In this document: positions 1 through 64,000 of the stretch, one piece after another
How positions within the stretch are numbered: position 1 is the stretch's first letter
How the letters are laid out: every line of letters begins with the position of its first letter
DNA from: Streptomyces erythrochromogenes
Lineage (GTDB): Bacteria > Actinomycetota > Actinomycetes > Streptomycetales > Streptomycetaceae
Length of the DNA stretch: 64,000 nucleotides
Direction: 5' to 3'
Assembly (NCBI RefSeq): GCF_036170895.1
Contig: NZ_CP108036.1
Span: forward strand, 7,847,501-7,911,500
Notes under the pieces: generated by a model
What the model was told of the DNA's origin: nothing
What the model saw: only the letters and a program-made list of their open reading frames with translations
Database searches by the model: none
Translations under genes and position numbers: made by a program

Positions 1-449
1 CTGCTCCGCCTGGTCCGCACACCGGCCGACCGGCGCCGGGGAACTTCCCCCTGGACGATGTCCGCGAGGTCCCGGCGCAGCCACCTCGCGAACAGGCCCT
101 GGCCGACCGGGTCTCCACTTCGGTCCGGGAGCGGGCCCGGACACGAGGAACGGGCGCGCCCGGACCAGGACCGGGCATGGACTTGCGACCGCGATCGTTT
201 CCGTGGAATGGAGCGGAGCAGCGGTGACGCCCCCGTTCAGGCTCGTGCACTTCCGTCCGACAGCGCCACGGCTCGATCACGAGGGGCATTCCGAGAACGC
301 CGTCTGGTTCTGCAGGGACCACGTCCGCCACACCGAGGGCAAGGCCCACATGAGCGCCGTCCTGGCCGTGGTCCACATACGGGCGGCGGTCCGGCGCGCG
401 GGGCCGAACCCCTGGCCACTCACCAGCATCCCGTGAGCACTGCGTCTGG
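1..449. other. No confident gene
   Basis: This left-edge stretch holds no gene I can support. One rightward frame at 203-436 reads in a protein-like way in its middle (a His/Arg-rich segment around FCRDHVRHTEGK). It has no convincing ribosome-binding site and no recognisable domain, so it may be a decayed fragment. Other frames are composition artefacts of GC-rich DNA. Confidence 0.3.
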
Positions 450-1292
450 TCATGCGCCGGGAGCGGCATCAGCGCTGCCAGCCTCGGGGCGGAGGGAGCG
501 TTCCCCGCGGAGCTGCTCGGCGACTTCGTGCGCCCGTCCCGGGTGGTAGACCGTCACCGTGTCCCTCGCAGCGCCCCGTGGCGTGTACCGGTAGTTGCGG
601 ATGCCGTGGCGGTCGGCCAGTTCGTCCACTGCACTGACGGGCACCTGCCACAGGGCAGCAAGCGCCGACGGTGTCCACCACTCGTCCGGGCAGCAGAAGT
701 TCTGGTCGATTTCCTTCTGGTACTCGACCACCGCTCGATCTGAGCCGAGTCGGCTGGTCAGCCAGGCGAGCAGGCCCTCCGTGTCGGCCAGGCACACCGG
801 GGCGCGGAAGGCCGGCTCGCAGGCAATCTCTCCTCCGCGTCCCGTGTGCAGCACGACTTTGATCGACTTTCGTTGCCCCAGTCTGAACCGCTCGACCACG
901 ACGATGCGCTCCAGATCGGCCGCGGCGACGGTCGACGACCGCAGGAAACGGGCGATCACGAGGTGCGTCGCGCTGTCGTGCGGGCGGAACTCGATCCACC
1001 GGACCATCGTGGCCGGCACCACCCACATCAAGCCCACGATGAGCCCGACCACGGCCAGGACCGTCAGCCCGAGGATGATCCAGAAGAGGGCCCAGGCGAC
1101 TGCGGACTGCGTGAGCAGGACGACGACCAGGAACGCCAGAAGGAGGGGGGCCGCGATCCACAACGGGATCAGGACGCTCGAACCGAGCGCGACACCCAGC
1201 TCGCGCAGGCGACTTGGTACGAACACCAGCCGCGCACCAGCTGCTGTCGCCGACACAACTCCCGTCGGCGGGTCCGGGTCACGAGTGGCCAT
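450..1292 (-). CDS. Membrane protein of unknown function
   Basis: A 280-residue protein of unknown function. Two hydrophobic segments (about residues 36-62 and 68-96) form a hairpin in the membrane. A soluble beta-rich region follows (about 100-185, with IEFRPHD and VVERFRLGQRKSIKVVLHTG). The C-terminal part (about 195-265) carries a DEWWTPSALAALW motif and a short helix-turn-helix-like segment (VSAVDELADRHGI). The layout resembles Streptomyces proteins with a membrane hairpin and a PH-like or signalling domain, but I do not recognise a named family. It begins with ATG at 1292, is read alone leftward, and has no obvious operon partner. The call as a real gene is firm; function is unknown. Confidence 0.72.
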   Translation of the reverse strand: MATRDPDPPTGVVSATAAGARLVFVPSRLRELGVALGSSVLIPLWIAAPLLLAFLVVVLLTQSAVAWALFWIILGLTVLAVVGLIVGLMWVVPATMVRWIEFRPHDSATHLVIARFLRSSTVAAADLERIVVVERFRLGQRKSIKVVLHTGRGGEIACEPAFRAPVCLADTEGLLAWLTSRLGSDRAVVEYQKEIDQNFCCPDEWWTPSALAALWQVPVSAVDELADRHGIRNYRYTPRGAARDTVTVYHPGRAHEVAEQLRGERSLRPEAGSADAAPGA

Positions 1293-1749
1293 GGGACGAA
1301 TATAGGCACCGGCGGCGCAACGGGTAAGGGTGCGGACAGCGCGTCAGTTCCCGCCGGTCGGACCGTGCAGTTGTCGCCGGTATCCGGCGTCCGGGCTCGC
1401 GACGGTGGGGTCGTGGCCGTCCGGCCTGCAGGCTCCTTGCCCGGCAATCGCTTCTCAGAACGGCGCGGCACTGCGGCTGCCCACCCCTGGCCGGGAGCGG
1501 CCGGCCTCAGAGAACCGCCCGTCGAGCAGCCCCCACTTGCGCGTGCTCACGCTCCTGGATTCGCTCGGCGAGAGCGTCGCCGCGATCGTCCTCGGCAGGC
1601 GCGGGGACGTACTCGCGCGGCACCGCACCGGACATGCGCTCTTAGCCGAGCACGTCTCCCATGACCTGCCGCAGGATCTGCGACGGCGCAGCCCCCCACC
1701 GTCGGAGCCGTGAGCGTGGACAACCAGGGCAGCAGAGCGGCACGGGGTG
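1293..1749. other. Intergenic region, possible gene remnant
   Basis: About 457 bp between a membrane protein gene and the SDR gene, which are both read leftward. A short rightward stretch near 1540-1690 reads as a plausible protein fragment (LRVLTLLDSLGESVAAIV, then ALLAEHVSHDLPQDL). It lacks a start signal and a recognisable fold, so I treat it as a possible remnant. No terminator hairpin stands out. Confidence 0.25.
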
Positions 1750-2472
1750 TCAGGCGATGGTGCCGCCACCGTCGACGTAGACCGTGGAGCCCGTGGTGTA
1801 GGGGTTGTCGGCGAGGAAGAGAACCGCGGCGGCGACGTCCGCCGGGGTCCCGACGCGGCCCACGGGAAGACGGCCCGCCGCCGCCTCGTACATGGCGTCA
1901 CGTGCGTCCGCCGCGAGGCCGTCCCACAGGGGCGTGCGCAGGAGGCCGGGCGAGACGGCGTTGACGCGGAGCGGGGCGTACTCCAGGGCCAGGCCGCGGG
2001 CCAGGGCCTCCATGGAGGCGTTGATGGCGCTCTGCAGGGCGGAGGCCTTCGAGGGACGCTGCGATAGGTAGCCGGCGATCAGGGTCAGCGAGCCCTGCGG
2101 GTCGATCGTGACCGAGCGGGCGATGCGGTACGCGCCCCAGAACTTGCTGTCCATGGCGGCGTACGCGTCGGCCAGCGGGAGCGCGTCGACGCGGCCCATG
2201 GGCGTCTCGGCGGCGGACACGACGACGTGGTCGAAGGTGCCCGCGGCCCGGGCGAACTCCTCGACCTCGGTGTCGGAGCGGATGTCGAGGGGCGTGGCCG
2301 TGGACGTGCCGGCGAGGGCGGAGAGTTCGGCGAGGGCGGCCTGGAGCTTGTGGGGCGAGCGGGAGACGATGACGGTCTCGGCGCCGCGCTCGGCGAACCC
2401 CCGGGCGGTGGCGAGGCCGACACCGGAGGTGCCGCCGACGATCAGGGCGCGCCGGCCCGCGTAGCTGTTCAT
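1750..2472 (-). CDS. SDR family NAD(P)-dependent oxidoreductase
   Basis: A classical short-chain dehydrogenase/reductase of 240 residues, the normal family length. The Rossmann cofactor motif GGTSGVGLATARGF is at about residues 13-26, and the family-typical PLDIRS acidic segment is near 61. The usual YxxxK region is atypical: around residues 140-160 there is QRPSKASALQSAINASMEAL, so the catalytic Tyr is replaced or displaced. The C-terminal segment ending GSTVYVDGGG is standard. It is the last gene of a leftward unit with the tautomerase and the MFS exporter (gaps of 44 and 125 bp). The substrate cannot be told. The missing catalytic Tyr makes it an atypical SDR, possibly with altered chemistry. 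Confidence 0.85.
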   Translation of the reverse strand: MNSYAGRRALIVGGTSGVGLATARGFAERGAETVIVSRSPHKLQAALAELSALAGTSTATPLDIRSDTEVEEFARAAGTFDHVVVSAAETPMGRVDALPLADAYAAMDSKFWGAYRIARSVTIDPQGSLTLIAGYLSQRPSKASALQSAINASMEALARGLALEYAPLRVNAVSPGLLRTPLWDGLAADARDAMYEAAAGRLPVGRVGTPADVAAAVLFLADNPYTTGSTVYVDGGGTIA

Positions 2473-2516
2473 GGTGTGCGTCTCCTGGGGTGTGGTGCGG
2501 AAGGGTGGTGGAGGAG

Positions 2517-2888
2517 TCAGGCGTGTTCCGAGCGCGCCCGGGCGTAGGAGGCGCGGTCCAGTTCGGTGACCTGGACGGAGACATCGCAGGTGGTCTCGCT
2601 CATCGTCCGGGCGAAGGCCCGGGTGAGGACGGCGAGCGCGGCTTCGGCGATGGCGGCCCTGGTCTCGGGCGGCTTGCCGGCGAAGGTCCGCACGTCGAGG
2701 TTGACGAAGGACTGTTCGCGGCTGCCGTCACCGACGGCGTAGGTGTCCTGGCGGACCGCACGGCTCTTGAAGTCCTGGGGGCGGAAGCCTCCCGCGGTCG
2801 TGAGCACGGCGTGGACCTCCGCGAGGACGGTGGCGGGGTCGAAGGAGTCGCGGACGTTGCCCGAGTACTCCAGGACGAGGTGTGGCAC
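2517..2888 (-). CDS. 5-carboxymethyl-2-hydroxymuconate isomerase-like tautomerase
   Basis: A 123-residue member of the tautomerase superfamily, resembling 5-carboxymethyl-2-hydroxymuconate delta-isomerase (HpaF/CHMI). I place the start at GTG 2888 because this gives an N-terminus of Met-Pro-His-Leu. After Met removal Pro becomes the N-terminal residue, which is the catalytic base of this superfamily. A longer in-frame extension exists but is an artefact antisense to other genes. The LEYSGN and VNLDVRTFAGKP segments are typical. It lies between the SDR and MFS genes in one leftward unit. A role in detoxifying or isomerising a dicarbonyl or enol compound that the operon also exports is an inference. 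Confidence 0.8.
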   Translation of the reverse strand: MPHLVLEYSGNVRDSFDPATVLAEVHAVLTTAGGFRPQDFKSRAVRQDTYAVGDGSREQSFVNLDVRTFAGKPPETRAAIAEAALAVLTRAFARTMSETTCDVSVQVTELDRASYARARSEHA

Positions 2889-3013
2889 GGTGGGCCTTTC
2901 GGTTCGGGTTGGGGGAGCCGCAGGTCCGCCGGTGAGGGGCGCGGCCAGCGGTTGCACCGGCCGGGGCCGGCCGCGGCCCACTGGTGCGCCGTTTCCTGCG
3001 GTTGCCGCCGCGC

Positions 3014-4441
3014 TCAGCGGCTCGCTGCGGCCGAGGCGGTCGCGGCGCGGGTGGCGGGAGCGGAGGCCCTGCGGATTCCGGTGGCGCTCAGTAGGGCGGC
3101 GACCGCCAGCGCGACGACGGCGGAAAGGAGGGCGGCGCGCAGCCCGGTCAGGAAGTGTCCGGTGGCGGCCTGCCCGACGAGGAGGCCCATGACGGCGACA
3201 CCGACGAGGCCGCCCAGCTGGCGGGAGGCGTTGAGGACGCCGGAGGCGATGCCCGCGTTGGCCGGGTCGGCCGCGCCGAGCATGGCGTTGGTCATGGCCG
3301 GGACCACGAGGCCGATCCCGAATCCCGCGACGAGGAACTGGACGATGACCGCCGGGTACGAGTCGGCTCCGACGGCCGGGACGACGGCCAGGTAGCCGAT
3401 GGCGGCGAGGAGGTTGCCGGTGAGCAGCACGCTGCGCGCGCCGTACTTCTTGACCAGGGGGCCGCAGGCCAGGTTGGCGGCCATGATGGCGCCGGTCATG
3501 GGCAGGAAGGCGAGCCCGGCGGTGATGGGGGAGTACTCCCACACCTGCTGGAAGAAGAGGCTGAAGACGAAGATGAGGCCGTAGAAGGCGAAGTTGAGCA
3601 GGACGCCGATGAGCGAGGTGGCGCTGAACGCCCGCCGGCCGAACAGGTGCAGGGGCAGCATCGGGTCGGCGCTGCGGCGTTCGACGGCGAGGAAGCCGAT
3701 CAGGGCGGCTGCGAAGACGACGATGCAGGTGACGACGAGCGCGTCGCCCCAGCCCCGGGCATTGGCTTCGACGATGGCGGTGGTCAGCGCGCCGAGGCCG
3801 GCGATGGCGAGCAACTGGCCGGGCAGGTCGAGCGAACGACGGCGCGAGGGGTCTCGCGGCGGGGCGGCCTGGGCGTAGCGCTGGGTGAGCAGGATGCCGA
3901 CGGCGGCGATGGGGATGTTGACGTAGAAGATCGAACGCCAGCCGAGGGTGTCGACGAGGAGTCCGCCGACGACCGGGCCGAGGGCCAGTGCGAGGCCGCC
4001 CGCGGCCGCCCAGAGGCTGACGGCCCTGGTGCGCTGGGCCGGGTCGGGGAAGTTGGTGTTCACCAGGGAGAGCGAGGACGGCACGATCAGGGCTGCGCCG
4101 ACGCCTTGCAGGACGCGGGCGGCGATGAGGGTGGCGAGCGTGGGGGCGGCGCCGCAGGCCAGGGAGGTCACGGCGAAGAGGGCGAAGCCGGCGACGAAGA
4201 TGCGCCGGGGGTCGAAGCGGTCGCCCAGTGCGCCGGCGGTGAGGAGGAAGGCGGCGAAGGTGAGGGTGTAGCCGTTGATCACCCATTCCAGGCCGGCGAG
4301 GCTGTCGCCGAACTCGGCGGTGAGTGCCTTGGAGGCGACGTTGACCACGCTGACGTCGAGGATGACGACCACGAAGCCCAGGCAGGCGGCGAAGAGAGTG
4401 GGTCCGGGCCGGGCCCCGGGGGCGGGTTCATGGCGAGTCAC
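3014..4441 (-). CDS. MFS drug-resistance transporter (EmrB/QacA type)
   Basis: A major facilitator superfamily exporter of about 475 residues with 14 hydrophobic segments, as in the DHA2 (EmrB/QacA) group. The first helix carries LDVSVVNVA (the family has LDxTIVNVALP). The segment between helices 2 and 3 has GDRFDPRRIF (motif A), and motif C-like GPVVGG follows. The start is set at GTG 4441, preceded by GGAAGGA at good spacing; an ORF extension upstream to 4597 would run through the operator and promoter. It heads the leftward unit with the tautomerase and SDR and is divergent from an ArsR-type regulator. This implies efflux of a small molecule under that regulator's control. The substrate is not deducible. 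Confidence 0.9.
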   Translation of the reverse strand: MTRHEPAPGARPGPTLFAACLGFVVVILDVSVVNVASKALTAEFGDSLAGLEWVINGYTLTFAAFLLTAGALGDRFDPRRIFVAGFALFAVTSLACGAAPTLATLIAARVLQGVGAALIVPSSLSLVNTNFPDPAQRTRAVSLWAAAGGLALALGPVVGGLLVDTLGWRSIFYVNIPIAAVGILLTQRYAQAAPPRDPSRRRSLDLPGQLLAIAGLGALTTAIVEANARGWGDALVVTCIVVFAAALIGFLAVERRSADPMLPLHLFGRRAFSATSLIGVLLNFAFYGLIFVFSLFFQQVWEYSPITAGLAFLPMTGAIMAANLACGPLVKKYGARSVLLTGNLLAAIGYLAVVPAVGADSYPAVIVQFLVAGFGIGLVVPAMTNAMLGAADPANAGIASGVLNASRQLGGLVGVAVMGLLVGQAATGHFLTGLRAALLSAVVALAVAALLSATGIRRASAPATRAATASAAASR

Positions 4442-4548
4442 GTGCTCGTCCTTCCGTGCTGGATGAAGGGGGATTGGGGTGGGAGAGGGGAGGCGGGCCG
4501 TCCGTGCGGGGGGACGGGTGCGCGGGACGGGGCCGGACCCCCGTAGAA

Positions 4549-4568
4549 TGTTCGTTACGAGACGAACA
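4549..4568. promoter_or_regulatory. Palindromic operator between the exporter and ArsR-type regulator genes
   Basis: TGTTCGT and ACGAACA form a perfect 7-bp inverted repeat separated by 6 bp. It lies in the divergent intergenic region between the MFS gene (start 4441) and the regulator gene (start 4650). A partial copy of one arm (CGAACACTC) recurs at about 4592. Size, symmetry and position fit a dimeric winged-helix repressor site controlling both directions. Binding by the adjacent regulator is inferred. Confidence 0.6.
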
Positions 4569-4649
4569 CTCGGGAGTGTACGCAGATCATCGAACACTCT
4601 GCAATCGGTGACCGCTGGTTCCGGTCACCCCGACGGACGGAGAACCGCC

Positions 4650-4991
4650 ATGACGGCAGCGGACACGCCCCCCGGCCCCGGACACCGGCTCCCACCGGTC
4701 CACACGGACCCGGCCGAGGTTCCGTTGGAGGCGGCCCTGCTCGCACTCGCCGACCCGGTCAGGCGCACGCTCGTGCGCGAACTGGCCGGGGCCGACGACT
4801 GGGAACGCTCCTGCGGGAGCTTCGACGTGCCGGTGACCAAAGCCACCCTGAGCAGGCACTTCGCAGTCCTGCGGGACGCCGGGCTGTTGGAGCAGCGCGA
4901 TGCCGGCCCCAAGCGGCTCAACCGGCTCCGGCGGCCCGAGTTCGAAGCGCGCTTTCCCGGTCTGCTGGACCTGGCCCTGCGGCAGGACTGA
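4650..4991 (+). CDS. ArsR-family winged-helix transcriptional regulator
   Basis: A 113-residue DNA-binding protein. The ArsR-type fold is visible: ALADPVRRTLVREL (first helices, about residues 33-46), then the recognition region VTKATLSRHFAVLRDAGLLEQRD (about 66-88). No metal-binding Cys pair of the ArsR/SmtB type is present, although one Cys is found in ERSCGSF. This points to an organic ligand. The start is ATG 4650 after a GGACGGAGAA segment; a longer frame from 4479 crosses the operator and is rejected. It is divergent from the MFS exporter operon and probably represses it. Its last 74 bp overlap the 3' end of the convergent acyltransferase gene, a tight tail-to-tail arrangement. Confidence 0.85.
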   Translation: MTAADTPPGPGHRLPPVHTDPAEVPLEAALLALADPVRRTLVRELAGADDWERSCGSFDVPVTKATLSRHFAVLRDAGLLEQRDAGPKRLNRLRRPEFEARFPGLLDLALRQD

Positions 4992-6315
4992 CCCGAGGCA
5001 CCCCGACGGACGACCCGGTGGGCGCCGGGGCCGGCTGCAACAGGCGTGCGCGCAGCTCCCGGGAGACAGCGCGCGCCGTCGCGCGACCGGTGGCCGGGAC
5101 CCCGTGGGCGAGGGCGAGGGAGAGCGCCCCGGCGAAGGTGGCGGCGTGGAGCACCAGCCCGTAGTTGCCGCCGGTGCGGTTGACGACCGTACGGAACCCG
5201 GTGACGCGGGCCGCGTGCGCGCCGAACGCCGTGTCGGCCACACCGACGTTGGTGAGGCAGATCCCGGACGCCTCGGCGGCCCCCGCGGTCCGGGCCACCG
5301 CCCGGCGGATCTCGGCGTGCCCGCGCCTCGGCGGCCGCCACCGTGCGTCCGCGGCCCGCAGCGCCGCGCCGTACCTCCGCGCCGTCTCGGTGGTCCCGGC
5401 GGCGTGCGGCTCCACGGCGACGCCGGCCACGGAGATGAAGCAGCCGACGTCGGGCAGCGGGCCCGGATACCGGCCCCGCAGGGAGACCGCGGTGAGCAAC
5501 CGGACGTCCGCGCGACCCGTGACCCGGGTCCAGGATTCGGCGAGCGCCGCCCCCAGGAACTGGTTGACCGACACCCCCGCGGCCCGGCAGCGCGAGCGGA
5601 GCCGCCCGGTCTGCTCCGCGGACAGGTCGAGCGCGGTGAAGTCGGCCGTACGATCGGCCCACCGGGCGGTCGCGTCGAACGGTACAGGTGCCGGATCGGC
5701 CGCGGGCGGTGCACAGGCACCCGGGGCGGGCACGGCCGGCGGCAGGTACTCCAGCGCGTCCGCGTCGGGCGGCAGCCGGCGCACGTCCTCGAAGGGCCCC
5801 GCCCCGGCGGCCTCCGGGGGCGGACCTGCACGACGGCCGGAAGGACCGTACGGCGGCCCCGGCAGGTGATCGAGCAGCGCCCGCAGGACCGCTCCCGTCG
5901 AGTGCCCGTCCGAAATGGCGTGGTTGCGGGTGAAGAACAGGTGCGTCTCCCGCGCCTCGCGGACGACGCGCAGCCGCCACAGCGGCCCCCCGGTGGGCAG
6001 GACGTCGTTGAGCTCCGCCCGCAGGACGTCGTCAGGGGTCCGCGCACCGGGCGGCGCACCGCGGCGCACCCGCTCCGCCGCCGCACCCGGCGCCTCCCGG
6101 AACCACAGACCGTCCGGCCGCTCCTCGATGCGCAGTCGCAGCAGGGGCACGTCCTGTTCCCACCGCGCCACCGCCCGCTCCACGACACCGTCCGGCACGG
6201 CCTCCCCCAGCGACAGCCGGGTGGTGACCTGTGTGGTGCCGGCCATCAGGGCGTGGGTGTACGCGAAGGCCGCCTCGATGTCGCTCAGCCGGCGCGGGAC
6301 GTCCGCCGCGCTCAC
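4918..6315 (-). CDS. Condensation-domain/PapA-like acyltransferase
   Basis: A 465-residue protein of the CoA-dependent acyltransferase fold that includes NRPS condensation domains, PapA and wax-ester-type acyltransferases. The catalytic motif is NHAISDG at residues 131-137, matching HHxxxDG with the second His and the Asp conserved. Segments around SVNQFLGAALAES (about 255) and SLRGRYPG (about 285) are typical of the family. The start is GTG 6315, whose last two bases are shared with the TGA of the upstream FAH gene (GTGA overlap), so the two are translationally coupled. It is the last gene of the leftward half of the PKS cluster and probably attaches an acyl or aryl group from a carrier or CoA. 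Donor and acceptor are unknown. Confidence 0.82.
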   Translation of the reverse strand: MSAADVPRRLSDIEAAFAYTHALMAGTTQVTTRLSLGEAVPDGVVERAVARWEQDVPLLRLRIEERPDGLWFREAPGAAAERVRRGAPPGARTPDDVLRAELNDVLPTGGPLWRLRVVREARETHLFFTRNHAISDGHSTGAVLRALLDHLPGPPYGPSGRRAGPPPEAAGAGPFEDVRRLPPDADALEYLPPAVPAPGACAPPAADPAPVPFDATARWADRTADFTALDLSAEQTGRLRSRCRAAGVSVNQFLGAALAESWTRVTGRADVRLLTAVSLRGRYPGPLPDVGCFISVAGVAVEPHAAGTTETARRYGAALRAADARWRPPRRGHAEIRRAVARTAGAAEASGICLTNVGVADTAFGAHAARVTGFRTVVNRTGGNYGLVLHAATFAGALSLALAHGVPATGRATARAVSRELRARLLQPAPAPTGSSVGVPRVSPAAGPGPADRESALRTRAAGAG

Positions 6316-7226
6316 CGTCCCCACTCCTGTGCGGCCGGCCGTTCGGCGGGCCCGGTCCAGGCCAGCGGGTGTGCGAACCGGACGCCGTGGCTGGTCACGT
6401 CGATGGCGACCCGGTCGCCGTCGGCGGTGCGGAAGCCGTCGTGGAAGCTGCTGCGGTCGGCGCCGATGTACACGTAGTGCACGCGCCCCGGCCGGTGGAG
6501 GGAGCGGTGGGCGAACAGACGGTCCATCATGGCTGCCACGTCGTAGTGGATGGCGTCCGTGCCGGTGGTGAAGGAGCCCTTCCATGCCGGGGAGCCGCCG
6601 CGTTCGATCACGACCTCGCCCGTGGCCGATCGCGGCGGCGGGCCCAGGTGCAGCCACGGGGCGATGCCCGCGTCGCAGAGCTTGGCGTACGAGAGGTGTC
6701 CGGCGTGCCGCTTGAAGCGGCCGATGTCGGTGAGGTCGTTGCCGAAGGTGTGGCCCGCGTAACGAGGTACGCCCTGGGCGTCGCCCACGTACACGAGGAC
6801 GACCTCGGCCTCCTCGCACACGGCCACGGCACCGCCGGGGACGGAGAGGGGTTCCCCCGGCACGCGCAGGATGTCCCCCAGCCCCTTGACGAACCAGTTC
6901 GGCTGGTCCTGCGTGCCCGTGTCGATCTTGACGTTGTGGGTCATCATGAAGCCGCTGACGAGCGCGTCGCCGATGTGGGCGGGCAGGAGGGGCGGTCGGG
7001 GGCGCACCCGGTGCCGGTCCTGTGCGGCCACCTCGACGAGGGGCCGGTCGGCCAGCAGGGCGGTGACCGCGGCGGTGCGCGCCTCCTCGTCGGGTGCTCC
7101 GGCGAGCAGTGCGGCGAGGTCGTCGTCCTCTCGCAAGCGGTGCAGGCGCAGCGGCTCACCGGCGTCGGGGATGCCCAGGCCCACGTGCCGGACCTGGTCG
7201 TGGAGGCATTCGAAGAGCACCGTCAC
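6312..7226 (-). CDS. Fumarylacetoacetate hydrolase (FAH) fold protein, AraD1/GguC-like
   Basis: A 304-residue protein with the FAH fold. In the second half, KGLGDILRVPG leads into the metal-site segment CEEAEVVLVYVGD, followed by HTFGNDLTDIGRF and LSYAKLCDAG. These are the acidic metal ligands and substrate-binding residues of the superfamily. The N-terminal VGLGIPD and the overall length are closest to the AraD1/GguC group, which includes sugar-acid dehydratases, rather than to true fumarylacetoacetase. It lies 117 bp downstream of the ThDP gene and overlaps the acyltransferase by 4 bp. Within the cluster it could hydrolyse a C-C bond, dehydrate or decarboxylate an intermediate; which one is not clear. 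Confidence 0.8.
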   Translation of the reverse strand: MTVLFECLHDQVRHVGLGIPDAGEPLRLHRLREDDDLAALLAGAPDEEARTAAVTALLADRPLVEVAAQDRHRVRPRPPLLPAHIGDALVSGFMMTHNVKIDTGTQDQPNWFVKGLGDILRVPGEPLSVPGGAVAVCEEAEVVLVYVGDAQGVPRYAGHTFGNDLTDIGRFKRHAGHLSYAKLCDAGIAPWLHLGPPPRSATGEVVIERGGSPAWKGSFTTGTDAIHYDVAAMMDRLFAHRSLHRPGRVHYVYIGADRSSFHDGFRTADGDRVAIDVTSHGVRFAHPLAWTGPAERPAAQEWGR

Positions 7227-7343
7227 GGTGAGAACTCCTTGGGGTGTGGGGTGGGGGGTGGGTGGCGAGGCGGTACGGCGGGTGTGCGGGAGGCGGTGCG
7301 GAAGGCCCCCGGGATCGGAACCGGAACCCTGTGGACCCGCAGG

Positions 7344-9110
7344 TCAGTCCATGAGGATCTCGACCAGCACCGGTGCCCGGTGGTTCTTCAGGTGACGGAC
7401 CGCTTCGCCCACGGTGGGGGCGACGTCACCGATCTTCTCCACGCGGGGAAGCGCGTGGATCCCGTACGAGCGGGCCATGGTCACGAAGTCGACGGGATTG
7501 TCGTAGAAGCTGGTGGCGATGTGCGCGCGGTCGATGTCGCGGTCCCGGTTGCCGGCGATCCGCTGTGCGTGCTGGGTGGAGTTGAGGTAAAGGCGGTTGT
7601 TCATGACGACGACGAGCAGCGGCGCCTGCTGCGCGGCCAGGGTCCACAGGGCGCTGGGCGTGTAGAGGAAGTCGCCGTCCGACTGGAGGTCGATGCACAG
7701 GGTGTCGTCGTCGCGGTGGGCGAGCGCGGCACCGACGGAGGCGCCCAGCCCGTAGCCGAGGCCACCGCCTCCGTTGAGGCCGAGGTAGCTGCCGGGACGC
7801 TCCAGGGGCCACAGCTTCTTGACCCAGCCGTCCACGGTCAGGCTGCCGGTGTTGGTCAGGATCCACTCCTCGTCACGGACCGCCCGGTGGATCTCGTCGA
7901 CGGCGCCGGCGACGTGGATGTGCTCGCGCTGCTTGGACTCCTCCGCCTGGCGGGCCCATTCGGCCCGGCTGCGGCCGTGTACGTCGGCCAGGGCGGCGGC
8001 ACGCCGGTCGCGGCGCTCGATGAAGCCGGGAGCGGCGAAGGGGCCCCGGGGATCCTCGGCGACGGCGCGCAGCGCCTCGACCGAGGCCCGGGTGTCCGCG
8101 GCGACCGACCGGGTGACGGGCACGAGCTGCTGGTAGTCGGCGGCCCACTTGCTGGTGAGGAGGTCGTTGAAGCCGATGGTGACGATGTCGGCGCCGTTCT
8201 CGGGCAGTCCCTGGTCGGTCAGGGAGAGGAAGGAGCCGAGGGCTCCGACGAGGTCCTGCACCTCCAGGGCGATCACGAGGTCGGCACCGGCTATCTCGTC
8301 GGTGCCGGTGTGGCTGACGTTCAGGGGGTGGTTGGAGGGGAAGTTGAGGCGGTTGCCCCGGTCGATGACGGCCAGGCCGAGAGCCTCGGCGAGTGCCACG
8401 AGCGGAGCCACCGTCTCGGGGTCGCGGCCGGAGAAGTCCACCACCAGGACCGGTGTGCGCGCGGCCAGCAGCCGTCGGGCGAGGTCGTCGACCGTCTCCC
8501 GGTCGAGCGGGGGCAGCAGGGTCGGCTCGGTCGCGGTCGCGGGGTAGAGGCGTACGCCCTCCTCCAGCTGCTGCTCCTGCGTGTCGAAGTCCAGGGCGAC
8601 GAACACCGGTGCGTGCATGGGGGTGTTCATCAGCTTGAAGGCGCGGGTCAGGGACTCGACCGTGGCGCGCTGGCCGATGGGCTGGTCGCACCACTTCACG
8701 TAGTCCTTGACGACGGACTCGATGTTCTGCGAGGTGTGGATCCAGTCGATCCACGGCCGGCGCTTGCCCGCGTCCACGGGGCCGTTGCCGCCCAGGACGA
8801 ACAGCGGGACCCGGTCGCACCAGGCGTTGAAGACGGCCATCGAGGCGTGCAGCAGGCCGACGTTGGCGTGGACGAAGACGCCCATGTGGCGACCGCTGGC
8901 CTTGTGGTAGCCGTGCGCGATGGCCACGGCGATCTCCTCGTGGCAGGCCATCACGATCTCCGGGGCGATGGCCGCGTTGTCGGCGTGGACCAGCGAGTCG
9001 TGCACCCCGCGGAAGGAGGCGCCGGGGTTGAAGACGACCGTGTCGATGTCCTGCTGGTGCAGGAACTCCACGACCAGGTCGGAGAAGTAGGTGGGAGCCG
9101 GCGTCGTCAT
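7344..9110 (-). CDS. Thiamine-diphosphate-dependent enzyme (acetolactate synthase-like)
   Basis: A 588-residue enzyme with the three-domain architecture of ThDP-dependent decarboxylases and carboligases. The N-terminal PYR domain has FNPGASFRGVHDSL and the activating Glu in CHEEIAVAIAHGYHKASG. A central domain follows (TPVLVVDFSGRD). The C-terminal PP domain holds GGGGLGYGLGASVGAAL and the cofactor-binding stretch LQSDGDF ending in VVVMNNRLY. The canonical GDG is here SDGD. The RRPWIDWIHT segment is shared with an uncharacterised subgroup. The start at ATG 9110 overlaps the TGA of the preceding enolase-type gene (ATGA). With the enolase-superfamily and alpha/beta-hydrolase genes next to it, the trio recalls MenD/MenC/MenH, but actual chemistry is unknown. 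Confidence 0.85.
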   Translation of the reverse strand: MTTPAPTYFSDLVVEFLHQQDIDTVVFNPGASFRGVHDSLVHADNAAIAPEIVMACHEEIAVAIAHGYHKASGRHMGVFVHANVGLLHASMAVFNAWCDRVPLFVLGGNGPVDAGKRRPWIDWIHTSQNIESVVKDYVKWCDQPIGQRATVESLTRAFKLMNTPMHAPVFVALDFDTQEQQLEEGVRLYPATATEPTLLPPLDRETVDDLARRLLAARTPVLVVDFSGRDPETVAPLVALAEALGLAVIDRGNRLNFPSNHPLNVSHTGTDEIAGADLVIALEVQDLVGALGSFLSLTDQGLPENGADIVTIGFNDLLTSKWAADYQQLVPVTRSVAADTRASVEALRAVAEDPRGPFAAPGFIERRDRRAAALADVHGRSRAEWARQAEESKQREHIHVAGAVDEIHRAVRDEEWILTNTGSLTVDGWVKKLWPLERPGSYLGLNGGGGLGYGLGASVGAALAHRDDDTLCIDLQSDGDFLYTPSALWTLAAQQAPLLVVVMNNRLYLNSTQHAQRIAGNRDRDIDRAHIATSFYDNPVDFVTMARSYGIHALPRVEKIGDVAPTVGEAVRHLKNHRAPVLVEILMD

Positions 9111-10321
9111 GCGTGGTCCTCGCTGCGTGCGGTGTGGGTGGTGGCGGGAGCCGTCACCTGCCAGAGCGGGTCGCCCTCGGTGCGGCGGGCCCGGGCCCAG
9201 CGGGTGGCGTGGTGGTTCAGTTCGAGCCCGAAGCCGGTGCCGGGGACGCCCCGGACGGTGTTGCCGATCCGGTCCACGACCGGCCGCGGGGAGACGACCA
9301 TGTCGGGGAAGAAGCGGTCCGACTGGCCGCCCTCGACGGTCAGCGCGTCGGCGTTGCGCAGGGCGAGGGCACGGCCCGCGGCGATGAGCGGGCCCACTTC
9401 GGCGACCTGTACGCCGATCTGGAAGGCGAGGCCGTGCTCGCGGGCGAACGCGGCGAGGCCGGCCGCGGCGACCGGACCGCCGTTCTTGGCGATGCGGATG
9501 TTGAAGGCGTCGCACGCGCCGTGGGCCACGGCCGCCCGGGCGTCCGCCGCGGTACGGACGGACTCGTCCAGCATGACCGGCAGTGCTCCCTCCTTCCGGA
9601 GGCGGGCCAGTTGCCGCCACGCCCCCTTGGCCAGTGGTTCCTCGACGAACGTGGCTCCGGCTTCGTGCAGGGACCGGGTGTGGCCGACGGCCGCGTCGGG
9701 GGCCCAGCTCATATTGGCGTCCACCATGATCGGGACCCGGTCACCCAGGCGGTCCCTGATCGCCGCGACCGTGCGGACGTCCCGGGAGATGGCGGACGAA
9801 GCCTTGGTCTTCACGAAGTGGAACGGGCCGCGGGTGTCGAGGAACTCCTCCACGTCGAGACTGAGGTCGAGCACCTGGGAGACCGGGAGCGACGCGGTGG
9901 CCGCGCCGTTCACCGCGCCGGGCCCGGGAACCAGCTCCGTGCCCGGCAGGCCCAGGCGCTTGCCGATCAGGTCGAGCAGCGCGGTCTCCACCAGGCAGTG
10001 CAGGTTGTTGCCGCCCGGCAGCGCGTAGTGTGCGGCCGCGCCCTCGTTCAGCAGCAGAGCCAGGAGGGCGGCCGGGCCGGTGTCGCGCAGGCTCGCGGCG
10101 ATGGCTTCCAGGGGCAGCGCGCGCAGGGCGTCGGCGACGAGGTCGGACGTTTCCCCCGTGACGTACCGCCGGGGGGCGCACTCCCCGATGCCGGACCAGC
10201 CGTCGACCGTCAGCCGCAGGACGAGGCTGTCGGAGGTGGTGCGCCTGTGGGCCGGGTGGTCGAAGCCGACCGCCATGGGCAGCTCGACCCGGTACAGCTC
10301 GGCTGTGGCAGGCTCAGACAT
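9107..10321 (-). CDS. Enolase-superfamily (mandelate racemase/muconate lactonizing) enzyme
   Basis: A 404-residue member of the enolase superfamily. The N-terminal capping domain includes GIGECAPRRYVTGE. The barrel carries the KxK pair in HFVKTKASS and the three metal ligands in VDANMSWAP, VEEPLAK and LDESVRT, followed by a Lys in IRIAKNGG. All catalytic positions expected for proton abstraction next to a carboxylate are therefore present. The start is ATG 10321; its first 8 bp overlap the 3' end of the alpha/beta-hydrolase gene, and its stop overlaps the start of the ThDP gene. It probably catalyses racemisation, cycloisomerisation or dehydration of an acid intermediate of the cluster. The subgroup is not assigned. 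Confidence 0.86.
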   Translation of the reverse strand: MSEPATAELYRVELPMAVGFDHPAHRRTTSDSLVLRLTVDGWSGIGECAPRRYVTGETSDLVADALRALPLEAIAASLRDTGPAALLALLLNEGAAAHYALPGGNNLHCLVETALLDLIGKRLGLPGTELVPGPGAVNGAATASLPVSQVLDLSLDVEEFLDTRGPFHFVKTKASSAISRDVRTVAAIRDRLGDRVPIMVDANMSWAPDAAVGHTRSLHEAGATFVEEPLAKGAWRQLARLRKEGALPVMLDESVRTAADARAAVAHGACDAFNIRIAKNGGPVAAAGLAAFAREHGLAFQIGVQVAEVGPLIAAGRALALRNADALTVEGGQSDRFFPDMVVSPRPVVDRIGNTVRGVPGTGFGLELNHHATRWARARRTEGDPLWQVTAPATTHTARSEDHA

Positions 10322-11195
10322 TGCGGTCCAGCCCCTGCAGCAGGGTGAAGGCGGAGGCCCAGTCGACCAGGCGGGCCCGCACGTCGGTGTAGAAGAGGTA
10401 GTGCTTGTCGGTGGCGAACCGGATGAGGGCACCGTCGCTCGCGGTCATCCGCAGGAAGGTGCGCTGCGCGTCGTCCAGGTCGACGATCGGGTCGGTGATC
10501 CCCGAGACGAAGGCCGCCGGCACCGAGGGCGGAGTGTGCGCCGGCTCCATGTACATGCGCTCGAGCTCCAGCAGGACCGCACGCGAACGCCGGGTCAACC
10601 GGCGCACGGCCAGGTCGTCGTTGTCGATGAAGTGCTGGTGGCGCGGTTCGTCGGTGAAGTCCCGGGCGAGCAGACCGGCGTCCCACGGCTCTTCCGCGGT
10701 GTCGGCCGCGAGTTCGCGGCGCTGCTCCTCGTCCAGGGTGGCGTGCAGTTTGCCGAGCCAGGCCGAGCAGAAGACGGCCGCGTCGTAGCGCGTGGTGAAG
10801 GCCGGGTCGTGGAGCAGCGCGGCCAGGAAGGAGCCGCCCAGGCAGTGGCCGAACAGCGACAGGGGCGCCTCGTCCCCGATCACGGCCCGGACGTGTGCGA
10901 CGGCCGCGGCGTAGTCGTCGAGGACGGTACGGGCGGAGGGCAGTTCGTGGCGGGCGCCGCCGCTGATGCCGCTGCCGCGCCGGTCCAGGACGAAGAAGGC
11001 GACGTCGTTGTCCGCGAACTGCGGCCCGACCTCCCAGAGCCAGCCGGCGTGCGACTGCAGGCCGTGGAAGTAGAAGACGGCACCCTTCACCTCGCCTCTG
11101 GGGCGCCACAGGTGGAGGGCGAGTTCGGCGCCCTCGACCGGCAGGCCGATGATTTCCCGGCGGATGTTCTGCGGGGGCCTCTTGGTCTCGATCAT
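10314..11195 (-). CDS. Alpha/beta hydrolase with a cysteine nucleophile
   Basis: A 293-residue alpha/beta-hydrolase. The oxyanion segment FYFHGLQSHAG is at about residues 41-51 and DRRGSG at 71. The nucleophile elbow reads GHCLGG, so Cys118 occupies the position normally held by Ser. The acid is likely in SGITDPIVD (about 235) and the base His in DKHYLFY (about 268). A Cys nucleophile in this fold is known from dienelactone hydrolase and from some thioesterase or acyltransferase domains. This gene could therefore release or transfer an acyl chain rather than cleave a simple ester. It lies 15 bp downstream of the GH3-type gene. The PKS next door has no thioesterase, making this the best release candidate. 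Confidence 0.83.
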   Translation of the reverse strand: MIETKRPPQNIRREIIGLPVEGAELALHLWRPRGEVKGAVFYFHGLQSHAGWLWEVGPQFADNDVAFFVLDRRGSGISGGARHELPSARTVLDDYAAAVAHVRAVIGDEAPLSLFGHCLGGSFLAALLHDPAFTTRYDAAVFCSAWLGKLHATLDEEQRRELAADTAEEPWDAGLLARDFTDEPRHQHFIDNDDLAVRRLTRRSRAVLLELERMYMEPAHTPPSVPAAFVSGITDPIVDLDDAQRTFLRMTASDGALIRFATDKHYLFYTDVRARLVDWASAFTLLQGLDRNV

Positions 11196-11210
11196 CTCGG
11201 TACGTTCCCT

Positions 11211-12875
11211 TCAGCGGCCGTTGACGACATCGACGAAGTCGGTGTCGCGCTGGAACGGCTTGTACTTGTACTGGGTGGCGTTGCCCGTCTGCCGGCGGCT
11301 CTCGACGTACGCGGCGATGGCGTCGGGCGGAACAGGGTGGACCTCGATCGGGCCGAGACGGCCGCTGTCGCGCTTGGACGCGTACTCGATGTTGATCTCG
11401 TGCAGGGCGTCGTCCACGGCGGTCGAGAGCGCGCGGCCCAGCTCGGGGGAGGGCTCGGGCACCTCGGCCACGACCACGTAGCCGGGCAGCTCTCCCCAGC
11501 GGGGACCGCACATGTACAGCCCGGTGCGCAGCCCGGAGGCGGCGAGTCCGCGGGTGATGGCCTCGGTGACCTGGGCCTCGGTGATCTTCTCGCCCGTGAA
11601 GGAGTGGAAGACGCCGTCCCGGTGGACGAAGTGGACCCAGGGAGTGCCGTCGGCGATCCGGTCCACGTGGTAGACGTCCCCGGTCCACAGCCGGTACAGG
11701 CCGTTGCCCTGCGTCATGATGAGGTGGTAGTCGCGGCCCTGCTCGACCTCGTGGACCAGCAGGGTGTCGATCGGCCCGCCGACCTTCACGAGTTCGCCGA
11801 GCGGTACCTCGGCGGGGACGAACTCGAAGAACGCCTGGCCCACGGCGAGCGGCTGGCTGTGCAGGGAGTCGTCGACCGGGATGGTGGTGACGCCCTCGGT
11901 GCCGCAGCTCATGAAGGGCAGCTTGGCCACGCCCGGGAACACGGCGTCGAGCTTGGCCGCGTACAGTCCTGCCGAGGCCGAGAGCCAGCAGGTGTAGAGG
12001 GTGAGCGAGGGCCACAGGTCCTTGAAGGTGAAGTCCGGGGTGCGCAGCACCTGTTCGAGGTGGGCTGCGGCCCGCTCGTCCGGTTCGCCGTACGGCCGCC
12101 CTTCCAGCGTGCCCTCGCGCAGGTCGCGCACCAGGGCGGGGCCGTGAACCTCCACGAGGTCGCGCAGGGAGATCAGGGTGCTGGGGTTGATGGCCGAGAT
12201 GTAGTGCAGGTCTTTCCCGACCAGGTGGCGGAGCCGGTGGTACATGCGGCCCTCGTGCCCGGTGGGCACGTCCGGGCCGAACCAGGGGGACTCGAACCAC
12301 GGCGGGTTCCAGTCGCGGCTGTTGATCTGCGGGTGCCGGTTGCTGACTGCCTGGTGCTCGATGCCGTGGACGAAGTCGAGGACGTCCTCGCGGACCGTCT
12401 GCGTGTCGAGGGTGGCGTAGGGGTGGTCGAGGAGCTCGGGGTGGTGCTCCAGGTACGTCCCCCACATCGCCTTCATGGCCGGGATGCGGTAGGTGAGCAG
12501 CCAGTGCAGGGTGTAGGGGACCCGTTTCGGGGTCCCGGTCGTGCCGCTCGTCTTGAGCCAGCGCATCACGGGGCTGCAGGTCAGGATGCCGCCCTTGGTG
12601 CGGGTCTCGCGCTCGATCTCGGGCACGAAGTCCTCGTAGCGCATGACCGGCAGGACCGAGCGGAACCGGTCGTGGTCCGATGCCACCACGTCGTAGCCGC
12701 GTTCGCGCCAGTGCACGGATCCCGCGCTCATGTCGATGACATCGGCGAGCACGCGGCGCTGGGCGGTGCCCGGGTCCTTCAGGTCGGCCAGCAGGTCCTG
12801 ACGGGCCTGCCTGCACTCCTCGGCGAAGGGCTCGCGCCGTTCGTGCCAGTGTTCCTGCCAATACGGTATGTCCAC
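11211..12875 (-). CDS. GH3-family acyl-adenylating enzyme
   Basis: A 554-residue protein of the GH3 family (PF03321), best known from plants, where it adenylates carboxylic acids such as jasmonate or auxin and couples them to amino acids. The P-loop-like ATP motif is clear: WLKTSGTTGTPKRVPYT at about residues 106-122. The strand with FMSCGTEGV (about 310) and the YRLWTGDVY segment (about 395) match the AMP-binding core. The C-terminus has the family signature NATQYKYKPFQRDTDF. Bacterial GH3 proteins are scarce and often sit in biosynthetic clusters. Here it probably activates the polyketide-derived acid for amide or thioester formation. The hydrolase gene follows 15 bp downstream, indicating one transcript. 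Confidence 0.88.
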   Translation of the reverse strand: MDIPYWQEHWHERREPFAEECRQARQDLLADLKDPGTAQRRVLADVIDMSAGSVHWRERGYDVVASDHDRFRSVLPVMRYEDFVPEIERETRTKGGILTCSPVMRWLKTSGTTGTPKRVPYTLHWLLTYRIPAMKAMWGTYLEHHPELLDHPYATLDTQTVREDVLDFVHGIEHQAVSNRHPQINSRDWNPPWFESPWFGPDVPTGHEGRMYHRLRHLVGKDLHYISAINPSTLISLRDLVEVHGPALVRDLREGTLEGRPYGEPDERAAAHLEQVLRTPDFTFKDLWPSLTLYTCWLSASAGLYAAKLDAVFPGVAKLPFMSCGTEGVTTIPVDDSLHSQPLAVGQAFFEFVPAEVPLGELVKVGGPIDTLLVHEVEQGRDYHLIMTQGNGLYRLWTGDVYHVDRIADGTPWVHFVHRDGVFHSFTGEKITEAQVTEAITRGLAASGLRTGLYMCGPRWGELPGYVVVAEVPEPSPELGRALSTAVDDALHEINIEYASKRDSGRLGPIEVHPVPPDAIAAYVESRRQTGNATQYKYKPFQRDTDFVDVVNGR

Positions 12876-12971
12876 AACTGCTCCCGAAAAGGTCTGGGAT
12901 CCGGGCGGGACGGCCCGGAGGGGTTTCGAACGCCGGTGTGAGGGAAGCGGGGAGAGAGCGGCCGCGGGTGG

Positions 12972-13964
<993 letters not shown>

Positions 13965-14288
13965 GCGTCACTCCTGTTGCGGGGTTTCGGGGTTGGGAGA
14001 AGGGGCCGGTCCGGGCGGGGGAAGCCGGACCGGCCACTCACGAGCAGGACTCAAACACAAACATGTACTGCGATTCAACTCTTTACCGAAGGCTAGTTTC
14101 GATCTTGACCATGTCCTGACGAAGACAGGGGTGTCGGCTGCGACCGTGCTGAACTGTGCCTTCGCCCCTGCGGCATGGGGCGTGGCGCGCCTGGTTGCAC
14201 AGGCTTAACGCGCTCTTCATGTGGGATCTGAGGGCAACTTTGACCTGGCGTGTACTTTTGGACTGCACCTAGATCAGAAAGGCCCGCA
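13965..14288. promoter_or_regulatory. Divergent promoter region of the PKS cluster
   Basis: This 324-bp gap separates the leftward enzyme genes from the rightward PKS. It contains the local GC minimum (about 14045-14280), as expected for promoters. TTGACC hexamers occur at 14104 and 14239 and could be -35 elements; no convincing -10 is paired with them. AGAAAGG just before GTG 14289 is the PKS ribosome-binding site. Confidence 0.45.
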
Positions 14289-17200
14289 GTGGACACAGTT
14301 GGCGCGATGGCGATCGTCGGAACCGGATGCCGGTTCCCTGGGGCAGCGGACACCGCCGCCTTCTGGCACCTGCTCTCGACGGGCGGCGAAGCGGTCACCG
14401 CCGTACCTCGGGACAGGTTCGACGCAGAATCCCTCTACTCCGGGCCCGCTCCCGCGCCGGGCAGGCTCAGGTCCCTGCGGGGCGGTTTCCTGGACGACGT
14501 CCACGGCTTCGACGCCGGCTTCTTCGGGATATCGCCCCGTGAGGCCCGCACCATGGACCCGCAGCAGCGGCTGCTCCTCCAGGTCGTTTGGGAGGCGCTG
14601 GAGGACGCGCACATCCCGCCGTCCTCCCTGGCCGGCAGCAGGGCCGGCGTCTTCGTCGGCCAGGCCACCGCAGAGTACGGCGAGGTGCTCGGCGCGGTCG
14701 GCTCCGGCGACGTGCGGGCCCTGGCCGGCAGCGGCCTGCGAGCCGTCACGTCGGGCCGGGTCAGCCACGCCCTCGACCTGCGCGGGCCGAGCATCACCCT
14801 GGACACGGCCTGCTCCTCCTCGCTCGTCGCGGTGCACGCCGCCCGGCAGAGCCTGCTGACCGGTGAGTGCGACCTCGCGGTGGCCGCAGGAGTCAACGTC
14901 ATCCTCTCCCCGCGCGACGCCATCGCCTACTCCCAGGGCGAGATGCTCTCGCCCGACGGCCGCTGCAAGTTCGCCGATGCCGCCGCGGACGGCTTCGTAC
15001 GCAGCGAGGGAGTCGGCGTGGTCGTGCTCAAGCGGCTGTCCGACGCGCTCGCCGCAGGCGATCCCGTCCACTCGCTGCTGCTGGGCAGCGCCGTCACCAG
15101 CGACGGCCGCGGCAGTGGCCTGCTCTTGCAGCCTGCCGTCTCGGGACAGGTGGAGATGCTCGCCGCGGCCTGGCGCAGCGCGGGTGTCCTGCCCGAACAA
15201 CTGGACTACGTCGAGGCGCACGGCACCGGCACCACCGTCGGCGACTCGGTCGAACTCCGCGCCCTCGCACAGGCACTGACGGGCAGGGACACCGCCCGCC
15301 CGCTGCTGACGGGCTCGGTGAAGAGCAACATCGGACACGCCGAGGCGGCGGCCGGCATCGCCGGACTGATCAAAGCCGTCCTGATGGTCCGCCACCGCAC
15401 GGTGCCCGCCTCACTGCACGTGACGAATCCCCATCCGCTCATCTCCGATGCCGGGTTCCCGGTGGACGTGGTCCGGGAAAGCAGGCCGCTGGAGCCCTTC
15501 GGCGAACGCGCCGTCCTGGGCGTCAGCTCCTTCGGGATCTCGGGCACCAACGCGCACGTCGTGGTCGGTGAGTACGCGGGCACGGACGCGGCCGGGCGGA
15601 CGCCCGGGACGCGGCCCGGCGCGGCACCGAATCCCACCGGGGCCGTCGTGGCCGCGCCGCCGCACCCGGCGGCGGGACCGCCCGCCGCTACGCCCGAGCT
15701 GCTGGTCCTCGGCGCGCGCTCGTCCGCGTCCCTGCGCGCGCTCGCCCTGCGCTACGCGGCGCACCTGGAGCCGGGCGGGGCGGGGCGCTCCCACCCCCTG
15801 CGCGAACTGTGCCGGTCGGCGGCCACCGGCCGCGACGCCCATCCGTTCCGTCTCTGGGCGGTCGGCAGCAGCCACGACGACGTGGCCCGCACCCTGCGCG
15901 AACTGGCGGCCGACGAGCCCTCCGCCCACGGAGGTGTCCACGAGGCCGGGTTCGGCGCACCGCGGCGGGTCGCCTTCGTCTTCCCCGGGCAGGGGTCGCA
16001 GTGGCGCGGCATGGGCACAGGACTGATGATCTCCTCCGCCGCCTTCCGCACGGCGCTCGAGGAGTGCGACGAGGCCGTGCAGGAGGAGCTGGGCTGGTCC
16101 GTCGCGGACCTGTTGCGCGGAGGCGAGGAGATACCCGACGCGGTCGAGGTGGTGCAGCCCGCGCTGTGGGCCGTGGAAGTGGCGCTGGCCGCGCACTGGC
16201 GGGCGATGGGTGTGGAACCGGACATCTGCCTGGGCCACAGCATGGGCGAGGCGGCCGCGGCCTGTGTCAGCGGGGCGCTGTCCGTACGGGACGCGGCCCG
16301 GGTCATCTGCCGGCGCAGCACGCTGATGCGGCGGCTGGCCGGGCGGGGCGCCATGCTCGCCACCGAACTCGCGCCCGCAGCCGCCCGTGAGCTGGTCGCG
16401 CACCACGAGGGGGACGGCGTGTGCGTCGCCGTGGAGAACTCCCCGCGCGCCACGGTCCTGGCCGGTGACGCCGCCGCGCTCGCCGAGATAGCGGCCGAGC
16501 TGGACCGGTCCGGCGTCTTCAACCGCCCGGTCAAGGTGAACGTGGCCTCCCACTCCCCTGTGATGGACGAACTGCGCGAGGAGCTCCCGGCCCGGCTCCG
16601 GGAGCTGCGGCCCAGGGAACCGCGCATCGAGCTGTTCTCGACGGTGCGGTGCGAGGCCGTGCGCGGCGCGACGCTGGACGGCGCCTACTGGAGGGACAAC
16701 CTCCGCGAGCCGGTGCGGTTCGCCGAGTCCGTCGACCACGTCGTCAAGGACGGCGAAACGGTGTTCGTCGAGATCGCCCCGCACCCGCTGCTGGCGCAGG
16801 CCCTGACGGACTGCCAGGAGAAGGCGGGCGTACCGGTGGCCGTCGTGAGCACGCTCGTCCGGCAGCAGGACGAGGCCCTGTCCGCCCTGTGCGCCCTCGG
16901 CCGGGCCCACGCCCTGGGCGCCTCGGTCGACTGGCAGCGCGTGTACGGGGACCGGGCGGCGGGCGGCGGGAACTGGGCGCCACTGCCGGCGTACGCGTGG
17001 CACACGGAGGACTTCCGCGTGCCGACCGTGCCGGCCGTACCGACCCCGGCACCCTCCGTCGTCCCGGGAGGGTACGAACGGAGGGTGCGGCTGTCCCGGC
17101 TCGGCACGGCCGCGTTCGGCCGGGGTGTCGAGGTGGCGGGGGAAGCCCTGGTGCCTCCGGTGTTGTACCTGGGACTGATCGCGGAGGCCGTCCGCGACCT

Positions 17201-18164
17201 CACGGGCGACGACGGTCCGGTGACACTGGAAGGCGTACGGCTGGAGGGCGCCCTGCCGCTGCCCGCGCCCGGCTCCCCGCAGGAGCGGCGGACCGCGCTG
17301 CGCGTGGCGCTGGAGCCGGTGGGCGCGGAGGACGCGTACCGGTTCACGGTGGACGCGGTCGTGGACACCGCCGGTACGGACGTGCGCTGCGTCTCGGGCA
17401 CCGCGCGGTCCGGCGGCCGCCGGGACCCGGTGGACCTGGACGGCGCCCTGACGCGGTGCGGGGAGTACGTGCCAGCGCCCGAGTTCTACCGGCGGGGCGA
17501 AGGCCACGGGTACACCGTGGCACCGGAGCTGCGCGCCGTGCGGCAGCTGTGGCGGCGCGAGGGCGAGGCCGTGGCGCGCCTGCACACCGATGGGGGCGGC
17601 GCCGTCGCGGCGGAGGCGGGACTCCTGGCCATGTTGGCGTCGTGGCCCCGGTACGGCGCGGGGCGGGTGGGGGGCCCGTCCTTCCTGCCCGTCTCCTTCG
17701 ACCGGGTGCTCCTCGGACAGGACCCGGACGGGGAGTTCTGGAGCACCGCGCGCTTCCTGAGGCCTGCGGACCCCGGGCGGGGCGAGGAGCCCGCCCGCTG
17801 CGACGTGGTGCTGAGCAGCGGTGACGGACACGTGATCGCGGCGTTCGAGGGAATCGCCCTGGAGCCGCGCGAGGACGCCCCGACCGCGCCGCGAACCGCC
17901 GCAGCGCCGCCGTCCGTCCGTACGATGGCTTCGCCCGCCGGCGCGGGTGTGCGCGCCCGGGTCGCCGCCGTGCTGGGCACCGGCGCCGAACGTCTCGACG
18001 AGCGGCGGCCACTGACCGACCTCGGCCTGGACTCGCTCATGGCGATGCAACTGCGCCGCATCCTGATGACGGAGTTCGGGGGTGACTTCACACTGGGTCG
18101 GCTGCTCGGCGGGGAAACCGTGGCGGGAATCGAATCCGCCCTCGCCGCACACGTTGAACTCTGA
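14289..18164 (+). CDS. Iterative-type type I polyketide synthase (KS-AT-DH*-ACP)
   Basis: A single-module PKS of 1,291 residues. The KS has Cys175 in DTACSS, His311 in HGTGT and His350 in NIGHAEAAAG. The AT has Ser651 in GHSMGEAAAA. A region at about 925-1195 has the length and context of a dehydratase double hotdog but lacks the HxxxGxxxxP motif and the second catalytic Asp (AVAAEAGLLAML instead). The ACP serine is Ser1249 in LGLDSLMAM. No KR, ER, TE or docking domains are seen. Size and domain order match bacterial iterative aromatic PKSs of the orsellinate type (AviM, CalO5). The GTG start follows AGAAAGG; ATG 14307 is an alternative. Release probably needs a partner in trans. Regulation is likely by the TetR gene downstream. 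Confidence 0.9.
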   Translation: MDTVGAMAIVGTGCRFPGAADTAAFWHLLSTGGEAVTAVPRDRFDAESLYSGPAPAPGRLRSLRGGFLDDVHGFDAGFFGISPREARTMDPQQRLLLQVVWEALEDAHIPPSSLAGSRAGVFVGQATAEYGEVLGAVGSGDVRALAGSGLRAVTSGRVSHALDLRGPSITLDTACSSSLVAVHAARQSLLTGECDLAVAAGVNVILSPRDAIAYSQGEMLSPDGRCKFADAAADGFVRSEGVGVVVLKRLSDALAAGDPVHSLLLGSAVTSDGRGSGLLLQPAVSGQVEMLAAAWRSAGVLPEQLDYVEAHGTGTTVGDSVELRALAQALTGRDTARPLLTGSVKSNIGHAEAAAGIAGLIKAVLMVRHRTVPASLHVTNPHPLISDAGFPVDVVRESRPLEPFGERAVLGVSSFGISGTNAHVVVGEYAGTDAAGRTPGTRPGAAPNPTGAVVAAPPHPAAGPPAATPELLVLGARSSASLRALALRYAAHLEPGGAGRSHPLRELCRSAATGRDAHPFRLWAVGSSHDDVARTLRELAADEPSAHGGVHEAGFGAPRRVAFVFPGQGSQWRGMGTGLMISSAAFRTALEECDEAVQEELGWSVADLLRGGEEIPDAVEVVQPALWAVEVALAAHWRAMGVEPDICLGHSMGEAAAACVSGALSVRDAARVICRRSTLMRRLAGRGAMLATELAPAAARELVAHHEGDGVCVAVENSPRATVLAGDAAALAEIAAELDRSGVFNRPVKVNVASHSPVMDELREELPARLRELRPREPRIELFSTVRCEAVRGATLDGAYWRDNLREPVRFAESVDHVVKDGETVFVEIAPHPLLAQALTDCQEKAGVPVAVVSTLVRQQDEALSALCALGRAHALGASVDWQRVYGDRAAGGGNWAPLPAYAWHTEDFRVPTVPAVPTPAPSVVPGGYERRVRLSRLGTAAFGRGVEVAGEALVPPVLYLGLIAEAVRDLTGDDGPVTLEGVRLEGALPLPAPGSPQERRTALRVALEPVGAEDAYRFTVDAVVDTAGTDVRCVSGTARSGGRRDPVDLDGALTRCGEYVPAPEFYRRGEGHGYTVAPELRAVRQLWRREGEAVARLHTDGGGAVAAEAGLLAMLASWPRYGAGRVGGPSFLPVSFDRVLLGQDPDGEFWSTARFLRPADPGRGEEPARCDVVLSSGDGHVIAAFEGIALEPREDAPTAPRTAAAPPSVRTMASPAGAGVRARVAAVLGTGAERLDERRPLTDLGLDSLMAMQLRRILMTEFGGDFTLGRLLGGETVAGIESALAAHVEL

Positions 18165-18172
18165 TGCATCAA

Positions 18173-18197
18173 TGAACTATGGTTCACCTATGGGTGA
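18173..18197. promoter_or_regulatory. Two overlapping palindromes, likely TetR operator
   Basis: Directly after the PKS stop codon lie TGAAC-TATG-GTTCA (18173-18186) and TCACC-TATG-GGTGA (18184-18197). Both are perfect 5-bp inverted repeats with the same TATG spacer, overlapping by 3 bp. They are 92 bp upstream of the TetR-family gene. Tandem palindromes of this kind are typical TetR-family autoregulatory sites. Binding is inferred from position only. Confidence 0.55.
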
Positions 18198-18288
18198 GTG
18201 TGGCGTGCAGCCCACGCGTCCGGGGGCTCGCCACCCGTCAACGGGAATCATGTGACGAGCCCTTCAGGGACGCAGGAGGAGACACCCT

Positions 18289-18942
18289 ATGACCGTCGAG
18301 CACACCCGCGACGTGCCACCGGTCGGCAGGCGCGAACGCAGCAGGCGGCGCATGCACGACAACCTCTACACCGCCGCGGTGGAACTGTTCGCCGAGCAGG
18401 GGTACGACGGCACCACGATCGACCACATCACCGAACGGGCCGATGTGGCCCGGGGGACCTTCTTCAACCACTTCCAGAAGAAGGAAGACCTGGTCACCAC
18501 GTGGGCCGAGCACCGGCGCAGGAACCTCGAGGGCGCGATGGAGAAGGCCCTGGCGCTGGAGGACGACGTCACGGTGCAGCTGGAACGGTGCATGTCCACG
18601 CTCGCCGACTTCAACGAGGCGGAACAGGACCTGACCAGGGTGATGCTCACCGCGTGGGTCAAGTCGGGTCAGCCGCTGCTGGAGGAGCCGCACTACGCCG
18701 GGTCGGTGTTCACCCAGGTGATTGCGGCCGGGCAGTCCCGCGGGGAGGTGGCCGCCGACGTCGACCCGCTGCTCGCCGGCAACCTCCTCCGCGACGCCTA
18801 CCTGGGCCTCCTCTACCGCTGGACCCAGGACACGGAGTCCAGGGCCCCGCTCCACGTCGAGCTGCGCGCCCTGCTGAGGATCGCGCTCACGGGCATCCTG
18901 TCCTACGCCCAACGCGGCTGGACGCCCCGGAACGCGGCCTGA
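18289..18942 (+). CDS. TetR-family transcriptional regulator
   Basis: A 217-residue TetR-type regulator. The N-terminal DNA-binding domain spans about residues 20-70: LYTAAVELFAEQGYDGTTIDHITERADVARGTFFNHFQKKEDL, which is the canonical helix-turn-helix with GTFFNHF. The C-terminal ligand domain is typical in length and carries no recognisable signature. The start is ATG 18289 after a GGAGGAGACACCCT segment. It is read in the same direction as the PKS, 124 bp downstream, behind a pair of overlapping palindromes. It is the only regulator next to the PKS cluster and probably controls it and itself. Its ligand may be the cluster product or an intermediate. Confidence 0.9.
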   Translation: MTVEHTRDVPPVGRRERSRRRMHDNLYTAAVELFAEQGYDGTTIDHITERADVARGTFFNHFQKKEDLVTTWAEHRRRNLEGAMEKALALEDDVTVQLERCMSTLADFNEAEQDLTRVMLTAWVKSGQPLLEEPHYAGSVFTQVIAAGQSRGEVAADVDPLLAGNLLRDAYLGLLYRWTQDTESRAPLHVELRALLRIALTGILSYAQRGWTPRNAA

Positions 18943-19017
18943 CCCGCGCCTGCCGACCGCACGAGGACCGCTGCCGCTCCGGCCCCCGGAGCAGCAGCGC
19001 TCCACGTAAACCACGCC

Positions 19018-19164
19018 TCGGCACCGCGCTCCGCTCGGGTCGAGCACGCCTTCGCATGGATGAAGACCTGGAAGCTCCTGCGCGACTGCCGTCTCAAGGG
19101 CGATGGCGTGCACCACGCGATGCTCGGCATCGCCCATCCGCACACCGTCGGGCGCCGTGACTGA
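19018..19164 (+). pseudogene. IS5-like transposase C-terminal remnant
   Basis: In frame from about 19018 to the TGA at 19162-19164 the DNA encodes RVEHAFAWMKTWKLLRDC, then KGDGVHHAMLGIAH. This is the C-terminal segment of IS5/DDE transposases, with the catalytic Glu in RVEHAF. Everything upstream of this segment is missing and no terminal inverted repeats are visible. It is therefore an insertion-sequence relic. It marks the left border of the rearranged lower-GC accessory zone. Confidence 0.7.
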
Positions 19165-19363
19165 CCGCACCCGGCCCGAAGTTGCCCGCCCTCGACCACG
19201 CCGGATCCCGACTGGTGGGAGGCTGACGGTCTGTCGGTGCCGACGTGGTGAAGTCGCGGCTTGCCGCCCATGCGCTCTGTCTAATCTGGGAATCTGTCAC
19301 TAGGTTCGCTCCCGGACGATCACAGGGTGCCGCCGCTCAGGCGGCTCGTCGGAGGGAGTTCGA

Positions 19364-19825
19364 ATGCGTCGGGTATTCGGGTCACGGGTCTCGCGTCGTG
19401 TGGCCGCGCTGACGGTGGCGGCTGCGTGGCTAGGCGCGGCTCAGACCGTGCCGGCATCAGCAACTGCGGAGGCGTACCAGACCGCGATCACGCACAGTCA
19501 GTCCGGGAAGTGCCTGGACGGCAGCCTCTCCCAGGGTGTTCGCCTGGTCACTTGCGACAGTGGGGCCTACCAACAGTGGATCGTGAGTGTTTCGTCGGCC
19601 GCCACGATCAAGCATGTCCAGTCTGGGAAGTGCCTGGATGGAAGTGCCTCCCAAGGCATCCGCCTCGTCACCTGTGACGGTGGGGCGTACCAGCAGTGGA
19701 CCACGAACCTCTCCGGGTACGTGGTCAAGCATGTCCAGTCCGGGAGGTGCCTGGACGGCAGCGTCTCCCAGGGCGTCCGCCTCATCACCTGCAGCGGCGC
19801 GAACTACCAGGCCTGGTACCTCTAA
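19364..19825 (+). CDS. Small secreted ricin-type beta-trefoil lectin
   Basis: A 153-residue exported protein. A signal peptide covers about residues 1-34 (RRVAALTVAAAWLGAAQ, cleavage after ASA). The mature part is exactly three repeats of about 39 residues, each with SGKCLDG or SGRCLDG, SQGxRLxTC and a QQW or QAW ending. These are the QxW repeats of a RICIN beta-trefoil. The repeats are nearly identical at DNA level (about 117-bp units), which suggests recent triplication or gene conversion. A GGAGGGAG ribosome-binding site precedes ATG 19364. No catalytic domain is attached, so it is probably a free carbohydrate-binding protein. It sits between two transposase remnants. Confidence 0.82.
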   Translation: MRRVFGSRVSRRVAALTVAAAWLGAAQTVPASATAEAYQTAITHSQSGKCLDGSLSQGVRLVTCDSGAYQQWIVSVSSAATIKHVQSGKCLDGSASQGIRLVTCDGGAYQQWTTNLSGYVVKHVQSGRCLDGSVSQGVRLITCSGANYQAWYL

Positions 19826-19834
19826 ACGAGTTCG

Positions 19835-20050
19835 GTGCGGTTTCGGCGGGCGATGATGCTCCTGGCCTCGGCTGGCGGCGGCACCGTCCGCGGCATGGCC
19901 CGCCCGGTCCAGGAGGACGAGGACACCGTCCGCGACGTGATCCACGAGGTGGACGAGATCGGGCTCGCATGCCTGAACCCTCGCTGGGCGGGAGGCCGTC
20001 CCCGCCGGCTCAATCGTGACGGCCGTTTCCTTCGGATCATCTCGCTCTAG
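19835..20050 (+). pseudogene. IS630-like transposase N-terminal remnant
   Basis: The frame reads FRRAMMLLASAGGGTV, then VQEDEDTVRDVIHEVDEIGLACL and NPRWAGGRPRR. This is the N-terminal helix-turn-helix region of IS630-family transposases of actinobacteria. After about 60 residues the similarity ends in a stop, and the catalytic domain is not recognisable downstream. It starts only 9 bp after the lectin gene and is a relic, not a functional element. Confidence 0.72.
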
Positions 20051-20459
20051 CGGTCCGCCAGTTGACGAAGGACACCTTCTCGCTCAGCTCTGTGCTGGTC
20101 TCCCTCTGCCGAAACGCCGTGTCGCTCAGGAGACCGTGCAAGAACGCCGCCGTGCCGAGAGGGTGCAACTGGCATCTCGGGGTCGGTGTGCCGTCCGCAG
20201 ATCAGGACCGGCCATCGATCCGGGTCGACTCGGGGTCCACGTCGAGCCCGGGCCGGCCCAGTACGGGTATCCCTCGGCCCGCAGCAGGATGCTGATCCCA
20301 CTGCTGATCAGCCCCCGCCCCGTACCACTTGGGCCCTTACCTGTACGTGGGGTCCGAGTTGTGTGCGGGCGGGGCACCGCTAATGCAGACCAAGATGCGC
20401 GCAACTGGCGCTGGACCTAGCATGAAGGAGAGTGACTGTCTAGTCAGGAAGGCAGCATC
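20051..20459. other. Decayed IS region and leader of the peptide locus
   Basis: No intact gene is seen. The first part probably holds degraded transposase sequence. From about 20350 GC content drops towards the peptide locus. Just before the first ORF, TGACT-gtct-AGTCA at 20433-20446 is a small perfect inverted repeat, followed at once by the ribosome-binding site AGGAAGG. The inverted repeat could be an operator for the locus. Confidence 0.35.
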
Positions 20460-20636
20460 ATGACGGACGCACAAGAGAATTCGGGAAGATACCTGCTCAT
20501 TTTGCCGGTAGAACAGGACGAAGCTCTGAAGGCGGCGCTTGGGAGTGAATACGACAAGCTCCTGAGAAAGGGCACGGCATGCGCGAGCACAAACGTTGCA
20601 GGGGGCGACGTTCACTGTGGCGACGCTGAGCAGTGA
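20460..20636 (+). CDS. Candidate RiPP precursor peptide (58 residues)
   Basis: A 58-residue ORF with ATG 20460 behind AGGAAGG at 8-nt spacing. The N-terminal part is charged and helix-prone (YLLILPVEQDEALKAALG at residues 11-28). The C-terminal 21 residues after LLRK are rich in small and nucleophilic residues: Thr39, Cys41, Ser43, Thr44, Asp50, Cys53, Asp55 and Glu57. This is leader-plus-core organisation. Its TGA shares bases with the GTG start of the next ORF (GTGA). The third gene of the run is an MvdD/TgmB-like ATP-grasp ligase, which forms ester or amide crosslinks on precursor peptides. No homologue is known to me. It could instead be a small accessory protein. Confidence 0.62.
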   Translation: MTDAQENSGRYLLILPVEQDEALKAALGSEYDKLLRKGTACASTNVAGGDVHCGDAEQ

Positions 20637-20836
20637 AGGTGCCGCTCTCACCGAAGTCAACCCCTCATGACGACCGGCCACTTCCGTTCGTCATGAGGGT
20701 TGCGGCAGAATGGCAGAATTTTGAGGAGGGCGATTCCGTCCTCCTCTTCCAGGGTCGCGCCCCCTTGACCGGAGACCTCTCTGTTACGGCGGACGGGTCT
20801 GACGTGCAGTTTTCTGACATTGGGTTGGAAGTTTGA
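20633..20836 (+). CDS. Candidate graspetide precursor or accessory peptide (67 residues)
   Basis: A 67-residue ORF starting at GTG 20633, overlapping the upstream stop by 4 bp. Its own stop overlaps the only usable start of the ligase (TTGA at 20833-20836). These overlaps argue that it is translated. Residues 16-25 contain LPFVMRVAAEW, which resembles the PFFxRFL recognition helix in leaders of microviridin-type precursors. The region after it carries Thr, Ser, Asp and Glu in the pattern needed for side-chain crosslinks (TGDLSVTADGSD, then FSDIGLEV). I consider it the more graspetide-like of the two small ORFs. A 12-bp stem-loop lies within its 5' part. Assignment as precursor is inference. 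Confidence 0.6.
   Translation: MKVPLSPKSTPHDDRPLPFVMRVAAEWQNFEEGDSVLLFQGRAPLTGDLSVTADGSDVQFSDIGLEV
20662..20699. repeat. 12-bp-stem inverted repeat inside the second small ORF
   Basis: CCCTCATGACGA (20662-20673) and TCGTCATGAGGG (20688-20699) are perfect inverse complements around a 14-nt loop. The hairpin is placed between the first small ORF and the ligase gene. That position is where RiPP operons often have a partial terminator or RNA-processing site, giving more precursor than enzyme. There is no T-tract after it, so simple intrinsic termination is not certain. Confidence 0.6.
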
Positions 20837-21804
20837 TTCTCATCATTTCCGAACCCGATTGTGATGGCCACATCGCGCCAGTCACGGCCGAGTTGTCACG
20901 CCGGGGCGAAGATTTCAGGATCTATGATCCGGCGATGTATCCCGCGTCGTCGACGATTACGATCGAGAGTGCAGCCGCAGGCACGAAAACGTCTCTTAGC
21001 TGGGACGGGAACGTTCTGGATCTGTCTTGCGTCAAGAGCGTATGGTACCGACGGCCAGGGAAGCTTGCGTTGTCGGACCAGTTGACAGCGGAAGAGGGAA
21101 AGTGGATTCGATCGGAGTGCAACCATCTACTTCGTGCGGCGTGGGCGGGCATGCGCTCGCGCTGGGTCAGCCGCCCCGAGGCGATCAGATCCGCGAGCGT
21201 CAAAGTCTCGCAACTCAAGGTGGCCGCTGATATCGGCTTCACCATTCCTCGCTACACGGTGACGAATGACGTCGACTCCGCTACGGAATTCATCTCCTCG
21301 TGCCGCGAAGGGGTCGTCGTCAAGGTTCTGACAGACCCGTTCATCGCCTACTCTGATCGATGGTGCAGGCTCTACACTCACTTGCTCTCAGCCGACGACC
21401 TCGACAAGGTGGAGTCCATTCGCTTCGGGCCAACGTTCCTGCAGGAGTTCATACAGAAGACGATGGACGTGCGCGTCACCGTGTTTGGTGAGGAAGTTTT
21501 TGCCGTTGGGATCAAGTCAGCCGAGTCCGAAGAAGCGCGTGTAGATTTCCGTCGCGCCGAGGTCTACGACCTCCCACACTCCATCGTGACTTTGCCTGAG
21601 CATCTGAACTCGTTCTGCACGGAGCTGGTCAGGCGCCTGGGACTTCGTTTTGGGGCGATTGATTTCGTCCTTACACCGGACGGCCAGTACTTCTTCCTGG
21701 AGATTAACCCAAACGGTCAGTGGTACTGGCTGGAGTTGGTTACGGGAGTTCCCTTGACAAGGTCTCTGTGTAGCCAGCTTGCTTGTGGGTCAGATGTGAA
21801 CTGA
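20833..21804 (+). CDS. MvdD/TgmB-like ATP-grasp peptide ligase
   Basis: A 323-residue ATP-grasp enzyme of the group that matures microviridins and related graspetides by forming ester or amide links between side chains. The N-terminal domain begins ILIISEPDCDGHIAPV and has the characteristic VWYRRP near residue 71. The linker SVKVSQLKVAADIGFTIPRYTVTND (about 122-146) is typical of MvdC/MvdD. The ATP-binding region includes GVVVKVL, FLQEFIQKTMDVRVTVFG, and the Mg-binding end GAIDFVLTPDGQYFFLEINPNGQW. The TTG start overlaps the preceding stop (TTGA); an in-frame stop lies 18 bp upstream, so no longer start is possible. No transporter or protease gene is adjacent. GC content is below that of neighbours, suggesting transfer. 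Confidence 0.85.
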   Translation: MILIISEPDCDGHIAPVTAELSRRGEDFRIYDPAMYPASSTITIESAAAGTKTSLSWDGNVLDLSCVKSVWYRRPGKLALSDQLTAEEGKWIRSECNHLLRAAWAGMRSRWVSRPEAIRSASVKVSQLKVAADIGFTIPRYTVTNDVDSATEFISSCREGVVVKVLTDPFIAYSDRWCRLYTHLLSADDLDKVESIRFGPTFLQEFIQKTMDVRVTVFGEEVFAVGIKSAESEEARVDFRRAEVYDLPHSIVTLPEHLNSFCTELVRRLGLRFGAIDFVLTPDGQYFFLEINPNGQWYWLELVTGVPLTRSLCSQLACGSDVN

Positions 21805-21830
21805 GGGGTGTCGATTAGCGGCGGGTGCGA

Positions 21831-22055
21831 TCATTCCTCTGATGTGGAAGTATCAACGTCGCCCAAATGGAGTTCGAGGCTGCCGCTCAAACGGCAGATC
21901 GATACCCGTGTCCCCTGTACTGACGGGCGTTGACCTCCCGCCAGCGAGTTCAAATGTTCCCCCACGTGGGGCGGTATCGGAATGACGTGAGTTCCGACAG
22001 GAATTGGCGTGCATGAGTGCTTTCCTGTTGCAGGATCTCTCGACTCATCAGTCAT
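21831..22055 (-). CDS. Hypothetical 74-residue protein convergent with the ligase
   Basis: A 74-residue ORF read towards the ATP-grasp gene and ending 27 bp from its stop. ATG 22055 is preceded by AGGAA at 7-nt spacing. The sequence has no recognisable domain. It contains THVIPIPPHVGEHLNSLAGG in the middle, two Cys (about 15 and 54) and an acidic/hydroxyl C-terminus, LHLGDVDTSTSEE. Composition is similar to the neighbouring peptide locus rather than to the chromosome. It may be a further small protein of the island or a non-coding frame. I include it for its start signal and position. Confidence 0.4.
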   Translation of the reverse strand: MTDESRDPATGKHSCTPIPVGTHVIPIPPHVGEHLNSLAGGQRPSVQGTRVSICRLSGSLELHLGDVDTSTSEE

Positions 22056-22369
22056 GATGCGTTCCTATACTCAACTAAGGCGACGGATCAGGCAGCCCGT
22101 TGAACAACCATCCGTGGCGAGTCGGGCCTTGGCCTTTTGGCCCGATCGCGGCTCAGCTTCGAGGTGTTGTACGGGTGAAGCGCGACGCTGAACGCGCGAG
22201 ACTCAGGTAAAATCATACCAATCATCCTGATGGCAAGCCCTTCGGTGAGCCATGGTCGAGTAGGAATGGGCAGTTGCAGCAACTGCAGCAACAAGGGACC
22301 CACTGGAGCGCATTTGATGTGATCCGCCGTGCCTGCCGACGCGTTCCTCCACGTCCCGGGACATTGCCC

Positions 22370-22690
22370 GGCCGCGCTTCCCGGCTGCCCGTGGCCACCG
22401 GATCGCAGGACACCGTGTTCGCAATCTTCGCGGCCCACGAACGGCGCCGGGCGGCCGACCGGGAGGCGCTGTTCGCGGAGATCACCCGCACCCTGCGTCC
22501 CGGCGGCACGCTCATCCTGGTGGAGCACCTGCGCGACCGGGCCGACACTGCCACCTTCGGGCCCCGGGGCCTGGCACTTCATGCCCCGCCGCGAGTGGCC
22601 CGCCTCGCCGACGGGGCGGGCCTGCACACCGTCACCGAAACGCGGATCGCGACCATCGTCACGGTCTTCGCCTTCCGTCGAGAACTCCGG
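22370..22690 (+). pseudogene. Truncated and frameshifted SAM-methyltransferase
   Basis: The frame encodes the C-terminal half of a class I methyltransferase: DTVFAIFAAHE, REALFAEITRTLRPGGTLILVEHLRDRAD and later ETRIATIVTVFAFR. Around 22560 the family-like GPGAWHFMPRREW appears in the neighbouring frame, and the first frame resumes at RLADGAG near 22605. Two compensating one-base shifts are thus present. The SAM-binding glycine motif upstream is missing. This is a decayed gene and not a plausible tailoring enzyme for the nearby peptide locus. Confidence 0.62.
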
Positions 22691-23180
22691 GACCACCAAC
22701 GGCGCTTGTATTCAGCAGTGGGGACGCAGCGGACAGGCCGGATCCACGTGGTAACCCGCCGCCCAGGCCGACGCCTGGCAGCGGGCGCAGCTGTGCGGCC
22801 GTGACCCACGTGCTCGGTGCACCCGGGGACCGGGCTCCCGGACCCCTTCCGCCGTAAAGCGTCGCTTCAACTGCCGTACTGGCGCTCTCCACCTTCATAC
22901 CCAGGCGCGGTGGAGGCGGACGGCCCCGCACGGGTGGGGAGGGACTGTTGCCCGGAGTGCGAGTTTGGGACGCCCGTCGCACAGCCGACGCCCGGCCTGC
23001 GCCCCTGCCTGCCCGTGCGCCGCAGCCGGTGGCGAATCTGGCTCACCGGCTACGGGCTCGCCGCGTGAATGCTCGACTGGGCCGTACCCCTACCGTGCTC
23101 GCGTCGGTCTGGACCAGGGGCAGCCGTGGGCGTCTGGCAACAGGGACGATCGCGGTTCGTTCGTTCGGGATCTTGGGCGG
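22691..23180. other. No gene seen
   Basis: About 490 bp without a supportable gene, RNA or repeat. Reading frames here have irregular composition and no start signals, consistent with decayed DNA of the accessory zone. Confidence 0.35.
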
Positions 23181-23441
23181 CTACGGCTTGAAGGGCACCA
23201 TGCAGGGCTCAGGCACGTATCCGGTTATGCCCTCGTAGGTGACCTTGTTCCACTGGTTGTAGTCGATGTACCCCCTGCTGTCGCACACGTTGTGCGCACC
23301 GCCGAAGTAGCGCACGTAGGAGCCGGAGCCGTCGACGACGCCAGCAGCCGACGCGCCCTTGGGCATTAGGCCGAGGGCTGTGCTGTTGGTTGTCGCCTTG
23401 GCTCGAATGCGTACGGATTCCTCGGCCCACAGGGTTAGCAA
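23181..23441 (-). pseudogene. 5'-truncated secreted SH3-like domain protein
   Basis: An 86-residue frame beginning with a TTG codon at 23441. It matches a bacterial SH3 (SH3b) domain: VRIRAKATTNSTALGLMPKG, a middle segment GSYVRYFGGAHNVCDS with one Cys, and WNKVTYEGITGYVPEPCM with a second Cys that could form a disulphide. Such domains are normally exported in Streptomyces, but there is no signal peptide here and the frame upstream is unrelated. The most likely reading is a gene that lost its 5' end. A short cytoplasmic protein remains possible. Confidence 0.5.
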
Positions 23442-23650
23442 ATCGACGTCCCGTGCTCGCTAGGTCCGACCTGCGTCCCGCCAGCCCCGGAAGCCGAGCG
23501 CGTACACAGGTGAGGCCCGGCACCCAGAGCGCTCTGGGGGAAGCGGTACCACCGGGAGGCCCCAACGCCCCGGCACCGCCCACCGGCGGATGCGCGGGTC
23601 CTCACTGGCGCCCAGCACAGAGTGCCCGATCACTCTGTCCGGACTCACAC

Positions 23651-23956
23651 TCAGACCAGAGTCGCCTTCAGACGGGCTGCTTTCTGGCGGACAGAGTGGA
23701 TGCGTTCGGTGGCGTCGTGGATGGCGGTGATGGCGTCGCGGAACGGTTCGCGTCTGCCGTGTCGGGCGGGGAGGGGGCCGCAGGTGATGAGGGCGGCGCG
23801 TCCGGCGGGCTGGGCGCATCTCACGCCGGTGAAGAGCGGCGTGTCGGTGACGTTGATGTCGGCGTAGACGAACACTTGGGTTGTGGAGGGGGAGCGGAAC
23901 CGTTGGCGGGGGCGGTCGTTGTACCGGCCGCGACACACACTGCCCGGCAACTTCAT
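23651..23956 (-). CDS. Hypothetical protein, 101 residues
   Basis: A leftward ORF from ATG 23956, preceded by GGGGGAA at close spacing. The sequence reads as a genuine protein: QVFVYADINVTDTPLFTG, then GVRCAQPAGRAALITCGPLPARHG, and a helical C-terminus, FRDAITAIHDATERIHSVRQKAARL. There is no signal peptide or membrane segment. I do not recognise a family. Longer frames covering the same DNA in other registers are Arg/His/Pro-rich artefacts. It stands just downstream of a long hairpin and within the accessory zone, so it may belong to a mobile element. Confidence 0.5.
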   Translation of the reverse strand: MKLPGSVCRGRYNDRPRQRFRSPSTTQVFVYADINVTDTPLFTGVRCAQPAGRAALITCGPLPARHGRREPFRDAITAIHDATERIHSVRQKAARLKATLV

Positions 23957-23985
23957 CCGTTCCCCCACGGGTCTGCCCGGGGGCG

Positions 23986-24034
23986 TGCCCAGTTCCTGAC
24001 CACCTGTCCGCGTCAGGTGGTCAGGCACTGGGCA
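23986..24034. terminator. Very long stem-loop (21-bp arms, one mismatch)
   Basis: The arms pair over 21 positions: TGCCCAGT, one T/C mismatch, then CCTGACCACCTG, around a 7-nt loop TCCGCGT. The right arm is at 24014-24034. It lies downstream of the leftward Thr-rich secreted protein gene (stop 24162) and upstream of the 101-residue ORF. It is well placed as a terminator for the former, although it has no T-tract. An alternative is a hairpin from a mobile element. Confidence 0.6.
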
Positions 24035-24161
24035 ACAACCCTCGTGAACGGGGCCGCCGGCCGGGCTAGGGCCCGGGTAGCCCGTGACGATATGCCGCGA
24101 GGGATGCCGTTCGCATTCTGTTGCTGATCTATGGGGCCTGCGCGCCGGCCGGATCGTCTTC

Positions 24162-24722
24162 TCAGCAGTACCTGGCGGCCGCTGCGGAGGCTCCCTCATC
24201 CCAGGCCTTGTCGTAGGCCGAAAGCGCAGTGGGGCCTCCTGCCTGGGGCCGTCCCTTCCTGGCCTGGCAGTTCTCCTTGACCGCCGTGTAGCCGTCGGTG
24301 TAACCGGTGGTCCTCTCATCGTTGTTGTTCGGGGCCGGGAGGTTCTGCTGGTGCTTGGTCACCGTGACCGTCTTCTTGATGACCTTGCCGAGGCGGTTCT
24401 TTATGGTCTTGGTGACCGTGGTGGTCGTGACGACCTTGACCTTGTTGCCGTGGTGGTCCCTGGTGGTCTCGGTGACCGTTTTGGTCTTCTGGGTCATGGT
24501 CTTGCCGTGGGGCAGGTTTCGTGTCGTGGTCACCATCTCGGTCTTGGTAGTCGTGGTGTTGCGGCCCGTGTGCGCCAACTGCTGGTGCACCGCCTGGACC
24601 CCTGTGCCCTGCGGAGCCGCGGGTGCGGCGAAGGCGGTGGTGGGCAGGAGAGCTCCACCGGCGGCGAGGGCCCCGGAGGCGCCGAGGAGGGCGAGACGCT
24701 GGGGCAGGGTGGTACGGGTCAT
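24162..24722 (-). CDS. Secreted Thr/Lys-rich low-complexity protein
   Basis: A 186-residue exported protein. ATG 24722 follows AAGGAG at ideal spacing; an upstream in-frame ATG at 24740 lacks one. A signal peptide covers about residues 1-32 (LALLGASGALAAGGALL, ending AFA). The mature protein has a central basic, beta-strand-prone tract of about 80 residues built on TVTKT, TTTTV and KTxTxT patterns (about 55-130). A Cys-containing C-terminus follows (ENCQARKG, and a terminal AARYC). The two Cys may form a disulphide. I know no family for it. The alternation of Thr and Lys or Val suggests an extended amyloid-like or cell-wall-binding strand structure. Confidence 0.75.
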   Translation of the reverse strand: MTRTTLPQRLALLGASGALAAGGALLPTTAFAAPAAPQGTGVQAVHQQLAHTGRNTTTTKTEMVTTTRNLPHGKTMTQKTKTVTETTRDHHGNKVKVVTTTTVTKTIKNRLGKVIKKTVTVTKHQQNLPAPNNNDERTTGYTDGYTAVKENCQARKGRPQAGGPTALSAYDKAWDEGASAAAARYC

Positions 24723-26182
24723 GATGGTGCTCCTTGACATGAGGGACGACCGGGAGGCCGGGAGGACCGGCCCTGCCCGGCGGGACCCTGCTGGGCCCGT
24801 GAATCCATTGGGCTTCAGCGACCGCTTGCTGGTCATGACCCTGAAACTCGGGGCCTGACGGGCACCCATCTGCCGTGGCGTCCCGCGCAGCCCCGGCACC
24901 GTCGACGCGTGATCTCCGTGGAGGAGTCCCGGGCCGCATGGTCGGTGTTGTGGGCCGGCCACGTGGGCGGGGCAGCCCCAGCAAGCCTGGCCGTCGTCCT
25001 CGGCCCCGGGGGCTACGCCGCCTTCACCCGCACTGCGCTGTCCGCGCACCCCCGCAGGCCAGCCGCATCACCCTCCCCGGCCCGGGACGACCAGCGATAC
25101 CGCCCTCGCCTCCGACCTGCTTCAGGGCCTGGGCTAACCGGCCCGCATCCCGGGCCGGCACGCCACTGCTGTGGGAGGCCGCTGCGGCCTGGCACCGGCG
25201 CAGGAGTTCCGGGCGCATAGGGAGGCGGCCGCGGACGCGGGCGTGCTGCTGCGTGAGGCCGCCGCCCTGACCGGCACCCGCCCGCCGGTGGCGGGACCGA
25301 CGTCGCGTACGGCGGGGGCCCGCAGCGCACCGCCGGCACGGTCCTGCCGGCGCGCAGCCCGGGCACCGGGGGAGCGGCGGGCCGTGGCCTGCCGCCCCCG
25401 GCCTGTACCCGGTGTGCCGGCCCGTCCGCGCCCCGTTCCGCCACGGCCGGACCGGCCCCGCCGGCCCGTACCCGCTGACCCGCCCCGACCGATTGAGGGA
25501 GTCCTTGCTGATGCCGGCCGGATACCCGCCGCTGCCCCAGCCGTTCGCCGAATCACTGGGGAGGCGGGCACAGACGGCGATGGCCTACCGCCTGGTGCCG
25601 GCCGTCTCCGACGCGGTCCGCCGCGCCGCCCAGAAGCGCTTCACCGGCCAGGCTGCGGGTGCTGCCCCCGCCCTCCCGGACCCCGGCGGTCTCGCCCGGT
25701 TGCAGCGCCATTTCGCGCGCTGCCCGGTACCTCGCCCGCCGTCCCCGGGAACGCAGCGGTGGGCGTCGGCTCCGAGGCGGCCCTCGCCACCACCGACTAC
25801 GGGACCGGGCCGCTCGATTGGCGGACGGTCGAGGGGCGGCGGCAGGGCTCTGGCCGCTCCCGGCGCTGCCGACCACGCCCACATGCGGCCCGTCCCGACC
25901 AGTGGAATAGTGGGGAACGGATAGGCGCCCCTTGGGGATGTGGATGACCACAGACCTTCACGTGTCGTCAGCATCTCCGCTCCCTCGCGCCGAGGTCGAA
26001 GGCGCCGTCCCCTCAACTGCAACCGGCAGGAACCGGGCCCTGAGCATTACCCGTCGTCTCTGAGGCCTGCCGCTGAGCTGACATGTTCACCGCCGACACT
26101 CCTCCGTGAGACACGGGAGACGTGCGCGGTCGGGGCCCTCGTTGAGCAAAGTGACTGCCGTCAGCCGGGGGAAGGACATCTC
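24723..26182. other. Long stretch without a confident gene
   Basis: About 1.46 kb. Several short protein-like pieces occur: a rightward frame from 24909 with SVLWAGHVGG and VVLGPGGYAAFTRTAL, another around 25190 with QEFRAHREAAADAGVLL, and one near 25511 with PLPQPFAESLGRRAQTAMAYRL. They lie in different frames and none is intact. They look like frameshifted remnants of genes, perhaps from an integrated element. No RNA gene or hairpin of note was seen. Confidence 0.3.
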
Positions 26183-26740
26183 ATGAGAAGAAGGACCCTG
26201 TCCACCGCGGCCGTAGCTGCTATGGCGTTCAGCGGGTGGACCGCTGTCAACACGGCCGATGCAGCGCAACGGGCCGCACCCGGCGCCATCTGCTTCCTCT
26301 CGGAAGGCCCCAACAACACGTTCGGCGTGTCGGGCGAAGGGTTCAGGCCCGGCGAACGCGTCACCGTAAGGGACTCACAGGGCACCACGGTGCGCACGAC
26401 CACAGCCATCACAGGAGGCTTCTTCGAGGTCATGGGGCTGCCGAACGACACCTACAGCGCCGCGGGACGTCGGGCCACGGCGATCTGCCCGAAGTGGGTG
26501 TCGGACGAGGAGGCCGCGATCAAGTGCACCGTGACCAAGGGCCCGGGCACGACCTACGGCGTGTCCGGCAGGGGATTCCCGGTGGCGGAGACGGTCACGT
26601 TGAAGAACTCCTCCGGTGCCGTTGTGAACACCACCCAAACCATCCAGGACGGGTTCTTCGAGTTCACCGGCGTCCCCAACGACACGTACACCGTCACCTC
26701 GAAGTTCGCGAAGGTGACCTGCGCCAAGGCCGCCGAGTAG
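26183..26740 (+). CDS. Secreted protein with two tandem Ig-like repeats
   Basis: A 185-residue exported protein. ATG 26183 follows GGGGGAAGGA; a longer in-frame extension to 25940 has no start signal. The signal peptide is about residues 1-29 (LSTAAVAAMAFSGWTAV, ending ADA). The mature part is a duplication of about 75 residues. Repeat one has CFLSEGPNNTFGVSGEGFRPGE and ends GFFEVMGLPNDTY. Repeat two has CTVTKGPGTTYGVSGRGFPVAE and ends GFFEFTGVPNDTY. Each repeat contains two Cys, likely paired. The pattern suggests a beta-sandwich surface or adhesion domain. The function is unknown, and nothing nearby suggests an enzyme partner. Confidence 0.8.
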   Translation: MRRRTLSTAAVAAMAFSGWTAVNTADAAQRAAPGAICFLSEGPNNTFGVSGEGFRPGERVTVRDSQGTTVRTTTAITGGFFEVMGLPNDTYSAAGRRATAICPKWVSDEEAAIKCTVTKGPGTTYGVSGRGFPVAETVTLKNSSGAVVNTTQTIQDGFFEFTGVPNDTYTVTSKFAKVTCAKAAE

Positions 26741-27373
26741 CGGAACCCCCCCGCCCACGGCAGGCCGACCAGGGCACGGGACGGGCACCCGCCGCGACGG
26801 TCCTCGACAGGTGAATCTGCGCGGACTCCTCCGTCGTCGTTCCGGGCCCGACGCAGGCACTTCCTGAGTCGTCACCCCGCGCAGCACCTTGGGTTCATAC
26901 GGTCCCTCCGCACGTAGGTCGGTGCAGGGTGATTGCTATCACCGACCGGTGCTACGTCCCTTCACAAGCGAGGGGTGACCTTCGAGGCCGAAGGCCCGAC
27001 CCCCTGCCGTCGACGCGGGTTGACCTGGGCTTGCGAGCCGAGGGATGAGTACTGCAACGAGAAAGCCAGCACCGGCGTACGCGTCCGCCCAGCTGTCTGC
27101 GGGAGGCCCAGCCCAAGGCGCATGCTCCGTGCTGCCGCGGCATCCTCACCGAATCGGCGTCGACCCCGCGCCTGCAGGCATCGTCCGAGCGCGGTTGCCT
27201 GAAGCCCCTGAAGCCCCTGAAGCCCCTGGAGCACAGTGGCCAGTCCGGCCGGTCATGTCCGGCGCACCCTGCGCCGGGGCCGCCGCCCGCGGCCCCGCAT
27301 GTCAACCCGACGCGAGCCGACCGGTGCACTGATGTCCGGGCGGGGACTCATGGGACATGGCCCGGCACCCGGC
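26741..27373. other. Intergenic region with nested palindrome and short tandem repeat
   Basis: About 630 bp without a gene. At 26917-26947 two inverted repeats are nested: GGTCGGTG/CACCGACC and GGTGAT-tgct-ATCACC, resembling an operator. At 27198-27224 CCTGAAGCC is repeated three times in tandem, with a fourth degenerate copy. Neither is tied to a known regulator. The flanking genes converge on this region (secreted protein from the left, response regulator from the right). Confidence 0.4.
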
Positions 27374-28036
27374 TCAGGTTCCGGGGAGGATACGGCGCGT
27401 TTCGTAGGCCCACATCGCGATCTCGACCCGGTTGCGGGCGCCGAGTTTGGCCATCAGGCTGGCCAGATGCGTCTTCACCGTGCTGAGGCTGATGTGCAGT
27501 GCATCGGCGATCTCGGTGTTGGTCAGCCCGCGAGCGACGGCCAGGAGCACCTGCTCCTCGCGGGCGGTGACGGGGGAGACCGGCTGGGCCACGGGCCGGC
27601 CGGCGGGCAGGTCCGCGAATGTCTGGAGCAGACGGACGGTGACGCTGGGCGCAATGAGCGCCTCACCGCCGGACGCCGACCGTACGGCTTGGGCCAGAAG
27701 GTCTGGTCCCGTGTCCTTGAGGAGGAATCCGCGGGCGCCGGCACGCAGCGCGCCGTAGACGTACTCGTCGAGGTCGAACGTGGTGATGACGACCACGGCC
27801 AGCGGGTCGGCGACGCCCGGGCCGGCGACCAGCCGGGTGGCTTCGAGCCCGTCGAGTACGGGCATGCGGATGTCGAACAGGCAGACGTCGGGGCGCAGTT
27901 CGCGGGCCAGACGTACCGCCTCCCGCCCGTCGGCGGCCTCGCCGACCACCTCGATGCCGGGCTGGGCGTTCAGCATGATCCGCAACCCGTTGCGGATGAT
28001 CGTCTGGTCGTCAGCGACGAGGACGCGAATGGACAC
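27374..28036 (-). CDS. NarL/FixJ-type response regulator
   Basis: A response regulator of about 220 residues. The receiver domain (about 1-120) has the acidic pocket DD in VLVADDQ, the phosphoacceptor Asp in CLFDIRMPVLDG, and the Lys in FLLKDTGPD. The C-terminal LuxR-type helix-turn-helix has TAREEQVLLAVARGLTNTEIADALHISLSTVKTHLASLMAKL. The start is placed at GTG 28036, with GAGGAG 8 nt upstream. This gives a 26-bp overlap with the kinase gene and the usual N-terminus; a longer frame to 28075 is possible. It forms a two-component pair with the kinase and probably controls the divergent MMPL transporter. Confidence 0.9.
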   Translation of the reverse strand: MSIRVLVADDQTIIRNGLRIMLNAQPGIEVVGEAADGREAVRLARELRPDVCLFDIRMPVLDGLEATRLVAGPGVADPLAVVVITTFDLDEYVYGALRAGARGFLLKDTGPDLLAQAVRSASGGEALIAPSVTVRLLQTFADLPAGRPVAQPVSPVTAREEQVLLAVARGLTNTEIADALHISLSTVKTHLASLMAKLGARNRVEIAMWAYETRRILPGT

Positions 28037-29183
28037 CGCTCTCGCTCCTCGCTCTCGGCAGTTCGGCGTTGACATGCCAGCCCCGGTCGGTACCAGGGCC
28101 GGCTCGTAGTGTGCCGCCGAGCAGCGTCGCGCGCTCGCGCAATCCGGTAAGTCCGTATCCGTCGCGACCCCGGCCGGTGCGCCGGCCGTTGTCGCGCACG
28201 CTCACCCGCACCGTGTGCCGTTCCGCGGCGACCCGGACGACGACCTCGGTCGCGTCGACCGCATGGCGCAGCGCGTTGGTCACCGACTCCTGCACGATCC
28301 GGTAGACGGCCGCGTCCACGGCCGGGGGCAGCGCGTCCAGTTCGCCTTCGAGCCCCAGGTCGACCCTGAGGCGACCCCCCGGGGTGCGCACCAGGCGCTC
28401 CAGATCCGCGACTCCGGCAGGGGGCGCCAGCTCGGCGCCGACCCCGCGGTCGCGCAGCGCGGCGACCATGGCGCGCATTTCCTCCAGCGTGCGCGCCCCT
28501 TCCTCCTCGACCTCCTCCAGCGCCTCGACGGCGGCTGACGGGTCGGTGCCCGCGAGCACCCGGCCCGCCTGGGCGATGATCACCATGGCCGACACGTGGT
28601 GGGCCACCGTGTCGTGCAGTTCCCGGGCGAGCTGCTCGCGCTCGCGGGAGCGCACCTGGTCCAACTGCCGCTCGCGAGCGGTCACCCGGAACCGCACGGC
28701 AGCCCCGACCACGCCGGGCAGCAGCAGGAAGACGAAGCCCACGACCTTTTCGACGACCGGGGTCCCGTCCGTGACGACGCACAGCGCGCCGGCCGCGAGG
28801 ATCACCGCGCCGCCCAGCACGATCTCGCGTCCCGATCCCCACCGGGGCAGCGCGTACACCAGCACGAGCACGACCGCGCCGGTGTACAGGCCGACGGGCT
28901 CGCGCGGTGCGGCGACGAGCGAGGCCACCGGAAGCAGGATCACCGAGCCGAACGCCAGCGTCACCATCGCCAGCGGGCGGGTCCGGCGCCAGAGGGGCAG
29001 CAGGCACAGCCATACGGCGACCACCACCGCCACCGGCCGCCACACGACGTTCTCGCGCAGGGTGGCCTCCAGCGCCACACCGGCAAGGCCCGCGGCGAGC
29101 AGCGCCCAGTCCCGCCGCACCCGGGCGGGCGGGTCGGGCGGCCGGGGTTCGGTCCACAGGGTTCGCAGGTCGTCTCGGAGCAC
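28011..29183 (-). CDS. Sensor histidine kinase (NarL-partner type, HisKA_3)
   Basis: A 390-residue membrane kinase starting at GTG 29183. Five or so hydrophobic segments fill about residues 25-155. The dimerisation and phosphoacceptor region is RELHDTVAHHVSAMVIIAQAG (His near 190), typical of the HisKA_3 class. The ATPase domain has a degenerate N-box (QESVTNALRHA), followed by VRVSVRDNGRR and GYGLTGLRERATLLGG. The response regulator gene follows with overlap, so both are co-transcribed. An MMPL transporter gene is divergent, 175 bp away. This suggests the pair senses envelope or drug stress and regulates the pump; the signal is unknown. Confidence 0.9.
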   Translation of the reverse strand: MLRDDLRTLWTEPRPPDPPARVRRDWALLAAGLAGVALEATLRENVVWRPVAVVVAVWLCLLPLWRRTRPLAMVTLAFGSVILLPVASLVAAPREPVGLYTGAVVLVLVYALPRWGSGREIVLGGAVILAAGALCVVTDGTPVVEKVVGFVFLLLPGVVGAAVRFRVTARERQLDQVRSREREQLARELHDTVAHHVSAMVIIAQAGRVLAGTDPSAAVEALEEVEEEGARTLEEMRAMVAALRDRGVGAELAPPAGVADLERLVRTPGGRLRVDLGLEGELDALPPAVDAAVYRIVQESVTNALRHAVDATEVVVRVAAERHTVRVSVRDNGRRTGRGRDGYGLTGLRERATLLGGTLRAGPGTDRGWHVNAELPRARSESGVHSRPRR

Positions 29184-29358
29184 AGTTCTCAGCCTAGGGA
29201 CCGCGGCGTGCCGCGCATCGGCCGAAAGGACGGGTCGTCACTCCGCCCCGGGGCCGACGGATCCGCGGCCTTCGGGCCGATGCCGCGGAGCGCCGCGGCG
29301 ACGAGCCTCGGTATCGGCGGCCGTACAAGGACGGCCGACGAGGTGGTTGGAGGACCCG

Positions 29359-31629
29359 ATGCTCTCGAAAGCCCTGTTGCGCCTGGGCGCAAGCGCCGCC
29401 CGCCATCCCTGGCGGGTGATCGCGGCGTGGCTGATCGCCGCCACGCTCGCCGTCCTCGCAGCCGTAGCCTTCGGCGGGCGTACCGCGGACTCGATGACCG
29501 CTCCGGGACTGGACTCCGGACGGGCCGCGGAACTGATCGAGCGGGCCGGCACCGGCCAGGAGGGGATGACCGCCCAAATGGTCGTCACACCCCTCGACGA
29601 CGGTGCGACGTTCTTCGACGACGACGGCGCGCGCACCGCTCTCACGCGGCTGCGGGCCGAGGTGAAGCGGTTGCCGCACGTGCTCGGCACGAGCGACCCG
29701 GTGGGGGCGCTCGACACCGGCCGGGACACCGCCGTGCGCGGCGGCCTCGTTTCGGCCGACGGGCGGATCGCGGTCGTCCGGGTGCAGTACCCCGACCAGA
29801 GCCGGCTGTCGGCCGAAGACCTCGACGCCCTCGTCGATCTCGGCGACCGGCTGCGCGCCGAGCTGCCCCTGCGCATCGAGATGGGCGGGCACCTCTTCTA
29901 CGCCTTCTCCGACCCCGACGGCGGCGCGAGCGAGCTGATCGGCCTCCTCGCCGCGGCCGCGATCCTGTTCCTGGCGTTCGGTTCACTCGTCGCCGCCGCG
30001 CTGCCGATCGGCATGGCGGTCTTCGGGCTGACCATCGGAGTCGCCACGATGACGGTACTGGCGGGGGTGACGGACGTCCCGACCTTCGCCCCCGTCCTGG
30101 GCAGCATGGTCGGGCTCGGAGTGGGCATCGACTACGCGCTGTTCGTGCTCGCCAGGCACCGGGAGTACCTCGCGTGCGGGCTCGATCCCCACGAGGCTGC
30201 GGGGCGAGCGGTGGCAACGGCGGGGCGGCCCGTGGTCTTCGCCGGCGGCACCGTCGTCGTATCGATCCTCGGCCTGGCGGTCGCGAACGTGCCGTTCATG
30301 ACGGTGGGCGGGCTCGCCGTCTCGATCGTCGTTCTGACCATGGTGCTCGCGTCGGTGACGCTGCTGCCGGCCTTCCTCGGCGCCGCCGGCCCACGCCTGG
30401 CCCGGGCCGGCCGGGTCGGCCGGGCTCTGCAGACCGGGAAGCCGGGCCGACTCGCACGGCGGCGGGACCCGGCGGCAGGCGCCGCCCACGCCGCCGGGTG
30501 GCGTCGCTGGATCGGGCACGTCAGCCAGCACCCGGTGCCGTACGCGATCGGCGCGGCGGGGCTGCTGCTGACCGCGACGCTGCCCGTGCTCGGCCTGCGC
30601 GTCGGCCTGCCCGACGACGGCTCACTGCCCCACAGCCGTACCGAGCGCCGCGCGTACGACCTCGTCGCCGAGGGCTTCGGGCCGGGCACCAACGGTCCCC
30701 TCGTCATCGCCGCGGACCCCGCCGGTGATCCGGGCGTGCTGGACCGTCTCGTCGCCGCGGTCGCGGCGGATCCGGGCATCGCATCCGTCGCGCCGACGCA
30801 CGTCGATCGGGACACCGGCATCGCGACCCTCGTGGTGTTCCCGACCACCAGCCCTCAGGACAAGGCCACGGCCGACACCATCGCCCGGCTGCGCACCGAC
30901 GTGCTGCCCACGGCGATCGGGGACGGCCCGGCCAGGGCCCACGTCGGCGGCGCTGCCGCGAGCCTGTCCGATGTGGGCCAACGCACCAGCCAACGCCTGC
31001 CGGCGTTCGTCGCCGCCGTGCTGGCGATGTCGTTCCTGCTGCTGATGCTGGTCTTCCGCTCGATACTCGTACCGCTCAAGGCGGTGCTGCTGAACCTGCT
31101 GAGCATCGGCGCGGCCTACGGCATCATGGTCGCGGTCTTCCAGTGGGGCTGGGGAGGCGCACTCATCGGGCTGGATGCGACGGTTCCGATCGTGTCGTTC
31201 ATCCCGATGTTCCTCTTCGCCATCCTGTTCGGCCTGTCGATGGACTACGAGGTGTTCCTCCTCTCCCGCGTACGCGAGGAGTACCTGCGCACCGGAGACA
31301 ACGGCACGGCGATCGTCGAGGGCATCTCGCGCACCGCCCGGATCATCACCTCGGCCGCCCTCATCATGGTGGCGGTCTTCCTGTCCTTCGCCGTCGCCGA
31401 CGATCCCTCCGCCAAAATGTTCGGGCTCGGCCTGGCCACCGCGATCTTCATCGACGCCACGGTCGTACGCATGGTGCTGGTACCGGCGACCATGACACTC
31501 CTCGGCCGGACCAACTGGTGGCTGCCGAAGTGGCTGGACCGGATTCTTCCCCGCGGCCCGGTCGGCACCGACGACACCGACGCGGAATCCACGGGCGGGG
31601 CCCCGCGTCCACGGCTGGTCGACCGCTGA
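29359..31629 (+). CDS. MMPL/RND-family transporter
   Basis: A 756-residue membrane transporter of the MMPL family (lipid or drug export, proton-driven). ATG 29359 follows GGAGGA. It shows the duplicated RND plan: one N-terminal helix (about 20-40), an external loop, a block of five helices, then a second copy of the same pattern. Each half has the family hallmark: GVGIDYALFVLARHREYL (about 255-272) and GLSMDYEVFLLSRVREEY (about 625-642). The linker between halves is basic and probably cytoplasmic. The C-terminal tail is acidic. It is divergent from a two-component system, its likely regulator. No substrate-specific genes are adjacent. Confidence 0.92.
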   Translation: MLSKALLRLGASAARHPWRVIAAWLIAATLAVLAAVAFGGRTADSMTAPGLDSGRAAELIERAGTGQEGMTAQMVVTPLDDGATFFDDDGARTALTRLRAEVKRLPHVLGTSDPVGALDTGRDTAVRGGLVSADGRIAVVRVQYPDQSRLSAEDLDALVDLGDRLRAELPLRIEMGGHLFYAFSDPDGGASELIGLLAAAAILFLAFGSLVAAALPIGMAVFGLTIGVATMTVLAGVTDVPTFAPVLGSMVGLGVGIDYALFVLARHREYLACGLDPHEAAGRAVATAGRPVVFAGGTVVVSILGLAVANVPFMTVGGLAVSIVVLTMVLASVTLLPAFLGAAGPRLARAGRVGRALQTGKPGRLARRRDPAAGAAHAAGWRRWIGHVSQHPVPYAIGAAGLLLTATLPVLGLRVGLPDDGSLPHSRTERRAYDLVAEGFGPGTNGPLVIAADPAGDPGVLDRLVAAVAADPGIASVAPTHVDRDTGIATLVVFPTTSPQDKATADTIARLRTDVLPTAIGDGPARAHVGGAAASLSDVGQRTSQRLPAFVAAVLAMSFLLLMLVFRSILVPLKAVLLNLLSIGAAYGIMVAVFQWGWGGALIGLDATVPIVSFIPMFLFAILFGLSMDYEVFLLSRVREEYLRTGDNGTAIVEGISRTARIITSAALIMVAVFLSFAVADDPSAKMFGLGLATAIFIDATVVRMVLVPATMTLLGRTNWWLPKWLDRILPRGPVGTDDTDAESTGGAPRPRLVDR

Positions 31630-32483
31630 CTCGACTCCTGCCCGCCCTTGGCGTCCACCACAGCGCACGCCACCCCGACTGGACCTCCTCGGGGGACAGG
31701 CTCCACGCGATGGGCAGCTCGTCGATCGTCATGGGATTCACCTTTGGGACTCCGGGGGCCCACGCCGCCCGAAGATCGCCACGTTACAGGTCGGGGCAGT
31801 CTCCACTGCCGCCGAGTGAGCGAAGGGCGCGGGCCGTTGTCGGCACGGATACGGCCTCGGTGGAATGCGCCGTCCGGATGTAAGGGGGAAGGAGTGGTGA
31901 GCCTGCGGCAGTTCTACGCCGGTACCGCGCTCGGTCTCGCGTTGAGCGCCGCGGGCCGGGCGCACCAGCCGCCCTCCGGACTACGGCGCCCGCTACGCCG
32001 GCTCGGGGACCGGGGTGCGCGGCCCGGCCGCGTGGACGCTGCTCCTCGCCGCGGTGGTGGTCAGCGCTGTCAGGTGCGTCCGCAGGGCTCTCGGGCCCGA
32101 CCTGACGCCCCGCGCTTCGGGTGTGTTTCCCGGGCTGCGGGTGCTGGAACCGGTCAAAGTCCGCTCGTGCGCCGCAACTCTTCGATGGACAGGGCGTTAG
32201 GACTGGCCTGACCCGGACAGCGGGCCCCGGACCGTGACCGGTTGTTGGTGTGCGTGCTGCGGTAGGCGTACGGGCTCCTGGCCGTGGTTGGCGGCGTGGT
32301 TGCCCAGCCCGGCATGGTCCGTGAGGGGGACGCGTTGGCACGCCACACGACAAGCGGAACCGGCGCCGTGGGTCCTTGCGCTAGACACATACCCGTGATC
32401 ATCGGCTACTGCAGGACAATGACCGACCGCTGCCGATCCGCCGGCGGCACCGCACTTGCGACCAGGGCTGAAGGGGGGAGCCC
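31630..32483. other. Intergenic region with a possible frameshifted small membrane gene
   Basis: About 850 bp. A GTG at 31894 with GGAAGGAG upstream opens a frame (VSLRQFYAGTALGLALSAAG) that loses protein character after about 28 codons. A coding-like membrane segment appears in another frame near 32010-32080 (PAAWTLLLAAVVVSAV). Together they may be a small membrane protein gene broken by a one-base shift. Nothing else is supportable. Confidence 0.3.
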
Positions 32484-35267
32484 GTGTCGTCGAGACGGCT
32501 TCTTCGAGTGAACCGACGCGTGATGCGCACCGTACGCGGCTGGCCGCGCGCCCTACTCCTCACACTCGCCGTGACGCTCACGGTGACCGCACCCGCCGAC
32601 GGGGCGGCGGCCGAGCCGCGTCCCGGCGTTCCCCCCACGGCCAGCAGCCCGTCGCGAGCGGACGGTGAGGGGAAGCTGTCGCGGGTCAAGGTGAAGCGGC
32701 GCGTGGACGTGCGCACTCTGCCCCGGCCGAAGCGCGTCCCCGAACCGCAGGTGCAGCCCTACCTCGCCCCTCCGAAGGGGCCGGCGCCGGTGGGACCGAC
32801 GAGGCAGCCGACTCTGCCGGTCACCACCGCGGCCCTGACCTCGAAGACCGGCGCATCCCCGAAGGCAGCGCCGTCCACGGCCGTCATCCAGCGGCTGAAA
32901 ACGTTTCCCACGCTCGGGAACGTTGACGCCACCGGTCCGTCCGACACCCAGCTCGCGGTCGGCCCCACCCACATCGTCCAGTTCGTGAACCGCTCCGGCC
33001 AGGTCTACGACAAGGCCGGCACCGCAGTCGGCGCCCCCTTCGACCTGGGTGCCTTCTTCGGCTTCGCCGCGGACACCGGCGGTGATCCGCGGGTGCACTA
33101 CGACGTGGGCTCCGGTCGCTTCTTCGCCGCGTACGAGGGACTCCTCACCGGCGGCGACGAAGTCGACGTCGCGGTCAGCGACACCTCCGACCCCCGCGGG
33201 AACTGGACCGTCTACATCGCCGGCAGCAACACCACCAACGTCCTGCAGGACCAGCCGAAACTCGGCTACTCCAACGACAAGGTCACGCTCAGCTGGAACA
33301 ACTACGACCTGACAACGACCCCCCGGGAGTTCCTGGGCGTGGTGACCGTGGTCGTCAGCAAGGCCGACCTGCTGGCCGCAGGCACGGTCGACCTCACGAC
33401 GTTCGCCCAGGACAACACCAAGTTCCAGGTCGTCCCGGCCACCTCGCTGTCGGGGATCAACGACCAGCTTGCGATGGAGCACGACCCGCGTGACCCCGCC
33501 AACGTGGTGGTGCACACGTTCACCGGCGTGCCCGGCGTCAGCGCGGTCAGCCAGACCGAGAACACCATCGCCATCGGAAGCGCGCCCGCACCACCGACGT
33601 GTGGCGGCGTGAGGGGATGCGCGGCTCAGCCGCCCGGGGGCGACGCCACCATCGCGACGAACGACGACCGGATGCTCTCGGTTGCGTGGCAGAACAACCG
33701 CCTGTGGGGCGTCTTCAACGTCAGCTGCACCCCTCTCGGCGACACAGCGGTCCACAACTGTCAGCGCTACGTCCAGATTGCGACCGGTGGTGGCCAGAGC
33801 CTGGCGACCAACCTCAATCTCGGTCTCGTGGGCGGAGACATCTACTACGGCTCGTTGACCCTGAACGACGAGGACGACCTGTTCTCGGGCTTCACCGCGT
33901 CTTCGGCCACGATGTTCGCCACTGCCGTCGCGATCGCAGTGCCGGGTGGCAACTTCCCGGCCACCACCTTCGGCGACTTCTACGCCGCGGGCACCCAGGC
34001 CTTCTCGTGCAACTGCGGCGCCGACGTGCGCTGGGGCGACTACTCCGGCACCGCGCGCGACCCCAGCAATCCCAAGGACGTCTGGACCGTCCAGCAGATC
34101 GGCGCCATCGCCAACACCGGAATCCTCGGCGGTGACTGGGGCACCGCAATGGACCGCGTCACGCTGTCCCCGCCGACTGTCACGAGCGTCACCCCGAACC
34201 ACGCACCCGAACTGGCCCAGTGCGTGAACACCGTGACCGTGCGCGGTACGGAATTCCCCACGAGCGGCACCACCGTCAGCTTCGGCTCCGTGGCCGCGAC
34301 GAACGTGAACGTCATCGGGCCGGAGGAACTGACCGCGCAGGTACCCCCGCAGGCACGGGGCACGGTGGACGTCACCGTGACCAACGCCAACGGCACCAGC
34401 CCGGTCACCGCCGCCGACCAGTTCACCTACGACCCGGACACGACCGCACCGTCCGTCTCCGCGAGCGTCTCGCCCGCGCCGAACGGCGCCGGCTGGAACA
34501 CGACCAGCCCGGCGACCGTCAACATCAGCGCCTCTGAAGGAGCCTGCGCCTCAGGGGTCCAGAAGATCACCTACAGTGCGAGCGGAGCCCAGCCGATCGC
34601 ATCCACCATCGTCTCCGGAACCAGTGCCGCAGTCCCGATCACGGTGAACGGCCTGACCATCGTGACGTACACCGCCACCGACAACGCGGGCAACACCTCC
34701 GCACCGCAGACGATCACCGTGCGACTCGACACCGCAGGGCCGACGATCACCATCGTCCGTCCGGTGGCCGGCACGTACCTGTACCGCCAGCCGGTCACCG
34801 CGTCCTACTCGTGCACGGACGCCATCTCCGGGGTGGCGAGCTGCGTGGGCACGGTCCCCAACGGCAGCCCGATCAACACCTCCACGCTCGGCCAGCGCAC
34901 GTTCACGGTCAACGCCACGGACAACGCCACGAACCCGTCCACCAGGAGCGTCACCTACAACGTGGCGTACCGGATCTGCCTGCTCTACGACCCGAGCCGC
35001 CCGGTCCGCCTGCTCGGCCAGGTCGTGATCAGCCTGCGGATCTGCGACGCGAACGGCAACAACCTCTCCAACCCGAACATCACGCTCACCGCCAGCCGCA
35101 TCACCGGCCCCGTCACCAGGCCCGTCACAGGCCGCTTCAACTACCTCCTCTCCTCATACAGCCTCCCCGTCAGCACCCAGAACCTGCCCAACGGCGACTA
35201 CAACCTCGAATTCACCATCAGCGGAGCGGACACCACGACCCACGTGGCACCGTTCACCCTGCGCTGA
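32484..35267 (+). CDS. Large secreted protein with TIG and Ig-like domains
   Basis: A 927-residue exported protein. GTG 32484 follows a G-rich AAGGGGGGAG; ATG 32523 is an alternative start. A signal peptide with a hydrophobic core (ALLLTLAVTLTVTAP) ends near residue 45. A Pro-rich linker leads to a domain of about 400 residues that reads like a beta-propeller (NVDATGPSDTQLAVGPTHIVQFVN, and repeated GDxxxxxDxxD turns). Residues about 555-650 form an IPT/TIG domain (VTSVTPNHAPELAQC, ending TAADQFTYD). Two more Ig-like domains with paired Cys follow (about 655-840), then a PEP-like tail domain. It is probably a cell-surface or secreted binding protein. A strong terminator stands 26 bp after the stop. 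Confidence 0.85.
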   Translation: MSSRRLLRVNRRVMRTVRGWPRALLLTLAVTLTVTAPADGAAAEPRPGVPPTASSPSRADGEGKLSRVKVKRRVDVRTLPRPKRVPEPQVQPYLAPPKGPAPVGPTRQPTLPVTTAALTSKTGASPKAAPSTAVIQRLKTFPTLGNVDATGPSDTQLAVGPTHIVQFVNRSGQVYDKAGTAVGAPFDLGAFFGFAADTGGDPRVHYDVGSGRFFAAYEGLLTGGDEVDVAVSDTSDPRGNWTVYIAGSNTTNVLQDQPKLGYSNDKVTLSWNNYDLTTTPREFLGVVTVVVSKADLLAAGTVDLTTFAQDNTKFQVVPATSLSGINDQLAMEHDPRDPANVVVHTFTGVPGVSAVSQTENTIAIGSAPAPPTCGGVRGCAAQPPGGDATIATNDDRMLSVAWQNNRLWGVFNVSCTPLGDTAVHNCQRYVQIATGGGQSLATNLNLGLVGGDIYYGSLTLNDEDDLFSGFTASSATMFATAVAIAVPGGNFPATTFGDFYAAGTQAFSCNCGADVRWGDYSGTARDPSNPKDVWTVQQIGAIANTGILGGDWGTAMDRVTLSPPTVTSVTPNHAPELAQCVNTVTVRGTEFPTSGTTVSFGSVAATNVNVIGPEELTAQVPPQARGTVDVTVTNANGTSPVTAADQFTYDPDTTAPSVSASVSPAPNGAGWNTTSPATVNISASEGACASGVQKITYSASGAQPIASTIVSGTSAAVPITVNGLTIVTYTATDNAGNTSAPQTITVRLDTAGPTITIVRPVAGTYLYRQPVTASYSCTDAISGVASCVGTVPNGSPINTSTLGQRTFTVNATDNATNPSTRSVTYNVAYRICLLYDPSRPVRLLGQVVISLRICDANGNNLSNPNITLTASRITGPVTRPVTGRFNYLLSSYSLPVSTQNLPNGDYNLEFTISGADTTTHVAPFTLR

Positions 35268-35292
35268 GATCCACGGCTCCCCTCGGAGCGCA

Positions 35293-35326
35293 CCGGCCCG
35301 GCCCCTGTTCCTCGGGGCCGGGCCGG
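35293..35326. terminator. Intrinsic terminator, 13-bp GC stem
   Basis: CCGGCCCGGCCCC (35293-35305) pairs perfectly with GGGGCCGGGCCGG (35314-35326) around an 8-nt loop. It lies 26 bp after the stop of the large secreted protein gene and fits a Streptomyces-type terminator without a T-tract. Confidence 0.75.
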
Positions 35327-35342
35327 CGCGCGTCAGGGCAGC

Positions 35343-35513
35343 ATGCGCGCCACCGTTGACGACGGCCCCCACACCTGTGACCAGAGATCGGCACGCTTCG
35401 ACGGAACCGCCGAACCCTGGGTGGCCGCGGCCGAGGCCGAGCTGCGGGCCCGGGGTGGGATCGTCCTGCGCCTGGACGGCGAGGAGCTGCACGAGAAGGG
35501 TTCTCGCAGATGA
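35343..35513 (+). pseudogene. Small ORF, probably a frameshifted gene fragment
   Basis: A 56-residue frame from ATG 35343 contains the plausible segment FDGTAEPWVAAAEAELRARGGIVLRLDGEEL. Just after its stop the neighbouring frame continues in a protein-like way (MNSVPSCRWGCGALPW, then SLMRTRHPGFSVAEIGHADG). This suggests one gene split by a one-base shift. No family is recognised and no ribosome-binding site is evident. Confidence 0.3.
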
Positions 35514-35757
35514 ACTCCGTCCCCTCGTGCAGGTGGGGGTGTGGAGCGCTGCCCTGGTCCTTGATGCGGACCCGCCATCCGGGGTTCTCAGTCGCGGAAA
35601 TCGGCCATGCGGACGGCCGCAACGGGCTCGGTCCTCCTGGGCCTGAAGGCCGGGGTTCCTCGCTGGATCCCGCTGAAGTGGAAGGGGTTCCGGTCGGGCA
35701 CCTCCGTCACCGGTGCCCCGGCCAGGACCGGTCCACCACCACGACGGAGAGCGCCCG

Positions 35758-36449
35758 ATGCCCACCACCGGAAACACGGCGAGCCCCGGCACGGGCGCCG
35801 ACACCGGTACCGGTACCGGCGCCGGGCAGCCCTGGACCGCGCTGCGGCACCTGCGCCATCTGCTGGACCTGCTCGACCAGGGCGCCGCGGCCGAGCAGTT
35901 CGCGCCGCCGGCCGTATCCGCCCGCGGCCCCCACCTCGACGGACCCGACGCGGCCGTGGTCGCGGGGGCCACCCGGGTCGCGCTCCGCATCCGCCGCACG
36001 CTCGGCCAGCACCGCCGCCGCGAAGCCGAACTCGCCGCGCTCTTCGACACCGCCGGAGACCTGGCCCCGGCTCAGGGACCTGGACGCCGTACTGAAGGCC
36101 ATCGTCCGCCGCGCCAAACTGCTCCTCGGCACGGACGTGACGTACCTGTCCCTCATCGACGACGAGGCCGGCGACACCTACATGCGGGTGACCGACGGCT
36201 CCGTCTCCGCCGCGTTCCAGCAGGTCGGACTCGGCATGGGGGAGGGGCCTCGGCGGTCTGGTCACGGAGACGGCCCGCCCCTACTCCACCGCGACTACCG
36301 GCGATCCGGCACACCACGCCGCCATCGCCATCGACAGCGCCCGCCTGCTCGACGAGAGCCGCAGCGCATTCGTCGACCTCAACGAGGCCTCGCGGACCTC
36401 GAGGCGCACAGTGACGCCGTGCGGCGGGCCGAGGACGCCATCCGCGTAA
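35758..36449 (+). pseudogene. Broken GAF-domain (PucR/CdaR-type) regulator
   Basis: ATG 35758 begins a protein with LRHLRHLLDLLDQGAAAEQF and REAELAALFDTAGDLA. Near 36065 the reading shifts by one base into a GAF-like domain (RDLDAVLKAIVRRAKLLLGTDVTYLSLID, ending QVGLGMGEG). Near 36250 it shifts again (GLGGLVTETARPYSTA). The rest of the GAF domain is missing; sequence jumps to AAIAIDSARLLDESRSAF, and the C-terminal helix-turn-helix is absent. At least two frameshifts, an internal deletion and a 3' truncation are therefore visible. It is a relic of a GAF-HTH regulator. Sequencing error could explain a shift but not the deletions. Confidence 0.65.
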
Positions 36450-36527
36450 CGCCCGTTCCGCCACACGCCCGGCCCCGCTTCGCGGCGCAACCGGCCGAAG
36501 GCGCCGGCAGGTGGCAGGGTGGACGGC

Positions 36528-37286
36528 ATGTGTGGCCGTTACGTCTCCACCCGTGGTCCCGAGGACCTCTCCGGCCTCTTCCAGGCGGCGCCCCCGGATC
36601 CGGGGCACGTGCTGGAACCCAGCTGGAACGTCGCCCCCACCGACGCGGTCTGGGCGGTGCTGGAGCGCGCCGACCGGGAGAGCGGGCTGCTGGAGCGCAG
36701 ACTGCGGCCCCTGCGGTGGGGTCTGGTGCCGTCGTGGTCGAAGAGCCCGTCCGGCGGCGCGAAGATGATCAACGCGCGGGTGGAGACGGTGCACGAGAAG
36801 CCCGCGTACCGGCGTGCCTTCGCCAAGCGCCGCTGCCTGCTGCCGGCGGACGGGTTCTACGAGTGGCAGGCCGTCCCCGCCTCCGCCGGAGTCAAGGCGC
36901 ACAAGCAGCCGTACTTCATCCGTCCCGAGGGCGGCGACGTGATGGCGATGGCCGGGCTCTACGAGTTCTGGCGCGACCCCGGCATCACTGACGACGACGA
37001 TCCGGCGGCGTGGTGGGCCACCTGCACGATCATCACCACCGAAGCGACCGACGCGGCGGGCCGCGTCCACCCCCGCATGCCGCTCGCGCTCGCCCCTGCC
37101 GACTACGAGGCCTGGCTCGACCCTTCCCACCAGGACGCGGACGAACTGCGCGCCCTGCTCGCCGCGCCCGGGGGCGGCCGGCTTGACGTCCGCGCCGTGT
37201 CGACCGCGGTCAACAACGTGCGCAACAACGGGCCCGAGCTCCTCGACGAGCCCGCGGACCCCGCGCCGCCGGCGGCGGCGAAGTAA
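36528..37286 (+). CDS. SRAP domain protein (YedK/HMCES-like abasic-site shield)
   Basis: A 252-residue SOS response-associated peptidase (SRAP). The family protects abasic sites in single-stranded DNA by a covalent link through Cys2. The start is set at ATG 36528 because it makes the second residue Cys (MCGRYV), as the chemistry requires; a start a few codons upstream would not. Other catalytic elements are present: [21 protein letters not shown] (Glu) and VHPRMPLAL (His). Length and order match the family. It lies alone, with a promoter region for the next operon starting 30 bp after its stop. Confidence in the assignment is high; regulation is unknown. Confidence 0.93.
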
Positions 37287-37314
37287 AGAAACATTGACAC
37301 GATGTCCTCCCTGC

Positions 37315-37343
37315 TTGACACTTCACGTGTCAGGTTTTCTTTA
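37315..37343 (+). promoter_or_regulatory. Promoter with palindromic operator for the membrane protein/XRE operon
   Basis: TTGACA at 37315 is a good -35 hexamer, with TCTTTA 17 bp further as a weak -10. The palindrome TGACAC-ttcac-GTGTCA (37316-37332) overlaps the -35 element. A second TTGACA lies at 37294. The operon's own XRE regulator is the obvious candidate to bind here. Confidence 0.5.
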
Positions 37344-37357
37344 CATGGGGAGCGGTC

Positions 37358-37786
37358 GTGGCAGTCGAGGAAAAACGCGCATGGATCATGATCGTGGTCA
37401 CGGTCGTGTCGTACGCGGTGTACCTGGCACTCGTCCTCGGGAGATCCGGGGACGGCCCGATCGCCGAGGAGCCGTACGCCGCCGCCCTGCTGTGGACGGT
37501 CGGCTCGGCCATCGCCGCCTCCATCCTGCTGCACATCACCGTGGCGCTCCTGTCGCCCGAGGAAGGCAGGATCAAGGACCAGCGCGACCGCGAGATCCAC
37601 CACTTCGGCGACCACATCGGCCAGTCGTTCGTCGTCGTCGGCGGCGTGGCCGGGCTCGTCCTCGCGATGGCCGAGGCGGACCGGTTCTGGATCGCCAACG
37701 CCATCTACCTGGCGTTCGTCCTGTCGGCGCTGCTCGGATCCACGGCGAAGATCTTCGCCTACCGGACGGGCTTCCAGCCGTGGTGA
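37358..37786 (+). CDS. Four-helix membrane protein of unknown function
   Basis: A 142-residue inner-membrane protein with about four hydrophobic segments (residues 8-27, 43-65, 87-104 and 110-128). A charged loop [20 protein letters not shown] follows the second. GTG 37358 is preceded by GGGGAG. In related loci a small membrane protein of this type is paired with a short XRE regulator, as here. The stop overlaps the regulator start by 4 bp, so they are translationally coupled. The function is unknown. A membrane sensor or inhibitor of the XRE protein is an inference only. Confidence 0.82.
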
Positions 37787-38025
37787 GGCCCACGAGGGTC
37801 ACCAACAGGATCCGGGCCCTGCGCTTCGCCAACGGCGAGATGACCCAGGCCGAGCTCGCCCGCCGGATCGGCGTCACCCGGCAGACCGTCATCGCCATCG
37901 AACAGGGCCGCTACTCGCCCTCCCTGGAGAAGGCCTTCGAGATCGCCCGCGTGTTCGCCGTACCGCTCGACTCCGTGTTCCAGTACTCCGCCACAGTCAC
38001 CACCACAGAGGGAGAAGACTCATGA
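37783..38025 (+). CDS. Short XRE-family transcriptional regulator
   Basis: An 80-residue protein that is essentially a single Cro/C1-type helix-turn-helix: [50 protein letters not shown]. The start at GTG 37783 overlaps the upstream stop as GTGA; GTG 37780 is an alternative. Its stop overlaps the ATG of the dehydrogenase gene (ATGA). The three genes form one tightly coupled operon. It probably binds the TGACAC palindrome upstream of the operon and regulates its own transcription. Confidence 0.88.
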
Positions 38026-38993
38026 AGGCGATCGTCCAGGACGGCTACGGCCCCCCGGAGGTGCTGCGGGTCGACGAGGTGGACCGGCCCGTTCCGGGCC
38101 GCGGCGAGGTGCTCGTACGGGTCCATGCCGCTGCCGTCGACCAGGGTGTCTGGCACCTCATGGCGGGCCTGCCGTACGCCCTGCGCCCCGTGTTCGGCCT
38201 GCGGGCGCCCCGTGTGCGGATACCCGGCATGGACCTCGCGGGGCGGGTGGAGGCCGTCGGGCCCGACGTCACCCGGGTCCGGCCCGGCGACGAGGTGTAC
38301 GGCAGCTGCAAGGGGTCGTTCGCCGAGTACGCGTGCGCCAAGGAGGACTCCCTCGCCCCGAAGCCGGCGCGCCTCGGCTTCGAAGAGGCCGCCACCGTGC
38401 CCGTGTCCGCGGTCACCGCCCTCAAGGCACTGCGCGAGTCCGGCCGGGTCCAGGCGGGCCAGAGCGTCCTCGTACTGGGCGCCTCCGGCGGAGTGGGCAC
38501 GTACGCCGTACAACTGGCCAAGGCCTTCGGTGCCCACGTCACCGGGGTCTGCAGCACCGCCAAGACGGACCTGGTCCGCTCCATCGGCGCCGACGAGGTC
38601 GTCGACTACACGCGGGAGGACCCCGTCGACGGCAGCCGCCGCTACGACCTCATCCTCGACATCGCGGGCAACCGGCCGCTGTCCCGGCTCCGCCGCGCCC
38701 TCACCGCCCGCGGAACCCTCGTCATCGTCGGCGGGGAGGGCGGCGGCCGGTGGATCGGCGGCAACGAACGCCAGCTGGGCGCCCTCCTGCTGTCGCCCTT
38801 CACCGGCCAGCGGCTGCTCCCGCTCGCCGTCATGGAGCAGCACCACGGCGACTTGGAGGCCCTCACGGAACTCATCGAGACCGGAGCCGTCACCCCGGTC
38901 GTCGACCGCACCTACCCGCTGGCCGAGGTCCCCGACGCCATCCGCCACCTGAGAGGAGGCCAGGTACGCGGCAAGATCGCGATCCGGCTATGA
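38022..38993 (+). CDS. NAD(P)-dependent alcohol dehydrogenase (quinone reductase-like MDR)
   Basis: A 323-residue medium-chain dehydrogenase/reductase. The N-terminal GroES-like domain has [33 protein letters not shown] and [12 protein letters not shown]. The Rossmann motif is [28 protein letters not shown] (about 150-177). Zinc ligands of classical alcohol dehydrogenases are absent, so it belongs to the zinc-independent quinone oxidoreductase-like branch using NADPH. The ATG overlaps the XRE stop by 4 bp. Its 3' end overlaps the convergent EEP gene by 6 bp. It probably reduces a quinone, enone or other electrophile whose presence the XRE gene senses. Confidence 0.9.
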
Positions 38994-39953
38994 GCCGGCC
39001 GCGGGCTCCCAGGTGATGCGGGCGACGACCGGCAGGTGGTCACTGCCGGTGGCGGGCAGCGTCCGGATCTCGGCGAGGGTCGCCGAGCGCGCCAGGACCT
39101 GGTCGATCCGCGACACCGGGAAGGACGCGGGCCAGCTGAGGGCGAAGCCCCGCCGGGGCGCCGCCATCCGCGAGGTCAACGGAGCGAGCCCGCGGTCGTC
39201 CACGGTCCCGTTCAGGTCCCCCAGCAGGACCACCCGGTCCACCGGCTCGGCGGCGACGGCCGCGCCCAGCAGCCGCGCGCTCTCGTCCCGCAGCTGCGAG
39301 GCGAAGCCGGACGGCCGGATGCGGACCGAGGGCAGGTGGGCGACGTACACGGCGACCTCCCCCTCCGGGGTGCTCACCCCGGCCCGCAGCCCGCGGCTCC
39401 AGCCCTCCCCGATTCCCGCGGGTTTGATGTCCAGGCGCCGTACGCCCGTCAGCGGGTACTTCGACCAGAGGCCGACCGTGCCCTCGACCGCGTGGTGCGG
39501 ATACCGCGACTCCAGGGCCGCCGCGTAGGCCGGCAGTGCGGAGGGGGTCACTTCCTCCAGAGCGACGAGTTCCGGCGCGGCTGCGGCCAGGGCGGCGGCG
39601 GTGCCCGCCGGGTCCGGGTTCTCGTCGCTGACGTTGTGCTGGACCACCGTGAGGTGGGGTGCGCCGCGTTCCGATGGGAGGAGCAGCCCGCCGAACTGGC
39701 CCAGCCACGCGAGGGCGGGCAGCAGCAGGGCCACCAGGGCCACGGCCGACCGGCGTACCAGCGCCGCCACGAGCAGCAGCGCAACCACCAGGCCGAGCCA
39801 GGGCAGGAAGGCCTCCACCAGGCTGCCGAGGCGGCCGACCGCATTCGGCACGGCGGAGTGGAAGGTCAGCACGGCGGCGGTCAGCAGGGCGAGCGCGGCC
39901 AGAACGCGTCCGCGCGCGCCCCCGGCCGACCGCCACCGGGCGACGCGGCGCAT
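38988..39953 (-). CDS. Membrane-anchored endonuclease/exonuclease/phosphatase family protein
   Basis: A protein of about 321 residues with two or three N-terminal hydrophobic segments (ALALLTAAVLTFHSAV, WLGLVVALLLVAALV, ALVALLLPALAWL) and a C-terminal EEP catalytic domain facing out. Motifs are VVQHNVSDENPD, LVALEEVTPS (Glu), YVAHLPSVR, VVLLGDLNGTVDDRG (Asp/Asn) and TGSDHLPVVARI (terminal His). All hallmark residues are present. I chose ATG 39953; the frame is open to an ATG at 40142, and TTG 40012 is also possible, so the start is uncertain. The substrate could be a nucleic acid, phospholipid or phosphoester. Its 3' end overlaps the convergent dehydrogenase gene by 6 bp. Confidence 0.85.
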   Translation of the reverse strand: MRRVARWRSAGGARGRVLAALALLTAAVLTFHSAVPNAVGRLGSLVEAFLPWLGLVVALLLVAALVRRSAVALVALLLPALAWLGQFGGLLLPSERGAPHLTVVQHNVSDENPDPAGTAAALAAAAPELVALEEVTPSALPAYAAALESRYPHHAVEGTVGLWSKYPLTGVRRLDIKPAGIGEGWSRGLRAGVSTPEGEVAVYVAHLPSVRIRPSGFASQLRDESARLLGAAVAAEPVDRVVLLGDLNGTVDDRGLAPLTSRMAAPRRGFALSWPASFPVSRIDQVLARSATLAEIRTLPATGSDHLPVVARITWEPAAGS

Positions 39954-40247
39954 GCCGCCGGCCAGACCGCGGTCCGCGGCGCCGGCCGCACCTCTGCCCG
40001 TCTGCTCGGCCAAAGCCCCGCCCCTCCGCCCGCGTCCTGTACCCGTCCGCGTCCTGTCCCCGTCCCGTCCCGCAGACGTGAGCAGCCGCACGATGTCGCA
40101 CGCTACGACGCATGATCCGCCGCCGGGGTTCCCGCCCGCCACCGGCGCATATGTTGTGGCGGAGGTGCACGGACCTGCCTGTGCGAGAGTGACCGGCGGG
40201 GCCCGGCCGTAGGGGCCGGCCCGGGGCGAGAGTGACGGGAGAGCCGC

Positions 40248-41135
40248 ATGGGGTCAGCGAGGGTCGCAGTCGTGACGAGCGACACCGGACTCGACCAGGA
40301 CACCGATCTGCCGCTGCTGCTGGACGCCTTGCGCGCGGAGGGTCTGTCCGCGGAGCCGGTGGCCTGGGACGCGGACCCGGGGCGCTGGGGCGGCTTCGAC
40401 CTGGCCGTCATCCGCTCGACCTGGGACTACGTCGGACGGCTTGGGGAGTTCCTGGCCTGGGCCGAAGCCACGGCCCGCGTGACCCGGCTGTGGAATCCGG
40501 CACCGCTGGTGCGCTGGAACAGCGACAAGCGCTATCTGCTCGACCTCGCCGGGCGCGGGGTTCCCGTGGTGCCGACCCGCTGCATCGCCCCGGGCGCACA
40601 GTGCGCCGAGGAGGACTTCGACGGCCCGCACGGAGTGGTGGTCAAGCCCTCGGTGTCCGCGGGCGCGCGGGACACCGCGCGCTACGAGCCGGGCCGCGCG
40701 GCTGACGCCGTACTGCACGCCCGCATGCTGCTGGAGCAGGGGCGCACCGCGATGGTCCAGCCGTACCTGCCGCTGGTGGAGGAGGGCGAACGAGCCCTGG
40801 TCTTCTTCGCCGGGACCTTCAGCCACGCGATCCGCAAGCAGGCCCTGCTGACCGAGCCCGGGCAGATGGACAACTCCCGCGTGGCGCACCCCGGGGCCGC
40901 GCTCCACACCCCGACCGAGGCGGAGCTGCGTACGGCGCGGGCGGCGCTGGCCGCGGCTCCCGTCCGGGGCGAGCCGCTGTTCGCCCGGGTGGACCTGGTA
41001 CTGGACGAGGCGAGGGGGCCGGTGGTCATGGAACTGGAGCTCATCGAGCCGAACCTGTTCATCGGACTCGCCCCGCAGGGAGCGGACCGGCTCGCCCTGG
41101 CCGTGGCGGTGGCGGCCCGGGAAGCGAAGGCGTAG
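40248..41135 (+). CDS. ATP-grasp domain protein
   Basis: A 295-residue ATP-grasp enzyme of the glutathione-synthetase-like branch, unrelated in detail to the peptide ligase at 20.8 kb. It starts ARVAVVTSDTGLDQDTDLPLLLDALR and has RSTWDYVGRLGEFL. The nucleotide-binding strands are VVVKPSVSAGARDTARY and TAMVQPYLPLVEEGERALVFF, and the metal site is FARVDLVLDEARGPVVMELELIEPNLF. ATG 40248 follows GGGAGAG. Neighbours give no pathway. It probably ligates a carboxylate to an amine or thiol. A terminator hairpin stands just after its stop, between it and the convergent next gene. Confidence 0.88.
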   Translation: MGSARVAVVTSDTGLDQDTDLPLLLDALRAEGLSAEPVAWDADPGRWGGFDLAVIRSTWDYVGRLGEFLAWAEATARVTRLWNPAPLVRWNSDKRYLLDLAGRGVPVVPTRCIAPGAQCAEEDFDGPHGVVVKPSVSAGARDTARYEPGRAADAVLHARMLLEQGRTAMVQPYLPLVEEGERALVFFAGTFSHAIRKQALLTEPGQMDNSRVAHPGAALHTPTEAELRTARAALAAAPVRGEPLFARVDLVLDEARGPVVMELELIEPNLFIGLAPQGADRLALAVAVAAREAKA

Positions 41136-41148
41136 CGGATTCCTTGTC

Positions 41149-41182
41149 GGTCGGGGCCGGGCTCGTGCCGCCCGGCCCGACC
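41149..41182. terminator. Bidirectional terminator between convergent genes
   Basis: GGTCGGGGCCGGGC and GCCCGGCCCGACC pair along 13 positions with one bulged G and a 7-nt loop. It lies between the ATP-grasp gene (+, stop 41135) and the surface-protein gene (-, stop 41196), and can serve both. Confidence 0.7.
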
Positions 41183-41195
41183 GGCCTACGACCGG

Positions 41196-41873
41196 CTACG
41201 ACGTCCTGCACGCGCCGCGCATCCGGCGGCGGCGCAGCAGCAGGCCGACGCCGGCCCCGGCCAGGGCGGTCACCGCCACACCCGCCGTGGTCCACCAGAC
41301 GGCGGCACCGTCGGCGCCGGACGCCGCCTGCGTCCCGGAGGGAGCCGGAGCGGGGGACGACGCGTCCGCGGAGGTCGCTGCGGCGGAACCGGAACCGGAA
41401 GCAGACGCAGAAGCGGCGTCGGGGGTCGGGGCCGAGACGGCCGGAGTGCCGCCGGTCGTGGCACCGGTGGTCCCCGCGCCGGTGGTCGGGGCCGGATCCA
41501 CCACGGGCACACCGACTTCGAGTTCACCCTTGCCGAGCGCGGGGAACCCCACCTCGACGGTGACCTTCCACGAACCGGGCGGCAGCGTCTCGGCCGTGGT
41601 CCAGCCGGCGGGCGCTGCCGCCGGGTCGCGCACGAGGCGCCAGGGGCCCATCGTGCGGGTGCCGTCGACGCTGACCGCGTTCACGGTGGCGGCGACGTTC
41701 TCGTCGATGGCGTCCCCGTCGTTCTCCCAGGTGATGTCGGTGGTGACGTGGCCGGCGCGTTGCCCGGTCACCACCACCTTCAGGGTGTCTCCGTGGGCAT
41801 GGGCGGCAGCGGGGATCAGGAACATGAGACCGAGTGCGGTCAGGGTGGCCGAGAGAACGATTCGTATGCGCAT
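41196..41873 (-). CDS. Membrane-anchored surface protein, unknown function
   Basis: A 225-residue exported protein. The signal peptide (IRIVLSATLTALGLMFLI, ending AHAH) is followed by a beta-sandwich domain of about 100 residues (HGDTLKVVVTGQRAGHVTTDITW, then PGSWKVTVEVGFPALGKGELEV). A low-complexity Thr/Ala/Ser linker of about 60 residues comes next, then a single C-terminal membrane helix with a basic end, LLLRRRRMR. This is a stalked, C-terminally anchored topology. The globular part has no named family that I recognise; a CopC-like fold is conceivable given the mature HGD start. It is 146 bp upstream of the stop of the protease gene read in the same direction. Confidence 0.8.
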   Translation of the reverse strand: MRIRIVLSATLTALGLMFLIPAAAHAHGDTLKVVVTGQRAGHVTTDITWENDGDAIDENVAATVNAVSVDGTRTMGPWRLVRDPAAAPAGWTTAETLPPGSWKVTVEVGFPALGKGELEVGVPVVDPAPTTGAGTTGATTGGTPAVSAPTPDAASASASGSGSAAATSADASSPAPAPSGTQAASGADGAAVWWTTAGVAVTALAGAGVGLLLRRRRMRGACRTS

Positions 41874-42019
41874 CGTCGGGGTGCTCCGGTCGAGATGAGG
41901 GGTACCGGCGGACGGCCGCATGGGGGCGGCCGTCCGCCGGGGGTGGGATCACGGCGTCACGGGGTGGTCCCGGGGCCAGGGCGTGCGAGCCCCTGGGCGT
42001 CCGGGCGTGGCGGCAGTGC

Positions 42020-44077
42020 TCAGCCGGACTTCTGGAGGGTCCAGGCCTGCGCCGCGCGGCCGTCCGCACGCTGGAGGTCGAGCAGCCAGTTCCCGTAGTA
42101 GGGGCGGTTGCTGACGGTGAGGGCGAAGCCGCCGCTCGGATCCGTGACGGTCACCGCGCCACCGCGGGTCGTCAGCTTCCAGGCCTGCGCGCCGTTGTTC
42201 TTGTCGCACGGCTGCTGCGAGACCCACATGCCCTGGGCGGGTGCGCCGCCCGGCTGGAGGCACTTGCCGGAGACCGCGGACCGGATGCGGACCTGGCCGC
42301 TGCCCGCGTCGTCGAAGTACCACTGCTGCTGGGCGTAGCCGTTGGCGCGGCCGCCGACGAGCACGGTGCCGTCGGCGGTGCGGCCGCCCCACACCTCGGC
42401 CGCCATGCCGGTGCTGCCGTTGCCGAGCGTGTAGCGGCTGCCCGGGGTGGTCGCCCCGCCGCCGGCACCGGTCGTACGGAAGCTCGCGGCCTTGCCGGGA
42501 CCGCTGTCGCGGCCGGAGCCGTCACGGGCGGAAACGGTCACGGTGTAGGCGGTGTTGGGCTGGAGGTTGTAGATGCGCAGCACCTGCGACTGGACCCACG
42601 CCAGGTGCTTGCCGTTCAGCATGACCTGGTACCAGGCGGTGCCCTCGACCTTGGGCCAGCTCACCACGACGGAGTTGGACTGGATCTGGGCCGCCGTCGC
42701 GGTCGGTCCGCCCGTGGGCTTCTTGGTCGGCGTCGGGCTGGGCTTCTTCGTGGGCGTCGGCGTCGGGTTGGGACCGGGGTCCGTGCCGCCGCCACCGCCC
42801 TTGTTCTTCATCAGGAACTGGTTGTCGGCGATGTTCCAGTGCGTGGCCAGGTAGCTGCCCGGCTTGGGACTGGTGTGGAAGTAGTCGTCGTGGTTGCAGT
42901 CCAGGATGTTCTCGGACGCCTGGTTGGTGCAGATGTTGCGCATCTGCGGGTAGTACGGGGTGTCCGAGTAGCACATGACGTCGTACTCATCGGTGCAGTG
43001 CGCGCCGCGGCTGGTGTTCGGGGCGCTGTTGTTGACGGCGCCCAGGTTGTGGCCGAGTTCGTGCGCGGCGGTGTGACCGCCCCAGCAGCCCGAGTCCGTG
43101 CGTCCGTAGGACGGGCCGAAGTTGCTCTGGTTCGCCTGGCCGGGACGCTCGTCGCCCGCGAAGGTGCCGATGCCGCAGTAGACCTGGCTGTCGGCGAAGA
43201 TCATGTACTTGCGGTCGCGGCGGTCGAGGCCCTTGGCGGCGAGCGCGTTGTTCGTCGCGCTGAACTCGGCGAGGGCGTTGGCCGGGAGCTCGATGTTGAG
43301 CACGGTCGGAGTGCAGTCGGCGGCGGTCACGTAGCGGATGTGCCGTACGCCGCCGGTCTCCTTGGCGCTCGCCGAGTAGATGAGGTCGGCGTCGGCGGCC
43401 CACTTGCGGAACGAGGCCACGTACTCGGAGTAGCGGTCCTTACCGGGGGCGTGGACGTACACGACCTGCACGCGGTTGCCGGTGCTGCCGTCGCCGTCGC
43501 ACTGGACGGTCTGGCCCGCGGGGCCCGCGGCGACGGCCTGGCCGCCCTCGGCGGCGGCCGGCTGGGGCGCGCTGTCCTTGGTGGCCGCGGCGTCGGCCGC
43601 GGGCGCGTCCTGAGGACGCCCGCCGCCTTCCTTGGTGGCCGGGTCGTCGGTGGAGGGCTTGGCCGGATCGGCCGCCGGGGCGCTCTCCTTGACGGCCGGC
43701 GCTATGTCCTTCGTGATGTCGACGCCCTTGGGCGGGGCGTCGGGGCCGTGGGTGCAGTGTCCGTCCCCGGTGCGGTAGACACCGACGCAGCGGTCGCCCT
43801 TGGGCGCGGGCTGGAGGCCGTCGTAGACCATGCCGCGCGCGTTCTCGTTGGCGGGCGCCGCGGAGAGGGGTTCCGGCTCCTCGTCCCGGGCGGGGGCGGC
43901 GGCCGGAGCGGAGGCGGCGGCCTCGACGGATCCGGCGGCCTGGGCACCGTCGCCGAGCCCGGAGTAGGCGACGCCCGCGGCGATCACCGCTCCGGCTGCC
44001 AGGGCGGCGGTGGCGAGTATCAACCGCCGGGGTTTGCGGCGGTGGTCGGTCGAACGGCGTCTGCGACGTCCTGTCAT
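42020..44077 (-). CDS. Secreted metzincin-like metalloprotease with FnIII and ricin-type lectin domains
   Basis: A 685-residue exported protein. ATG 44077 follows GAGGTG; an open extension to 44152 is not used. After a basic N-terminus and hydrophobic signal (LILATAALAAGAVIAAGV) comes an Ala/Pro/Asp-rich propeptide to about 175. The catalytic domain (about 180-430) has HELGHNLGAVN (His339, Glu340, His343) and a Met-turn YDVMCYSD, with many Cys. The third zinc ligand of metzincins, normally His or Asp, is Asn349. A TPTPTKKP linker leads to an FnIII domain (about 475-560) and a C-terminal beta-trefoil lectin (QQQWYFDD, GKCLQPGG, AQAWKL, AQAWTL). It probably digests surface-bound substrate; activity with Asn349 is uncertain. 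Confidence 0.87.
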   Translation of the reverse strand: MTGRRRRRSTDHRRKPRRLILATAALAAGAVIAAGVAYSGLGDGAQAAGSVEAAASAPAAAPARDEEPEPLSAAPANENARGMVYDGLQPAPKGDRCVGVYRTGDGHCTHGPDAPPKGVDITKDIAPAVKESAPAADPAKPSTDDPATKEGGGRPQDAPAADAAATKDSAPQPAAAEGGQAVAAGPAGQTVQCDGDGSTGNRVQVVYVHAPGKDRYSEYVASFRKWAADADLIYSASAKETGGVRHIRYVTAADCTPTVLNIELPANALAEFSATNNALAAKGLDRRDRKYMIFADSQVYCGIGTFAGDERPGQANQSNFGPSYGRTDSGCWGGHTAAHELGHNLGAVNNSAPNTSRGAHCTDEYDVMCYSDTPYYPQMRNICTNQASENILDCNHDDYFHTSPKPGSYLATHWNIADNQFLMKNKGGGGGTDPGPNPTPTPTKKPSPTPTKKPTGGPTATAAQIQSNSVVVSWPKVEGTAWYQVMLNGKHLAWVQSQVLRIYNLQPNTAYTVTVSARDGSGRDSGPGKAASFRTTGAGGGATTPGSRYTLGNGSTGMAAEVWGGRTADGTVLVGGRANGYAQQQWYFDDAGSGQVRIRSAVSGKCLQPGGAPAQGMWVSQQPCDKNNGAQAWKLTTRGGAVTVTDPSGGFALTVSNRPYYGNWLLDLQRADGRAAQAWTLQKSG

Positions 44078-44533
44078 GGGCACCTCAAATCGTTGTCGGA
44101 CTAGTGGGTGCGCGGAAGCCTGCCAGACGAATGCTGCGGAGAATTCGGACAAACGGGGGCGTGGGCCAGGAAATCATTCCGTTACCTGTCGGCATGATTT
44201 GACGAACACTCAACTTGCAGAAAAAAAAGGTGAGTTACGCGCGTCGCATGCCAAAGGTCCAGTCCTTTCGAGGCGGGTTGTTATCAAATCGAGATATGAT
44301 GCGGAAGCTTATTGACGGGAATTCAGTCAGGAATTCACCTAATTACTACCTGCCGAATTCTCTCCGTCACGAGCGGTGAGGGCCGGCGCCCCGGCTACCA
44401 CCCGGCGGCCCGTCGGCTCCCTTGCGGAGCCCGCCAGTTGCCGCCGGAGGCCGGCCGACGGGATCGGATCGAAGCCGCCCCGCACCTGAAAGGAGACAGG
44501 AGCGGGGCGGCGTGGCGTGACGTGGCCGGGGGA
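44078..44533. promoter_or_regulatory. AT-rich intergenic region upstream of the protease gene
   Basis: About 456 bp containing the most AT-rich patch of the window (about 44120-44360), including a run of eight A at 44220-44229 and three GAATTC sites. The octamer GGAATTCA is repeated directly at 44318 and 44330. The region must hold the protease promoter. The downstream gene on this side (ECF41 sigma factor, same direction) ends at 44534, so its terminator should also be here, but no clear stem was found. Confidence 0.4.
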
Positions 44534-45427
44534 TCAGTCGTCGACGGCGCCCAGGTCGATGCGGGCGAGGCGCTCGGGGTCGGTGAGGATGTCGAGCGCG
44601 ATGATCCTGCCGTCCCGGATGGTGAACGCCATGACCGACATCGCCCGGCCCTCCGCCAGTGCGACCACGCCGGGAAGTCCGTTGACCAGGGCCGGACGCG
44701 CGGCCTCGGCGAAGCGGGCGAAGGTGATCGCCTGCGAGGCGACCTCGGCCGCGCCGCGGCGTACCAGTGAGGGGCGCAGCGTGCCGCCGTCCGAGCGGGC
44801 CACGACCTCGGGGTCGAGGACGTCGACGAGGGCGTCGAAGTCCCCGCCGCGCGAGGCGGCGAGGAAGGCGTCGACGACCGCGCGCAGCCGGGCCTGGTCC
44901 GGATCCGGAGGGGGTACGACGCCCTGCACCCGGCGGCGGCCGCGGCTGGCGAGCTGCCGTGTCGCGGCCGGGCTGCGCCCGAGGACCGGGGCGATCTCGT
45001 CGAAGGGCACCGCGAACAGGTCGTGGAGTACGAAGGCCAGGCGCTCGGCGGGTGCGAGGGTCTCCAAGACCACCATCAGTGCGATGCCGACCGAGTCGGC
45101 CAGGAGGATCTCCTGCTCGGGGTCGAGGCCGTCCGCCCGGCTGACGATCGGGTCGGGAAGCCGGACCTGCCCGTTTTGGTCGTGCAGCGGATCCTCGCGC
45201 CGGGTCGTGCGCGAGCGCAGCATGTCCAGGCACACCCGCCCGACCACGGTGGTCAGCCAGCCGCCCAGGTTCTCCACCGCGTCGGCGTCGGAGCGGTTCA
45301 GCTTGAGCCACGCCTCCTGTACGGCGTCCTCCGCCTCGCTGAGCGAGCCCAGCATCCGGTAGGCCACCGCCCGCAGGTGGGTCCGGTGCTCCTCGAACCT
45401 CCGCGCCAGCAACTCTTTCCCGCTCAC
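44534..45427 (-). CDS. ECF41-family RNA polymerase sigma factor (SigJ-like)
   Basis: A 297-residue extracytoplasmic-function sigma factor. Region 2 is at about 10-75 (HLRAVAYRMLGSLSEAEDAVQEAWL), followed by LGGWLTTVVGRVCLDMLRSR. Region 4 is at about 120-170 (LAPAERLAFVLHDLFAVPFDEIAPVLGRSPAATRQLASRGRRRV). A C-terminal extension with a SnoaL/NTF2-like fold (about 180-297) includes RSDGG and the LTDPERL motif that corresponds to NPDKL. These define the ECF41 group, where the extension acts as a built-in regulator in place of an anti-sigma factor. It is monocistronic. Such genes are often next to an oxidoreductase, which is not the case here. Confidence 0.92.
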   Translation of the reverse strand: MSGKELLARRFEEHRTHLRAVAYRMLGSLSEAEDAVQEAWLKLNRSDADAVENLGGWLTTVVGRVCLDMLRSRTTRREDPLHDQNGQVRLPDPIVSRADGLDPEQEILLADSVGIALMVVLETLAPAERLAFVLHDLFAVPFDEIAPVLGRSPAATRQLASRGRRRVQGVVPPPDPDQARLRAVVDAFLAASRGGDFDALVDVLDPEVVARSDGGTLRPSLVRRGAAEVASQAITFARFAEAARPALVNGLPGVVALAEGRAMSVMAFTIRDGRIIALDILTDPERLARIDLGAVDD

Positions 45428-45790
45428 CCGTCACATCCCCGTGTCAGAAGGCCAGTCCGGGATCGGACGATAACCGACCTCCCAACGGGCCGCGCGCGCA
45501 TATGAGTTGGCGCACGGCGGTCGAGGAGCTCAGAGGCCGAGGCCGCCGGAGGGCCGGTACCGGCGGGGGTCGCCGGGCAGGTGCTCGCGCTGCACGAGTG
45601 GGGCGGCCGCGAGCTCCTCCGGGGTGGTCGGGGAACGCCGCGCCGGTCCCGCAGGGTGTCGGTGCCCGAGCCGAGCCGCCGGGCCGCGTCTGCGGCCGCC
45701 CCGGCCCGTTCGGCGATTCGCGCTGCCCGCCGCCGTGGGCCGCGAGCCCAGCGCCGTCCGCTCCGGGCCCGGAGGCCGACATGGCCCGGC
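45428..45790. other. Intergenic region, nothing recognised
   Basis: About 363 bp between two leftward genes. Open frames on both strands are Arg/Ala/Pro-rich composition artefacts. It should contain the sigma-factor promoter near 45440-45490, where GC content dips around the CATATGAG sequence. Confidence 0.35.
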
Positions 45791-46510
45791 CTACGCCCGG
45801 GCCGCCGCCTTGCGGAGGTGGCGGTAGAGGCGGTCGCGGTCGTCGTAGAGCCCGCGGCTGTCGGTCGGTACCAGGGCGCCGTTGACCGCCATGGTGGGGG
45901 TCCCCTCGGCCGGCGAATTGCTCATCGCCTCGTCCGCGGCCTCCACGAACTCCCGGTGCTTCGTCTCCAGCACGGCCGCATCGAACTCCGGGCCGCGCAG
46001 GCCCGGCACCTTGACGGCCAGGGCCAGCAGCCGGTCCCGCGTGAATCCGCCGGCCCTGCGCACCTTCGCCTGGTGGCGGTACAGCAGCTCGTGGTACTCG
46101 GTGAACTTGTTGTGGTCCACGGCGGCGCGCAGCGCGTTCGCGGCGAACTTCGACCCCGGGCCGAGGAAGGACCCCAGGGTGAACTGGAGCTGCAGCGCGT
46201 CGTTCCGGGCCGCCTGCTTCAGGTAGGGGCCGTTGCCGTCCAGCTCGAACTCGGCGCAGGCCGGGCAGCTCAGGTCCTCGTAGACCCGTACCGAGAGGGG
46301 AGCGGAAGGGTTCCCGATGACGATCGTGGTGCCGTCCGCGGCCAGGGACTCCCGCGCCGCGGGCAGGTTCGCGCTGGCCGACACGTCGAGCGGGTCGTCG
46401 CCCTCGCCCTTCGGGCCGCCGCCCCGCCCGGCCTCACAAGCGCCGACGGAGGACGCCACGACAAGGGCCGCGGCCGTTCCGAGGAATCCGCGTCTGGTTC
46501 TGACCTGCAT
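45791..46510 (-). CDS. DsbA-family thioredoxin-like lipoprotein
   Basis: A 239-residue extracytoplasmic protein. ATG 46510 follows AAGGGA. The N-terminus VRTRRGFLGTAAALVVASSVGAC combines a twin-arginine pattern with a lipobox at SVGAC, so it is likely a Tat- or Sec-exported lipoprotein. The thioredoxin-fold domain (about 65-235) has the redox motif CPAC in YEDLSCPACAEFE and the cis-Pro region GTPTMAVNGALV. Length and inserted helical domain fit the DsbA/DSBA-like thioredoxin_4 group. It probably helps disulphide formation in exported proteins, several of which are encoded nearby. It is not in an operon. Confidence 0.9.
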   Translation of the reverse strand: MQVRTRRGFLGTAAALVVASSVGACEAGRGGGPKGEGDDPLDVSASANLPAARESLAADGTTIVIGNPSAPLSVRVYEDLSCPACAEFELDGNGPYLKQAARNDALQLQFTLGSFLGPGSKFAANALRAAVDHNKFTEYHELLYRHQAKVRRAGGFTRDRLLALAVKVPGLRGPEFDAAVLETKHREFVEAADEAMSNSPAEGTPTMAVNGALVPTDSRGLYDDRDRLYRHLRKAAARA

Positions 46511-46829
46511 CAATGTCCCTTCCCCCTGATCGACAGGGAGACCTTACGCGCTCCGAAGCCACACCACGCACCGGGTTTCCGCGAACCCCGTGCGGCCGGG
46601 TCCGGCGACGACTGCGCCGTACTGAACGCGCTCAAAAACTTCGGCCATCGACGTGACAGCGGCTGTCCGAAAGTGGATGATGATCCCTGGCGCTACGGGG
46701 CCGTGCGCCCGACTGCCGCCGGGGGGAACTGGCGCCGTCCGGGATCGTGATGCACCACACCACACCCACACCGCACCGCACCCACCCGTGGCGCCCCATG
46801 CCGTCTTCTGCTCACAAGGATGCCTTCTG

Positions 46830-49565
46830 TTGCGCCCCACTCGTGCGACCGTCCTGCTCACCGCAGGTCTCGTCACCCTTCTCGGGACACCGGCCGCCAC
46901 TGCGGCCGAAACCCCGTCCACCCTCTACGTGAACAGCCGGGAGGGGTCGAACTGTGCCGACTCCGGCCCCGGTTCGCAGGCGGTCCCGTACTGCACCATC
47001 TCGGCGGCCGCCAAGGCCGCCGGGCCGGGGCAGACGGTGAAGATCGGGATGGGCGTCTACCCCGAGGCCCTGAATCTCGACCGCTCCGGCACGCCGGGCA
47101 AGCCGATCGTCTTCGACGCCGAGCTCGCCGACCGCATGCCCGCGACCTCCGTCAAGTCGCTCACCATCACCAGTGCCTCGCACCTGGTGGTCCGCGGTCT
47201 CCGGCCCGCCACCGTCAGGGTCTCCGGGTCCGCCGACATCGAGCTGGACCGGCTGCGGACCTCCAGCAGCCGCGCGCCCGGCGTCATCATCGGCGGCGCG
47301 AGCACGGACGTACGCCTCACCCGCAGCCACACGAGCGACGTCCGGATCGAGGGCGGCTCCCAGCGCACGCTGCTCGGCCGCAACGAGCTCGTGGGCTACG
47401 AAGGACCGCCGGTCACCGCGCAGGACGCGCCCGGCACCGTCATCACCAACAACAGGCTGGTCAACGACTGCCTCGCATCCGCCTCGGTCATCGGGACCTC
47501 CACAGGATCCGCCCTGTTCAACAACGTGGTCTACGCGTACAGGACCGCAGCCGCGTGCCCGGACGGAGCCCCGGCCACCGGCATCGAGGTGGCGCCGACC
47601 GCGGCATCCGGAACCCGCGCCGACTACAACCTGCTGGTCGACGGCGAGACCAGCTGGCTGACGGCCTACAAGTGGGCCGGCACCGTCTACGAGACCGCCG
47701 CCGCGCTCAAGGCGGCGACCGGCCAGGGTGAGCACGACCTTCTGGTCCCGTCCGCGATGATGGTGGTCGACGGGAACGACGGCTCGCCCATCATCGACTC
47801 CGGGGACCCGACGGCTCCTGGCGTCCTCCCCACCGACGAGCGCGGCTTCCCGACCGCCGACGACCCGCGCCAGCCCAACACCGGCAAGGACGGCGGGTAC
47901 ATCGACCGTGGCAACCGCGAGACCCAGGACTGGCTGTCCCGGGCCTCGGTCGAGATCGAGGAGAACTGGGCCCCGGTCGGCACCACGGTCACGGCCAAGG
48001 CCATCACCGACACCAGGTGGGGCGGGCTGACCTACACCTACGACTTCGGTGACGGAACGGACCCGGTCATCACCAAGGACCGCACCGCGGCGCACGTCTA
48101 CACGAAGCCCTGCGAGTGCACCGTCAAGGTGACCGCGGTCACCGGCGTCGGTGTGAAGGCCACCGGCGAGACCACCACCAAGGTGACGGCGACCGGCCCG
48201 CTGACCGCGGGCTTCACCACCCGCGCCGTCCTGCCGGACTCCGACAACCCGATCGGCTACACCCGCCCGCTGACCTACGAGTTCGACCCCCGGCCCGCCA
48301 CCGCGGCACCGTGGCCGGTGCAGCGCGTCGCCGTGGACTTCGGCGACGGCAGGTACGAGCACAGCGACCACATGGACCGCGCCTACACCCACACCTACGA
48401 CCGGCCCGGCGACTACAAGGTGACCTTCACCCTCGGGGACAAGAACGGCTCCGTGAACACGGTTACCCGGAACGTCCGCGTCGAGTACGCACCCTCCGGC
48501 TACGCGGCGGTCGAGCCGTTCCGCCTGCTCGACACCCGCGAGGGCGGTTCACTCCAGGCCGGTGCCCCGACGTCGATCGTCCTGCCCGTGGGCCTCGCGG
48601 TCCCCAAGCACCCGCTGTCGGGCAGCATGGCCGCGGCCGTCCTCAACGTGACCGTCACCGACGCCACCCAGGACACCCACCTCAGCGTCTGGCCCTCCGG
48701 CCAGCCCCGCCCGATCACGTCCAACGTCAACATCAAGGCCGGCGGCACCGCCTCCAACACCGTCACCGTGCCCGTCGGCGCCGACGGGAAGGCCCTCGCC
48801 CAGCTCAACGCGGGCAAGGCCTCTCTCATCGTCGACTTCGTCGGCTACTACCAGCCGAACATCGGCCGGCGGTTCACGCCGCAGAACCCGGCCCGTGTGC
48901 TGGACACCCGTACTGACGGCGGCAAGCTCGGCGGCGGCCAGACCCGTACGGTCAAGGTCGCAGGCGTGGGCGGCATCCCGGCAGACGCCACCGCCGTCAC
49001 GTTCAACCTCACCAGCACCGGCACCACCCAGAACACCCACGTCATCGCCTACCCGGACCCCGCCAAGCGCACCGCGACGTCGAATCTCAACCCCGAACCC
49101 GGCGTCGACAAGTCCAACCAGGCCATCGTCCCCGTCGGCCCGAACGGGACCATCACCCTCTACAACAACACCGGCGCCACCGACCTGATCCTCGACGCCG
49201 TCGGCTACTACGCCGAGGACGGCAAGGCCCTCTTCACCCCGGTCGTGCCGACCCGCCTCGCCGACACCCGCACCACCGGCAAGATCGCCCCCGGCGCCAC
49301 CACCACGGTCGCCGGCATCCCCGCGAACGCCCTCGGCGCCGTCGTCAACATCACCGCCACCGACACCACCGGCGCCGGCTTCCTCACCGCCCACGCCGAC
49401 GGCACCGCCCGCCCCGAGGCCAGCAGCCTCAACACCCGGCCCGGTGTCACCGTCCCCAACCACGTCACCACGCCCGCCGCGGGCGGCCGTATCGCGATCT
49501 GGAACAGCTGGGGCGGCGGCAACCACGTCATCACCGACCTCCTCGGCTACTTCACCCAGGACTGA
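46830..49565 (+). CDS. Large secreted beta-helix/PKD protein with three C-terminal DTR repeats
   Basis: An exported protein of about 911 residues. TTG 46830 with AAGGA upstream gives a proper signal peptide (RATVLLTAGLVTLLGTP, ending ATAA); the longer open frame does not. Residues about 30-370 look like a right-handed parallel beta-helix of the pectate-lyase type (GPGQTVKIGMGVYPEALNL, SHLVVRGLRPATVRVSG). Two PKD domains follow (YDFGDGTDPVITK; VDFGDGRYEH). The last 360 residues are three copies of a module of about 115 residues that opens FRLLDTREGG, ARVLDTRTDGG and TRLADTRTTG and ends GYYQPN, GYYAED and GYFTQD. It is probably a surface or matrix protein that binds carbohydrate. A terminator follows. 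Confidence 0.86.
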   Translation: MRPTRATVLLTAGLVTLLGTPAATAAETPSTLYVNSREGSNCADSGPGSQAVPYCTISAAAKAAGPGQTVKIGMGVYPEALNLDRSGTPGKPIVFDAELADRMPATSVKSLTITSASHLVVRGLRPATVRVSGSADIELDRLRTSSSRAPGVIIGGASTDVRLTRSHTSDVRIEGGSQRTLLGRNELVGYEGPPVTAQDAPGTVITNNRLVNDCLASASVIGTSTGSALFNNVVYAYRTAAACPDGAPATGIEVAPTAASGTRADYNLLVDGETSWLTAYKWAGTVYETAAALKAATGQGEHDLLVPSAMMVVDGNDGSPIIDSGDPTAPGVLPTDERGFPTADDPRQPNTGKDGGYIDRGNRETQDWLSRASVEIEENWAPVGTTVTAKAITDTRWGGLTYTYDFGDGTDPVITKDRTAAHVYTKPCECTVKVTAVTGVGVKATGETTTKVTATGPLTAGFTTRAVLPDSDNPIGYTRPLTYEFDPRPATAAPWPVQRVAVDFGDGRYEHSDHMDRAYTHTYDRPGDYKVTFTLGDKNGSVNTVTRNVRVEYAPSGYAAVEPFRLLDTREGGSLQAGAPTSIVLPVGLAVPKHPLSGSMAAAVLNVTVTDATQDTHLSVWPSGQPRPITSNVNIKAGGTASNTVTVPVGADGKALAQLNAGKASLIVDFVGYYQPNIGRRFTPQNPARVLDTRTDGGKLGGGQTRTVKVAGVGGIPADATAVTFNLTSTGTTQNTHVIAYPDPAKRTATSNLNPEPGVDKSNQAIVPVGPNGTITLYNNTGATDLILDAVGYYAEDGKALFTPVVPTRLADTRTTGKIAPGATTTVAGIPANALGAVVNITATDTTGAGFLTAHADGTARPEASSLNTRPGVTVPNHVTTPAAGGRIAIWNSWGGGNHVITDLLGYFTQD

Positions 49566-49586
49566 CGTCCGACCGGAACACACCAA

Positions 49587-49627
49587 GAGCCCCGGCCATC
49601 GCGCACGAGCGACGGAGGCCGGGGCTC
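49587..49627. terminator. Intrinsic terminator, 11-bp stem
   Basis: GAGCCCCGGCC (49587-49597) pairs perfectly with GGCCGGGGCTC (49617-49627), with a loop of 19 nt. It lies 22 bp after the stop of the large beta-helix/PKD protein. Confidence 0.65.
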
Positions 49628-49767
49628 CCGGCATACTCCGCAGGCCGCAGCGGTTGCGGGGCCGGAGTCCTGCGCGTATCCGGCCGGTGGCGGCTCGGGA
49701 CGCCGGTTCTTCGATCCGCCCGCCGTACCGGAGGTGGCCGGGCCGCCCACCCGACTACCCTCTTCGA

Positions 49768-51288
49768 ATGTCGATGCGAGGCGCGGGGGCCACCGAGAAG
49801 GACTGGGCCGGGCTCTTCGCGGGGATCGAAGCCCTGGCAGCACAACCCTCGATGCGGCAGGCATGGCTGATGGGGCTGCGCCACATCGCGCCGGCGGACG
49901 TGCTGGTGCGCCTGCTGGACACGTCCGTCATCCTGGACCTGCCGACCGAAGTGGTCGACGCCGTGATCGCCCACCCCGACCGAAGGATCCGCTCGCGACT
50001 CGCGGAAACCCGTAGGGGCATGAGCGTTGATCAGTGGACGAGACTGATCGCCAGCGAGACCGGCACCCGCCGCGGGCGCTTCCAATGGCTGGCCACCTGC
50101 CGCGGCCCGAAGGTGCCAGAGGCCCGGTTCGAGCGCTGGGCACGCGACCCGGATCCGCAAACCCGTCTGCAGGCCCTGTGGTTCCGTGGCCTTCCGCAGG
50201 AGCCGGCACTGGCCCTGGCCGCCGATCCCGATCCGGAGGTGCGCGCGGAAGCCTGCGCATACGCCTGGCCGTATCTGGACCGGGGCCGACGGTCCGCCCT
50301 CGCCGACGACCCGTCGCCCCGGGTCCGGGAAGTCGCCCGCCGGCGCACCGGCTTCGACCGACCCATGTCACGGACGGAGTTCGATGCCCTGACCACCACG
50401 GAGCAGTGGCGCGCGGCACGCGTCCAACTGCTCGGGCGAGACTTCGCCGAACACCTGGTCCGTTGCGGGGAGCGCGGACTGCGGCAGAACCTGGTCGACA
50501 ACGAGCGTCTGGACGCCGACCTGATCACCGCGCTGGCCCACGACGAAGACCCCCATGTGCGCGCCGCGGTGGCCGTCCGAGCCGACGTCACCGAGGAGCT
50601 GCGCGCCTCGATCAGCGCGGGACTGCCCCCGGACACCCCCTACTGGGCTGTGGACTGGGTCGAGGAGTGCCACGACGATCCCGATGCGATGCGCCGCCTG
50701 GCACCGTCCGCGAGCATCGGCATCCGGCGCAGCGTCGCGCGAGCCCGGCACCTGCCACCGGACGTCGTGGACCGCCTCTCCCGCGACCCGGACTCCCATG
50801 TGTCGTACAACCTCGCCTCCTGCTGCGAGGGCGCTCCCGCCGAGCTGCTGCTGGAGGTCGCGCTACGGCGGGACGGCGGCTTCCTCGCTCTGGACCACCC
50901 GAACTTCCCCCGCCACACGCTCCTGCGCTTCGCCGACGATCCGGACCCGCTGCGGCGCCGACTGGCCCTCGAATCCCCGGAGTCCACCCCCGGCCTCGCC
51001 GAGCGTCTGGACGACGACCCGGACGAGCGCGTGCGGGCACGTGCCGCGGCCGACCCGAGGCTCTCGCCCGCCACGGTCCTGCGCCTGCTCGACTCCACCC
51101 CGCGGACGCGCCGAGCAGCCCTCGGGAATCCGCAGCTCCCCGTCCCCGCCCTGGTCCGACTGCTCCGCGACGCGGACACCGCCGAGGGCGCGGCCGCGAA
51201 CCCGGCGATCCCCACCTCGGTCGTACGGCAGTTGGCCGAGCTGTCCTGCGCAGCGGAATCGCCCACTGGGTGGCTGGCGCGGCCCTGA
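49768..51288 (+). CDS. HEAT/leucine-rich-repeat-variant-like repeat protein
   Basis: A 506-residue cytoplasmic protein built almost wholly of alpha-helical repeats. Units of about 22-25 residues follow the pattern LAxDPDPxVRxxxA: ALAADPDPEVRAEACAYA, ALADDPSPRVREVARRR, ALAHDEDPHVRAAVAVR, RLSRDPDSHVSYNLAS, LLRFADDPDPLRRRLALES, RLDDDPDERVRARAAADP. This matches the LRV/HEAT-like repeat proteins common in Streptomyces. They are thought to be protein-protein interaction scaffolds. ATG 49768 is used; ATG 49774 is as good. No signal peptide or membrane segment is seen. Function and partners are unknown. Confidence 0.85.
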   Translation: MSMRGAGATEKDWAGLFAGIEALAAQPSMRQAWLMGLRHIAPADVLVRLLDTSVILDLPTEVVDAVIAHPDRRIRSRLAETRRGMSVDQWTRLIASETGTRRGRFQWLATCRGPKVPEARFERWARDPDPQTRLQALWFRGLPQEPALALAADPDPEVRAEACAYAWPYLDRGRRSALADDPSPRVREVARRRTGFDRPMSRTEFDALTTTEQWRAARVQLLGRDFAEHLVRCGERGLRQNLVDNERLDADLITALAHDEDPHVRAAVAVRADVTEELRASISAGLPPDTPYWAVDWVEECHDDPDAMRRLAPSASIGIRRSVARARHLPPDVVDRLSRDPDSHVSYNLASCCEGAPAELLLEVALRRDGGFLALDHPNFPRHTLLRFADDPDPLRRRLALESPESTPGLAERLDDDPDERVRARAAADPRLSPATVLRLLDSTPRTRRAALGNPQLPVPALVRLLRDADTAEGAAANPAIPTSVVRQLAELSCAAESPTGWLARP

Positions 51289-51348
51289 CCGTGCTGCGGG
51301 AGTCGGTCCGCCGGTGCGAGATCCCGACCGGATCGAGGACCGGGCGGA

Positions 51349-51774
51349 TCACACCCGGCCGAGGTCCGAGCTCACCCAGCGGGCCGGACGCATGTGCATC
51401 ACGACCTGCTCGCCGTGGTTCTTCCACGCGTCGTCGACGTAGCCGTCGACCTTGTCGGCCGGCAGGTACCGGGCGGAGATCGACTCCAGTTGCTCGCGTG
51501 CGGCCGGTTCGACCGAGACGACCGGGCCCTCGACCGACACGTACCGGATCGTCGGCTCCACACGGTCGACCATCAGGCTGAACCGGCCTGCGGCAGCGAT
51601 CAGCTCTGCTTTGCGGGAGTCGCGGCCGGTCATGATCCAGATGTCGCCGCCTGGGGAGTAGTCGTACCAGATCGGTACCGTCAGCGGGGCGCGGCCATCG
51701 CCTGCGCTCACGGCGAGGGCGGCAATGTGGGGTTCGGCGAGGAACTGCTCACGCTCGGTCCGGGACAGGGCCAC
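51349..51774 (-). CDS. PPOX-class flavin/F420-dependent oxidoreductase
   Basis: A 141-residue split-barrel protein of the pyridoxamine 5'-phosphate oxidase-like superfamily. Key segments are FLAEPHIAALAVSAGDGRAPLTVPIWYDY at the N-terminus, DIWIMTGRDSRKAELIAAAGRFSLMVDR in the middle (cofactor phosphate contacts), and VSVEGPVV. Actinobacterial members of this size commonly use F420 or FMN. ATG 51774 starts the gene; it is monocistronic and convergent with the repeat protein. The substrate is unknown. Confidence 0.88.
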   Translation of the reverse strand: MALSRTEREQFLAEPHIAALAVSAGDGRAPLTVPIWYDYSPGGDIWIMTGRDSRKAELIAAAGRFSLMVDRVEPTIRYVSVEGPVVSVEPAAREQLESISARYLPADKVDGYVDDAWKNHGEQVVMHMRPARWVSSDLGRV

Positions 51775-51912
51775 GACATCCTCCTACTGGCAGGGCGGAA
51801 AGGCGTACTCCCCGAGAACACCGTCCCGACGCCGGACCATTCCCCGGCCCTTGCCCACCCGGCGAGACTCGGACGTACCGCCCAACCACGCGCACCGGAG
51901 GAGTCGGCGCCG

Positions 51913-52267
51913 TCAGTGGACGGTGGCGCCGGCGCCCAGGTAGTCGAGGTCCGCGCGGGCGAATCCCGCTGCGGGTGCGCGGGCATTGCCAGCGGTCGAG
52001 GACCTCGGGCCCGGAGAGGTTCGCGGGTTCGGCGGAGTTCAGCACCTCCAGGCCGACGGGAAGGTGCTCGAGCACATCGTCCACGTGGACGTCGTAGGGA
52101 CGCCACCTGTGCGGGCACGCCCTGCCGTCGTCGCCGTGGGCGAGCCGGCGCAGTACGGCGGTGACCTCGTCCTCGTCCCCGGCGTGGTGGCCGTGCCGGG
52201 GCTCTTTCCAACTGCCGAACAGAGCAATCCAGTTGTCGGGCATGGGCATGGGCATGGCCGTCGCCAT
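51913..52267 (-). pseudogene. Frameshifted hypothetical protein gene
   Basis: From ATG 52267 the frame reads DNWIALFGSWKEPRHGHHAGDEDEVTAVL, then VHVDDVLEHLPVGLEVL and GPEVLDRW. It then turns into Arg-rich nonsense. One base shifted, the natural continuation is AGFARADLDYLGAGATVH followed by a stop at 51913. The total of 355 bp is one more than a multiple of three, consistent with a single insertion. The intact protein would be about 118 residues. It is either a recent pseudogene or a sequencing error. Confidence 0.55.
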
Positions 52268-52438
52268 GCCCTCGTGCTCCGTTCGCGAGTTCCTGGCTCC
52301 GCGGTCATTGGATCACAGGGGCGTGCTGCCCGGCGCAGCTCGGCTCGTCCGCCTCGCCCGTCAGGGGGATGTGCGGTGCGCCGTGACGGTTTCGGCCCCC
52401 GGTGCGGGCACCCTTCGGTGGGACGAAAGGGAACAGCG

Positions 52439-52765
52439 ATGCCACTGTATCTGTCGAGGTTCAGCTATACGCCGGAGACCTGGGCGCGACTGACCAGCCA
52501 CCCCGAGGACCGCGCCGAGGCGGCCCGGTCGTACATCGAGTCCGTCGGTGGGCGGCTCCACGGCTTCTGGTACGCCTTCGGCACCCACGACGGCTACAAC
52601 CTGTGGGAGGCCCCGGACAACGTGTCGATGGCCGCAGTGGCGCTGGCGATCAGCCGCGGTGGCGCGCTCCGCTCGTTCGAGACGACCGTCCTGCTGACAG
52701 TCGAGGAAACCCTGGAGGCCCTGAACAAGGCGGGGCAGGTCGGGTACCGGGCTCCGGGCGCATAG
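52439..52765 (+). CDS. GYD domain protein
   Basis: A 108-residue protein with the GYD domain (PF08734): LYLSRFSYTPETWARLTSHPEDR, then VGGRLHGFWYAFGTHDGYNLWEAPDNVSMAAVALAISRGGAL and TVLLTVEETLEALNKA. The GYD signature is in THDGYNLWE. The start is ATG 52439 with AAAGGGA upstream; longer frames are artefacts. The family has a ferredoxin-like fold and no settled function. The gene is monocistronic. Confidence 0.92.
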   Translation: MPLYLSRFSYTPETWARLTSHPEDRAEAARSYIESVGGRLHGFWYAFGTHDGYNLWEAPDNVSMAAVALAISRGGALRSFETTVLLTVEETLEALNKAGQVGYRAPGA

Positions 52766-53080
52766 GGCCGGCGTCACGCAACGTGCGGCGGCCGCGAGAA
52801 TTCCCACGCGACGGCTGCGGCCGCCCCCGGGACCATTGGCCGATGACCACGGCCCGGTCCGCTGGCCGACGTTGCGCACCGTGGCAGGGGAGCCGGCCCC
52901 CGGTACGTGGGGGCGGGTCCCGGCCGTGCCGGGCCGATTCTGCCCGCCATATCCGGGTGCGGCGTGGAGGAGTGCTGTGGTGTCCTGATACGGCGAGGTC
53001 GCGCCCATCCCACCCTTGGACACCCGGGGGCAGCTCCCGTAGGGGCGGTGGCGGTGCCGGCCGACGGTTTCTCAGATGGA

Positions 53081-54208
53081 GTGTATTTGTTCTTTTTTGT
53101 GTGTGCGGGGTGCGGGGCCGAGCTGACCGTCCCGCTGTCCCAGGTCGTCCTGCCCGTCCACGCCCATCAGAAGTACGGGAACGGGACCCAGCTCCCGGTG
53201 CTCATGGAGTCGGGCACCTTCGCCGTGGAATCGGAGCCCTGGGGGCCGCCGTGGCGGAAGTGGGAGGAGATCCATCCGGACGAGGCCGCTGCCCGCGGTG
53301 TCTACGCGCCGGTCCACGCCCTGTCCGACGGTGCTCCCGGCGCGACCGTCATCGCACCCGGCGACGCCCTCGGCACCGTACTGATCCCGGAAAACCGCGG
53401 CGGCGGGTACTGCTGCGGACTCGACGGCTCCGCCGGGCCCAACGTGGCTTGCGCGGCGTGTGCCCTGCCCGTGGCGTGCCGGATCGACGACTGCTCGCTC
53501 TGGCAGGCGATGTGGCTCGCCCCGAGTGCCGTACGCCGCCTCCCCGTCGACGGCACCGACGCCGTCCCGCGTTCCTGGGCGGAGCTGATGGCGGAGGGCA
53601 AAGGCACGCCCCCGTTCGAGCCGCTCGCCGCCTGGGGGTCGCGGCTGGGAGCGGGTCACTGGTCGAATTACTGGTGGTCGTGGAGCCCGCAGTGGGAGGC
53701 GGCGGCCAGCCGGGCACTGGCCCATCTGCTGGCCGCCTCGGGGGGCCGGCCCGTGACGGTCCCGGACGGTTTGGCCGCAGAGGTGTTCCGGCGCACGCTC
53801 GACGCCATGCTGCCGGCGGGTCCGCCGGCGCGGCGCGCCGTCCTGGCCGGACCGGGACGACCGGCTCCGGACGGGGAAGCCGACATCCTCCTTGTACCGG
53901 TCCATCCACAGACCGGGGAGGTGTGGGCCCCGGCCTATCCGGCGGCCTACCCGGTGCCGCTGCCGTTCGGGGTGTGGCTGTGGCTGGCCTTCCCCGAACC
54001 GGACCTGCCCGTCCCCACCTCGGGCGTCCTCCCCGACGGCGTCCTCCGCGACGACTTCGACCCACCCGCGCCACGCCCCCGCCACCTGTTCCGAGCCGAC
54101 CCGCACACCTTCCGGCGCACCCTGGTCCGGCTGCCGGACGTCCGCCGCCCGTGGCTGCGTGAGATCCTCGACAACTTCACGCAGCACATCCACGCCGGCT
54201 CCTTCTAG
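53081..54208 (+). CDS. Conserved hypothetical Cys-rich protein
   Basis: A protein of about 375 residues. It probably begins at GTG 53081 (VYLFFFVCAGCGAELTVPLSQVVLPVH); GTG 53099 is an alternative and the ribosome-binding site is poor in both cases. The N-terminal CAGC and the later GYCCGLDGSAGPNVACAACALPVACRIDDCS (about residues 105-140) supply many Cys for one or two zinc or disulphide sites. The rest is Trp/Pro-rich (HWSNYWWSWSPQWEAAASRAL; AYPVPLPFGVWLWLAFPEP). I do not recognise a function. Gene organisation gives no clue. Confidence 0.78.
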   Translation: MYLFFFVCAGCGAELTVPLSQVVLPVHAHQKYGNGTQLPVLMESGTFAVESEPWGPPWRKWEEIHPDEAAARGVYAPVHALSDGAPGATVIAPGDALGTVLIPENRGGGYCCGLDGSAGPNVACAACALPVACRIDDCSLWQAMWLAPSAVRRLPVDGTDAVPRSWAELMAEGKGTPPFEPLAAWGSRLGAGHWSNYWWSWSPQWEAAASRALAHLLAASGGRPVTVPDGLAAEVFRRTLDAMLPAGPPARRAVLAGPGRPAPDGEADILLVPVHPQTGEVWAPAYPAAYPVPLPFGVWLWLAFPEPDLPVPTSGVLPDGVLRDDFDPPAPRPRHLFRADPHTFRRTLVRLPDVRRPWLREILDNFTQHIHAGSF

Positions 54209-54274
54209 CGGAAGTGCCGCGACCGAAGTGCCCGGCTTCGTCGATGAGGCGCCGGAAACGGTCGTTGTCCAGGG

Positions 54275-54664
54275 TCAGTCCCACCAGAACTCCCAGCAGT
54301 TCAGATCGATGAGGTGCTCGGCGTAGGCGGCCAAGGGGGGATGGGCGCCTTGCCAGACGTTGTCGGGGCAGAAGGCGAAGTGTTCGGCGGCAATGGGCAG
54401 GGCGTCGTCGAGTCCGTTTCGGGGGTGCGGCGACGCTGAGGTGGAGGGTGCTGGAGCCGAGGCCGACGACACGCGCGCCGAAGCGCTCTTCCCAGTCGCG
54501 TGCGACCGCGGAGAACCTGGCCGTGTCACCGTTGTAGTTGAGGGGGCCGTCCCCACCGCATGCGGTGAGAGCATCTGCTCCGCGCGGTGCCGAGACTAGG
54601 CCGAGGCGCGCGTGCGGGTTCTGGACGAGGAAGGCTCGCGCGTATTGGGAGCGGATCCGCCGGG
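54275..54664 (-). pseudogene. Frameshifted DUF4253-like gene
   Basis: Reading leftward from about 54660 the frame gives NPHARLGLVSAPRGADAL, then WEERFGARVVGLGSSTLHLSVAAPP. Near 54420 it shifts by one base and continues LPIAAEHFAFCPDNVWQGAHPPLAAYAEHLIDLNCWEFWWD before the stop at 54275. This is the C-terminal pattern of DUF4253 proteins (EHFAFCPDN, and WxFWWD at the end). The N-terminal part is missing or merges with an opposite-strand fragment. It is a pseudogene or carries a sequencing error. Confidence 0.6.
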
Positions 54665-54946
54665 ACGAGCCGGTGGATCTTTCGGTCGACGGGGCCCTGG
54701 ACCTGCGGATGAGGATCCTCTCGGCGGAGGCCCGGGCGGCACGGGGCCTGCTGGACGCGGCCCGGCGCCGAGCGGATGCGGCGCCGGTCACCGCGGCCGA
54801 CCACGCAGCCTGGCGTACGGGACTCGGCGGCCGGGGCCCTGCGCGCGTTCCTGCTGCTGCCGCTGCCGGCCGCTGCCGAGACGGTTCTGAACCGGCGCCT
54901 GTCCGTACGCCGGCGCGCCGACCTTGCCGCGGATCTCGCCGACTGA
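54610..54946 (+). pseudogene. Decayed hypothetical gene, antisense overlap with the DUF4253 remnant
   Basis: A rightward frame reads ARAYWERIRRDEPVDLSVDG, then LRMRILSAEARAARGLLDAARRR and VTAADHAAWRTGL. At about 54830 the protein-like sequence moves by one base to ALRAFLLLPLPAAAETVLNRRLSVRRR and ends in ADLAADLAD at 54946. No start codon with a ribosome-binding site is seen. It overlaps the opposite-strand DUF4253 remnant by about 55 bp, which suggests a deletion joined two gene fragments here. Confidence 0.45.
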
Positions 54947-55000
54947 GACCTCCCCGGCCGGGGCTCCTGGACCGCCGGCCGCCGGGACGGCGCACGCAAC

Positions 55001-55426
55001 TCAGCGGTGGCGGCGGTGGAGCTGCAGGGTGGTGAAGACCGCCACGCCGAGGGTGATGTGCATGAGGGACAGGGCCGCGACGGTGCCGCCGTCGGCGCCG
55101 GACGACAGCGGGCCGGCGACCGACAACAGGGCCAGCCCGCTGCCCACGTACTGCGCGATCCGCAGGAAGACCGGCTTCCACAGGGCCAACAGGAGGGCGG
55201 CGCCCACCCCGACGACCAGCGGCACGACGGACGACCCGATGACGCCCCCGACCGTGATCGGGTGTTCTTCACCGCCGTCGTCGACGACGAGCGAGGCGCC
55301 GGCCAGCTCGGCGACGGCGAAAACGATCAGATTGACCACGGCCGCACCGACCGCGCCGACGACCAGCACCTTCCACCAGCCGAAGCCGGAACGGCGGACC
55401 GGGCTGTGAACTGCGGTGCTCGACAT
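55001..55426 (-). CDS. DUF6069-like four-helix membrane protein
   Basis: A 141-residue membrane protein with four hydrophobic segments (about 20-42, 60-85, 90-108 and 115-133). It begins with a soluble tail and GWWKVLVVGAVGAAVVNLIVF, has VDDGGEEHPITVGGVIGSS after the first helix, and ends TLGVAVFTTLQLHRRHR. The pattern matches the DUF6069 family of small actinobacterial membrane proteins. ATG 55426 follows GGGGGAA. No operon partner is seen. The function is unknown. Confidence 0.8.
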   Translation of the reverse strand: MSSTAVHSPVRRSGFGWWKVLVVGAVGAAVVNLIVFAVAELAGASLVVDDGGEEHPITVGGVIGSSVVPLVVGVGAALLLALWKPVFLRIAQYVGSGLALLSVAGPLSSGADGGTVAALSLMHITLGVAVFTTLQLHRRHR

Positions 55427-55509
55427 GAGAGTTCCCCCAACGTGTGAAGTGCCGGGCTGCGGTTCGGCCGCGGCATACGAGAAGCCTCCGACCTGAACCT
55501 CACTTGAGG

Positions 55510-55884
55510 TCAAGGCCTGTCCCAGACGGCGTCGAACCGGCCGACGACCGCCCGGAGCCGGCGGGCACTGCGCTGTGACAGGGCCCGCATCACGGTGTCG
55601 AGGAGGGCGCGGGCCTCGAAGGGGTCGCCGCAGCAGTGCCAGTGCACGTCGCTCCGCTCGTGGTCCTGCCACAGCAGGCGCCCGGGCCGGTGGACGTAGT
55701 CCTTCCACAGCCGTACGGCCGCGCCGACGTCGCCCGGACGCAGATGGTTCCGGGTCTGCTCGAGGCGGAAGATCTCGGACGCCGCAGCCGAGGACAATCC
55801 GTCGATGTTCGGCCGCGGCCTTGTTCCTGGAGTCCGCCGGCCGGGGGTGCCGGCCCGGACCTGTCCCGGCCGTCTACGCGGCAC
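55510..55884 (-). CDS. Hypothetical protein
   Basis: A frame of up to 124 residues. The part after about residue 28 reads as a real protein: SSAAASEIFRLEQTRNHLRPGDVGAAVRLWKDYVHR, GRLLWQDHERSDVHWHCCGDPFEARALLDTVMRAL and RSARRLRAVVGRFDAVWDRP. The first 25 residues are Arg/Pro/Gly-rich and may not be coding, so the true start is uncertain and the 5' end may be lost. Tandem Cys (HCCGD) is the only notable motif. No family is recognised. Confidence 0.55.
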   Translation of the reverse strand: MPRRRPGQVRAGTPGRRTPGTRPRPNIDGLSSAAASEIFRLEQTRNHLRPGDVGAAVRLWKDYVHRPGRLLWQDHERSDVHWHCCGDPFEARALLDTVMRALSQRSARRLRAVVGRFDAVWDRP

Positions 55885-55970
55885 GGGCCTTTCGGGTCGT
55901 TGTCATGCGGTGCATCGTGCCATGGCGGTGGGCGATGTGCCGAACGGGTTTGTGCGCTCGCCCGCCCGGG

Positions 55971-56720
55971 CTACGCCACCAGGAAATCGCGCAGGTCGAC
56001 GATCGTGTAGCCCTCGGACTCGGCGGCGTCGATGATCAGGGGGAGGGCCTCGGCGTCGAGGACGATGCCGTCGCCGTTGCTGCCGACGTGCATCTGGATG
56101 ATCGCTCCCGGGGTCAGGGCGTCGATGGCGCGTTCGGCGGCCGCCTCCGCGCTCATGCCGCCCTGCGGGCCGAGGTAGCCGTTGGTGTCGGCGGTGAACT
56201 CGATCGCCGCGTAGCCCAGGTCGTTGACGTCGGCGACGGAGGCCCGCGTCGTGGCGCTGTAGGGGAAGCGGAAGAACGGCAGCGGCTCCGTGCCTGAGGC
56301 CGTCCGGATCGCCGCGTCGGCGCGGCGTACCTCCTGTACGCGCTGCGCCGTGCTGAGGTCCCTGAAGTAGGGATGGCTGTACGAGTGGTTGCCCAGGCCG
56401 TGTGCCGCGCCGATCGTGCGCACCGCCCCCGGGTGCGCGTCGGCGAAGGCGCCCGTCGGGAAGAAGGTGGCGGGCAGCCCCCGCCGCCGCAGTTCCGCAA
56501 GGACGGTGTCGATCCCGGCCTCGTCCCACGCGGCGTTGAAGGTGAGCGCCACGACCTTGCGGGACGTGGGCAGCCTGCGGATCTCACTGCCGAGCAGCGA
56601 GGCCGGCGGGCGCGGACCGGAGGGGACGGTCGCGCCGTTCGCGGCCCGGGCGCCCGGGCACGGTACGAGGCCTGCGGCGAGCAGCGCCGCCAGCGCGGCG
56701 CGTCGTCCGATGTCCACCAC
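55971..56720 (-). CDS. Secreted polysaccharide deacetylase (NodB-like)
   Basis: A 249-residue exported protein. GTG 56720 with GAGGGAG upstream gives the N-terminus VVDIGRRAALAALLAAGLVPCPG, a signal peptide. The NodB domain follows. Motif 1 is VVALTFNAAWDEAGIDTVL, where the usual TFDDG is altered: the base Asp seems replaced by Asn, with an Asp three residues on. Motif 2 is HGLGNHSYSHPYF, supplying the two His metal ligands. Motif 3 RFPYS and motif 5 IIQMHVGS are present. Deacetylation of peptidoglycan or another N-acetylated glycan is the family role; the altered motif 1 makes activity less sure. Confidence 0.85.
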   Translation of the reverse strand: MVDIGRRAALAALLAAGLVPCPGARAANGATVPSGPRPPASLLGSEIRRLPTSRKVVALTFNAAWDEAGIDTVLAELRRRGLPATFFPTGAFADAHPGAVRTIGAAHGLGNHSYSHPYFRDLSTAQRVQEVRRADAAIRTASGTEPLPFFRFPYSATTRASVADVNDLGYAAIEFTADTNGYLGPQGGMSAEAAAERAIDALTPGAIIQMHVGSNGDGIVLDAEALPLIIDAAESEGYTIVDLRDFLVA

Positions 56721-56849
56721 GGTCGCTCCCTCCGGCACTGCACTGCACGCCACGCCACGGCACGGTGCGTCGGTACCGGCCTGCCACGACTATGCGACGG
56801 CGCGCACCGTGGCGGCCGCAGCCCGTGCCGCGCAGCCGGGTGAACCGTC

Positions 56850-57389
56850 TCAGGGCCGCCGGAGCAGGTGCGTCGTCAGGTGGTGCTGGAGGGGCTGGCC
56901 CACCGCGGCCATGTCGTGGACGACCGTCATCTCCCCGTCCCGGACGGTGTACCGGCGGCGCGTGCCGGTGACCTCCTTGGCCAGCGGCGTCAGCGACACG
57001 TCCTTGGTCTCGATGTCGAACTCCGCACCGGACGCCCGCCCCACGTACGTCTCGACGATGCCGGTGGGGTGGGCGAGCACGACCTCCAGGGAGGCGTCGG
57101 GCGTCACCCGCCACCACCCGGCCTCGCGCCCCGCCGGCCGCAGCGGTGCACCGGCGTCGTCGACCAGCCACGCCCGCGCCTCGTAGCGCAGGAAGGGGCG
57201 GCCGTCATGGCTGAAGGTGACCTCCTGCCCGTAGCGGAAGTCCTTCTCCAGCGTCGGATACTCGCCGCGGCCGCTGCCGTGCCAGCGGCCCAGCAGCGGT
57301 AGCACGGGTGCCAGCAGCGGATGCGGGTCCGGACCCTCGCCGAGGACGTGGCTGTCGGGGTACGGATTCTCCTGCACCGACTCGAACAT
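56850..57389 (-). CDS. Nitrobindin-like heme-binding beta-barrel protein
   Basis: A 179-residue protein of the nitrobindin/THAP4-like family (DUF1794). The signature GRWHGSGRGEYPT is at about residues 35-47, followed by FRYGQEVTFSHDGRPFLRYEARAWL, GWWRVTPDASLEVVLAHPTGIVETYVG, and a C-terminal VVHDMAAVGQPLQHHLTTHL where the proximal heme His is expected. The start is ATG 57389; GTG 57395 is possible. Family members bind ferric heme and react with nitric oxide or peroxynitrite. The gene stands alone downstream of the EF-G paralogue terminator. Confidence 0.9.
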   Translation of the reverse strand: MFESVQENPYPDSHVLGEGPDPHPLLAPVLPLLGRWHGSGRGEYPTLEKDFRYGQEVTFSHDGRPFLRYEARAWLVDDAGAPLRPAGREAGWWRVTPDASLEVVLAHPTGIVETYVGRASGAEFDIETKDVSLTPLAKEVTGTRRRYTVRDGEMTVVHDMAAVGQPLQHHLTTHLLRRP

Positions 57390-57492
57390 GTTCACCCTGC
57401 CTGTCTGCGTGTGGCCCCGCCGCAACCGGACCGAACCGACCGAATCCGCAGCATAGGCGGTGCGCAGGGGCGTTCACGCAACCCGGCCCTCG

Positions 57493-57538
57493 CCCGGCCT
57501 CGCCCCGCCCCCGAAGCAGGGGGCGGGGCGAGGCCGGG
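57493..57538. terminator. Perfect 20-bp-stem terminator of the EF-G paralogue gene
   Basis: The left arm (57493-57512, beginning CCCGGCCTCG) and the right arm (57519-57538) are perfect inverse complements over 20 bp with a GAAGCA loop. It lies 12 bp past the stop of the leftward EF-G-like gene. It is one of the most stable hairpins in the window. Confidence 0.85.
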
Positions 57539-57550
57539 AGCGGCCGCAGG

Positions 57551-59635
57551 TCACCGGGCCGGCAGGCCGCCCGTCACCGGGGCCGCCACCGACGCCGGTA
57601 CGGGCGCCAGACCCGCCGGCCGGGTGGTGAACACGCCCCGGCCCTGGGTCCGGCCCCGCAGCCGGGACGCGTACCCGAACAGCTCGGCCAGCGGCACGGC
57701 CGCCGTGATCACCGCGGTGCCGGCTTCGGCGGTCTGGCCCGAGACCCGGCCGCGGCGGGACGCGAGGTCACCCAGAACGCCCCCGACGCCGTCCTCCGGG
57801 ACGCTCACCGTGACCTCCACGACCGGCTCCAGCAGTTCCACCGTGCTGAGCCGCAGCGCTTCGCGCAGCCCGAACCGGCCCGCCGCCCGGAACGCCATCT
57901 CCGAGGAGTCCTTGGAGTGGGTCGCCCCGTCGGTGAGCGTGACCCGCAGCCCCGTCACCGGGTACCCGCCCAGCGGGCCCTCGGCGAGGGCGTCGCGGCA
58001 GCCGACCTCCACGGCGCGTGCGTACTCGTGCGGCACCCGGCCGCCGACGACCGTCGAGCGGAACTCGAAGACCGGCTCGTCCAGCGGCTCGACGTCCAGC
58101 ACGACGTGCGCGAACTGGCCGGCGCCACCGTCCTGTTTGACGTGCCGGTGGACCAGGCCGGCCACGCCGCGCACGACGGTCTCCCGGTAGGAGACCTGCG
58201 GCCGGCCCACGACGACCTCCACCCCGTGGCCGCGGCGGATCTTCTCCACCGCCACCTCCAGGTGCAGCTCGCCCAGCCCCGACAGCACGGTCTGCCCGGT
58301 CTCCGGGTCGGAGCGCACCACCAGCGAAGGATCCTCCTCCGCCAGCCGTGCCAGCGCCGACGCCAGCCGACCGGTGTCGACGTTGCGACGGGCTTCGACC
58401 GCCACCGACACCACCGGCTCGGCCACCGTGGGCGGTTCGAGCACCAGAGGCGCCCCGGGCGCGCACAGGGTCGTGCCCGCCCGGGCGGACTTGAGCCCGA
58501 TCACGGCGACGATGTCACCCGCGACCGCCTCCTCCCTGTCCTCGTGCCGGTCGGCCTGTACCCGCAGGATCCGGCCCACCCGCTCCGTACGGCCCGTGGC
58601 CGCGTCCAGTACCGTCGCGCCCTTGCGCAGGGTGCCCGCGTAGACCCGCAGGTAGGTGAGCCGCCCCGTCGCCGTGGCCGTCACCTTGAAGGCCAGGGCC
58701 GCGAACGGCTCCGCCGGGTCGGGTGCGCGCTCCTGCTCCGCGCCGTCCGCCGTACCGCGTACCGGCGGCATGTCGGCGGGCGCCGGCAGGTACGCGACGA
58801 CGGCGTCCAGCAGCGGTTCGATCCCGCGGTTGCGGTACGCCGAGCCGCACAGCACCACGACGCCGTCGCCCCGCAGCGTCAGCTCCCGCAGGGCCCGGGC
58901 CAGCGTCCCGTCGCTCAGCGCGGAGTCCGAGCAGAACTCCTCCAGGGCCTCGGCGTGGAGCTCCGCCACGGTCTCCTCCAGCAGCCTGCGCCGCCGGCCG
59001 GCTTCCTCCCGCAGTGGTTCGGGGACCGGCTCCGACTCGAAGTCGGCGGAGCCGGCCTGCCAGCGCAGCGCACGCATGGCCACCAGGTCGACGACCCCGG
59101 TGAAGTCGTCCTCCCGGCCGATGGGCAGCTGTACCACCAGGGGTGTGACGCCCAGGCGCCGGCGGATCGACGCGACGGCGGTGTCGAGGTCGGCGCCCGC
59201 CCGGTCCAGCTTGTTGACGAACGCGATCCGGGGCACACCGTGCCGGTCCGCCTGCCGCCACACGGTCTCGCTCTGCGGCTCGACCCCGGCGACGGCGTCG
59301 AACACGGCGACGGCGCCGTCGAGCACCCGCAGGGAACGTTCCACCTCGTCGGAGAAGTCGACGTGCCCGGGGGTGTCGATCAGGTTGACGTGGTGCCCGC
59401 CCCAGGTGCAGCTCACGGCCGCGGCGAAGATGGTGATGCCTCGGTCGCGTTCCTGCGGGTCGTAGTCGGTGACGGTCGTACCGTGGTGCACCTCGCCGCG
59501 CTTGTGGATGGCACCGGTCGCGAACAGGATCCGTTCGGTGATGGTGGTCTTGCCGGCGTCGACGTGGGCGAGGATGCCCAGATTGCGGACAGCGGTGAGG
59601 GAAGTGGTGGTGAGGGGGCGTTCGTTGGCGCGCAT
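57551..59635 (-). CDS. EF-G-like translational GTPase (EF-G paralogue)
   Basis: A 694-residue translational GTPase with the full EF-G domain order. GTPase motifs are [14 protein letters not shown] (P-loop), RDRGITI (switch I), [23 protein letters not shown] and the CGSAYRNRG region. Domain II has [21 protein letters not shown], domain [15 protein letters not shown], and domain V a C-terminal ferredoxin-like fold with [15 protein letters not shown]. Compared with housekeeping FusA the sequence is divergent and G1 reads AHVDAGKTT as in Tet-type ribosomal protection proteins. It may be an accessory EF-G or an antibiotic-protection factor. A candidate leader peptide precedes it by 163 bp, consistent with attenuation control; a strong terminator follows. 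Confidence 0.88.
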
Positions 59636-59798
59636 GGCCCGGGGCCTTTCGAGTGAAGAGATGAAGAGGGCGGCGCGAATTCCCTGACGACGGCTCTCGT
59701 CACCCGTGCCCGGCAGCCGTGGACGGCCGTCCCGCCCGTGGCCCGGAACGGGTCCGGGCAGGCGGTGGCGTACGGAAGGCGGGGGAGGGGGACGGGAC

Positions 59799-59918
59799 CT
59801 AAAGGTGCGTCACGGGCATACGGTGACGGCCGCGCAGCCGGCACCGGGCGTCACGAGACACCGGGATCACGTCGTACCGGGACGGGGGAGCGAAGGCGGC
59901 GGTGCGGTACGTGCGCAT
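59799..59918 (-). CDS. Candidate 39-residue leader peptide upstream of the EF-G paralogue
   Basis: A 39-codon ORF from ATG 59918, preceded by AGGGGAG at good spacing. It is read in the same direction as the EF-G-like gene, whose start is 163 bp downstream. The peptide is Arg-rich, with [20 protein letters not shown] in its centre. It occupies the position of a regulatory leader ORF in genes for ribosome-targeting resistance factors. Translation of such a leader could report ribosome stalling to the downstream gene. The intervening DNA contains a GC-rich inverted repeat around 59730-59760. Proof of translation is lacking. Confidence 0.45.
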
Positions 59919-60100
59919 GGCTGCTGCTCCCCTTCTCTTCTGACTCGGCATGAGGCGCGCAGTGCCGTTTCGGCAGCGCGTACGGAGAGTCTAGGGAGCG
60001 GACCGGGGCGGGGCACCGCATTTTTTCCGAGAACTGCATGTACTGTGCGTGACGATCCACCACGGAAAGTGACAGTCCGTCCTCATTCTCGGGAGTCGTC

Positions 60101-61000
60101 ATGTCCATGCTGCTGATCAAAGGGTCGTTCCGGGTGGACGGCGGTGCCGAACCGGACGGCGACACCCTCCCGTTCGTCCCGGACGACGTGGCGGACTGGA
60201 AGCTCGTGGGCGGCCGCGCCAGGGTCGTGCCCAAGGCGGACGGCCGCGCCGCCGTCCGCCTGGAGGGCGTCGACGCGTTGGAGACGCACTACAGGAAGAC
60301 GGGCTACGGTCCGGAACGCCACCAGCCGAGGAAGCTCGGGCACCTGGCCGCCGACGCACTGCTGAAGCACCTCGGATTCACCAGCATCGACCGGCACGAG
60401 AACGAGACCGTGACCACCGTCCCCGTCCAGGTGCCCGGCTTCATCCTCACCAGTGGTGCCGACGCCTACGGCCGCTGCATCGCGCTGGCCTTCGACGGCA
60501 GCGTCCGACCGCCCGTGTACAGCGGCTACGAGGTCGCGGTCGACGAAGACCTGATGAAGAGGAGCGCCAACTACCGCCTGGTCGAGGACGGTCTGGCCTA
60601 CCCGATGTTCTATCCGGGCCTGCCCGGCTATCTGCGCGACCTCCTCAGGGACGCCGCCCGGGAAGCACGCAATTCCGCACCGCCCAAGGGGGTGTGGGCC
60701 GAGGACAAGACCACCGGCGGGGCGTTGATCGACGGCATCGGGTCGATCACGGACGACGACACGGGCGTGGTGATCCTGCCCAAGCTGTTCCGCCGGCTGA
60801 AGGACTACCTGGACTCCGGTTCGGGCGTCACCTCGCTCGCCGGCTTCGCCGCCTACCTGGCCGGAGCCGCCGACGAGTACCGCCACCTGCCGGACGGCAG
60901 GACCAAGACCGGGCTGCACCGGCTGATCGAGATCAGCGAGGACGGCAAGACGCTGCGGATGACCCGTTCCTCCGACGAGCTCCTGTTCCTGGACAAGTGA
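60101..61000 (+). CDS. Thermonuclease (SNase)-like domain protein
   Basis: A 299-residue protein. The N-terminal half resembles staphylococcal nuclease-like (SNc) folds: IKGSFRVDGGAEPDGDTLPFVPDD, then AAVRLEGVDALETHY, LAADALLKHLGFTSI and a central GRCIALAFDG. The DGDT and GVDALETH segments correspond to the Asp and Glu of the thermonuclease active site. The C-terminal half (GIGSITDDDTGVVILPKLFRRLKDYLDSG and beyond) is not recognised. No signal peptide is present, unlike secreted nucleases. ATG 60101 follows GGGAG. A small ABM-like gene follows 11 bp downstream and is probably co-transcribed. Confidence 0.8.
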   Translation: MSMLLIKGSFRVDGGAEPDGDTLPFVPDDVADWKLVGGRARVVPKADGRAAVRLEGVDALETHYRKTGYGPERHQPRKLGHLAADALLKHLGFTSIDRHENETVTTVPVQVPGFILTSGADAYGRCIALAFDGSVRPPVYSGYEVAVDEDLMKRSANYRLVEDGLAYPMFYPGLPGYLRDLLRDAAREARNSAPPKGVWAEDKTTGGALIDGIGSITDDDTGVVILPKLFRRLKDYLDSGSGVTSLAGFAAYLAGAADEYRHLPDGRTKTGLHRLIEISEDGKTLRMTRSSDELLFLDK

Positions 61001-61011
61001 GGAGACCGGCC

Positions 61012-61296
61012 ATGTACGCGGTGATCCGGCGCTACGAAGGGGTGACCGACCCCGCAGAGGCGGGACGCCTGGTGGACGAGGGCTTCGTGACCCTCCTCCG
61101 CCGAGTCCCGGGATTCGTGGCCTACTACTGGGTCGACGCCGGGGACGCGGTGATGGTGTCCACCAGCGTCTTCGAGGACCGGGCAGGCGCCGACGAGTCG
61201 GTCAGGAGGGCTGCGGACTTCGTCCGGGATAACCTCGCCTCGCTGCTCCCCAACCCTCCCCAGGTCACGGCCGGCCAGGTGGTGGCAGCCGGGTAG
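61012..61296 (+). CDS. Small ABM-superfamily-like protein
   Basis: A 94-residue protein with the alpha/beta pattern of the dimeric antibiotic biosynthesis monooxygenase (ABM) fold: MYAVIRRYEGVTDPAEAGRLV, LLRRVPGFVAYYWVDAGDAVMVSTSVFEDRAGADESV, RRAADFVRDNLASLLP. ATG 61012 follows GAGGAG, 11 bp after the preceding stop, so it is in an operon with the nuclease-like gene. The family includes heme-degrading and quinone-forming enzymes as well as proteins without known activity. Confidence 0.85.
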   Translation: MYAVIRRYEGVTDPAEAGRLVDEGFVTLLRRVPGFVAYYWVDAGDAVMVSTSVFEDRAGADESVRRAADFVRDNLASLLPNPPQVTAGQVVAAG

Positions 61297-61332
61297 CCGT
61301 GTCGACGGCAGCACGGTGGGCACAAGCGCCGC

Positions 61333-61434
61333 ATGACCCTTCTTCTGCTCGTCCTGCTGCCCCTCGGACTCGCTCTCGTCCTGCTGACGACCGGCCACCC
61401 GCACCAGCACGGCCGCCACCGCAACACCCGCTGA
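61333..61434 (+). CDS. Possible 33-residue single-helix membrane peptide
   Basis: A short ORF from ATG 61333 encodes one hydrophobic helix (TLLLLVLLPLGLALVLLTTG) followed by a His/Arg-rich tail. It lies between the ABM-like gene and the convergent kinase gene. No good ribosome-binding site is present, so it may not be translated. It is noted because tiny membrane proteins next to sensor kinases can modulate them. Confidence 0.3.
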   Translation: MTLLLLVLLPLGLALVLLTTGHPHQHGRHRNTR

Positions 61435-61453
61435 CACCGAACGGCATGCCCCG

Positions 61454-62908
61454 TCAGGACCGCTGTGTCAGCGGCAGTCTGAGGACCAGTCGGGCGCCGC
61501 CCGCGCAGTCCTCGGCCGTCAGCGTTCCGCCGTGGTGCGTACTCAGGTCACGCGCGATGGCGAGGCCCAGGCCGGCTCCGCCGTGGTCGCGGCTGCGGGA
61601 GTCGTCGAGCCGTGTGAACCGTTCGAAGACCCGCTCCCGCTCGGCCCCGGGGATCCCCGGCCCGTCGTCGACGACCTCCAGCACGGCGGTGCGCACCCCG
61701 CCGCCGCCCGTGGTGCGCAGCGTGACGTCCACGCCGCGCACGGCGTACCGCTGCGCGTTGTCGACGAGGTTGGTGACGATACGGCCGAGCCACAGCGCCC
61801 CGGCGGTGACCTCGACGTCCGCCGCGAGGTCCACCCGTACGGGCACCCGGTCGCCGAGGCGTTCCTCCAGCACCTCGCGGACCAGGGCGCCCAGGTCCAG
61901 CGGGACCGCCGTCACGGGCTGGGCCGCGTCGATACGGGCGAGCAGCAGCAGATCCGCCGCCAGGCGCTGGAGCCGCTCGATGTCCTCCAGGGCGCCACCG
62001 ATCAGCTCGGGCCACAGCTCGGGGTCCCGGACGGCCAGCGCCACCTCCAGCTGCGTGCGCAGGACGGTGATGGGGCTGCGCAGTTCGTGGGAGGCGTCGG
62101 CGATGAACTGACGCTGGCGGATGCCGGACGCCTCCAGCCGGTCCAGCGTGGCGTTCATGGTCTCGGCCAGCCGGGCGACCTCGTCACGGGTGGCGGGGAC
62201 CGGCACCCGGCGGTGCAGGTCCCGGTCGGAGATCCCGGCGACCTCGGCGCGGATCGCCTCCACCGGCCGGAGCGCGTGCCCGGTGACCCGCCAGGTCACG
62301 AGGACGACGGTGGCCAGGAGCAGCGGCATGCCGATCACGAGCGCGGCGGTGGTGGTGTCGTCCGCCGCGTCCGCGTCCCGCAGCGAGGCACCGGCGTAGA
62401 CGGTGGCCGGGCCGTCCGGGGTCTGCGTGACGACCTGCACGACCCGCTGCCGGTGGTCGCCGTCGACCGGACGGACCCGCCAGGTGTGCATCCGGGTCCC
62501 CGGCGTCCCGAGCGGCGCCGGCGGGAACGCGGGCACCCCGATGAGGTTCGGACTGGAGAACAGCACCCGCCCGTCCGCGCTCACCACCTGGACGAACTCG
62601 ACCGCCCGGCCCGGCGGGCGGGCCCGGCCGAGCTTGCCCGTGGCGGCGAGCTGCGCCACGGTCTCGGCCTGCCGCCGCGCGTCGTTCTCCGCGTTGCGCA
62701 GCAGATTGGCCTCCAGCAGCCCGAGCAGGGCGAACGAGGCCAGCGCCAGGGCCGCGGCCACCACCAGGCCCGCGCCCACGGTGGCCCGGGCCCGGACCGT
62801 GGTGGGCCACAGCCGGCGCAGGGCCGGCCACCGGCCGAGGACGGCGCCCCGGAGCGAGCGCAGTCCCTCGCCCACGCGCCCGCGGGAGGGGCCGGCCGGT
62901 TCAGCCAC
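61454..62908 (-). CDS. OmpR-partner sensor histidine kinase
   Basis: A 484-residue sensor kinase. Transmembrane helices lie at about 42-66 (VGAGLVVAAALALASFALLG) and 185-207, enclosing an extracellular sensor domain. A HAMP domain follows, then HisKA with DASHELRSPITVLRTQLEVAL (phosphoacceptor His near 278). The ATPase domain has LVDNAQRYA (N-box), VDDGPGIPG (G1), FERFTRLDDSRSRDHGGAGLGLAIAR (F and G2). All catalytic elements are intact. The gene overlaps the response regulator by 8 bp, so they are one operon. The extracellular signal is unknown. Confidence 0.93.
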   Translation of the reverse strand: MAEPAGPSRGRVGEGLRSLRGAVLGRWPALRRLWPTTVRARATVGAGLVVAAALALASFALLGLLEANLLRNAENDARRQAETVAQLAATGKLGRARPPGRAVEFVQVVSADGRVLFSSPNLIGVPAFPPAPLGTPGTRMHTWRVRPVDGDHRQRVVQVVTQTPDGPATVYAGASLRDADAADDTTTAALVIGMPLLLATVVLVTWRVTGHALRPVEAIRAEVAGISDRDLHRRVPVPATRDEVARLAETMNATLDRLEASGIRQRQFIADASHELRSPITVLRTQLEVALAVRDPELWPELIGGALEDIERLQRLAADLLLLARIDAAQPVTAVPLDLGALVREVLEERLGDRVPVRVDLAADVEVTAGALWLGRIVTNLVDNAQRYAVRGVDVTLRTTGGGGVRTAVLEVVDDGPGIPGAERERVFERFTRLDDSRSRDHGGAGLGLAIARDLSTHHGGTLTAEDCAGGARLVLRLPLTQRS

Positions 62909-63578
62909 CGTCGGCCGCCAGCCGGTATCCGGCTCCCCGTACGGTCTCCAGCGCTGCCCGGCCGAACGGGGCGTCGACCTTGCGGCGGACCGCGCTGACG
63001 TGGACCTCCACGACGTTGGGGTCGCCGTCGAAGGCGGTGTCCCACACCTGTTCCAGGATGTCCCGCTTGGAGACCACCTCGCCGGACCGGCGGCCCAGGT
63101 ACTCGAGTATCGCGAACTCCCTGGCGGTCAGCCGGACCTCCGTACCGCCACGGGAGCACGTGCGCCGCGCCGGATCGATCAGCAGGTCGCCGAACCGCAT
63201 CACCTGCGGCCGCCGGCCACCCGTACGCCGGCCGAGCGCGCGCAGTCGGGCGACCAGCACGAGATAGGAGAACGGCTTGGACAGGAAGTCGTCGGCGCCG
63301 GTGTCCAGGGCTTCCGCCTCGTCGTACTCGCCGTCCTTGGCGGTGAGCATCAGGATCCCCGACTCGTTGCCGGCCGCGCGCAGCTTCGCGCAGATCCGGT
63401 AGCCGTTCAGCCCGGGGAGCATGATGTCGAGGACGATCAGGTCGTAGTCGTGCTCGGTCGCCATCCACAGGCCCTGGGACCCGTCGTGGGCCACGTCCAC
63501 CGAGAACCCCTCGGACTGCAGGCCCCGCTGCAGGGCCACGGCGAGCCGCCGTTCGTCCTCCACCACCAGTACGCGCAT
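62901..63578 (-). CDS. OmpR-family response regulator
   Basis: A 225-residue response regulator. The receiver domain (1-118) has VVEDERR, the phosphoacceptor Asp in IVLDIMLPGLNG, and Lys in FLSKPFSY. The winged-helix domain (about 125-222) has EVRLTAREFAILEYLGRRSGEVVSKRDILEQVWD, NVVEVHVSAVRRKVD and LETVRGAGYRL. It is upstream of and overlapping the kinase. A set of CTTCAG direct repeats lies 45-80 bp upstream of its start, in the divergent region shared with a membrane protein gene. It probably autoregulates and controls that gene. Confidence 0.94.
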   Translation of the reverse strand: MRVLVVEDERRLAVALQRGLQSEGFSVDVAHDGSQGLWMATEHDYDLIVLDIMLPGLNGYRICAKLRAAGNESGILMLTAKDGEYDEAEALDTGADDFLSKPFSYLVLVARLRALGRRTGGRRPQVMRFGDLLIDPARRTCSRGGTEVRLTAREFAILEYLGRRSGEVVSKRDILEQVWDTAFDGDPNVVEVHVSAVRRKVDAPFGRAALETVRGAGYRLAADGG

Positions 63579-63622
63579 GCCGAACAGGATCGCAGGCCCG
63601 CGCGGTGCCCGGCTGAAGAGGT

Positions 63623-63660
63623 CTTCAGGTGGCTTCAGCTGGGCTTCAGCATCCCCTCAG
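63623..63660. promoter_or_regulatory. CTTCAG direct repeats, probable OmpR-type binding site
   Basis: CTTCAG occurs at 63623, 63633 and 63644, with a degenerate fourth copy (CCTCAG) near 63655. An inverted copy (CTGAAG) is at 63613. Spacing of 10-11 bp puts the copies on one face of the helix, as for OmpR/PhoB-family regulators. The array is between the response regulator start (63578) and the divergent gene start (63714). Confidence 0.6.
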
Positions 63661-63713
63661 CATGCTCTGGGGCGAGCCGGGCAGCGCGTCCGGCTGTCCG
63701 GAGGAGTAGCCGT

Positions 63714-64000
63714 ATGTCTGAATCCGTTCCGCCGCCGCCCGAGCAGCTGCCCGAGAACGCGCCGGCGACCGGCGCCCGCAAGCGCGTGGCGCTGTCCCGG
63801 CTGGTGCCCCGCAGCAAGCGCACCCGCTGGGCGGCGGCGGGCGCGGTCGTGGTGGTCGTGGGCGGTGGGCTCGCGGCCGCAGCCGTGGCCGAGCACCACC
63901 ACCACGACCGAGCCGACCGCGGTCCGCACACGATCCGCTTCGAACCCGGCCACGGGGGTGGGTTCAAGCGGGGGCCGCAGGGCGGGGCGCCCGACGACGA
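63714..64000 (+). CDS. Membrane protein, partial at window edge (possible PepSY protein)
   Basis: The ORF starts at ATG 63714 after GGAGGAG and is open to the window end (95 codons visible). A soluble Pro-rich N-terminus is followed by a basic segment (SRLVPRSKRTRW) and one transmembrane helix (AAAGAVVVVVGGGLAAAAVA). Extracellular His-rich sequence (EHHHHDRADRG) and a Gly-rich part come next. It is divergent from an OmpR-type two-component system. In actinobacteria this arrangement is often a PepSY-domain protein regulated by the pair; the PepSY part would be beyond the window. The His cluster might bind metal. Confidence 0.7.
   Translation, partial: MSESVPPPPEQLPENAPATGARKRVALSRLVPRSKRTRWAAAGAVVVVVGGGLAAAAVAEHHHHDRADRGPHTIRFEPGHGGGFKRGPQGGAPDD

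What the first reader, a model, noticed from the sequence alone, without database searches (positions are those of the whole stretch)
20460..21804. Compact graspetide-like RiPP locus: two small ORFs coupled to an MvdD/TgmB-type ligase
Three ORFs of 58, 67 and 323 residues overlap by 4 bp each (GTGA and TTGA). The third is an ATP-grasp ligase of the family that crosslinks precursor peptides. The second ORF carries LPFVMRVAAEW, reminiscent of the PFFxRFL leader helix, and an acidic/hydroxyl tail. The first has a leader/core look, with two Cys plus Thr, Ser, Asp and Glu in its last 20 residues. The first ORF is too short for most gene callers. There is no recognisable transporter or intact methyltransferase nearby. 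GC content is low, and IS remnants lie upstream. Having two candidate precursors, one of them Cys-containing, would be unusual for graspetides.
Basis: partly seen in the sequence, partly recalled or inferred. Interest (0 to 1): 0.88.

Follow-up and report, generated by a model that had tools for sequence, protein, structure and literature searches.

The report
Graspetide-like locus with split leader peptide
A Streptomyces-like genome carries a compact set of four genes in which a peptide-crosslinking type of enzyme travels with two tiny peptides and a small accessory protein; related sets occur in distant bacteria but match no named peptide family, and they may be a natural case in which the enzyme's "on switch" and one of its substrates are separate peptides.

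Summary
Three ORFs (A 58 aa, B 67 aa, ligase 323 aa) overlap by 4 bp each, and the ligase is an MvdC/MvdD/TgmB-type ATP-grasp protein. Comparison adds three things. (1) The ligase lies in a separate clade (members 43-72% identical to it; Streptomyces, Pseudonocardia, Chloroflexota). B goes with it: present in 4 of 4 clade loci with DNA, always overlapping the ligase gene by 4 bp, with 35 database homologues. The same domain is fused to the ligase C-terminus in 23 of 120 listed homologues. (3) B has a microviridin-like leader motif (PFxxR in 36 of 39) and a C-terminal hairpin with invariant Thr, Thr, Asp, Ser/Thr, Asp. A lacks that motif and varies; one locus has four in tandem. A, B and D had no significant match to the Pfam or NCBIfam models scanned.

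Best reading: a graspetide-type RiPP module. B's helix activates the ligase, B's hairpin is probably cross-linked, and A is a second, leaderless substrate served in trans. Graspetide-type module: about 0.85. This division of roles: about 0.38. A's similarity across loci is weak, and no chemistry was tested.

The parts
20460..20636 (+). Gene A (ORF1, 58 aa): candidate substrate peptide; LLILP stretch, then a tail rich in Thr/Ser/Cys/Asp; lacks the Phhx(1,2)h leader motif
   Evidence: ORF, with AGGAAGG at 20446-20452; A-like ORFs upstream of B in L031, L032, L033; pairwise similarity weak
20633..20836 (+). Gene B (ORF2, 67 aa): conserved leader-bearing small protein, overlaps the ligase gene by 4 bp
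   Evidence: 35 homologues; in 4 of 4 clade loci and in none of the other loci held; one copy in the own genome
20675..20713 (+). B leader motif RPLPFVMRVAAEW (residues 15-27); model helix at 19-28
   Evidence: P18, F19, W27 invariant in 38 sequences; PFxxR in 36 of 39; helix in a low-confidence model
20768..20818 (+). B C-terminal hairpin T46-D62 (TGDLSVTADGSDVQFSD), candidate cross-linked core
   Evidence: T46, G47, T52, D57, D62 invariant and residue 61 Ser or Thr in 39 of 39; strands 48-51 and 58-61 in the model
20833..21804 (+). ATP-grasp ligase, 323 aa, MvdC/MvdD/TgmB type
   Evidence: DFR motif at residues 238-240
21831..22055 (-). Gene D (74 aa), convergent with the ligase; homologous to the C-terminal extension of the ligase in other clade members
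   Evidence: leave-one-out profile E 1.4e-13

Best explanation
A graspetide-type RiPP module. Shown: a recurring set of ligase, small protein B (gene overlapping the ligase gene) and domain D (beside or fused to the ligase), with an A-like ORF upstream. Inferred: the helix of B (RPLPFVxRVAAEW) docks on the ligase as the microviridin leader does and switches it on. The ligase phosphorylates Asp side chains and joins them to Thr hydroxyls in the B hairpin, most simply as nested T52-D57 (inner) and T46-D62 (outer) esters. The same B helix then serves in trans for A, which lacks the motif. D is a small hairpin domain that binds the ligase and helps it fold or hold its substrate.
For: Ligase family and fold, with the DFR motif kept. 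B tied to the ligase: 4-bp overlap in 4 of 4 loci; 11 of 35 B homologues share source and longest-contig length with a listed clade ligase, two of these pairs with neighbouring locus tags (compared by eye). Reactive-type residues of the B tail invariant (5 of 9 against 1 of 13 other positions, Fisher p 0.023, range chosen by me). A lacks PFxxR in 18 of 18 sequences (15 of them one family), B has it in 36 of 39, background 1.7%. Four tandem A genes in L033, with T70, T76, D84, D85, D90, D92 invariant in 15 A sequences of that type. TGx4T in 15 of 15 of those and 38 of 39 B, against 1.7% of the last 45 residues of 12,084 ORFs (motif noticed first, then counted). Best ribosome-site energy of A starts -6.5 to -11.8 in 7 ORFs, 5 of 7 beyond the local 5% random level; B weak in 3 of 4 loci. 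D fused to the ligase in 23 of 120 listed homologues. A microviridin leader fragment acting in trans on AMdnC is reported in PMC5934393 (passages seen).
Against: No chemistry was tested. Window A: 1137, 1841, 245 and 32 of 2000 shuffles reach its score against the four L033 A ORFs, 3 and 21 of 2000 against L031 and L032; L031 against L032 62 of 2000. Window A lacks TGx4T (by eye), and its ribosome site (-6.5) and that of L032 A (-7.5) are within the local 5% random level (-8.8, -7.7). The 15 L033-type A sequences are close relatives and have many other invariant positions too. Profile comparison of that A family with B is not significant (P 0.09). The B model has low confidence (pLDDT 57.8). 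Phhx(1,2)h alone occurs in 34% of background ORFs, so its absence from A means little. I saw no transporter or protease gene beside the window locus. In L033 an internal B start has a good ribosome site (-10.8).
Confidence: 0.38

Rival explanations
1. Pure split leader: B is only a dedicated partner that activates or delivers, never cross-linked, and A (sometimes multicopy) is the sole substrate.
For: One B match in each of the four genomes searched, its gene overlapping the ligase gene, conserved to its end, identity to the window copy 42-50% against 46-59% for the ligases of the same three loci. A variable, and tandem in L033. Precedents: partner-dependent graspetide synthetases (PMC13097080) and the LPL small proteins suggested as possible ATP-grasp partners (PMC8939145).
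Against: Does not explain why Thr/Asp/Ser-Thr positions of the B tail are invariant in 39 sequences; B alone is not predicted with confidence to fold.
Confidence: 0.23
2. Canonical single-precursor graspetide: B is the only precursor (leader plus hairpin core); A is an unrelated small gene, for example a regulator or immunity peptide.
For: B alone has the full leader-core layout; A similarity across genera is weak.
Against: An A-like ORF with a Thr/Ser/Asp-rich tail lies upstream of B in 4 of 4 loci, in four tandem copies in one; coding-like GC by codon position in L032 A (0.66/0.43/0.84).
Confidence: 0.22
3. Other ATP-grasp chemistry: the ligase joins an amino acid or other group to A or B rather than making side-chain cross-links.
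For: NCBIfam cut-offs for MvdC, MvdD and TIGR04187 are not reached; the clade sits on a long stem (0.41); RimK-type ligases with other substrates are among the more distant matches.
Against: Best structural matches of a clade member are peptide macrocyclases, 7mgv and 5ig9; DFR motif and leader motif kept.
Confidence: 0.1

Closest known systems
Microviridin system (MdnA/MdnB/MdnC)
   Same: Ligase relatives 5ig8 and 5ig9; leader motif PFFARFL (as printed in PMC8939145) matches PFVxRV at P, F and R; a microviridin leader fragment works in trans (PMC5934393)
   Different: One ligase here, two small ORFs, a D domain, different core spacing; acetyltransferase and transporter of microviridin loci (named in PMC5934393) not seen beside the window locus
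TIGR04187 / TgmB actinobacterial graspetide ligases
   Same: Best NCBIfam match (240 bits)
   Different: Below cut-off 350; only a generic methyltransferase-domain fragment nearby; no NCBIfam precursor model matched
Partner-protein-dependent graspetides (rosaritide MirA/B/C; PMC13097080, parts 1-4 of 6 read)
   Same: Idea that a co-encoded protein is needed by the synthetase
   Different: MirC is a PpiC/SurA-like protein of over 300 residues (TIGR04500); B and D of the window are 67 and 74 aa and matched no family
LPL family of Bacteroidetes graspetide loci (PMC8939145, sections 5-7 read)
   Same: Small conserved non-precursor-like protein whose motif was said to resemble the leader motif, in loci whose precursors lack it
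   Different: LPL proteins lie upstream of SPASM enzymes, none of which I saw here; no sequence comparison made
Double-glycine-leader precursors of related non-clade ligases
   Same: Ligases 32-39% identical with small ORFs upstream
   Different: 16 of 32 non-clade loci examined show a double-glycine-type leader by eye; none of the non-clade loci gave a B or D hit

Membership tests
Graspetides (omega-ester/amide RiPPs) | MvdC/MvdD-type ATP-grasp ligase | tested here: met
   PF21068 40.8 vs cut-off 27; 5ig8 E 3.5e-42; Foldseek of a clade member, P0061: 7mgv and 5ig9 best
Graspetides (omega-ester/amide RiPPs) | Synthetase DFR motif and ATP-grasp residues kept | tested here: met
   D238 and R240 invariant, F239 in at least 90%, FLExNPNG invariant in 36 sequences; the DFR motif is named in PMC13097080
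Graspetides (omega-ester/amide RiPPs) | Adjacent precursor with leader helix motif and conserved donor/acceptor residues | tested here: met
   Met by B as sequence features; the leader motif is not met by A
Graspetides (omega-ester/amide RiPPs) | Loss of 18 Da per link | not testable with these tools
   Needs expression and mass spectrometry
NCBIfam TIGR04187 / TIGR04184 / TIGR04185 | Score above curated cut-off | tested here: not met
   240/350, 193/475, 188/425 bits
Known graspetide precursor families | Match to a curated precursor model | tested here: not met
   38 B members: only single-member weak hits, best E 0.06 in Pfam and 0.034 in NCBIfam. Window A: none in NCBIfam, best Pfam E 0.16. 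Five other A and three D proteins in NCBIfam: best E 0.18. Window D in Pfam: none. The other A and D proteins were not scanned in Pfam
Partner-dependent graspetides of MirC type | TIGR04500 PpiC-like partner gene | not tested
   Flanking ORFs were not scanned with this model

The most novel reading that the evidence does not exclude
A natural split-leader graspetide system. The activating leader of the ligase is carried by a separate peptide, B, made about 1:1 with the enzyme by translational coupling, and serves in trans for one or more leaderless precursors A, while D acts as a third, sometimes fused, subunit. The catalyst would be a small complex rather than one enzyme plus a leader-core peptide. 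(The probability is for the whole conjunction.)
Probability: 0.38. Interest if true: 0.8.

Novelty: new variant of a known kind. Interest (0 to 1): 0.62.

Why it matters
If B supplies the activating helix in trans, the ligase could be pointed at leaderless peptides without fusing a leader, something described as a laboratory strategy (PMC13003496, passages seen). It would also add three unnamed small protein families, extend partner-dependent graspetide biosynthesis to a clade found in at least two phyla, and give a set of under 2 kb that can be tested in E. coli.

Tried and rejected
A-D and A-B homology by profile comparison: hhalign P 0.05 (local) and 0.81 (global) for A-D, 0.09 for A-B, 0.47 for D-B; not significant. 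I therefore do not claim that A, B and D are related, although hhalign placed DDTSAYMFRG...TGxxxxT of A beside DDGxLFFRxR...TGxLxxT of B.

Decayed pseudogene cluster: rejected, because the frames are open and B, D and the ligase are conserved across phyla.

Plasmid or viral carriage: the best plasmid match is 36% identical and the best viral-contig match 36%.

More orthologues: 392 genomes of the own genus at E 1e-60 gave only the own genome. A second draw gave 0 of 392, but the handles it lists are those apart from its centre, so it is not an independent sample. The genus of L032 gave 1 of 62, the class of L033 1 of 158, its phylum 1 of 301; those single hits are L032 and L033 again. In the class-wide draw of 394 the own genome scored 537 bits and the next 293. 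In one search, 118 of 199 relatives had a ligase match, none above 37% identity in the rows listed apart from the own genome. In the GTDB scan (best 80 of 361 kept) only L031, L032 and L033 exceeded 40%.

PDB search with the B profile: no match up to E 10.

Rows dropped: P0122 (the window itself) and P0157 (E 8e-4, only the N-terminal motif aligns) were left out of all B sets. P0123, the same protein as the L032 B, is among the 35 homologues and the 39 rows and not in the 38-row A5. One search lists 120 of 617 proteins; counts are on those 120. P0137/P0084 share a contig length but not a source and were not counted among the 11.

Odds: on checking, the ribosome sites of window A and L032 A were found to be within the random range and window A to lack TGx4T, so the best explanation went from 0.42 to 0.38; rivals were moved slightly (0.25 to 0.23, 0.20 to 0.22).

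Literature: four searches, of which I saw listings of 30, 20, 15 and 12 papers, and parts of six papers: PMC13097080 (parts 1-4 of 6), PMC8939145 (sections 5-7), and passages of PMC13003496, PMC5934393, PMC10452190 and PMC10787088. In what I saw, B, D or this clade is not described. Supplementary files could not be read, so the 19 newer groups of PMC13097080 and the cluster tables of PMC8939145 may contain it.

Full report
What is there. The window lies at 7.85-7.91 Mb of an 8.6 Mb genome (G000; the host is called Streptomyces-like from the names of the closest ligases, an inference). Their GC is 57-58% against 71.6% for the window, and an HTH_29 fragment and a methyltransferase-domain fragment flank them, which fits acquisition by transfer. 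The genome has one match to the ligase family TIGR04187, below its cut-off, and one B.

The ligase. It matches PF21068 above cut-off, and TIGR04187, MvdD and MvdC well but below their cut-offs. The best solved relatives by sequence are MdnB, MdnC, AMdnB and CdnC. A protein search gave 617 homologues, 120 listed. In a midpoint-rooted tree of 115 ligases the window falls in a clade of 51 (local support 0.984, stem 0.41); the smaller group of 47 that spans the four loci with B has support of only 0.482, and for the four members outside it (P0082, P0088, P0090, P0092) B is not known. Clade members are 43-72% identical to the window ligase and include Streptomyces, Pseudonocardia and Chloroflexota entries. 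D238, R240 and the FLExNPNG stretch are invariant in 36 sequences.

Gene B. In the three other clade loci with DNA (Streptomyces sp. MMG1121 L031, Pseudonocardia dioxanivorans CB1190 L032, a Thermomicrobiaceae MAG L033) a B homologue precedes the ligase and overlaps it by 4 bp, as in the window. The profile search found 37 proteins; without the window's own and one weak partial match, 35 remain. B and D profiles hit nothing else among 25,472 ORFs of 141 loci plus the window (the 11 hits each are the four clade loci and re-fetched copies of them). Across 38 B sequences P18, F19, W27, T46, G47, T52, D57 and D62 are invariant, and position 61 is Ser or Thr in 39 of 39. In residues 44-65, 5 of 9 hydroxyl/carboxyl positions are invariant by class against 1 of 13 others (Fisher p 0.023; the range was chosen after seeing the alignment). 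The AlphaFold2 model has low confidence (pLDDT 57.8) but shows one helix over the motif (19-28) and two strands (48-51, 58-61), so that T52-D57 would sit at the turn and T46/D62 at the open end (the last step is my inference). The motif PFxxR is in 36 of 39 B and 1.7% of background ORFs; the looser Phhx(1,2)h is in 38 of 39 but also in 34% of background, so only the strict form carries weight.

Gene A. Upstream of B in all four loci lies an ORF with a hydrophobic-Pro stretch and a tail with Thr/Ser/Asp, and Cys in most. In L033 there are four in tandem, with close relatives on other contigs. Best ribosome-site energies of the seven A ORFs are -6.5 to -11.8; five of the seven are beyond the local 5% random level, but those of the window and L032 are not. 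B starts are weak in three of four loci; in L033 an internal start is strong. In 15 L033-type sequences T70, G71, T76, D84, D85, D90 and D92 are invariant, as are several other positions, since these are close relatives. TGx4T is shared by 15 of 15 of these and 38 of 39 B, but window A lacks it. The relation of window A to the others is weak: 3 and 21 of 2000 shuffles reach the score against L031 and L032, and 1137, 1841, 245 and 32 of 2000 against the four L033 genes. The two groups may be analogous rather than homologous. Codon-position GC of L032 A (0.66/0.43/0.84) resembles that of its ligase (0.70/0.47/0.92), which supports A being a real gene there.

Gene D. The minus-strand ORF 21831-22055 is homologous to a C-terminal extension of the ligase in 23 of the 120 listed homologues and in L033. 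It is convergent in the window and L032, co-directional in L031, and fused in L033. A fused member (P0061) models with block-mean pLDDT of 90-99 over the ligase and 63-79 over most of the D region, falling below 50 at the very end, with one hairpin (373-379, 382-388). Fusion argues for physical association with the ligase.

Mechanism. Microviridin ligases are switched on by a leader helix, and a leader fragment works in trans (PMC5934393, passages). Leader motifs of this kind occur in about half of the graspetide precursors surveyed in PMC8939145. B has the motif; A lacks PFxxR in 18 of 18 and has the loose form in 1 of 18. B is tied to the ligase gene by the same 4-bp overlap in all four loci, whereas A can be multicopy and varies. 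The simplest model that uses all of this is that B activates the ligase, is itself probably cross-linked at its invariant Thr/Asp positions, and lends its helix to A. The evidence does not separate this cleanly from B as pure partner or B as sole precursor; those are listed as rivals.

Comparison with what is known. It works like a graspetide system and meets the sequence features I could test (ligase type, catalytic motif, leader-bearing small ORF with conserved donor and acceptor residues), but the product is untested and no curated precursor model matched. Partner-dependent synthetases were reported in 2026 (PMC13097080, parts 1-4 of 6 read), with partners of other families. PMC8939145 (sections 5-7 read) suggested a small LPL protein as a possible partner in Bacteroidetes loci. 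Of 32 related non-clade loci (ligases 32-39% identical) 16 have a double-glycine-type precursor by eye. I therefore rate this a new variant of a known kind.

Noticed in passing
L033 3789-5218: Four tandem A-type ORFs of 95-99 aa before B in a Thermomicrobiaceae MAG; an MFS-type transporter and a B3/4-domain gene lie downstream on the other strand.
   Followed up: partly
L031 3886-5355 and 8283-8355: The MMG1121 copy sits between a phage-integrase-family gene and a tRNA-Arg gene, which suggests an integrative element.
   Followed up: partly
L042 5538-5951 and L043 4191-4604: Nitrospirae ORF of 137 aa before a related ligase with repeated TKTxxxRESDD-like units, perhaps a multicore precursor.
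   Followed up: no
window 19364-19825: Small ricin-type lectin-domain ORF between a TetR-type regulator gene and the locus.
   Followed up: no
L002 2572-2724 (minus strand): Upstream of a 36% identical ligase, a 50 aa ORF with LRLVNGG and a tail TPDGTVDAKDLDF that resembles the tail of B by eye.
   Followed up: no
window 21805-21830: D and the ligase are convergent with 26 bp between their stop codons; L032 is also convergent, L031 co-directional.
   Followed up: partly
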